DNA of 24,108 bases from a virus. The notes under the pieces were generated by a model that saw nothing but the letters and a program-made list of their open reading frames with translations, made no database searches and was not told the origin of the DNA. Location: the IMG/VR virus record IMGVR_UViG_3300037189_012063, positions 1 to 24,108 of that record; one strand, 5' to 3'. This document shows, piece after piece, positions 1-24,108 of this stretch; the first letter of the stretch is position 1, and each line of letters opens with the position of its first letter. The position numbers and the translations under genes are program-made.

Positions 1-471
1 GAGGAGCGCGATCTTCGGGCAAAGGCACGGACCCAGTTGGAGCGCTTTGCTTACGACAACGGCTTGACGCTCAACAACGACACGCTCAAGCGGCACGTTG
101 ATGGCATCGTCAAGGAAGAGACAACACTCGCATCCATCCAAAAGGCATACATGCGGCAACTCACCGCTGCCTATCCCGCGTTCTCCGAGCAGATTGAGGC
201 TGGATTCACCCTCCGCGAGATTGCTGCGCCATACGCGCAGGAGATGAGCCGCCTGTTGGAAATCCCCGAAGATGCCATCGACTACCGCGACCCCGCTATG
301 GCGAAGGCGTTGCAGGCCGTGGGCAACGACGGCAAGCCGACCTATGTCCCGCTGTGGCAGTTCCGGGAGGAACTGAAGAAGGACGACCGTTGGCAATACA
401 CGGACAACGCCTGGAACGAGATGGGCGACAAGGCAATGTCAATCGCTCGCATGTTCGGGCTAACTGCGTAG
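1..471 (+). CDS. Putative minor or internal virion protein, 3' part (5' end outside window)
   Basis: The frame is open from base 1 to the stop at 469-471, so the gene starts left of the window; the TTG at 37 and later ATGs are internal. The visible 156 residues are charged and largely helical, with a C-terminal segment around 'MSRLLEIPEDAID' and a final 'WNEMGDKAMSIARMFGL'. There are no membrane segments or cysteines. It lies 16 bases before another late gene and upstream of scaffold and capsid genes, so a virion role (internal core or minor head protein) is inferred from position only. I do not recognise a catalytic motif. It could equally be the tail end of a portal-associated or MuF-like protein. 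Confidence 0.75.
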   Translation, partial: EERDLRAKARTQLERFAYDNGLTLNNDTLKRHVDGIVKEETTLASIQKAYMRQLTAAYPAFSEQIEAGFTLREIAAPYAQEMSRLLEIPEDAIDYRDPAMAKALQAVGNDGKPTYVPLWQFREELKKDDRWQYTDNAWNEMGDKAMSIARMFGLTA

Positions 472-487
472 GAGATGGAGAAGGCTA

Positions 488-1543
488 ATGGCTGAAGGTG
501 TATCAAACTGGGCTCGCCAGCGTGCGGCGGAGACCTACAACCGCTGGGGCGCCGAGGGGCCGAGGCAATCACAACCTCGGGTGGTCCCTGGCGGAATGGG
601 GCAAACACGCCTCCTGCCTAGCGACGTTCGCCAGCCAACCGCCGAGGAGCGGGCGGCAAACGCTACCGCGGCCCAAAGAGGCGCTGCCGGTGGCAGGCCC
701 CAAAACTCCCGGACGAACCAGTATCGCCAGGGCGTGTTCGACTGGATCGAGATGATGTTTGAACAGTTGGGGGATCCCCGGCTTGGCTCGGCTGTGAAGA
801 ATGTCCTGCGCGATTCCCGCTCCGACGCTGATGCCCTCATGCAGATTCGGCAACTCCCCGAGTATGCGGCTCGATTCCCCGGCAATGTGGCGCGCATCAA
901 GGCTGGCCTCACCCCGATGGAGGAAGGCGCCTACATCGCGCAGGAGACCGCCTACCGCCAGGTGCTGGAGTATTACGGTCTGCCGAAGGGGTTTTATGAC
1001 GATCCGACTTCGGACTTCGCCAACTGGATCGCTAACGATGTCTCTCCGGACGAAATCAAGGAGCGGGCAAGCATGGCTTCCCGTTTGGCTACCAATGCTG
1101 ACCCCAACATCAAGGCCGCGCTCCAGCAGTTTTACGGCGTCAGCGACGGTGACCTCACGGCCTACTTCCTGGACCGCAAGCGCACAACCGACATCTTGGA
1201 GCGCCAGGTTCGCACCGCTGAAATCGGTGGCGAGGTGCTGCGGAGCAACCTCCTCAAGACGGGCCGCAAGTTTGCCGAGAGCCTTGTCGATGCGGGTGTA
1301 GATGCAGGCCAGGCCCGTGGCGCCCTTGCCGATGTTGCGGACGAAGTGGATACGGTCGAAATGCTTGGCAACATCGACGGCCAGAGGGTCACGCGCAAGG
1401 ACCAGGTGGAAGCGAAACTCGGCCTTGACGCTAATGCCGACCAGAAGGTCCGTGGGCTCAAATCCAGGGAGCGTGCGCGCTTCTCGGGCTCGGGGGCTGG
1501 TACGCGTGCCCTCGGCTCTGGCGACGCCGCAGGAGCCTTCTAA
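488..1543 (+). CDS. Putative internal/minor virion protein, 351 aa
   Basis: The ATG at 488 follows a purine-rich GGAGATGGAGAAGG ribosome site. Residues 1-80 are Gln/Arg/Pro/Ala-rich and probably disordered. From about residue 85 the protein is helical, with the block 'YRQVLEYYGLPKGFYDD' followed by 'FANWIANDVSPDEI'. This pattern recalls internal or tail-associated virion proteins of GC-rich phages, but I recall the type without a firm family name. The C-terminus (about 315-351) is Gly/Ala/Ser-rich. Position between the preceding virion gene and the scaffold supports a structural role. No enzymatic motif is visible; the 'virion' label is inference. A 337-residue minus-strand reading frame over the same DNA is a GC-driven shadow. 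Confidence 0.75.
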   Translation: MAEGVSNWARQRAAETYNRWGAEGPRQSQPRVVPGGMGQTRLLPSDVRQPTAEERAANATAAQRGAAGGRPQNSRTNQYRQGVFDWIEMMFEQLGDPRLGSAVKNVLRDSRSDADALMQIRQLPEYAARFPGNVARIKAGLTPMEEGAYIAQETAYRQVLEYYGLPKGFYDDPTSDFANWIANDVSPDEIKERASMASRLATNADPNIKAALQQFYGVSDGDLTAYFLDRKRTTDILERQVRTAEIGGEVLRSNLLKTGRKFAESLVDAGVDAGQARGALADVADEVDTVEMLGNIDGQRVTRKDQVEAKLGLDANADQKVRGLKSRERARFSGSGAGTRALGSGDAAGAF

Positions 1544-1550
1544 ATCGCTT

Positions 1551-1572
1551 GTCCGGTTTTGGCTAACCGGAC
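1551..1572 (+). repeat. 8-bp perfect hairpin after virion gene stop
   Basis: GTCCGGTT at 1551-1558 pairs with AACCGGAC at 1565-1572 around a TTGGCT loop, seven bases after the TAA stop. It is followed by GGCTATTCATATAGG rather than a T-run. It could be a weak terminator or an mRNA 3'-end stabiliser. Confidence 0.55.
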
Positions 1573-1626
1573 GGCTATTCATATAGGTGAGGGGCGTCCT
1601 TCATTCTTCCCCCTTCCCTCCCTCGT

Positions 1627-1660
1627 GGGGGCGGGCTGTGAGCCCGCCAAACCCCCTTTT
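1627..1660 (+). terminator. Probable intrinsic terminator
   Basis: GGCGGGCT (1630-1637) pairs with AGCCCGCC (1641-1648) over a GTG loop. The stem can extend with GGG (1627-1629) to the CCCCC at 1652-1656 past an AAA bulge. TTTTGTT follows from 1657. GC-rich stem plus T-run fits a Rho-independent terminator ending the upstream virion transcript. Confidence 0.6.
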
Positions 1661-1708
1661 GTTCCCTGGGCGGTGACCCTCGCCTCCACGAGGCATAGAC
1701 AGAGCGCT

Positions 1709-1773
1709 CCTCGCAGGTGCCCGGATTGGGTCGCGCTATTCAGCGGTTGAGACCCAAGGCCGCACCTGCGAGG
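1709..1773 (+). repeat. Long nested inverted repeat (65-base stem-loop)
   Basis: The outer arms CCTCGCAGGTGC (1709-1720) and GCACCTGCGAGG (1762-1773) are a perfect 12-bp inverted repeat. Nested inside, TTGGGTC (1726-1732) pairs with GACCCAA (1751-1757), and CGCT (1734-1737) with AGCG (1742-1745) over an ATTC loop. The three helices stack into one elongated hairpin. No T-run follows. It is the largest secondary structure between the two virion operons. Candidate roles are leader-RNA control of scaffold/capsid expression, a structured RNA, or a protein-binding site; none is shown by the sequence. Confidence 0.7.
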
Positions 1774-1904
1774 CACAACCCCACAAACTCCGCGCGAGAC
1801 CGACCGGCCCTTGCGTGCGTACTAGACCGGAAGCAGAAGCGTTGCTCCTTGCCCCATGAGAAGCGATTGGTCTGCGACTAACACAGAGAAATGGGAGTAA
1901 CAAA

Positions 1905-2384
1905 GTGGATAACGAATACAACGACACTGCCGCCGACGAGACCGCAGAGCAGCCACGCGGGCTGCGCGCACAACTCGAAGCGGTGCTGGCCGAGAAGAAG
2001 GCCCTTCAAGAGGAAGTCGCGAACCTCAAGGGCACAGTACGTTCGCGCCAGGTCGCTGACATTCTGTCCGCTAAAGGCGTTTCGCCAAAGGTAGCCAACC
2101 TCATTCCCTCCAACGTTGAGGGTGAAGAGGCTGTCTCCAAGTGGCTCGAGGACTTCTCCGATGTCTTTGGCATCAAGTCCGGCGAGGCACAGGCCGACGC
2201 CACCGCCCAGGCTGCCGCTGTTGCGGCGAGCCCGGAAGCCGCTGCTACCCAGCGTTTGCAGGACCTCAACAACACCGGCACCACGCAGCCAAAACTCGCT
2301 GATATCGAGGCGCGTATGCGTGAGGCCAAGACGCCAGAGGAACTGAACGCGCTGATGGCAGAGGCACAGAAGTTCGTCCTCTAA
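1905..2384 (+). CDS. Capsid scaffold-like protein, 159 aa
   Basis: The GTG at 1905 is spaced seven bases from GGGAG (1893-1897); no ATG fits better. Residues about 15-45 (LRAQLEAVLAEKKALQEEVANLK) form a clear coiled coil. An acidic and Ala-rich middle and a short C-terminal helical segment (MREAKTPEELNALMAEAQKF) follow. Small acidic coiled-coil proteins directly upstream of the major capsid gene are typically scaffolds that shape the procapsid and leave before DNA fills it. Length and position fit; there is no visible protease motif for self-removal. The scaffold assignment rests on composition and synteny. Confidence 0.75.
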   Translation: MDNEYNDTAADETAEQPRGLRAQLEAVLAEKKALQEEVANLKGTVRSRQVADILSAKGVSPKVANLIPSNVEGEEAVSKWLEDFSDVFGIKSGEAQADATAQAAAVAASPEAAATQRLQDLNNTGTTQPKLADIEARMREAKTPEELNALMAEAQKFVL

Positions 2385-2393
2385 CCCATCTCT

Positions 2394-2412
2394 CCGTAAG
2401 TAAGGCTTACGG
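2394..2412 (+). repeat. Hairpin between scaffold and capsid genes
   Basis: CCGTAAG (2394-2400) and CTTACGG (2406-2412) form a 7-bp stem with a TAAGG loop. No T-run follows, and the capsid ribosome site starts nine bases later. It may limit read-through or protect the 5' end of a processed capsid mRNA. Confidence 0.5.
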
Positions 2413-2436
2413 CTACCAAGAAAGGATGTGTCTAAC

Positions 2437-3363
2437 ATGGCTGCGCCATACACCGACACCTCTGCGCTTTCGAACTTGGTGACCACTGCCTACGACCAGT
2501 ACGTGCGTTTGGCTCTGTCCAGCACGCCGATGTTCCGCTCCATCGCGGACTCGCGCCCGGTCGCGCAGACCCACCCCGGTTCAAGCGTTGTATTCCAGAT
2601 CCACCAGGAACTGGCCCCCGCAACAACCCCTCTCAACGAGATCAACGATCCAACTGGCGTTGCTCTCGGGAACACCTCCACCGTTTCGGTGACGATCAAC
2701 GAGTACGGCAACCACACGGTTGTCACGCAGCGTCTCAAGGCTTTTGCCCTTGATAACGCGCTCGACTCCAACGTCGTCCGCCTGATTGCTACTAACCAGG
2801 CTGACAGCGTTGATGGCATTGTCCGCGCCGTGCTTGACGGCTCTGCGAACAAGATCAAGGAAATCATCGTTTCCAGCACCCCGACACTCACGACGGGCGC
2901 TGGCACCGCTGACTCCACCGCGAAGGCTCGCGACTTCCGCTACGCAGCGACCAAGTTGCGCGGCGCTTCCGTCTCCACGTGGGACGGTGCGAACTACCTC
3001 GCGATGGTGCATCCCGACGTCTCTCACGACCTCAAGGTCGAGACAGGCGCTGCGGTGTGGCGTGACGCTCACACCTACACCAACAACACCGCGCTTCTTG
3101 CCGGTGAGATTGGCACCTTCGAGGGTGTTCGTTACATCGAAAACCCCCGTTGCACCAAGGCTTCTGGCGTCTACAACTCCTACGTTGTGGGCCGCGAGGC
3201 TCTGGCCGAGGCCGTGGCTCAGGAGTTCGCGGTGGTTGCTGACGGCACCATCGTCGACCCCTACAACCGCAAGATGGCTCTGGGCTGGTACGGCATGGCA
3301 GGGTGGGCCCTTCTGCGCCCGCAGTCCCTGTGGGTCGTTCAGACCACCTCTTCCGTGGGCTAA
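2437..3363 (+). CDS. Major capsid protein, N4-gp56-like
   Basis: The ATG at 2437 is preferred: AAGGA (2422-2426) lies ten bases upstream, whereas the in-frame GTG at 2428 would abut it. The 308-residue product has features of the N4-gp56-type HK97-fold capsid family: 'YLAMVHPDVSHDLK', 'WRDAHTYTN', and 'AGEIGTFEGVRYIENPR' near residues 190-240. An N-terminal segment rich in Ser/Thr (TAYDQYVRLALSSTPMFRSIAD) precedes these. It is expected to assemble into the icosahedral shell together with the upstream scaffold. The gene has strong GC-ending codon bias, as expected for a highly expressed protein. Family assignment is from recalled motifs, not a search, but it agrees with position and length. 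Confidence 0.9.
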   Translation: MAAPYTDTSALSNLVTTAYDQYVRLALSSTPMFRSIADSRPVAQTHPGSSVVFQIHQELAPATTPLNEINDPTGVALGNTSTVSVTINEYGNHTVVTQRLKAFALDNALDSNVVRLIATNQADSVDGIVRAVLDGSANKIKEIIVSSTPTLTTGAGTADSTAKARDFRYAATKLRGASVSTWDGANYLAMVHPDVSHDLKVETGAAVWRDAHTYTNNTALLAGEIGTFEGVRYIENPRCTKASGVYNSYVVGREALAEAVAQEFAVVADGTIVDPYNRKMALGWYGMAGWALLRPQSLWVVQTTSSVG

Positions 3364-3391
3364 TCACTCTGACAGTTGGTGACTGTTCTCT

Positions 3392-3420
3392 GACGGCCTG
3401 GCCCATAAAGCCAGGCCGTC
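3392..3420 (+). terminator. 11-bp hairpin downstream of capsid gene
   Basis: GACGGCCTGGC (3392-3402) pairs perfectly with GCCAGGCCGTC (3410-3420) over the loop CCATAAA, 28 bases past the capsid stop. GGGGTG follows instead of a T-run, so termination would be partial at best. Such a stem often separates abundant capsid mRNA from the rest of a late operon. Confidence 0.5.
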
Positions 3421-3452
3421 GGGGTGTAGGCACCAAATAGGGAAGGAATCCG

Positions 3453-3740
3453 ATGGCTGTAACTGCTCTCCCGAGCCTGTCTTCGACCTACCTTCTCTCG
3501 GCTGCGGACCAGTCGACGGGTCTGGGTAAGCACCCGCTGTTCCGCCGGGCTCCTCGCATGGAGTCCTACACAATCCTCATCGCTGACGGCGTGGTGTCGG
3601 CTTCCACTCTCCCGACGACGGACGAGGTGAAGGCGGCGGACACGGTATTCCTGGGGGGCTCGGACTACACGGTCTCCGGTGCCGTCGCCCAGCAGATCTA
3701 CAACGCAGGCTTTGGCCGCTGGCTCACCGAGGTGGCGTAG
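3453..3740 (+). CDS. Small virion protein of unknown function, 95 aa
   Basis: ATG 3453 follows GGAAGGA at good spacing. The protein is Ser/Thr/Ala/Val-rich with no cysteine or membrane segment, and seems to be beta-rich with a short C-terminal helix (VAQQIYNAGFGRWLTEV). It sits directly after the capsid gene and its stop overlaps the next start by one base (TAGTG), so it is co-translated with other structural genes. A head-decoration or head-completion role is possible from position alone. I recognise no family. Confidence 0.7.
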   Translation: MAVTALPSLSSTYLLSAADQSTGLGKHPLFRRAPRMESYTILIADGVVSASTLPTTDEVKAADTVFLGGSDYTVSGAVAQQIYNAGFGRWLTEVA

Positions 3741-4192
3741 TGAAGCCCCGCGAGATTGCTGCCCTGCGACAGAAGCGGTCCTCCGGCGGCGGAGGGGGAA
3801 CCACCTACACCGCTCCTACTCGCCAAAGCGTCACCATCACGACGTCGAGCCTGGCAACCGGCGCTACCTGGACCGGCACCGTCGCGCTGGCAAAGGCTTA
3901 CCGGCTCTACTCTATCAGCACTAACCGGGCTTGCCGCACACGCGTCTACACCGATGCGAGCGCCCGGTCCGCCGACGCCTCGCGTCCCGTGGGAACCGAC
4001 CCCACCGATGGCGCTGGCCTGGTGCTGGAGTTCGTCTCTACAGCCGCTCTCCTGTCAGCCACCTTGTCTCCGACGGTAGATGGCTTCAGCGGTGAGTCTC
4101 CCGCGACATCGAGCATCCCGGTCTCCATTACTAACAACGGCGCGACTGGTGCCGTTGAGGTGACCCTGACTTTCCTGGCAACGGAGGTATAG
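3740..4192 (+). CDS. Putative virion surface/decoration protein, 150 aa
   Basis: The GTG at 3740 shares its G with the upstream TAG stop, which implies translational coupling. Residues 1-13 are basic (MKPREIAALRQKR). Then comes a flexible linker with five glycines at about 15-20, then roughly 125 residues rich in Thr/Ser/Ala/Val with alternating hydrophobics, typical of a beta-sandwich. A basic tail, Gly linker and beta domain suggest a protein anchored to the particle with an exposed domain, such as a head decoration or fibre. This is inference from layout; no family was recognised. Confidence 0.7.
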   Translation: MKPREIAALRQKRSSGGGGGTTYTAPTRQSVTITTSSLATGATWTGTVALAKAYRLYSISTNRACRTRVYTDASARSADASRPVGTDPTDGAGLVLEFVSTAALLSATLSPTVDGFSGESPATSSIPVSITNNGATGAVEVTLTFLATEV

Positions 4193-4195
4193 CGA

Positions 4196-5176
4196 ATGGC
4201 CTATACGATCTTCGACGTCGTGGCGACCGCGACCTGGAAGCCGGACTTCATGGCTACCTTCAAGACCGCTGTTGAAGCCGAGGGCTGGGTCACGCAGGAG
4301 AACGACTACAACGACGGCACCTACACGCGTTGGGTTTTCCGCAATGGCGGGTCGGACTTCTCGATTATGTTCTTCTGCCTCACCTCGCAGCGTGGCACGG
4401 CCAGTACGACGACATCGGGCCTTGCTGCTCTCTACGTTGCCGTGGGCGAGTCCTACGACACGACAACTCGGGAACTGCTGAAGGTTGCTCCCCTGCGAAA
4501 CATGGCGACGGCGGCGGACTGCTCTATCGGCACAACGGGCCACACTCCGACAAGCCTGGTGACGGCAGGCACGGGTGGGCCAGGGTTCGCCTTCCTGTCG
4601 GCATACAACGGCTCTACCGCTACCAACCCCACTCGCTTCGCTGTGAATCCCCGCGCAAACCAGGTCGATTTTGCTGGACGGTTTGGGACAACCCTCTACT
4701 CCTCTTTCTCCGTGGGAGAACTTGACTCCCTCGTCACTAGCCCGACGACGAACGATCCGGTGACGGTGTATCTCTTGGGGCAGTCCAACATGTCTCCGTC
4801 AGGAACCCTGCTGGCAGGCGCCACGGTCTTTTCCATCACTCTCACAACGACTCGTTCAGCAATGAATGCCAGCGCCGCGGCGCACTCGTGGTCCCTTCTC
4901 CCCCAGTCCGAGGCGAGCCGTGATGCCTACCTCGCTGGAATCAACTCCGGTAGCCAGGACAAGTACAAGGCCGGGTCCTACGTGAGCCGCCTACTGGCAG
5001 CGCGCTCCGGCTCCGCCTCGACCTTCGGACGCTTGCGTGGCGTTGTCCCTAACTGGGCTGTCTGGATGGGCAGCGACCTCACTATCGAGGACGAAGTGAC
5101 CGTGGGATCCGACACCTACATCTACTGGGGTGGCGGTGCGAACAGCACGATGAATATCTTCAAGAAGGCTGTGTAG
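4196..5176 (+). CDS. Putative virion structural protein, 326 aa
   Basis: ATG 4196 follows GGAGG at suitable spacing, and the stop overlaps the next GTG start. The sequence is Thr/Ser/Gly/Ala-rich and predicted mostly beta. It opens with an aromatic segment (FDVVATATWKPDFMATFKTAVEAEG) and includes 'VYLLGQSNMSPSGTL' and a C-terminal 'VWMGSDLTIEDEVTVGSD'. There is no signal peptide, membrane helix or enzymatic motif. The composition fits a secreted-like, particle-surface protein (head or tail fibre), and it lies between the capsid and adaptor genes. Function is not identified. Confidence 0.7.
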   Translation: MAYTIFDVVATATWKPDFMATFKTAVEAEGWVTQENDYNDGTYTRWVFRNGGSDFSIMFFCLTSQRGTASTTTSGLAALYVAVGESYDTTTRELLKVAPLRNMATAADCSIGTTGHTPTSLVTAGTGGPGFAFLSAYNGSTATNPTRFAVNPRANQVDFAGRFGTTLYSSFSVGELDSLVTSPTTNDPVTVYLLGQSNMSPSGTLLAGATVFSITLTTTRSAMNASAAAHSWSLLPQSEASRDAYLAGINSGSQDKYKAGSYVSRLLAARSGSASTFGRLRGVVPNWAVWMGSDLTIEDEVTVGSDTYIYWGGGANSTMNIFKKAV

Positions 5177-5328
5177 TGGCGACCTACTCCGCAAGCAGCG
5201 TCACGGTAGATACGCCTACCGCAGTCCTGCCGACAAGGACCGCCACGATCCTGCTCGGGATCCCCAGCGATACCGGCAACCTGCCCGCAAAGGCCACCGG
5301 CCAAATCTGGCCGCGAGGGAACTGGTGA
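5176..5328 (+). CDS. Small late-operon protein, 50 aa
   Basis: A GTG at 5176 overlaps the upstream TAG by one base, the same junction type as at 3740, with AAGAAGG about seven bases ahead. The frame ends in TGA at 5326-5328 and fills the otherwise empty gap before the next gene. The product is Thr/Ala/Pro-rich with no cysteine and ends 'GQIWPRGNW'. The coupled start, ribosome site and lack of an alternative explanation support a real gene. Its role is unknown, probably a small virion component. Confidence 0.55.
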   Translation: MATYSASSVTVDTPTAVLPTRTATILLGIPSDTGNLPAKATGQIWPRGNW

Positions 5329-5342
5329 GGGAGTAAAGCAAC

Positions 5343-5618
5343 ATGTCTGTGTGCCGTTCAGGTTGTAACACCAAAGACCACGCCTCTTACGCCGAGTGCT
5401 TGCGCGCTGCCCGCGTCGGTATCGCTGCTGGCGAGAGTGCGCCTGCCTCCATCGCGCGTGGCCGCGCGTGGGAGAAGGAACTGACTTCTTACGCCGAAGC
5501 GCGCAAGCAAGGGATTCAGCCTGCTTCCACGAAGCAGAAGGACATCAACGCTGCTGTCGCGTTGTCGAACACGGTGGATAAGCCCTACGACGCCACCAAC
5601 GGAACATTCAAGGAGTAG
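5343..5618 (+). CDS. Small conserved-looking phage protein with CxxxC N-terminus, 91 aa
   Basis: ATG 5343 follows GGGAGT. The product starts 'MSVCRSGCNTKDHASYAEC', placing three Cys and a His within 20 residues, a possible metal site. A helical region 'AARVGIAAGESAPASIARG' and 'WEKELTSYAEARKQGIQP' follow. I recall similar 'CRSGC..DHASW..C.RAA' proteins near the tail genes of actinophages, always without a known function. It lies three bases before the adaptor candidate, so a structural or assembly role is likely. The family memory is not search-verified. Confidence 0.7.
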   Translation: MSVCRSGCNTKDHASYAECLRAARVGIAAGESAPASIARGRAWEKELTSYAEARKQGIQPASTKQKDINAAVALSNTVDKPYDATNGTFKE

Positions 5619-5620
5619 CA

Positions 5621-6541
5621 ATGGCAACCCTGGCTAACCTGACCGACGAGGTTCTGTTGAACCTCGAGGGTTTCGGCGCGCTCCAAGACACCGTGGCGCA
5701 GGTAACCGTCGGAAGCGCCAACGTCACGACGGGCTACACCGATGTCACGCTGACGAGCCCGCAGATTACCTCCGGCTCCGGCATCACTCCCTCCGTCATC
5801 GAGGTGCAAGACGAGTTGATGTATGTGGCTAACGCCACCTTCACTGCTTCTCCCGCAAGCCTGACCTGCCAGGTGCTCCGAGGCTGGCGCGGAACCACGC
5901 AGGCAACCCCTTCAACCCCCGACCACGCCCGGCTGAACCCACGCTTCCCCCGAGCGGCCGTCAAGCGGGCTATCAACGACACCATCGCTGGGCTCTACCC
6001 GCGCCTGTTCGTCATCAAGACGACGGAGATCAACTACCAGGCCAACCGCGCCACCTACGACCTGCCTGCCGATGCGCGCAACGTCATCGCTGTGACGGTC
6101 CAGCACAACCCCTCGTCCCCCGACTGGAGCGCTTCGCGCTACTGGCGGATGGACAACCAGGGCGGCAGCGGCTCTGCGACAGGCAAGGTCATTTCGGTTC
6201 GCGACGGAAACCCTGGCCGCAAGATCCGCGTCACCTACACCGCCGAGCCTGCGACGCTGCCCGCTAACTCCTCCGACTTCGCTGCCATCTCGGGCCTTCC
6301 CGACTGGGTGCGCGAGGTTGTCGTCTACGGCGCGTGCTGGCGGCTCGTGTCCTTTGCCGACGCGTCTAACGCGTTCAGCACCAGCGCCGAGCAGAGGCTC
6401 ATCAACGACAACCAGCAGGGCGGTCAGTCCAAGAGCCAGTCCCTGGCGCGCTACTTCCTCGGGATGTTTGAGACGCGCCTAGCCGAGGCCGAAGGTCGCA
6501 TGCAGGACCTCTACCCCGCACCCCGCCACTACATCCGATAG
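5621..6541 (+). CDS. Head-tail adaptor / connector candidate, 306 aa
   Basis: ATG 5621 sits six bases after AAGGAG. The protein begins with a helical segment (TLANLTDEVLLNLEGFG). A beta region with 'IEVQDELMYV' and 'QVLRGWRGTTQA' follows, then a helical core 'PRAAVKRAINDTIAGLYPRLF', then 'YDLPADARNVIAVTV'. This mix and order recall phage adaptor proteins that bind below the portal ring (tail-tubular-A or gp4 type), as does its place just before the large tail gene. A siphovirus-style alternative would be a stopper protein. Assignment is moderate and structure-like rather than motif-proven. Confidence 0.6.
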   Translation: MATLANLTDEVLLNLEGFGALQDTVAQVTVGSANVTTGYTDVTLTSPQITSGSGITPSVIEVQDELMYVANATFTASPASLTCQVLRGWRGTTQATPSTPDHARLNPRFPRAAVKRAINDTIAGLYPRLFVIKTTEINYQANRATYDLPADARNVIAVTVQHNPSSPDWSASRYWRMDNQGGSGSATGKVISVRDGNPGRKIRVTYTAEPATLPANSSDFAAISGLPDWVREVVVYGACWRLVSFADASNAFSTSAEQRLINDNQQGGQSKSQSLARYFLGMFETRLAEAEGRMQDLYPAPRHYIR

Positions 6542-6554
6542 GAGGGCCGCCTGA

Positions 6555-8498
6555 ATGCCTCTCGCACGCTACGACCAGACCGGCCCGTTCCGCTACGACT
6601 ACGCCATCGCAGGCGTTCCCTTCCTGTCTGCCGAGTCCGAGCAGTATCCCTATCTGCGCCAGACAGCGCAGAACCGCCGCGACCAAATCAACACGACGCG
6701 CGATGTGGGCGAGCAGTCCCTCGACGGCTGGTGGTATCGCTCGCAGTCCTCATTCCACATGGGTGCGGGACTCCGCTTCTTTGACTCCATCTCCTCGGAC
6801 ACCTCACATCTACGGTTCGAGGACAGCCACGGCGTCAACGTCTGGACCCCCGGCGAGGTGTCGCTCCTGCGCTCGACGACCTGGCGCTGGTGGGTGAGTT
6901 CCGGTTTCGCTCTGTCTTTCTCCTCCGACGGCATCGGCTCTGGTGTCGATGGCTACCTGTATGCCAACCGGATGGCCGACAACGTTCTGTGGCGCAGCAC
7001 GACTGGCGCCACAGCATCGTTCGCGGTCAGCGCCACCGAGCAGGTGCTCGACATTGCCGAAGACGGCATCAACGTCTATGTGCTGACCTCCGGCGGCATC
7101 TACAAGGTCACCAATATCACCGAAGCAACCCGAACGATTACCAAGATTTACTCGCGTTCCATCACGCGCGGCAAGATGGCGTATCTCAAAGACCGCCTCA
7201 TGGTTGTGGCGGACCGCCTGGTCTACGCCCTCGGCACCTCGCCCGCCAGCGTCAAGACGCTCGGGATCGTGGATGACCCGGACTCCACGAAGGAAGACGC
7301 CAAGTATGAACTGCCCGCCGGGTTCCGAGGCGTGGAGTTTGCCGACGGCCCCAACGCCATCTACCTCTGCGCGCGGTCGGAGGAGAACTCCTATGTCTAT
7401 GCCTTCACCATTAGCGCGGACGCGGACGTCTCCATAAACGCCCCCTACACCGTTCTGGAAGCCCCTCGTGGCGAGCGGTTCCTGTCGATGATTACCTACA
7501 TCGGCACCTACCTCATCGTGGGCTCCAACCTGGGTGTGCGTGTCGGCGTCATCGCCGGGGATTCCTCCGTCGTGATGGGCGCCCTGTCCATCAAGAGCGA
7601 CGGCCCCGTGCGCGCCTTGTTCGCCATGAACGACTTCGTGTGGGCGGGTGGCGCGAACTCCGGTGGCTACTACGGCCTCTACCGGCTCAACCTCGCTACC
7701 CCGCTGGACGAGCAGGCGCTCACCTTCCCGTGGGCGAAGGACATCTACTCCGCTGTCGCTTGGACCGGCAGCATCGAGGACTACGTGCAGTCCATCACCC
7801 GCAACGGCAAGACCGACCAGATCGTGTTCTCTGTCCGCCGCGCGGAAAGCAACAACGCGAACGCGGGTGTGTATGAGGAGAACACCACGCGCGTCGCCAA
7901 CGGCTGGCTCAAGACCGGTCGCGTGCGAATGGATACGACGCAACCAAAGGTCTTCCACAAGGCCACCGTCACGATGGGCGGTAGCGCCGGAGGCGTGCAG
8001 ACCTACCTGTGGAACGAGACCGGCACCTCGGACTCCTCCATCAACTCCTCGCCCCTCAACGCTTTTGGCTCGCAGACGGTCTCCTTCTCCGCCTCCGATG
8101 GGGAGCCCCGCGCCTGGGCGCAGTATCGGTTCCTCATCTGGCAGAACTCCAACTCCGCCACTCCCCCGTTCCGGTTCCACGGCTACCAACTCCAGGTCAA
8201 TCCCTCGCGAGTGAAGGGCCGCATCTACCAGGTGCCGCTGCTGTGTATGTCGAACGAGCGGGGAATGAATGGTCGCAACGTCACCCGCGACGTCTTGTCG
8301 CGTGTTCGCAGTATTGAGGCGCTGGAGGAGAGCGGCAAAGTTGTTTTGTTCCAAGACTTCATCTCCGGCGAGGAACGCGAAGTCCTGATTGAGGAAGTCC
8401 AATACATCTCGCAGCACATCCCCGAGAACTACAAGCAGCGGTCCAACGATGGGGGCGTCCTCGTCCTGAACCTGCGCGCCGTGGATACCACTACCTAA
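6555..8498 (+). CDS. Large tail protein, nozzle-like (beta-rich), 647 aa
   Basis: ATG 6555 follows AGGAGG. The N-terminal part carries 'DVGEQSLDGWWYRSQSSFH' and 'GVNVWTPGEVSLL'. From about residue 90 to 420 repeated short strands (e.g. 'GYLYANRMADNVLWRS', 'VYVLTSGGIYKVTN', 'RLVYALGTSP', 'AIYLCARSEENSYVYAF') read like beta-propeller blades. The C-terminal third has 'YQLQVNPSRVKGRIYQVPL' and a charged end. It is the largest virion gene in the window and directly follows the adaptor candidate. In short-tailed phages that place is held by the nozzle (tail tubular B type), often a propeller protein. A siphovirus minor tail protein is the main alternative. Confidence 0.65.
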   Translation: MPLARYDQTGPFRYDYAIAGVPFLSAESEQYPYLRQTAQNRRDQINTTRDVGEQSLDGWWYRSQSSFHMGAGLRFFDSISSDTSHLRFEDSHGVNVWTPGEVSLLRSTTWRWWVSSGFALSFSSDGIGSGVDGYLYANRMADNVLWRSTTGATASFAVSATEQVLDIAEDGINVYVLTSGGIYKVTNITEATRTITKIYSRSITRGKMAYLKDRLMVVADRLVYALGTSPASVKTLGIVDDPDSTKEDAKYELPAGFRGVEFADGPNAIYLCARSEENSYVYAFTISADADVSINAPYTVLEAPRGERFLSMITYIGTYLIVGSNLGVRVGVIAGDSSVVMGALSIKSDGPVRALFAMNDFVWAGGANSGGYYGLYRLNLATPLDEQALTFPWAKDIYSAVAWTGSIEDYVQSITRNGKTDQIVFSVRRAESNNANAGVYEENTTRVANGWLKTGRVRMDTTQPKVFHKATVTMGGSAGGVQTYLWNETGTSDSSINSSPLNAFGSQTVSFSASDGEPRAWAQYRFLIWQNSNSATPPFRFHGYQLQVNPSRVKGRIYQVPLLCMSNERGMNGRNVTRDVLSRVRSIEALEESGKVVLFQDFISGEEREVLIEEVQYISQHIPENYKQRSNDGGVLVLNLRAVDTTT

Positions 8499-8502
8499 TG
8501 CC

Positions 8503-8844
8503 ATGTCAATCGTCGATTTCATTCAAGAAGCAGGGGCAGTAGCAGCCGCACTCGCCTCCATCGCCGCTGTCCTGTGGGCGGTTGTGCGGTTCGCCGTCCT
8601 GAAGCCGCTCGATAAGCGCATCAAGGAAGCGACCCAGCCGATTCAGCCGGGCTACCGCAACGGCGGCGAGAGCCTGGCCGACGTCTCCAACAAGGTCTCT
8701 CAACTCACCGACCGCTTTGACCGCCTGGAAGAAGCCCACCAGGTCCAAGAGCAGCGGCACATGCAGGTCATCGAACACCTACTGGAACTACAGAAGCCGC
8801 GTCGCACGACGCGCCGAAAGCAACAAGACACAAAGGGGGAATGA
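8503..8844 (+). CDS. One-TM coiled-coil membrane protein, holin-like
   Basis: The 113-residue product has a single hydrophobic helix at about 10-33 (AGAVAAALASIAAVLWAVVRFAVL), a Pro/Gly-rich hinge, then a coiled coil at about 55-97 (VSNKVSQLTDRFDRLEEAHQVQEQ). It ends in a basic tail (KPRRTTRRKQQ). It starts four bases after the tail gene and ends three before the endolysin. Small proteins of this build next to actinophage lysins are usually treated as holins or holin-associated proteins, though a spanin-like or tail-anchoring role cannot be excluded. The strongly basic C-terminus would stay cytoplasmic. Confidence 0.65.
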   Translation: MSIVDFIQEAGAVAAALASIAAVLWAVVRFAVLKPLDKRIKEATQPIQPGYRNGGESLADVSNKVSQLTDRFDRLEEAHQVQEQRHMQVIEHLLELQKPRRTTRRKQQDTKGE

Positions 8845-8847
8845 CAA

Positions 8848-9759
8848 ATGGCATCAGCCACAACGCTCCGCAAGAGCCTGCGTAAGTGGGCCAAGAATTA
8901 TGGCGTCACCGTCACCGAGGAACACGATGCCCTCACCCGTGGCCGCGCTTGGTATGGCGACGGCCCGCGCGGTGTCGTCGAGCACCACTGGGCTGGCGTA
9001 GGCGACGGCGCTGCCGCATGGATGGCCGCTCGGAACGAGAGCACCTACCCCTACTGCAACTCACTCATTCGTCGCGACGGCACCATTCACGTGCTGTCCT
9101 ACCTGTCCGTCTGGCACTCGGGCACAGGCGGCCCCTGGACTGCCGCAGGCGTGCCAAAAGACCAGGGCTCCTACTACCTGTGGGGCACCGAGTTCGAGTC
9201 GTGGGGACGGGTCAAGGACTTCACCCCCGAGATGTGGCGAGCCCAAGCGGTGCTGGACTGCGCGCTGCGCGAGGCCGCTGGCGAGGAAGCGTTCCCCAAC
9301 TTCCGCCGCCTGATCAACCACAAGGACTGGACAAATGGCTCCGCTGGTGTCGCCTCCTACCGGCTCTCCACTTATGGCCGTAAGAACGACACGCTCTACG
9401 ACGCAAGCGACTTCCGCCGCAACGCGAACAAGTTGTGGAAGACAGAGATGAAGTCGCGCGAGACCGCGCCTGTTACCCCCGAGCCTGCCCCCGAGGTCGA
9501 GGAGAAGCCGCTGGTGCGGGTCTCCAACGTCCAGCCAGGCAAGACGCACCCTCATGTGCTTCGGGTGCAGGCCGCGCTCCGCAAGGAACTTGGTGTGGAT
9601 CTGTCCGCCGAGAAGTTGGTGTTCGGGCCAGCAACACAGGCCACCTACTTGCAGTGGCAGGCCAAGTGCGGGATCAACGGCGACTTCCTCACCGGGATCC
9701 CCGGCATCGGCACGCTCACCAAGTTGGGCGACAAGTACGGCTTCCGAGTTGAGGAATAA
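8848..9759 (+). CDS. Endolysin: N-acetylmuramoyl-L-alanine amidase with peptidoglycan-binding domain
   Basis: The 303-residue protein cleaves the lactyl-amide bond between muramic acid and the stem peptide during host lysis. Residues about 30-200 match the PGRP/Amidase_2 fold: 'EHHWAG' (His46/His47), 'RRDGTIHVLS', 'VWHSG' (His90), 'TEFES' and 'NHKDW' (His158) with 'GRKNDT' after it. A histidine from the HH pair and His158 are the likely zinc ligands. A Pro/Glu linker at 213-228 leads to a C-terminal PG-binding-like repeat (about 240-303; 'VLRVQAALRKELG', 'FGPATQATYLQWQ', 'GIPGIGTLTKLG'). No signal peptide, so export needs a holin. AAAGGGGGA precedes the ATG. Confidence 0.92.
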   Translation: MASATTLRKSLRKWAKNYGVTVTEEHDALTRGRAWYGDGPRGVVEHHWAGVGDGAAAWMAARNESTYPYCNSLIRRDGTIHVLSYLSVWHSGTGGPWTAAGVPKDQGSYYLWGTEFESWGRVKDFTPEMWRAQAVLDCALREAAGEEAFPNFRRLINHKDWTNGSAGVASYRLSTYGRKNDTLYDASDFRRNANKLWKTEMKSRETAPVTPEPAPEVEEKPLVRVSNVQPGKTHPHVLRVQAALRKELGVDLSAEKLVFGPATQATYLQWQAKCGINGDFLTGIPGIGTLTKLGDKYGFRVEE

Positions 9760-9782
9760 GGAAAAGGAAAAGGTGAAAGAAG

Positions 9783-10052
9783 ATGCTGGACAAACTCCCC
9801 GCGTGGGTGCGCCACCTTGCGATTGTGGTGGGTGCTGTGTTCCTGGGGACAGTTGCCGAGACCATAATTGTTTCCGGCGGTGTCTCGTCTGTGAGTTGGG
9901 CGGCAGCCCTCCTCCAGGCGGTCGATACAGCCGCTGTCGCTGGTGCGTCGGCAGCAGCGTTCCTGTGGCTGACCCCGGCGACTAGGCAGTATGGAGTCGG
10001 CTCTGCCCCCAAAACGGACAAAGGCGACATTCACGACATCTTTGAAGGCTGA
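9783..10052 (+). CDS. Holin, two-TM, 89 aa
   Basis: Two hydrophobic segments are clear: about 10-32 (HLAIVVGAVFLGTVAETIIVSGG) and 38-63 (SWAAALLQAVDTAAVAGASAAAFLW). A polar, charged C-terminus follows (PKTDKGDIHDIFEG). Length, topology and location 23 bases after the endolysin are those of a class II-type holin that permeabilises the membrane for endolysin release. The purine-rich stretch ahead of ATG 9783 (GGTGAAAG) is a usable ribosome site. It is the last rightward gene before a strong terminator. Confidence 0.8.
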   Translation: MLDKLPAWVRHLAIVVGAVFLGTVAETIIVSGGVSSVSWAAALLQAVDTAAVAGASAAAFLWLTPATRQYGVGSAPKTDKGDIHDIFEG

Positions 10053-10064
10053 CACAGCCCGATT

Positions 10065-10097
10065 TGTAAGATGCCTCTGTAAGGCCCTGTAAAGGCC
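10065..10097 (+). repeat. Short TGTAA direct repeats
   Basis: TGTAAG (10065-10070), TGTAAGGCC (10078-10086) and TGTAAAGGCC (10088-10097) recur at about 10-13-base spacing, i.e. roughly one helical turn, just before the terminator. They could be protein-binding repeats such as integrase arm sites, but may be chance. The second and third also allow a GGCC..GGCC foldback. Confidence 0.3.
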
Positions 10098-10109
10098 GTG
10101 GAGCGAACG

Positions 10110-10147
10110 AACCCCCCTCCTGGTGTAAAGAGACCAGGAGGGGGGTT
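10110..10147. terminator. Strong, probably bidirectional intrinsic terminator
   Basis: ACCCCCCTCCTGGT (10111-10124) and ACCAGGAGGGGGGT (10133-10146) form a perfect 14-bp stem around an 8-base loop (GTAAAGAG), extended by A10110-T10147. It closes the rightward late/lysis operon and faces the leftward integrase operon. TTT follows on the plus strand and GTTCGTTC on the minus strand. Confidence 0.85.
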
Positions 10148-10162
10148 TCGTGGCTTGTAGGG

Positions 10163-10206
10163 GCCTCCTGTGCCCCGCAAACGGGGATAAGCAGGGCACA
10201 GGAGGC
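10163..10206. terminator. Second long inverted repeat, 13-bp stem
   Basis: GCCTCCTGTGCCC (10163-10175) pairs perfectly with GGGCACAGGAGGC (10194-10206) over an 18-base loop. CCCC (10173-10176) can alternatively pair with GGGG (10183-10186) in the loop. It lies 40 bases beyond the end of the minus-strand operon, so it may be that operon's terminator. No T-run is present in either direction. Confidence 0.55.
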
Positions 10207-10245
10207 AAGTGGGCGGCGCGAAAGGGGGTGCGCGCCAGCCCTCCC

Positions 10246-10503
10246 CTATCTCCTCTTCAGCCCAGCGGTGTCTGGCGTCGTGCGCAACGGCGTCAGTTCC
10301 ATCTGGGCTCGAGGGCGCGACGGCAGCATGGTGGGTGGAGCGGACGCCACCAGCGCCGTCAGCGTCTTTGAGTGCGTATCGCACAGATCTATTTGAGCGG
10401 CGGTCTTGTCCCCGTCTCGCCAGATATGCCAGCGCGTGGCCGGACGAGAACAGGACGACTTTCCGCCTGGGTTATCGCAGGTAAGCACCATCTTTTCAGC
10501 CAT
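10246..10503 (-). CDS. Small putative zinc-binding protein downstream of integrase, 85 aa
   Basis: The start overlaps the integrase stop by eight bases (ATGGCTGA), so it is translationally coupled. Residues 1-45 contain 'CDNPGG', a second Cys in 'SSC', and 'DLCDTHSKTL'. That gives Cys/Cys/Cys/His ligands in the pattern of a short zinc finger; similar CxxxG...LCDxH modules are common in actinobacterial small proteins. The rest is Pro/Arg-rich and probably disordered. Coupling to the integrase suggests a directionality factor or regulatory partner, but no winged-helix excisionase motif is visible. Function unknown. Confidence 0.65.
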   Translation of the reverse strand: MAEKMVLTCDNPGGKSSCSRPATRWHIWRDGDKTAAQIDLCDTHSKTLTALVASAPPTMLPSRPRAQMELTPLRTTPDTAGLKRR

Positions 10504-11536
10504 CGGCCTGCTCCTTTCCTCGGGTGATGCTTACCACGTTTGGCGCGTCCGCTTCTATATCGGCAGTCACCAAACTCGGGAACATCCGCTGCCCCGCGAT
10601 GTCCTCATTACGCAGGCGGCGGTCCAAATCCAGGCCGAGGTATATCTCCGTATTGAGGCTCGTGGCATGCCCCAGCATCGACTGCACCCTGCGGAGCGCA
10701 CCGTCGTAGCCGTTCTGCGCGAGTTGGTCGAACAGCGCACGGGCACCACTACGTCGCAGGGTGTGCTCCCCCTCCTTGTCCGTGGGGTAGCCAGCGTTGG
10801 CGAGGATGCGCTGAATGACGATGTGCATCTTGGTGATGTTGCGCGTCGGGTCAATCGTGCCGGTGCCGGGCATCAGCCGGTTGGTCTCCGGGTCCCGCTC
10901 CTGGGTAGAGATGATGCGGGGCGGAATGAGGTAGTGCTCGGGCTCGATGGCGACCTGCTGCGAATACCAGGTGAGGTAGTTCCGCAGGTAGGTATCGAGT
11001 TCCGCGCTAATTGGCATCGTGTCCCACTGGCGGGTCTTGCGGCGGTAGATGTCAATCTCGCCCTCGTCCAGGCGAATGTGCTTCATCTGAATGCCCTGCT
11101 GCTCGCTGCTGCGGAGGAACAAAAACAATCCTGTCGCAAGGCTGATGGTCTCCGTGGGGTAGGTGCAGGCGGCGAACAGCCGGGGCCACTCCTCCACGGG
11201 GATACGGGTGCGGGGGGTATTGGGGACCGTCAGGTTCCGCCACCCCACGGTCGGGTCCTCGCCCCGGTCCAGGTAGCGGCGCGTCCGGCACCACTCAAAG
11301 AAGGTCCGCATCTGGGACAACTTCACGTTCCGCGTCTTGGCCCCCCACGCGTGGGCGGCGAACACCTGGTCGATGTGCTGGGGCGTGAGGTTCTCGACGT
11401 AAATGTCCCCAATGTCCGTTTTGATCATTCCCAGCAGGGAGACCCTGCCGCGCACCGTTCCCGGCGCCATCTCCCTCGCGACCATGTGCTCGCGATACTC
11501 CTGGATAGCCGCGCTCAATCTGATTTTGATTGTCAC
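10496..11536 (-). CDS. int: Tyrosine integrase (site-specific recombinase), 346 aa
   Basis: The protein integrates phage DNA at attP/attB and, with accessory factors, can excise it. The catalytic set is complete: Arg142 (LFLRSSEQQGI), Lys167 (RRKTRQWDTMPI), His258 and Arg261 (EHTLRRSGARALF), His290 (MLGHATSLN) and Tyr299 (TEIYLGL). Residues about 5-95 resemble the SAM-like core-binding domain (SAAIQEYREHM..APGTVRGR). Start is the GTG at 11536, with a GGGGGGAG ribosome site just upstream on the minus strand. HxLR replaces the usual HxLR-H context normally. The gene is expressed away from the HTH regulator, and the two share a control region. The 390-residue plus-strand frame across it is a shadow. 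Confidence 0.95.
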   Translation of the reverse strand: MTIKIRLSAAIQEYREHMVAREMAPGTVRGRVSLLGMIKTDIGDIYVENLTPQHIDQVFAAHAWGAKTRNVKLSQMRTFFEWCRTRRYLDRGEDPTVGWRNLTVPNTPRTRIPVEEWPRLFAACTYPTETISLATGLFLFLRSSEQQGIQMKHIRLDEGEIDIYRRKTRQWDTMPISAELDTYLRNYLTWYSQQVAIEPEHYLIPPRIISTQERDPETNRLMPGTGTIDPTRNITKMHIVIQRILANAGYPTDKEGEHTLRRSGARALFDQLAQNGYDGALRRVQSMLGHATSLNTEIYLGLDLDRRLRNEDIAGQRMFPSLVTADIEADAPNVVSITRGKEQADG

Positions 11537-11561
11537 CTGACTCCCCCCTATGGCCGAGTTT

Positions 11562-11596
11562 GTAACTTACGAAAGTAAGCCTATCACATTCGTAAC
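11562..11596. promoter_or_regulatory. Candidate operators in the integrase/regulator divergent region
   Basis: CTTAC-GAAA-GTAAG (11566-11579) is a perfect 5-bp palindrome with a 4-base centre. TTACGAA (11567-11573) recurs inverted as TTCGTAA (11589-11595), arms 22 bases apart or about two helical turns. GTAAC occurs at 11562 and 11592. They overlap the putative integrase -10 box, so binding here could repress integrase. The protein that binds is unknown; the adjacent HTH regulator is the obvious candidate. Confidence 0.5.
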
Positions 11597-11608
11597 CTGA
11601 CTGTGCAA
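11578..11608 (-). promoter_or_regulatory. Putative integrase promoter
   Basis: On the minus strand, TTGCAC (11608-11603) and TAGGCT (11583-11578) read as -35 and -10 with a 19-base spacer, longer than ideal. The -10 box matches the TAGNCT form used by the regulator and methyltransferase promoters in this window. It lies about 42 bases upstream of the integrase GTG, leaving room for a leader with its ribosome site. Confidence 0.4.
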
Positions 11609-11760
11609 CCCCTCTGTGGCATATAGATGAATTCAGCCATAGGGAATTTTGGGCCTCTCTATGAGGGAAATTATCACGCTCATCTGGGGGTTTTGGCCCC
11701 ACCTGTGGATAACTCCCTCACGATTAGGTTCGCAACCAGCACCGAACATCGCACGAGATC

Positions 11761-11795
11761 TTGTAAGTGAGCCCGACACTGGTAGCCTGAATAAA
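11761..11795 (+). promoter_or_regulatory. Leaderless promoter of the HTH regulator gene
   Basis: TTGTAA (11761-11766) and TAGCCT (11783-11788) are separated by 16 bases. The A of the ATG at 11795 lies seven bases past the -10 box, where transcription would begin. No Shine-Dalgarno sequence precedes the ATG. This geometry is that of leaderless mRNAs, common in actinobacteria. Confidence 0.6.
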
Positions 11796-12250
11796 TGGCC
11801 CGACCCCGAGTGCTCCCGTCCAACGCCGAATTGACCAAGATGGTCGAGGACGGTTGGAGCCACGCCGACATCGCTGCACACGTGGAGAAGACTACGGGGC
11901 ACAAGATCTCCCGCTCCGCCGTGTCCGCCGCCCTGTCCCGAGCGGGCCTGACGAAGGCCACCCCCAGGTATAAGAAGGAGATCCCCTGGCGCGTAGGTGA
12001 GGCTCACCTAACTGCCTACCCCGTGCGGATGCTCCGCCTCCTGGGCCGCAAGCGCAGCGGCCAGCCCCTGACGGAGGAGGAAGAGGACCGGCTCCGGTCC
12101 TGGATGGACCAACTCGCGGAGTGGGACGCGGTGGTGGCCTACTCCCCCTCGGCGGGGTTCCTGTATGTCGCAGCGGACGAGGTAGGCGACTGGGAGGACG
12201 GCATCCCCATTAGGCATCGGACTATCACCGACGACGAGTTGATGAAATAG
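11795..12250 (+). CDS. Helix-turn-helix regulator, probable immunity repressor or Cro-like, 151 aa
   Basis: Residues about 8-52 form a helix-turn-helix-like DNA-binding region (NAELTKMVEDGWSHADIAA, then KISRSAVSAALSRAGL). The middle is basic and ends around residue 70; the C-terminal half is acidic (LTEEEEDRL...WMDQLAEWDAVV) and may dimerise. It is transcribed divergently from the integrase, the usual place for a lysogeny-controlling repressor. I recall similar 'RPR..NAEL..M...G..H..IA' proteins in actinophages labelled simply HTH proteins. Whether it is the repressor or an early activator is not decided by sequence. Confidence 0.7.
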   Translation: MARPRVLPSNAELTKMVEDGWSHADIAAHVEKTTGHKISRSAVSAALSRAGLTKATPRYKKEIPWRVGEAHLTAYPVRMLRLLGRKRSGQPLTEEEEDRLRSWMDQLAEWDAVVAYSPSAGFLYVAADEVGDWEDGIPIRHRTITDDELMK

Positions 12251-12336
12251 CGCTGGAAATCAACGGCTTTTGCCACGGTCCAGCCATTCGCAATTCGAAA
12301 CCGTTAGGTGTCTATAAAAAACAAAAGCACTTACAT

Positions 12337-12423
12337 TGGCGAACGCCAAAAAGCGTTCGCCATACGTGAGACGCCTAAAGCGTCTCACAATGAAAAGACC
12401 GCTCATTAGGAGCGGTCTTTTCT
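12337..12423 (+). ncRNA. Candidate small structured RNA: three tandem hairpins
   Basis: Stem 1: TGGCGAACGC (12337-12346) with GCGTTCGCCA (12353-12362), loop CAAAAA. Stem 2: GTGAGACGC (12366-12374) with GCGTCTCAC (12380-12388), loop CTAAA. Stem 3: AAAAGACCGCTC (12393-12404) with GAGCGGTCTTTT (12410-12421), loop ATTAG. The stems are perfect, 9-12 bp, with 5-6-base loops and only 3-4 bases between them; the last is an intrinsic terminator. No open frame spans them. A short RNA beginning near 12325 would consist almost entirely of these hairpins. It could instead be just a reinforced terminator of the regulator gene. Confidence 0.5.
12393..12423 (+). terminator. Intrinsic terminator after the HTH regulator
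   Basis: A 12-bp perfect stem (arms 12393-12404 and 12410-12421) with a 5-base loop ends in TTTTCT. The A-run on its 5' side means it could also work for the minus strand. It is the third of three consecutive hairpins. Confidence 0.85.
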
Positions 12424-12573
12424 AATTGCGGTCAGTTGATTTTTTGCGACACAGACTTCCATCGCATGTTCCATTGCTTACTCCAACGCGTGTTCAGCCA
12501 CCGCAGAAACCAGTTGTTAGAGACCAGCGTGACAGAGGCACCGCGCCTCTGCGGCTAACCCAACGAGGTCGCT

Positions 12574-12732
12574 ATGGCTGGTTCAGGACGGTTCACCTTC
12601 ATCTTCACCGAGCGCGAAGCCTCCATCATCGCCGAAGCATTAGAGACGGCAGCGGACCAGCGCTCCGACTACTTCAAGACCGATGACTTCCGCATCATGG
12701 CTCATCGCATCGACGACCGGCTGGCTTGGTAA
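12574..12732 (+). CDS. Micro-gene, 52-aa early protein
   Basis: ATG 12574 follows ACGAGG at suitable spacing, and the TAA overlaps the next ATG (TAATG). The product is a compact mix of aromatic, acidic and basic residues (FTFIFTEREASIIAEALETAA, then DYFKTDDFRIMAHRIDDRLAW), with a likely strand-helix-helix layout. This reads as a real folded protein, unlike shadow frames here. No family recognised. It is the first gene of the long early operon. Confidence 0.65.
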   Translation: MAGSGRFTFIFTEREASIIAEALETAADQRSDYFKTDDFRIMAHRIDDRLAW

Positions 12733-12863
12733 TGGCCCGCCACGACCAGCGCTGGACCGACCACAGCCTGCGTTGCTACCTGTGCCACGCCCAACTCGCT
12801 ACCTACACGGGCGTCCTCTGCTCGGACTGCCGCACTTCAGCCATCGCGGATCTTGGCCGTTAG
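12732..12863 (+). CDS. Micro-gene, 43-aa zinc-ribbon protein
   Basis: The ATG shares one base with the upstream TAA stop. The product has two CxxC knuckles, 'CYLC' and 'CSDC', about 15 residues apart, the pattern of a small zinc ribbon ('RCYLCHAQL...GVLCSDCRTSA'). The 4-Cys spacing and coupled start make it credible despite its size. It may bind nucleic acid or a host protein; no specific role can be given. Confidence 0.65.
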   Translation: MARHDQRWTDHSLRCYLCHAQLATYTGVLCSDCRTSAIADLGR

Positions 12864-12872
12864 AGAGCGACT

Positions 12873-12992
12873 ATGACAAACCCGCTGACTGGCCACACGC
12901 CAGCAACACCAGAGCAAGCAGCGCAGTGGGCGCTCGAAGACGACTCACCTGTGTTCGAGCACTACGAGCAGGAGGAGCCCGACTATGTGTAG
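12873..12992 (+). CDS. Micro-gene, 39-aa acidic protein
   Basis: ATG 12873 follows GAGAGCGACT, a weak ribosome site that includes the recurring CGTTAGAGA sequence. The product is acidic with a C-terminal run 'HYEQEEPDYV' and has a short helix (TPEQAAQWALEDD). Its end overlaps the next gene by eight bases. It is supported mainly by the chain of overlapping starts and stops on either side; function unknown. Confidence 0.45.
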   Translation: MTNPLTGHTPATPEQAAQWALEDDSPVFEHYEQEEPDYV

Positions 12993-13107
12993 CGACCGCT
13001 GCCTCCACGAGATGGTGCCCGACTGGTGCTCCATCTGCCTCGGCCTCGACGACAGCCAGATACCCGGTCCCGAGGACGCCGATAACTCCCTTGAGGGATT
13101 GGAGTAG
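12985..13107 (+). CDS. Micro-gene, 40-aa Cys/His protein
   Basis: Starts inside the preceding stop (ATGTGTAG overlap). The product carries Cys2, Cys6, His8, Cys15 and Cys18 ('CSDRCLHEMVPDWCSICLG'), a plausible zinc knuckle; 'WCSICLG' recalls small zinc proteins encoded in actinophage early regions. The tail is acidic. It ends six bases before the next start. Role unknown, perhaps a small regulatory or host-binding protein. Confidence 0.55.
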   Translation: MCSDRCLHEMVPDWCSICLGLDDSQIPGPEDADNSLEGLE

Positions 13108-13112
13108 GGGAC

Positions 13113-13463
13113 ATGACGATGACCGTCGCAGAACTGCCAGCCACCACCGAGGAGTACAAGCCGGTCCTCTGGACCTGTCGTGTGCGTGGCTGTAAGTGGA
13201 AGGTGCATACGCCCGACGCTTTGGTGCGAACCACCTGGCGCTGGACCAAGCCGACCTACCGCAATCCGCAGCGCAAGCCGAAGGCCAAGACCGTCATTCT
13301 CTACCCGCCACGGCCCCGCTGCCCCGAGCACGACCTTTGGGCTGACGGCGGAGAAATCAAGGGCACCTACGACCCGAGCGTGAAGTGCGGCATCGCCTGC
13401 ACCGGAGCCATCGGTCGCACCTGCACCTGCGCGTGCGGCGGAGCCAATCACGCCACCGGCTGA
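13113..13463 (+). CDS. Cys-rich early protein, 116 aa
   Basis: ATG 13113 lies after GGAGTAGGGG. An N-terminal CxxxxxC pair (WTCRVRGCKWKVH) is followed by a basic, Trp-rich middle (TTWRWTKPTYRNPQRKPKAK), then 'PRCPEHDLWA'. The end has a tight cluster of cysteines, 'KCGIACTGAIGRTCTCACGG' followed by ANHATG. I recall the 'C.C.CGG.NHG' ending in several actinophage early proteins of unknown role. The ligands suggest two zinc sites and the basic middle suggests nucleic-acid contact; both are inference. Confidence 0.7.
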   Translation: MTMTVAELPATTEEYKPVLWTCRVRGCKWKVHTPDALVRTTWRWTKPTYRNPQRKPKAKTVILYPPRPRCPEHDLWADGGEIKGTYDPSVKCGIACTGAIGRTCTCACGGANHATG

Positions 13464-13511
13464 ACAACTCGTTAGGAAAGTAACAGGACACACGAAAGGA
13501 ATACAAACCAA

Positions 13512-13964
13512 ATGTCCGAGGCCAACTTCTCATTCACCACGAAACTCAACGGCGACCTGTTCTGCGTGCGCGGAAACACCGCCGAGGAGTTCTCGGCCAA
13601 TCTCACCGCAGCCGTCACCGGCGAGTTGTTCGACTACTGCCTCGCCTTCCAGGAGGCAGCGCGTAAGGCAACAGGCGACACAGAGACCGTCGCTTCCGCC
13701 GTGCTTGGCGCTCGCCCGGCTCCCGCTCCTGCGCCTGCCGTGCGAGGACTCGATGCGACCGCCATCAAGCACACGCAAGCACCGGCTCCGGCTCCGGCAG
13801 CCAAGCCGCAGGGCACCACTCCCACCTGCGCTCACGGTGAGATGCAGTGGAAGGAAGGCATCTCCGGGCCTAACAGCAAGAACCCCGGCACGCCTTACCG
13901 CATGTGGGCCTGCCCTAGCAGCAACCGCAACGACCAGTGCAAGCCCGTGTGGGTGAAGTCATGA
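13512..13964 (+). CDS. Zinc-ribbon protein with Pro/Ala linker, possibly ssDNA-associated, 150 aa
   Basis: ATG 13512 follows AAAGGA. The N-terminal 65 residues look like a compact domain (FSFTTKLNGDLFCVRGNTAEEF, ELFDYCLAFQEAARKATGD). A Pro/Ala-rich linker follows (about 70-105, PAPAPAV and APAPAPAAK). The C-terminus is a ribbon-like module 'CAHGEMQWKEGIS...PYRMWACPSSN...QCKPVW'. Similar C-terminal modules occur in topoisomerase-type zinc ribbons and in actinophage proteins that sit beside replication genes. A role in binding single-stranded DNA is plausible but not shown. The stop overlaps the next ATG by four bases. Confidence 0.7.
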   Translation: MSEANFSFTTKLNGDLFCVRGNTAEEFSANLTAAVTGELFDYCLAFQEAARKATGDTETVASAVLGARPAPAPAPAVRGLDATAIKHTQAPAPAPAAKPQGTTPTCAHGEMQWKEGISGPNSKNPGTPYRMWACPSSNRNDQCKPVWVKS

Positions 13965-14227
13965 GCGAGCAAGAGACCGAAGCCATCACCTTCGACCCCA
14001 GCGAATGGCGTGACTTGATTGCCGTCAAGGCCATCGCCGCTGGCGTCCAGGGCAAGTTCCATCAGTTGGTTGAGGACACCGCACGGGGGCGGGTCCGCAA
14101 CACGGTATGGCTGCGCGGCTACATGCAGTGCCTGCGCGACCTGCACACGACACTCACCGCCGTGCTGCCCGCCGAACTCACGACCCCCGAGAACGCTTCG
14201 GGGGAGGTGAATGAGGATGCCAAGTAG
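13961..14227 (+). CDS. Hypothetical early protein, 88 aa
   Basis: The ATG at 13961 overlaps the upstream stop (ATGA), which fixes the start; an in-frame ATG at 13937 lies inside the preceding gene. The product is helical and amphipathic (WRDLIAVKAIAAGVQGKFHQLVEDTARG, then VWLRGYMQCLRDLHTTL), with an acidic C-terminal tail. No motif or membrane segment is seen. It lies in the replication cluster, so a DNA-metabolism accessory role is possible only by position. Confidence 0.65.
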   Translation: MSEQETEAITFDPSEWRDLIAVKAIAAGVQGKFHQLVEDTARGRVRNTVWLRGYMQCLRDLHTTLTAVLPAELTTPENASGEVNEDAK

Positions 14228-14456
14228 CGACCCATTCGCCGACGCCCTCGTGACTGCTAACGCCATCGCGTTAGCGCAAGAGGTTGAACTCGCTATTGCC
14301 GTGGAGTTCATGGCAACGAACGGACACCCGCACGTCTCCGCTATCGCCCGAGCGATTGGCACAGCCATCGAGCAGGGCCTCCACCAATACGGAGGCCACG
14401 ACGACCTACGCCTCGTTAGTGAGATGGCAACTCGACTCCTGGAGGGGCCACGATGA
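14211..14456 (+). CDS. Hypothetical early protein, 81 aa
   Basis: Two in-frame starts exist, 14211 and 14217. GGGGGAGGTGA (14201-14211) serves the second at better spacing, so the mature start may be two codons later. The protein is helical, alternating Ala/Leu/Ile (DPFADALVTANAIALAQEVELAIAVEFM), with 'HPHVSAIARAIGTAIEQGL' in the middle. It overlaps both neighbours. No function recognised. Confidence 0.65.
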   Translation: MRMPSSDPFADALVTANAIALAQEVELAIAVEFMATNGHPHVSAIARAIGTAIEQGLHQYGGHDDLRLVSEMATRLLEGPR

Positions 14457-15241
14457 GGACACTCGCACGCATCGCAGCGCAAGGGCATCAGAGCGGCAAG
14501 GCGCTACCACGCACACTCGCTGCGCTTGACCGCCTCGATGTCTCCATTCGCGAAAGCGAAATCACCGTCATCGCCGGAAACCCCGGGTCCGGCAAGAGCG
14601 CACTCGCACTCACCATCGCGCGCATGATGGGGGTTCCCACCTTCTACTACTCCCCCGATAGCAGCGACGGCACCCAGATGATGCGTGCCCTGTCGATGGC
14701 AACCGGGCTGACCCAGAAGGAAGTAGAGCGCCATGCCGCCGACGATCCGCAGTGGGCTGCCGACACCCTGCGCGGTCTCGACATCTGGTGGTCGTTCGCC
14801 TCGGGCCCCTCGCTCAACGACATCGCAGACGACGCCCTCGCGTATTACGAACTCAACGGCGACTTCCCCAAGTTGTTCATCGTCGATTCCCTGTATGACG
14901 TCGACGACGGCAGCGAAGGCGAGAGCGCCTGGTTTGGCCTTCTCAACACCCTCAAAGACCTCAAGAAGCGGGCAAAGGAAACAGGGGCAGCGTTCATCGT
15001 GCTGCACCACACCAGCGAGCAGGCCAAGTACGAGGTGTGCCCGCCTCGTTCGGCACTCCAGGGCAAGCCTGCCGCCGTTCCCGAGACCATCCTCACCCTG
15101 GCGAATGACCCGTCTAGCGGCATCTTGTCGATTGCGTGCGTGAAGAACCGCCACGGCGAAGCCCACGAGGACGGCACCCGCCCCGAGTACGTGTTCTTTG
15201 ACGCCCAGCGCATGGCTATCACCGATGTAGGCGACCGCTAA
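14453..15241 (+). CDS. RecA/DnaB-type ATPase (helicase core), 262 aa
   Basis: Walker A is 'GNPGSGKS' at 42-49. Walker B is 'LFIVDS' at 141-146, with a sensor-like 'FIVLHHTSE' at 181-189 and a possible arginine region 'CVKNRHGEAHEDGTRPEY' near the C-terminus. This is the order seen in DnaB-like and RepA/RecA-family phage ATPases. The protein lacks the N-terminal primase-interacting domain of full DnaB, so it is a minimal core of about 260 residues. It is followed by the split primase and nuclease genes, fitting a role as replicative helicase or recombinase-like loader. GGAGGGG precedes the ATGA overlap start. Confidence 0.8.
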   Translation: MRTLARIAAQGHQSGKALPRTLAALDRLDVSIRESEITVIAGNPGSGKSALALTIARMMGVPTFYYSPDSSDGTQMMRALSMATGLTQKEVERHAADDPQWAADTLRGLDIWWSFASGPSLNDIADDALAYYELNGDFPKLFIVDSLYDVDDGSEGESAWFGLLNTLKDLKKRAKETGAAFIVLHHTSEQAKYEVCPPRSALQGKPAAVPETILTLANDPSSGILSIACVKNRHGEAHEDGTRPEYVFFDAQRMAITDVGDR

Positions 15242-15348
15242 TGACCGACTGCTCCAACTGCGGAAAGCCCTTTGAGCCTGTCCGCACTGGCTGGCTGTGC
15301 CCCCACTGCCACTTCAAAAACTCGTGCTGTGAAGGAGAAGCGCAATGA
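15241..15348 (+). CDS. Micro-gene, 35-aa zinc-ribbon protein
   Basis: The start overlaps the ATPase stop (TAATG), and its TGA overlaps the next ATG (ATGA). The product 'MTDCSNCGKPFEPVRT..' ends 'GWLCPHCHFKNSCCEG'. Two CxxC pairs 13 residues apart make a textbook short zinc ribbon. The double coupling and perfect ligand pattern argue that it is translated. It may act with its neighbours in replication, but nothing shows this directly. Confidence 0.65.
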   Translation: MTDCSNCGKPFEPVRTGWLCPHCHFKNSCCEGEAQ

Positions 15349-15725
15349 CACCGGAGATTTCGCTCTATGCAGAAATGGCAATCGACATCCGTGCAGCACT
15401 GGACAAGTTGCACGAAATTACAAACCGCTACGCAGAGTGCCAAGAAGAATATGACAAAGCGTTCTTGGAATGGCAGTCGCTCAACGAAGCATTCACCAAA
15501 GCATTGACAGATTGCTTCCCGCCAATCATTCGCGCCTCACTGTTTGAAGGCAGTGCGCGCCCAATACATGGCGCAGTCATTGATTACTTCGTTCGCTTCC
15601 CCCTGCTCGTCATGGAGTTCGACGGCGACGAGCAAGCGGCAAGTACTGCTTGGGCGCGCGGACAACGGCCAACCCAATGGATGAACGGAGGTACCGGAGA
15701 CCATGACAACCAGGCAAAGCCATAA
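15345..15725 (+). CDS. Family A paralog (divergent copy), 126 aa
   Basis: Starts in an ATGA overlap. The N-terminal half is a charged helix (AALDKLHEITNRYAECQEEYDKAFLEWQ). The C-terminal block 'YFVRFPLLVMEFDGDEQAA' plus 'AWARGQRP' matches the closing block of the genes at 19396, 23208 and 23801 ('FVWFPLLV-EFDGN-EAAEVAWALG-RP'). The N-terminus has lost their 'MPSPEIQAYLAAR' opening. The last 23 bases overlap the nuclease gene. It is a distant member of the family repeated in this window; no biochemical function can be read from it. Base use is more AT-rich than neighbouring genes, hinting at separate history. Confidence 0.7.
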   Translation: MTPEISLYAEMAIDIRAALDKLHEITNRYAECQEEYDKAFLEWQSLNEAFTKALTDCFPPIIRASLFEGSARPIHGAVIDYFVRFPLLVMEFDGDEQAASTAWARGQRPTQWMNGGTGDHDNQAKP

Positions 15726-16074
15726 GCGCAGGGGTAAGGGCTTTGAGTCCGACCTCGTGGCGTGGCTACGCGCCCAGGGTTATGACGCCGAGCGGCTACC
15801 CCTGGCAGGCACCAAAGACGAGGGCGACATAGTGGTTCGCCACGGCTCCGGCAAGGGAGCCATCTATGACGTCATCGAGTGCAAGGCCCCCGGCGCAGGT
15901 AACGCGATTGACCTGTCCGGCTGGCTCCGCGAAGCCGAGACCGAGGCAGCCAACTTCGCTGCCGCCCGAGGGATCGACCCCGCCAACGTCAATCCCGTCG
16001 TCGCTATCAAGGCGCGGGGCAAAGGGATCGACCAGGCCTACATCGTCTCCCGTGCCGCCAGGGAATACCGATGA
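15703..16074 (+). CDS. Holliday-junction-resolvase-like / PD-(D/E)xK nuclease, 123 aa
   Basis: Catalytic-type residues are in order: Glu14 in 'GKGFESDLVAWLRAQGY', Asp42 in 'GTKDEGDIVV' and Glu59-x-Lys61 in 'YDVIECKAPG'. Helices and strands follow the small Hjc/VRR-type fold. Length (123 residues) is right for archaeal-type and phage resolvases that cut branched DNA arising in recombination and replication. The start is at 15703 inside the previous gene, with GGAGGTACCGGAG ahead. It ends in an ATGA overlap. A related role as a general endonuclease cannot be excluded. Confidence 0.75.
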   Translation: MTTRQSHKRRGKGFESDLVAWLRAQGYDAERLPLAGTKDEGDIVVRHGSGKGAIYDVIECKAPGAGNAIDLSGWLREAETEAANFAAARGIDPANVNPVVAIKARGKGIDQAYIVSRAAREYR

Positions 16075-16334
16075 AAGAGGAGACCCACTCCGGCTGGCCG
16101 TTCCTGCTACTTCTCCTCGTCCTCATCGGAGCCATTTGGTTTGTGGTCAAGCACGACGACGGGCAAGGCAAAGAGACGCCTAACGCGTGCGCGATGCGGC
16201 TACTCGCAGACGCCGGTTATGGACCCATGTCGATTACGACACCCGCTCCCCTGTCCGAGGAAACGCAGGAGGAAATCACCACCACATGCCTACTCCCCAA
16301 CCTGACGCCAGCCACGACGACTTCGCCTCGTTAG
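16071..16334 (+). CDS. Small membrane protein, one N-terminal TM, 87 aa
   Basis: The start overlaps the upstream stop (ATGA). A single strong hydrophobic helix spans about 9-27 (WPFLLLLLVLIGAIWFVV), preceded by MKEETHS and followed by KHDDGQGKE. The remaining part is polar, with two cysteines and a Thr/Pro-rich tail. The N-terminus has few positive charges, so orientation is uncertain. The stop is part of a CGTTAG sequence. Membrane-anchored early proteins in phages can block superinfection, but nothing specific is visible. Confidence 0.65.
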   Translation: MKEETHSGWPFLLLLLVLIGAIWFVVKHDDGQGKETPNACAMRLLADAGYGPMSITTPAPLSEETQEEITTTCLLPNLTPATTTSPR

Positions 16335-16372
16335 GAACGCCCCGACCGCAACACGACAGTAAGGAGGACGCC

Positions 16373-16711
16373 ATGCTGACAGACCAGCACACGCGCCCCA
16401 GCATCAAGGCTGTATTGGAAAGCCACGGTGCCGTCGTGAGTGAGCGCTCGGGGTGGCAGCCGATTCGCTGTCCCTACCACGGCGACACGCACGCATCGGC
16501 CAGCGTCAATCTCGCGCACGGCGCATTCCACTGCCACGCCTGCGGCATCAAGGGGGACGCCTACTCACTCATCCAGCAGCACGAAGGCTGCGACTTCGCC
16601 ACCGCGCTCACGATTGGCGACGGGCTCGCTGCGGACAACCGCAACCCAGCCCCCACCCGCAAGCGCAAGGGCAAGGGCAAGCGCACCGCCGTCAGGGGGT
16701 TGTGGGGATGA
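16373..16711 (+). CDS. Primase zinc-binding (CHC2-like) protein, 112 aa
   Basis: ATG 16373 follows a strong AAGGAGGACG site at seven-base spacing, which decides this start over upstream in-frame ATGs. The product has 'IRCPYHGDTHAS', then 'FHCHACGIKGDAYSLIQQHEG', the C-x2-H...C-x2-C arrangement of the DnaG/phage primase zinc domain that reads template DNA. A basic C-terminal tail follows (RKRKGKGKRTA). The TOPRIM part of the primase is encoded separately by the next, four-base-overlapping gene. Confidence 0.85.
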   Translation: MLTDQHTRPSIKAVLESHGAVVSERSGWQPIRCPYHGDTHASASVNLAHGAFHCHACGIKGDAYSLIQQHEGCDFATALTIGDGLAADNRNPAPTRKRKGKGKRTAVRGLWG

Positions 16712-17355
16712 GCAGCATCAAGGTCACGCCACGCCAGCGCGAACTGCTGGAACAGGCCACCACCGCATACCAGGCGACCGTCGCAGACGCCGCCGACTAC
16801 CTGCTCGGGCGAGGCATCACAGGCGAGGTAGCGAAGGAAGCACGGCTCGGCTACGTCCGCGAGCCCCTGCCCGGCCACGAGCCCTACAAGGGCCGTCTCG
16901 CCATTCCCTACCTCACCAAGACAGGCGTCATGGATATGCGCTTCCGGTGCGCCGACAGCCACGACTGCCAGCAGATGGGCCACCCCAAGTACCTGTCGCA
17001 GGCAGGCCACTCACCCCGCCTCTACAACGCCACCGCGTGGGAGCAGGCCGAGGACATCATCGCCATCACCGAAGGCGAGTTCGACGCCCTTGTTCTCACG
17101 CATCGGGTCGGCATTCCCGCGCTCGGCATCTCCGGCGTAGCGGCGTGGAAGACCTACTACCGCGCCGTGTTCGAGGACTTCGCAGAGGTACTGGTGTTTG
17201 GCGACGGAGACGACGCCGGACGGGACTGGGCGCGCCTCGTATGCATGGACCTCGACAACGCGCGCGCCGTTCATATGCCTTCCGGCCACGACGTCACCTC
17301 GTTCTTTATGGCCGAAGGCCCCACCACCGTCCTGGAGGTGGCCGGTGTCGTCTAA
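16708..17355 (+). CDS. Primase TOPRIM-domain protein, 215 aa
   Basis: The ATG at 16708 overlaps the zinc-domain stop (ATGA). Glu122/Glu124 in 'AITEGEFDALVL' and Asp166/Asp168/Asp169 in 'VLVFGDGDDAGRDWA' are the two acidic TOPRIM motifs. 'PSGHDVTSFF' near 191-200 matches the usual primase downstream motif. The N-terminal 100 residues have 'YLLGRGITGEVAKEARLGYV' and 'GRLAIPYLT', as in phage primase cores. It would synthesise RNA primers, with the zinc partner supplied in trans. With the nearby ATPase this gives a primase-helicase pair made of three polypeptides. Confidence 0.85.
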   Translation: MSSIKVTPRQRELLEQATTAYQATVADAADYLLGRGITGEVAKEARLGYVREPLPGHEPYKGRLAIPYLTKTGVMDMRFRCADSHDCQQMGHPKYLSQAGHSPRLYNATAWEQAEDIIAITEGEFDALVLTHRVGIPALGISGVAAWKTYYRAVFEDFAEVLVFGDGDDAGRDWARLVCMDLDNARAVHMPSGHDVTSFFMAEGPTTVLEVAGVV

Positions 17356-17432
17356 CCCGGCTACTTCCAGGTTTCAGCCACTCGGATTTTCAGTCGTTAG
17401 AGAGGGATCACCTACAGAAAGGGGGGATCAAA

Positions 17433-17693
17433 GTGCCGAACTTTGACGCGCTATTCGCGCCAGCAACCAACACGACGTCGGGCGCGCCCTGCGTAATCGC
17501 ACGCACTTTGCTCGAACTACCCGAGGAGCATCGGGACGCAGTAACAGAAATGGTGGAAGTCACTCACCAGGGCGGCGGTCTCACCGCCGACGAGGTAGCA
17601 GCACGGTTCCGTAATGCGGGCCTGCCTGGGCGAGCCACCGCAATCAACCGTCATCGCCGCCGTCTGTGTGGCTGTCCGGCAGAGGAGGCCTGA
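17433..17693 (+). CDS. HTH-like DNA-binding protein, 86 aa
   Basis: The GTG at 17433 is preceded by GGGGGGA and is the only start with a good ribosome site in this frame. The middle (LPEEHRDAVTEMVEVTHQGG..LTADEVAARFRNAGLPGRA) reads as a helix-turn-helix, and the C-terminus is 'INRHRRRLCGCPAEEA'. A basic 'HRRRLCGC' ending after a helix-turn-helix resembles small regulators of actinophage early regions that I recall. It sits in its own small gap after the primase, with a CGTTAG element upstream, so it may be separately expressed. A transcription role is inference. Confidence 0.65.
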   Translation: MPNFDALFAPATNTTSGAPCVIARTLLELPEEHRDAVTEMVEVTHQGGGLTADEVAARFRNAGLPGRATAINRHRRRLCGCPAEEA

Positions 17694-17695
17694 CC

Positions 17696-18493
17696 ATGAT
17701 GAAGAAGAACGTAAAACTGGATGCGCTCTACATTCCCACGCCTGCGGAGCAGGCAAAGAACAAGGAGCCACGCATCCTCACCCTTGACATCGAGACCTCG
17801 CCGCACCTGGCTTGGACCTACCAACTGTGGAACACCAACATTCCACCGGAGCGCATCGTGGAGCCCAGCCGAATGCTGTGCTTCGCAGCCAAGTGGTTCG
17901 GCCACAAGAAGGTTCAGTACTTCGCGGAGAGCGAGATCGGCCACGCCAACATGGTGCGGGCGGCACGCGACCTACTCGATGCCGCCGACATCGTAGTTAC
18001 CTACAACGGCATCAAGTTTGACGAGAAGCACCTACAGCGCGAGTTCATCGAGGCAGGGCTCACGCCACCGTCGCCTTACAAGAGCATCGACCTCTACCGC
18101 ACCGTCGCCAGCACCTTCAAGTTCCCGAGCAACCGTCTCGGACAGGTAGGCGACAGCCTACAAATCGGCACCAAGGTGGAGACCGGCGGCTGGAAGTTGT
18201 GGGCCGGTGTTCTCGACGGAGACGACAAGGCGCTTCGCCTGATGAAGAAGTACAACATTCAGGACGTCGTGCTGACCGAAAACTTGCTCGTTGCTCTCGG
18301 CCCCTGGGTCAAGGGGCTGCCCCACCGTGGCGTTTGGACCGGCAACCTCGAAGGCTGCTACGCCTGCGGCTCGGACAATCTGGAACGAGACGGCATCGCA
18401 TTCACCACGGTGACGGTTTATCCCCGCTATCGCTGTGCTGACTGCGGCGCATGGAACAAGACGCTTCGCAGCGGCCAGACAAGGGCGGTGTAG
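17696..18493 (+). CDS. DEDDy 3'-5' exonuclease with C-terminal zinc ribbon, 265 aa
   Basis: The start is ATG 17696 (ATG 17699 is alternative), seven to eight bases after AGAGGAGG. Exonuclease residues are Asp31 and Glu33 ('TLDIETSPH'), Asp109 ('VTYNGIKFDEKHLQ') and Tyr186...Asp190 ('KKYNIQDVVLTENLL'), the DEDDy pattern of the DnaQ/RNase-H-like group. The C-terminal 45 residues form a four-Cys ribbon: 'CYACGS' and 'CADCGA' (Cys221/224/247/250). No polymerase domain is attached and no DNA polymerase gene is visible in the window, so it may proofread or process ends alongside a host enzyme. Confidence 0.8.
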   Translation: MMKKNVKLDALYIPTPAEQAKNKEPRILTLDIETSPHLAWTYQLWNTNIPPERIVEPSRMLCFAAKWFGHKKVQYFAESEIGHANMVRAARDLLDAADIVVTYNGIKFDEKHLQREFIEAGLTPPSPYKSIDLYRTVASTFKFPSNRLGQVGDSLQIGTKVETGGWKLWAGVLDGDDKALRLMKKYNIQDVVLTENLLVALGPWVKGLPHRGVWTGNLEGCYACGSDNLERDGIAFTTVTVYPRYRCADCGAWNKTLRSGQTRAV

Positions 18494-18495
18494 CG

Positions 18496-18912
18496 ATGAC
18501 AGATAGCAACAAGAACCAGATAGGCCCGGTAAAGGCGCCGCAAACAACCGATAGTGACGGAGGCGCACGGACGATCAGGCCACAGGGCGTCTGCCTTTCA
18601 CGCAAGTTGGAAACCAGCGCCTATCTCTTCCCCGAGAAGGAATCAGGCGCTGATGATGAACGCCTGTGGGTACGGCTTCCAGAACTTGAGGCGGCAATCT
18701 CCACAGCCAAGCAGTGGGCGTCAAAGTACCTGCGGGAAGACGACCCGTGGGCCGAATACGCCATCTTCGTTGGCTTTGAGCCGAGCAGCGATGTTGAACT
18801 GCCGCTCTGCTACCTACTTGATGCCGACAACAACGTTGTGGCTTCTGGGCCTGCAACTTCCGGCACTCCTATCAAGGTGCGTGTCCGACTTGTGGATGTT
18901 GGCGATGACTGA
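18496..18912 (+). CDS. Hypothetical early protein, 138 aa
   Basis: The ATG at 18496 lies three bases past the exonuclease stop, and the ribosome site is weak. The first 45 residues are polar (TDSNKNQIGPVKAPQTTDSDGG) and probably disordered. A mixed alpha/beta domain follows ('LWVRLPELEAAISTAKQWASK', 'AIFVGFEPSSDVELPLCYLL'). No motif recognised. It ends in an eight-base overlap with the next gene. Codon use is ordinary for the window. Confidence 0.65.
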   Translation: MTDSNKNQIGPVKAPQTTDSDGGARTIRPQGVCLSRKLETSAYLFPEKESGADDERLWVRLPELEAAISTAKQWASKYLREDDPWAEYAIFVGFEPSSDVELPLCYLLDADNNVVASGPATSGTPIKVRVRLVDVGDD

Positions 18913-19144
18913 AAGCAACATATCAGCCGCGTCAGGTGACAGCGCTCCCTTCGGGGGGCGCTGTCCCTGGTGTGGGCAGCCGACCGAGCACTCGGCGCTG
19001 ACACAGGAACTACGCGCGCAGGTAGCCGACGAACTCGACGTCTGGATTCGCGGCGCACAAACGACAGGCGGGCAGGAAGGCATCTGGTTCGCGCGCGGGC
19101 TTTCTTTCGCCTCTATGTGGCTGAGAGGAGCCAACGATGAGTGA
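18905..19144 (+). CDS. Small CxxC protein, 79 aa
   Basis: The ATG at 18905 makes an eight-base overlap (ATGACTGA) with the upstream stop. The protein has one zinc-type pair ('GRCPWCGQPTEHS'), where the His could be a further ligand, then a helical part (ALTQELRAQVADELDVWIRG) and 'FARGLSFASMWLRG'. No family recognised. Translational coupling to genes on both sides places it in the chain leading into the B/A cassette. Confidence 0.65.
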   Translation: MTESNISAASGDSAPFGGRCPWCGQPTEHSALTQELRAQVADELDVWIRGAQTTGGQEGIWFARGLSFASMWLRGANDE

Positions 19145-19403
19145 GATAGCGACTGGGACTGTGGGTGTGCCACGGCACAAGCCGGTGCGAGCATTCACTT
19201 ACCTGCGGAGGGAAGTCGGTGTCTGCTCCGTCTGTCGTGGGCCTAGGCCGTGGCCCTGCAAAGCCGCTATCGCTCTTGGGGTTCCTAGTCCCAAAGACTT
19301 GCTCACCTACGGCGAGTGTTTGACGGCGTGGTGGCAAGCACAAGGCCTTCCCGAGGATGCCGCTCGGATAGCCGCAGCCCTGGAATCGGTGCGCGATGCC
19401 TAG
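19137..19403 (+). CDS. Family B paralog (copy 1), 88 aa
   Basis: The ATG at 19137 overlaps the previous stop by eight bases (ATGAGTGA). The zinc-type pair 'GVCSVCRGPRPWPC' is followed by 'AAIALGVPSPKDLLTYGEC' and 'AWWQAQGLPEDAARIAAAL'. The gene at 23548 has the same order: CxxC, x4-5, WPC, ALGV, L..L.WWRQAGG. The ATG-AGT-GAG start here matches GTG-AGT-GAG there. The stop overlaps the family A gene through GATGCCTAG, also the same as at 23801. It is half of the duplicated cassette; function unknown, with zinc binding likely from the three clustered cysteines. Confidence 0.7.
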   Translation: MSEIATGTVGVPRHKPVRAFTYLRREVGVCSVCRGPRPWPCKAAIALGVPSPKDLLTYGECLTAWWQAQGLPEDAARIAAALESVRDA

Positions 19404-19767
19404 CCCGGAAATCCAGGCCTACCTGGAAGCCAAAGAGAAATGGCAAATGGCTTGCATGGCTGAACAAGCAGCGTGGCAAATGGCAAACGTGCCTGAAGAT
19501 GAATCGCGGGTTGCGGCCCTCGCGGCAGGCGATGCAGCGACAGAGGCCTATCGCATCTACTGGAGCGCCTGGCTCGCAGTGCTTCCGTCTCTGGGTTTCA
19601 CCCCGGCGCTCCTCGATTACAGACTTAGCGATAGCGGGCGCTGCCTTGAGGAGGAGTTCGTCTGGTTCCCCATCCTCGTGGAGGAGTTTGATGGGAACCG
19701 AGAAGCAGCCGAAGTTGCCTGGGCCTTGGGGCTTCGGCCCGCCGGGTATTCCGAGGCCACGCCATGA
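19396..19767 (+). CDS. Family A paralog (copy 2), 123 aa
   Basis: Opens with 'MPSPEIQAYLEAKEKWQ' and closes with 'EEFVWFPILVEEFDGNREAA' plus 'AWALGLRPAGY'. The middle (about 20-75) is helical and poorly conserved between copies. No cysteine motif, membrane segment or known catalytic pattern is visible. The start is fixed by the eight-base GATGCCTAG overlap with family B copy 1. Conserved ends with a variable centre suggest a common interaction surface with differing specificity, which is inference. The stop overlaps the next small gene by four bases. Confidence 0.7.
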   Translation: MPSPEIQAYLEAKEKWQMACMAEQAAWQMANVPEDESRVAALAAGDAATEAYRIYWSAWLAVLPSLGFTPALLDYRLSDSGRCLEEEFVWFPILVEEFDGNREAAEVAWALGLRPAGYSEATP

Positions 19768-19955
19768 CACAAGCAATCCAGGACTATCTGACTGCCCGCA
19801 AGGAACTCCAGGAGACCACGCGTGACCCGATGGCTGCCATTCAGGCGATGAGCGCTGTCCCCGCACTGCCCAGCAAGCAGCGCGTTGATGCTGGCTTGAT
19901 CTCGGGCGCCACGCGTGGAAGCGATGTCACCGGAGATGTCGTCCCCGCTCCATAG
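19764..19955 (+). CDS. Short protein, possible family A remnant, 63 aa
   Basis: The ATGA overlap fixes the start. The opening 'MTQAIQDYLTARKELQ' resembles 'MPSPEIQAYLAARNARY' of family A copies, but the conserved FVWFPLLV block is absent and the C-terminus (GLISGATRGSDVTGDVVPAP) is low in helix. It may be a truncated copy, its 3' part lost when the methyltransferase gene arrived immediately downstream, or an unrelated short gene. The TAG stop is part of the -10 box of the next gene's candidate promoter. Confidence 0.5.
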   Translation: MTQAIQDYLTARKELQETTRDPMAAIQAMSAVPALPSKQRVDAGLISGATRGSDVTGDVVPAP

Positions 19956-19965
19956 ACTGCCCAAA
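19953..19965 (+). promoter_or_regulatory. Candidate leaderless promoter of the methyltransferase gene
   Basis: TAGACT (19953-19958) lies seven bases upstream of the A of ATG 19965, the same geometry as TAGCCT before the regulator gene. No Shine-Dalgarno is present before this ATG. The -35 region (around 19930-19936) is poor, so the box may be fortuitous; the missing ribosome site is what makes it attractive. Confidence 0.4.
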
Positions 19966-21590
19966 TGCGAAGGGGGCGCGACAAGGGGCTGAACGCCCTC
20001 TACTACGGCGACAACCTCGCCGTGATGCGCGAGTGGATTGCCTCCGATTCCGTCGACCTCGTATATGGCGACCCTCCCTTCAATGCCGCACGCAACTTCA
20101 ACGTCCTGTTCAAGCACAAGAGCGGCAAAGCAGCCGCGGCGCAGGTGTCGGCCTTCGAGGACACTTGGACCTGGACAAGTGAGTCCGAGACCACGTTCAT
20201 CGAACTGGTCACCGGCGGCGCACCGGCAGCCGTCGCCGACGCGCTAGACGGACTGCGCAAGGTCATCGGGACCAACGACATGATGGCTTACCTCGTGATG
20301 ATGGCGCCTCGTCTGGTGGAGATGCACCGGGTTCTCAAGCCCACGGGCAGCCTGTATCTCCACTGCGACCCGACGGCGAGCCACTACCTGAAGATCATGC
20401 TCGATGCCGTCTTCGGCCCCGAGAACTTCCGCAACGAGATCACCTGGCTGCGCACCACTACCCACAACGATGCGAAGCGCTGGTCTCCGAACTCGGACAC
20501 GATTCTCTACTACGGCAAGACGCGTGAGGTCACGTGGAACCCGGTTCACCTGCCGCATTCCGATGGTTACGTGGATGCGAAATACAACAAGAGAGAGCCC
20601 GACGGGCGAAAGTACGGCCTGTGGGACATGACCTCTCCCAACCCACGCCCGAACCTGACCTACGAGTGGATGGGCTTCCCGCCCCCAGCCAACGGATGGC
20701 GCTACTCACGTGAGCGGATGCAGGAACTGCATGACCAGGACCGCATCTACTACCCCGAGGACAAGACGAAGCGGCCGAGGCTCAAGCGCTACCTCGAGGA
20801 ACAGAAAGGGCCGGTCATCGGAGATGTCTGGACTGATATCCCGCCTCTGAACTCCCAGGCCAAAGAACGCCTCGGCTACCCCACACAAAAGCCCGTGGCA
20901 CTCCTGGAACGCATCCTGTCTGCCTCCACCAACGAGGGCGACATCGTCCTGGACCCCTTTGGCGGCTGTGGCACCACGGTGGATGCCGCCCAGAAGATGG
21001 GTCGCCGGTGGGAAATCATCGACATCACCTACCTCGCCGTCGATCTCATCCGAAACCGCCTCATCACCACTTATGGCAGCGGCATTCAGGAGACCTTCGA
21101 GATCATCGGTATCCCCCGGGACGCCGAGAGTGCCAAGGCCCTATTCGAGCGCAACGCCTTCGACTTCGAGCGGTGGGCCGTCTCCCTCGTGCATGGCCAG
21201 CCCAACGAGAAGCAGGTGGCCGACCGTGGCATCGACGGCAACGTGAAGTTCTTCACCGGCCCGAACCAACTCGGCAAGGCACTCGTGTCCGTCAAGGGCG
21301 GAACACAGATCAATCCCGGCATGGTGCGCGACCTTGTAGGCACGGTGAGCCGCCAGAAGGCCGAGATGGGGATTCTCATCACCAACGAGAAGCCGACGCG
21401 GGGAATGCTGGAGGAGGCTGCGTCGGCGGGTGAGTATCTCCACGAACTCACGGGCAACAAGTATCCGAAGATCCAACTGCTAACCGTGGCGGACCTGCTC
21501 GCCGGCAAGTCCCCCAAGATGCCGACAGCGACAAACCCGTACGTGGAAGCGGCCCGCGCGGAACTCGCGCAGATGGCATTGGAGGTGTAA
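19965..21590 (+). CDS. DNA methyltransferase fused to Mrr-like nuclease domain, 541 aa
   Basis: The N-terminal 380 residues are a beta-class N6-adenine/N4-cytosine methyltransferase: catalytic 'YGDPPFN' (Asp36-Phe39) comes before the AdoMet-binding 'DPFGGCGTT' (330-338). 'HCDP', 'GYPTQKP' and 'VDLIRNRL' sit in the expected places. From about residue 395 a nuclease-like domain follows: 'FERWAVSLVHG' (Glu402), 'ADRGIDG' (Asp424 of 'GIDG') and 'VSVKGG' (Lys444), with 'EMGILITNEKPTRGM'. This resembles the Mrr/PD-(D/E)xK fold, with Ser in place of the usual Glu/Gln before the Lys, so cutting activity is uncertain. It may modify phage DNA or act as a single-chain restriction-modification protein. 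It lies within the early operon but probably has its own promoter. Confidence 0.85.
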   Translation: MRRGRDKGLNALYYGDNLAVMREWIASDSVDLVYGDPPFNAARNFNVLFKHKSGKAAAAQVSAFEDTWTWTSESETTFIELVTGGAPAAVADALDGLRKVIGTNDMMAYLVMMAPRLVEMHRVLKPTGSLYLHCDPTASHYLKIMLDAVFGPENFRNEITWLRTTTHNDAKRWSPNSDTILYYGKTREVTWNPVHLPHSDGYVDAKYNKREPDGRKYGLWDMTSPNPRPNLTYEWMGFPPPANGWRYSRERMQELHDQDRIYYPEDKTKRPRLKRYLEEQKGPVIGDVWTDIPPLNSQAKERLGYPTQKPVALLERILSASTNEGDIVLDPFGGCGTTVDAAQKMGRRWEIIDITYLAVDLIRNRLITTYGSGIQETFEIIGIPRDAESAKALFERNAFDFERWAVSLVHGQPNEKQVADRGIDGNVKFFTGPNQLGKALVSVKGGTQINPGMVRDLVGTVSRQKAEMGILITNEKPTRGMLEEAASAGEYLHELTGNKYPKIQLLTVADLLAGKSPKMPTATNPYVEAARAELAQMALEV

Positions 21591-21594
21591 GACA

Positions 21595-22272
21595 ATGAGC
21601 GAGTGGGTTGTGTGCCGAGAGTGCAGCGGGCCGATACGCACCACGCAAGAAGGCGCAGGCGCGCATCGTTACGCCAGCGACACCTGGCTGTGTGAAACCT
21701 GCTGGCTCCAAGTCTTCGACGACAGCCCCGACAACACACAGGACTACCACGGCCCACGGTGTGAGTGCTGCCGTTTCGACATCGCCCCGTGGGTGGGGCT
21801 AGACGGCTACTTCCGCCGCTTGGAGCAGCGCTCGGAGTGGGTCCGGCAAGCACAGGCACACCTGGCAAACACCGGAACCGTGGAAGCCTCCGATGACCTG
21901 CACGACCGCATCGCTGCCCTACTCCAAGCGATTGAGAACATCGACCTGGAAACCGGTGGAGACCTGGCCCACGGTCACGAGATCACAGCGTTCGACGCAG
22001 CGCAGGAGTTATGTAATCGCGCGCAGTATCAAGCCGCAGGCGTCAAAGGCTCACGAGCAAGCGTCGAAACATACGAGGAAGCACTCGGCATCATCGCTGG
22101 ACAGGCACGCGTGGAACGTCAATACCCCCAGCACAAGACCCTCTCCGAGATAGTCACGCGCGTCAGCGCAGCAGAGGAAGACGTGCGCCACTACTGGCGC
22201 GTTCAGGGGCTGGAACCCGCCGCAGCAGAGACAGCAGCAGCACTCGACATCGCAAACGCGCGCGCCAAGTAG
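21595..22272 (+). CDS. Zinc-ribbon protein with family-B-like C-terminus, 225 aa
   Basis: It starts four bases after the methyltransferase gene. The N-terminal 65 residues carry CxxC pairs 'VCRECSG', 'CETCW' and 'CECCRFD', enough for two zinc sites. A helical middle is rich in Ala/Glu. The last 40 residues contain 'YWRVQGLEPAAAETAAAL', which aligns with 'WWQAQGLPEDAARIAAAL' of family B copy 1 (W, QGL and AAAL in register). It may be an enlarged relative of the B family, or share only a helical motif. A functional link to the methyltransferase is suggested by adjacency only. Confidence 0.65.
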   Translation: MSEWVVCRECSGPIRTTQEGAGAHRYASDTWLCETCWLQVFDDSPDNTQDYHGPRCECCRFDIAPWVGLDGYFRRLEQRSEWVRQAQAHLANTGTVEASDDLHDRIAALLQAIENIDLETGGDLAHGHEITAFDAAQELCNRAQYQAAGVKGSRASVETYEEALGIIAGQARVERQYPQHKTLSEIVTRVSAAEEDVRHYWRVQGLEPAAAETAAALDIANARAK

Positions 22273-22286
22273 CACCGCCAGTAGGC

Positions 22287-22309
22287 CCTACTCCCCGTTA
22301 GGGAGTAGG
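22287..22309 (+). promoter_or_regulatory. Hairpin that sequesters a ribosome site
   Basis: CCTACTCCC (22287-22295) pairs perfectly with GGGAGTAGG (22301-22309) over a CGTTA loop. The right arm contains GGAG (22302-22305), the only ribosome site for the ATG at 22311. A folded RNA would hide it; binding of a factor, translation from upstream or refolding would expose it. There is no T-run, so it does not look like a terminator. Confidence 0.55.
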
Positions 22310-22310
22310 T

Positions 22311-22529
22311 ATGCCGAATAACTACACCTTCATTTGGGCCGGACTCATCGGCGCTGCCGTCGCCACCGAGACCGTGGCACTCCTGGCCTATCCCGAAGCC
22401 ACCTTCACCCACCACGTGCGCTCCATCGCCAAGACGCATCCCCGACGCATCGCGCTCACCGCGTTCTTCGCATGGAGCGTCTATCACTTCGCCTACCCCG
22501 ACATCAGAAAAGGAAACCGTCATGTCTGA
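22311..22529 (+). CDS. Small membrane protein, 72 aa
   Basis: An N-terminal hydrophobic helix (about 7-27, FIWAGLIGAAVATETVALLAY) is followed by a basic loop (HHVRSIAKTHPRR). A second shorter hydrophobic stretch (about 46-60, IALTAFFAWSVYHFAYP) makes this a two-TM hairpin candidate. The ribosome site lies inside a hairpin immediately upstream. The stop overlaps the next gene by eight bases. Early phage membrane proteins of this size can affect superinfection or membrane state; no specific family recognised. Confidence 0.65.
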   Translation: MPNNYTFIWAGLIGAAVATETVALLAYPEATFTHHVRSIAKTHPRRIALTAFFAWSVYHFAYPDIRKGNRHV

Positions 22530-23157
22530 CACGCAGAGAGAGGAACACCTACTCATCACCAGCGACGAGTTCGCCCTGGCCGAGCGGACCGCGCGTCTCG
22601 TTGCCCCCAAGTGGAGCGGAGTCGATGTCGATGACGTCATCGCCGCCCTCTACCTGTGGCTCGTGGAGAACCACGGCTATGTCGTGGCCTACCGCAGCGA
22701 ACCCCACGGCACAGCCAAGTTAGTGACCGCCCTCACGCGCGAAGCCCACGCCGCCTGTGCGAAGGAATACCGGCACGCCCACCACCTGGCAGACCAGACC
22801 TGGTATTCCGCGCAGCAACTCGAACGGTTGCTACCTCACGCCTGGGACGCTGCCTCCTGGCCGCAAGCCTCCGTCTATCACCACAGCGAGCACAACAGCA
22901 GCGCCACCGAGTCTGTCCTCGTCATGCTGGGGGACGTAGCGGCTGGCCTGGCTCGCCTGCCCGCAGAGGATCGCCGCCTCCTCGCTGCCCGCTACCGAGA
23001 CGACGCTTCTTACGCCGAAATCGCAACCGACCTGGGGATCAGTAGCGAAGCAGCGCGCAAGCGCTGCAGTCGGGCGCTAGACCGACTGCATCACCTCCTC
23101 GGCGGGGACAAGGTGGATCCCCCGAGCCGCTGGTCGGGTAGTCAGCCGGACGCGTAG
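22522..23157 (+). CDS. Sigma-factor-like / region-4 HTH transcription protein, 211 aa
   Basis: The ATG at 22522 overlaps the upstream stop by eight bases. The C-terminal 60 residues hold 'LARLPAEDRRLLAARYRDDASYAEIATDLGI' (split here for reading) and 'SEAARKRCSRALDRLHHLLGG', the helix-turn-helix of sigma region 4 that reads -35 elements. The N-terminal half ('VDVDDVIAALYLWLVENHG', 'LTREAHAACAKEYR') resembles region 2 only loosely. It may be an ECF-like factor or a sigma-like activator, perhaps switching to late genes. No anti-sigma gene was seen beside it. Confidence 0.7.
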   Translation: MSDTQREEHLLITSDEFALAERTARLVAPKWSGVDVDDVIAALYLWLVENHGYVVAYRSEPHGTAKLVTALTREAHAACAKEYRHAHHLADQTWYSAQQLERLLPHAWDAASWPQASVYHHSEHNSSATESVLVMLGDVAAGLARLPAEDRRLLAARYRDDASYAEIATDLGISSEAARKRCSRALDRLHHLLGGDKVDPPSRWSGSQPDA

Positions 23158-23207
23158 CCGTCCAGAGGCGGGCGCCTATTGCTTACTATGGAACGAGGAG
23201 GAAGACG

Positions 23208-23555
23208 ATGCCAAGCCCACAACTCCAGGCCTACCTGGCTGCTCGGCAAACCCGCTATGCCGCCGAGGCAGTCTTCCTCGAACAGTTGGAAACCCGCGCC
23301 AACGTGTCGGCAGAGGCAAGCGCGCTATTCGCCTTGAAGCAGGAACAGTTCCGCGCGCTACGGGCACTCTTGCCCCCGCTCATCGCCGACCGAATGCTCG
23401 ACAAGGACTCACACGTAGTCCTCCTCGAAGGCCACTTTGTTTGGCTTCCCCTCCTAGCGGAGGAGATCGGAGCCACCACAGCAGCAGCCGAAGTCGCCTG
23501 GGCGCTCGGGCAGCGGCCTAACGGCTACCCTGATGAGGGGATCCGCTGTGAGTGA
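23208..23555 (+). CDS. Family A paralog (copy 3), 115 aa
   Basis: The product runs from 'MPSPQLQAYLAARQTRYAAE' through a variable helical centre (SALFALKQEQFRALRALLPPL) to 'GHFVWLPLLAEEIGATTAA' plus 'AWALGQRPNGYPDEG'. A GAGGAGGAAG ribosome site precedes the ATG after a 50-base gap, so this copy begins a new translation unit. The 'EFDG' of other copies is 'EIGA' here. It ends by overlapping the second family B gene by eight bases. Function unknown. Confidence 0.7.
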   Translation: MPSPQLQAYLAARQTRYAAEAVFLEQLETRANVSAEASALFALKQEQFRALRALLPPLIADRMLDKDSHVVLLEGHFVWLPLLAEEIGATTAAAEVAWALGQRPNGYPDEGIRCE

Positions 23556-23808
23556 GGTAGATGGCCGCATTGTTGCGGCACTGGCGCTCCACAAGCCGGA
23601 GGACTGGCTTTCCTTGGGCGTCCTGTGCGACGCGTGCGAAGGCTCGCCTCCCCGCTGGCCCTGCCCTACGGCGGTGGCCCTCGGCGTGCAGAAGGGAACC
23701 CCGGCAAACCTCGAGGAGGCGCTGGCCTGGTGGCGACAGGCGGGGGGCGATCCTCGCTACTGCGAGACATGTGGCGGCGAATGCCGAGATGAGGCTGATG
23801 ATGCCTAG
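23548..23808 (+). CDS. Family B paralog (copy 2), 86 aa
   Basis: GTG at 23548 is chosen over the in-frame ATG at 23533. It gives an eight-base overlap (GTGAGTGA) with the upstream stop, is preceded by GAGGGGA, and matches ATG-AGT-GAG of copy 1. The product has 'LCDACEGSPPRWPC', 'AVALGVQKGTPANLEEALAWW', and an additional C-terminal pair 'CETCGGEC' that copy 1 lacks. The stop overlaps the next family A gene through GATGCCTAG. A zinc-binding protein is likely; its job is unknown. Confidence 0.7.
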   Translation: MSEVDGRIVAALALHKPEDWLSLGVLCDACEGSPPRWPCPTAVALGVQKGTPANLEEALAWWRQAGGDPRYCETCGGECRDEADDA

Positions 23809-24108
23809 CCCGGAGATCCAGGCATACCTGGCTGCCCGAAATGCCCGCTACGCCGTAGAGGAAGCGTTCTTCGCCGATGGGGTGATGGCTGCGCCCGAGC
23901 GCGGACTCGATGGGTGCGATGCGATGGTTGAGGCGCAGACAGCACAGTTCGACGCCCTGAAAGCCTGTGTCCCGGCGAGAGTGGCAAGCCGAATCACGAC
24001 AGGGTGGCTCAAGGGTTTTGGGGACACGCATGCTGTCCTATTGGAGGACGAGTTTGTCTGGTTTCCACTCCTCGTGGATGAGTTCGACGGGAACCAGGAA
24101 GCAGCCGA
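23801..24108 (+). CDS. Family A paralog (copy 4), 5' part, cut by window end
   Basis: The ATG at 23801 overlaps the B copy 2 stop by eight bases, exactly as in the earlier cassette. The visible 102 residues start 'MPSPEIQAYLAARNARYAVE' and end 'DEFVWFPLLVDEFDGNQEAA'; the frame is open to the last base. The first and last 60 bases are near-identical to copy 2 at 19396, closer than any other pair, suggesting a recent duplication. The middle (FADGVMAAPERGLDGCDAM) is distinct. The 3' end lies outside the window. Confidence 0.75.
   Translation, partial: MPSPEIQAYLAARNARYAVEEAFFADGVMAAPERGLDGCDAMVEAQTAQFDALKACVPARVASRITTGWLKGFGDTHAVLLEDEFVWFPLLVDEFDGNQEAA

Follow-up and report, generated by a model that had tools for sequence, protein, structure and literature searches.

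The locus analysed here raises the question of what three perfect hairpins, set back to back between the immunity repressor gene and the early genes of a temperate phage, are for. The window, by which we mean the whole 24,108-nucleotide stretch (the 24-kb virus record IMGVR_UViG_3300037189_012063), is a temperate-phage contig that looks like DNA of a tailed temperate phage of Actinobacteria. Its genes include those for a major head protein, an endolysin and, on the minus strand, a tyrosine integrase (10496-11536), followed on the plus strand by an immunity repressor gene of the L5 gp71 / R4-phage kind (phrog_3929; 11795-12250). Past the repressor lie early genes encoding, among others, a DnaB-like helicase, a DNA polymerase exonuclease subunit, a methyltransferase and a sigma factor (22522-23157). 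The hairpins lie in the 322 nt that separate the repressor stop (12250) from the first early ORF (ATG at 12573), and the original prediction was correct in placing them in a phage, in the interval between a regulator and early genes. The immunity repressors of R4-type Streptomyces phages, whose annotations liken them to L5 gp71, are 34-50% relatives of the repressor found here, and the gene order in these phages is the same: endolysin, a reverse gene (in most phages), repressor, gap and early genes. No close DNA relative was found in the phage collection, which gave one chance match only, and a search of IMG/VR with the exact hairpin-1 pattern found no relatives.

Structure of the hairpin array

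Hairpin 1 (plus strand, 12337-12362; arms 12337-12346 and 12353-12362) has a stem of 10 bp, a CAAAAA loop and a folding energy of -17.6 kcal/mol, and hairpin 2 (plus strand, 12366-12388; arms 12366-12374 and 12380-12388) a stem of 9 bp, a CTAAA loop and an energy of -14.5 kcal/mol; neither is followed by a U-tract. Hairpin 3 (12392-12422; arms 12392-12404 and 12410-12422), with 13 bp, an ATTAG loop and -21.1 kcal/mol, is an A/T-flanked, terminator-like stem that could serve in both directions. All are perfect inverted repeats, as had been claimed from the sequence, and the stem lengths first given hold for hairpins 1 and 2, the third stem being 13 rather than 12 bp; the loops of 6, 5 and 5 bases fall in the range of 5-6 described, while the spacing, put at 3-4 bases, is 3 nt throughout (TAC, AAT). 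The T-run said to end the array is there as TCTTTTC, but most of it belongs to the 3' arm of stem 3 and just TAATT lies beyond, which is why a terminator-pattern scan of the window did not list hairpin 3; nor did it list the other two. All three stems form the stable G+C-rich hairpin expected of an intrinsic terminator.

The minimum free energy and centroid structures both contain the three hairpins, and the array folds at -66.2 kcal/mol against a shuffle mean of -29.7 (z = -10.6; none of 200 shuffles as low), the minus strand folding almost equally well. In simulated 24-kb sequences with matching dinucleotide content, the mean was 0.65 perfect hairpins of at least 9 bp, and adjacent pairs of such hairpins never arose in 40 simulations of the window. 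The GC content of 0.44-0.47, compared with about 0.6-0.7 in neighbouring genes, bears out the description of the segment as AT-richer than its surroundings. An Rfam search of the window gave nothing at the gathering score, the best sub-threshold match reaching 26.8 bits where 50 are required, and such matches fell mainly on the terminator-like hairpin 3. A 29-codon TTG-TAA frame seen by eye across all the hairpins (12336-12425) would encode a basic peptide; no ribosome site was seen and the frame was treated as chance. Further downstream, a 7-bp hairpin (CAGAGGCACCGCGCCTCTG) at 12533-12551, crossed by a 9-codon GTG-TAA frame also found by eye, lies in what is presumably the leader of the first early gene.

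Hairpins 1 and 2 are also perfect palindromes in the DNA, with similar AT-rich centres (ACGCCAAAAAGCGT and GACGCCTAAAGCGTC), and could in principle act only as DNA, either bound by the repressor or some other dimeric protein or belonging to an integration site. We give this reading very little credence. Neither arm recurs in the window beyond single-mismatch chance matches, and operator palindromes were rejected for want of extra arm copies there; the repeated words that look like operators in relatives are short and form no hairpins; and the hairpins were dismissed as attP because that site most likely lies between the integrase and the repressor. The interval between integrase and repressor contains TAGATGAAYTCAGCCATWGG in the window (about 11624-11645), in L119 (about 3865-3890) and in L145 (about 3775-3800), and a look-alike of a tRNA 3' end (GGGTTCAAGTCCCCCCTCGGACAC) in L120, L123, L125, L130, L040, L137 and L138; these are probably the attP cores for integration at two different kinds of site. 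Around the repressor and early genes of the closest repressor relatives, GCAACATGWCAC occurs in two to three copies where about 0.005 are expected (L135 at 1048, 1167 and 1997; L162 at 15931, 8994 and 8273; L163 at 14132 and 4295; L167 at 13971 and 13029) and is a candidate operator or stoperator. Another candidate operator, CGGCGTGTC(G), resembling the TGTC core of the L5 stoperators, is conserved in the gap at +156, +148, +167 and +202 past the repressor stop of L123, L125, L130 and L133, and in inverse orientation in L126. One relative, L164, carries several palindromes with the core CGTGTTTAAACGTG at 16993, 17596, 17911 and 18389, whose stems differ in part and are still paired.

The repressor-early gap in related phages

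Comparison of 42 repressor loci, the window included and a few of them near-identical, for which the nearer relatives were gathered through alignment searches, showed that a single terminator-like hairpin usually occupies the repressor-early gap. A hairpin of at least 8 bp lies within 200 nt of the repressor stop in 27 of the 42, compared with 15% of 1680 random 200-nt stretches of the same sequences, so that a terminator-like hairpin is what the gap normally contains and the window has an expanded version. Besides the R4-type phages examined, all six of which (phiHau3, R4, Tefunt, Omar, Triumph and Sentinel; Arquatrovirinae) have a single hairpin of 11-16 bp, gap hairpins are found in L120-L122, L123-L125, L130, L137, L140-L143, L145 and L148. 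The stem base of hairpin 3, AGACC...GGTCTTTT, recurs in the terminators of L123, L125 and L143, and in almost the same form in L130. Three hairpins occurred in none of the 1680 random stretches and, within the gap, only in the window phage and one group of relatives (L120-L122); other expanded gaps are those of L040, with two hairpins that both have the loop CCTTAAAG, and L145, with four, two of them merely 7 bp. Four of the closest repressor relatives, L119 and L134-L136, have no hairpin of at least 8 bp in the 200 nt that come after the stop, and the array is absent from the 350-360 nt examined after their repressors; L119 carries a small ORF after its repressor.

The R4-type phages share with the window the position between repressor and early genes, a homologous repressor and a strong perfect stem with a weak U-tract or none, several of their single hairpins lacking a clear U-tract as hairpins 1 and 2 do. 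Their one hairpin, however, starts 14-27 nt past the repressor stop, whereas the window has three, the first beginning 87 nt past it, and a promoter-like stretch lies between stop and array. A widespread type of terminator has been described that consists of hairpins spaced by less than 15 nt and does not require poly-U (PMC8355165), and the array resembles such clusters in its 3-nt gaps and its place downstream of a stop codon. Its stems are longer than the cluster averages of about 7-8 bp, and its 87-nt distance exceeds the 80 nt from the stop codon within which 98% of validated sites fall, a tendency rather than a strict rule (PMC8355165).

We put at roughly 55% the probability that the array is a termination and insulation region separating the repressor from the early lytic genes. 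Polymerase coming out of the repressor gene, and perhaps also from a weak promoter at about 12279-12318, would transcribe three strong hairpins in rapid succession. Hairpin 3, A/T-flanked and bidirectional, would be the main terminator, while hairpins 1 and 2, without U-tracts, may put further obstacles in the way of the polymerase and shield the repressor mRNA at its 3' end. In the prophage, transcription of the repressor gene would thereby be kept out of the early operon, which apparently has its own promoter-like elements downstream (12493 and 12836). What the sequences show is the gene context, the hairpins themselves and the presence of terminator-like hairpins in this gap in most relatives; termination, mRNA protection and direction of use are all inferred from them. 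In favour of insulation is the orientation of the repressor gene, which points into the early operon and would have to be separated from it in the prophage. Against a terminator array stand the distance from the stop, greater than for the hairpins of most relatives, the hairpin-free gaps of L119 and L134-L136, the failure of the terminator scan to list any of the three, and the L120 locus, where the unit shared with the window follows a separate terminator.

A promoter-like element and a unit shared with a second lineage

Upstream of the array, at 12279-12308 on the plus strand, lies a promoter-like sequence, TCCAGCCA-N16-GTTAGG, which is a degenerate copy of TTCAGCCA-N15-GTTAGA with two mismatches and a spacing of 16 rather than 15. 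A perfect TTCAGCCA-N15-GTTAGAGA element precedes the first early ORF (12493-12523, plus strand), and further perfect copies are found at 12836-12866 and 17373-17403, all three on the plus strand and upstream of a gene start; weaker copies lie at 12279 and 16307. Shuffled windows gave 0.0 perfect matches and 0.45 with up to two mismatches. The element may represent a phage promoter family, perhaps recognised by the phage sigma factor, or alternatively repressor stoperators; a promoter role is put conditionally because the stoperators of the L5 repressor show a similar distribution (PMC5712189). No copy with up to two mismatches was convincingly placed near the repressors of relatives, and the case for a promoter role therefore comes from the window itself. 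A promoter scan found no sigma-70 promoter. The left half of the element also occurs at 11632, where it is better explained as belonging to the word shared between integrase and repressor.

The TATAAA box described at 12313 is present and is the sole copy in the window on either strand. It lies within a 12-mer, GTCTATAAAAAA (12310-12321, plus strand), that has an exact match in L120-L122 and whose start precedes a 10-bp hairpin by 27 nt in the window and 25 nt in L120. No pair of shuffled sequences shared any 12-mer in 3000 shuffles, a test that used the best of about ten relatives, so that the true significance is somewhat lower. Its core, GTCTATAAAA, has no copy in any other fetched locus, and the spacer between 12-mer and hairpin is slightly alike in the two (shuffle fraction 0.03). 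If stem 1 and the L120 hairpin are homologous, six of the ten pairs have changed on both sides and all remain Watson-Crick, a comparison between two hairpins that were both selected for pairing. Compensatory changes in stems 1 and 2 had been proposed as support for an RNA: stem 1 may offer them in comparison with this one group, a covariation between two sequences, since the unit was found in a single other lineage, the three near-identical contigs that alone share the upstream element. Stem 2 cannot be aligned to that group, and neither hairpin 2 nor the loops show recognisable conservation. In L120 a separate terminator precedes the 12-mer and its two hairpins, which suggests that hairpins 1 and 2 form a unit of their own; past that unit no hairpin with a U-tract was found. 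From these two lineages, the 12-mer and the L120 hairpin would be the best evidence that hairpins 1 and 2 are more than repressor terminators.

Such a unit could be read as part of a separate small RNA, about 100-115 nt long, that would start near 12312-12325 from the promoter-like sequence at 12279-12318, carry the three hairpins and end at hairpin 3. It would be either a stable RNA regulator or a shortened equivalent of the abundant RNA made close to the promoter in L5-like phages. We regard this as possible and clearly less probable than termination and insulation, with which it overlaps, since the RNA could end at the same hairpin 3. The small RNA draws on the shared 12-mer and its spacing, the paired changes in stem 1, the degenerate element at 12279 and the precedent of L5-like mycobacteriophages, in which an early promoter that bears an operator yields an abundant Pleft-proximal non-coding RNA; this RNA is about 500 nt long, lies at the genome end and has no evident stem-loop terminator (PMC5712189). 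The likeness extends to a related kind of repressor and a non-coding stretch near early promoters; the candidate RNA of the window would differ in being at most about 110 nt long, beside the repressor gene, built of perfect hairpins and closed by a strong one. The small-RNA reading is weakened by the two-sequence covariation, the lack of recognisable conservation in hairpin 2 and the loops, the L120 unit that no U-tract hairpin follows and the lack of an Rfam family at threshold. The original suggestion of an sRNA or processed leader keeps the promoter-like element and the shared 12-mer and hairpin in its favour, and yields to a terminator region as the better fit to relatives, the closest of which lack the array. 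More doubtful still is the proposal that hairpins 1 and 2 with GTCTATAAAAAA constitute a distinct phage RNA unit, retained between repressor and early genes in two or more diverged lineages of actinobacteriophages; this would be a short structured RNA, perhaps transcribed with a phage-encoded sigma factor, that has a part in the lysis-lysogeny switch.

The same promoter-like sequence, the terminator-like hairpin ahead of the early genes and the position of the L120 unit past the repressor terminator and before an early gene would also accommodate an attenuated leader of the early operon, starting near 12312, with hairpin 3 as terminator and antitermination involving hairpins 1 and 2. This is quite unlikely: the perfect elements at 12493 and 12836 make such a leader unnecessary, no antitermination gene or site came to notice, and a literature search on HK022 put-type antitermination found nothing.

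If the array is the insulator that we favour, it would illustrate how temperate phages keep apart a repressor gene and the early operon into which that gene points, and would mark tandem hairpins lacking U-tracts as a recurrent feature of this site. A discrete RNA, should one be produced, would offer a compact parallel to the abundant and unexplained non-coding RNA found in L5-like phages.
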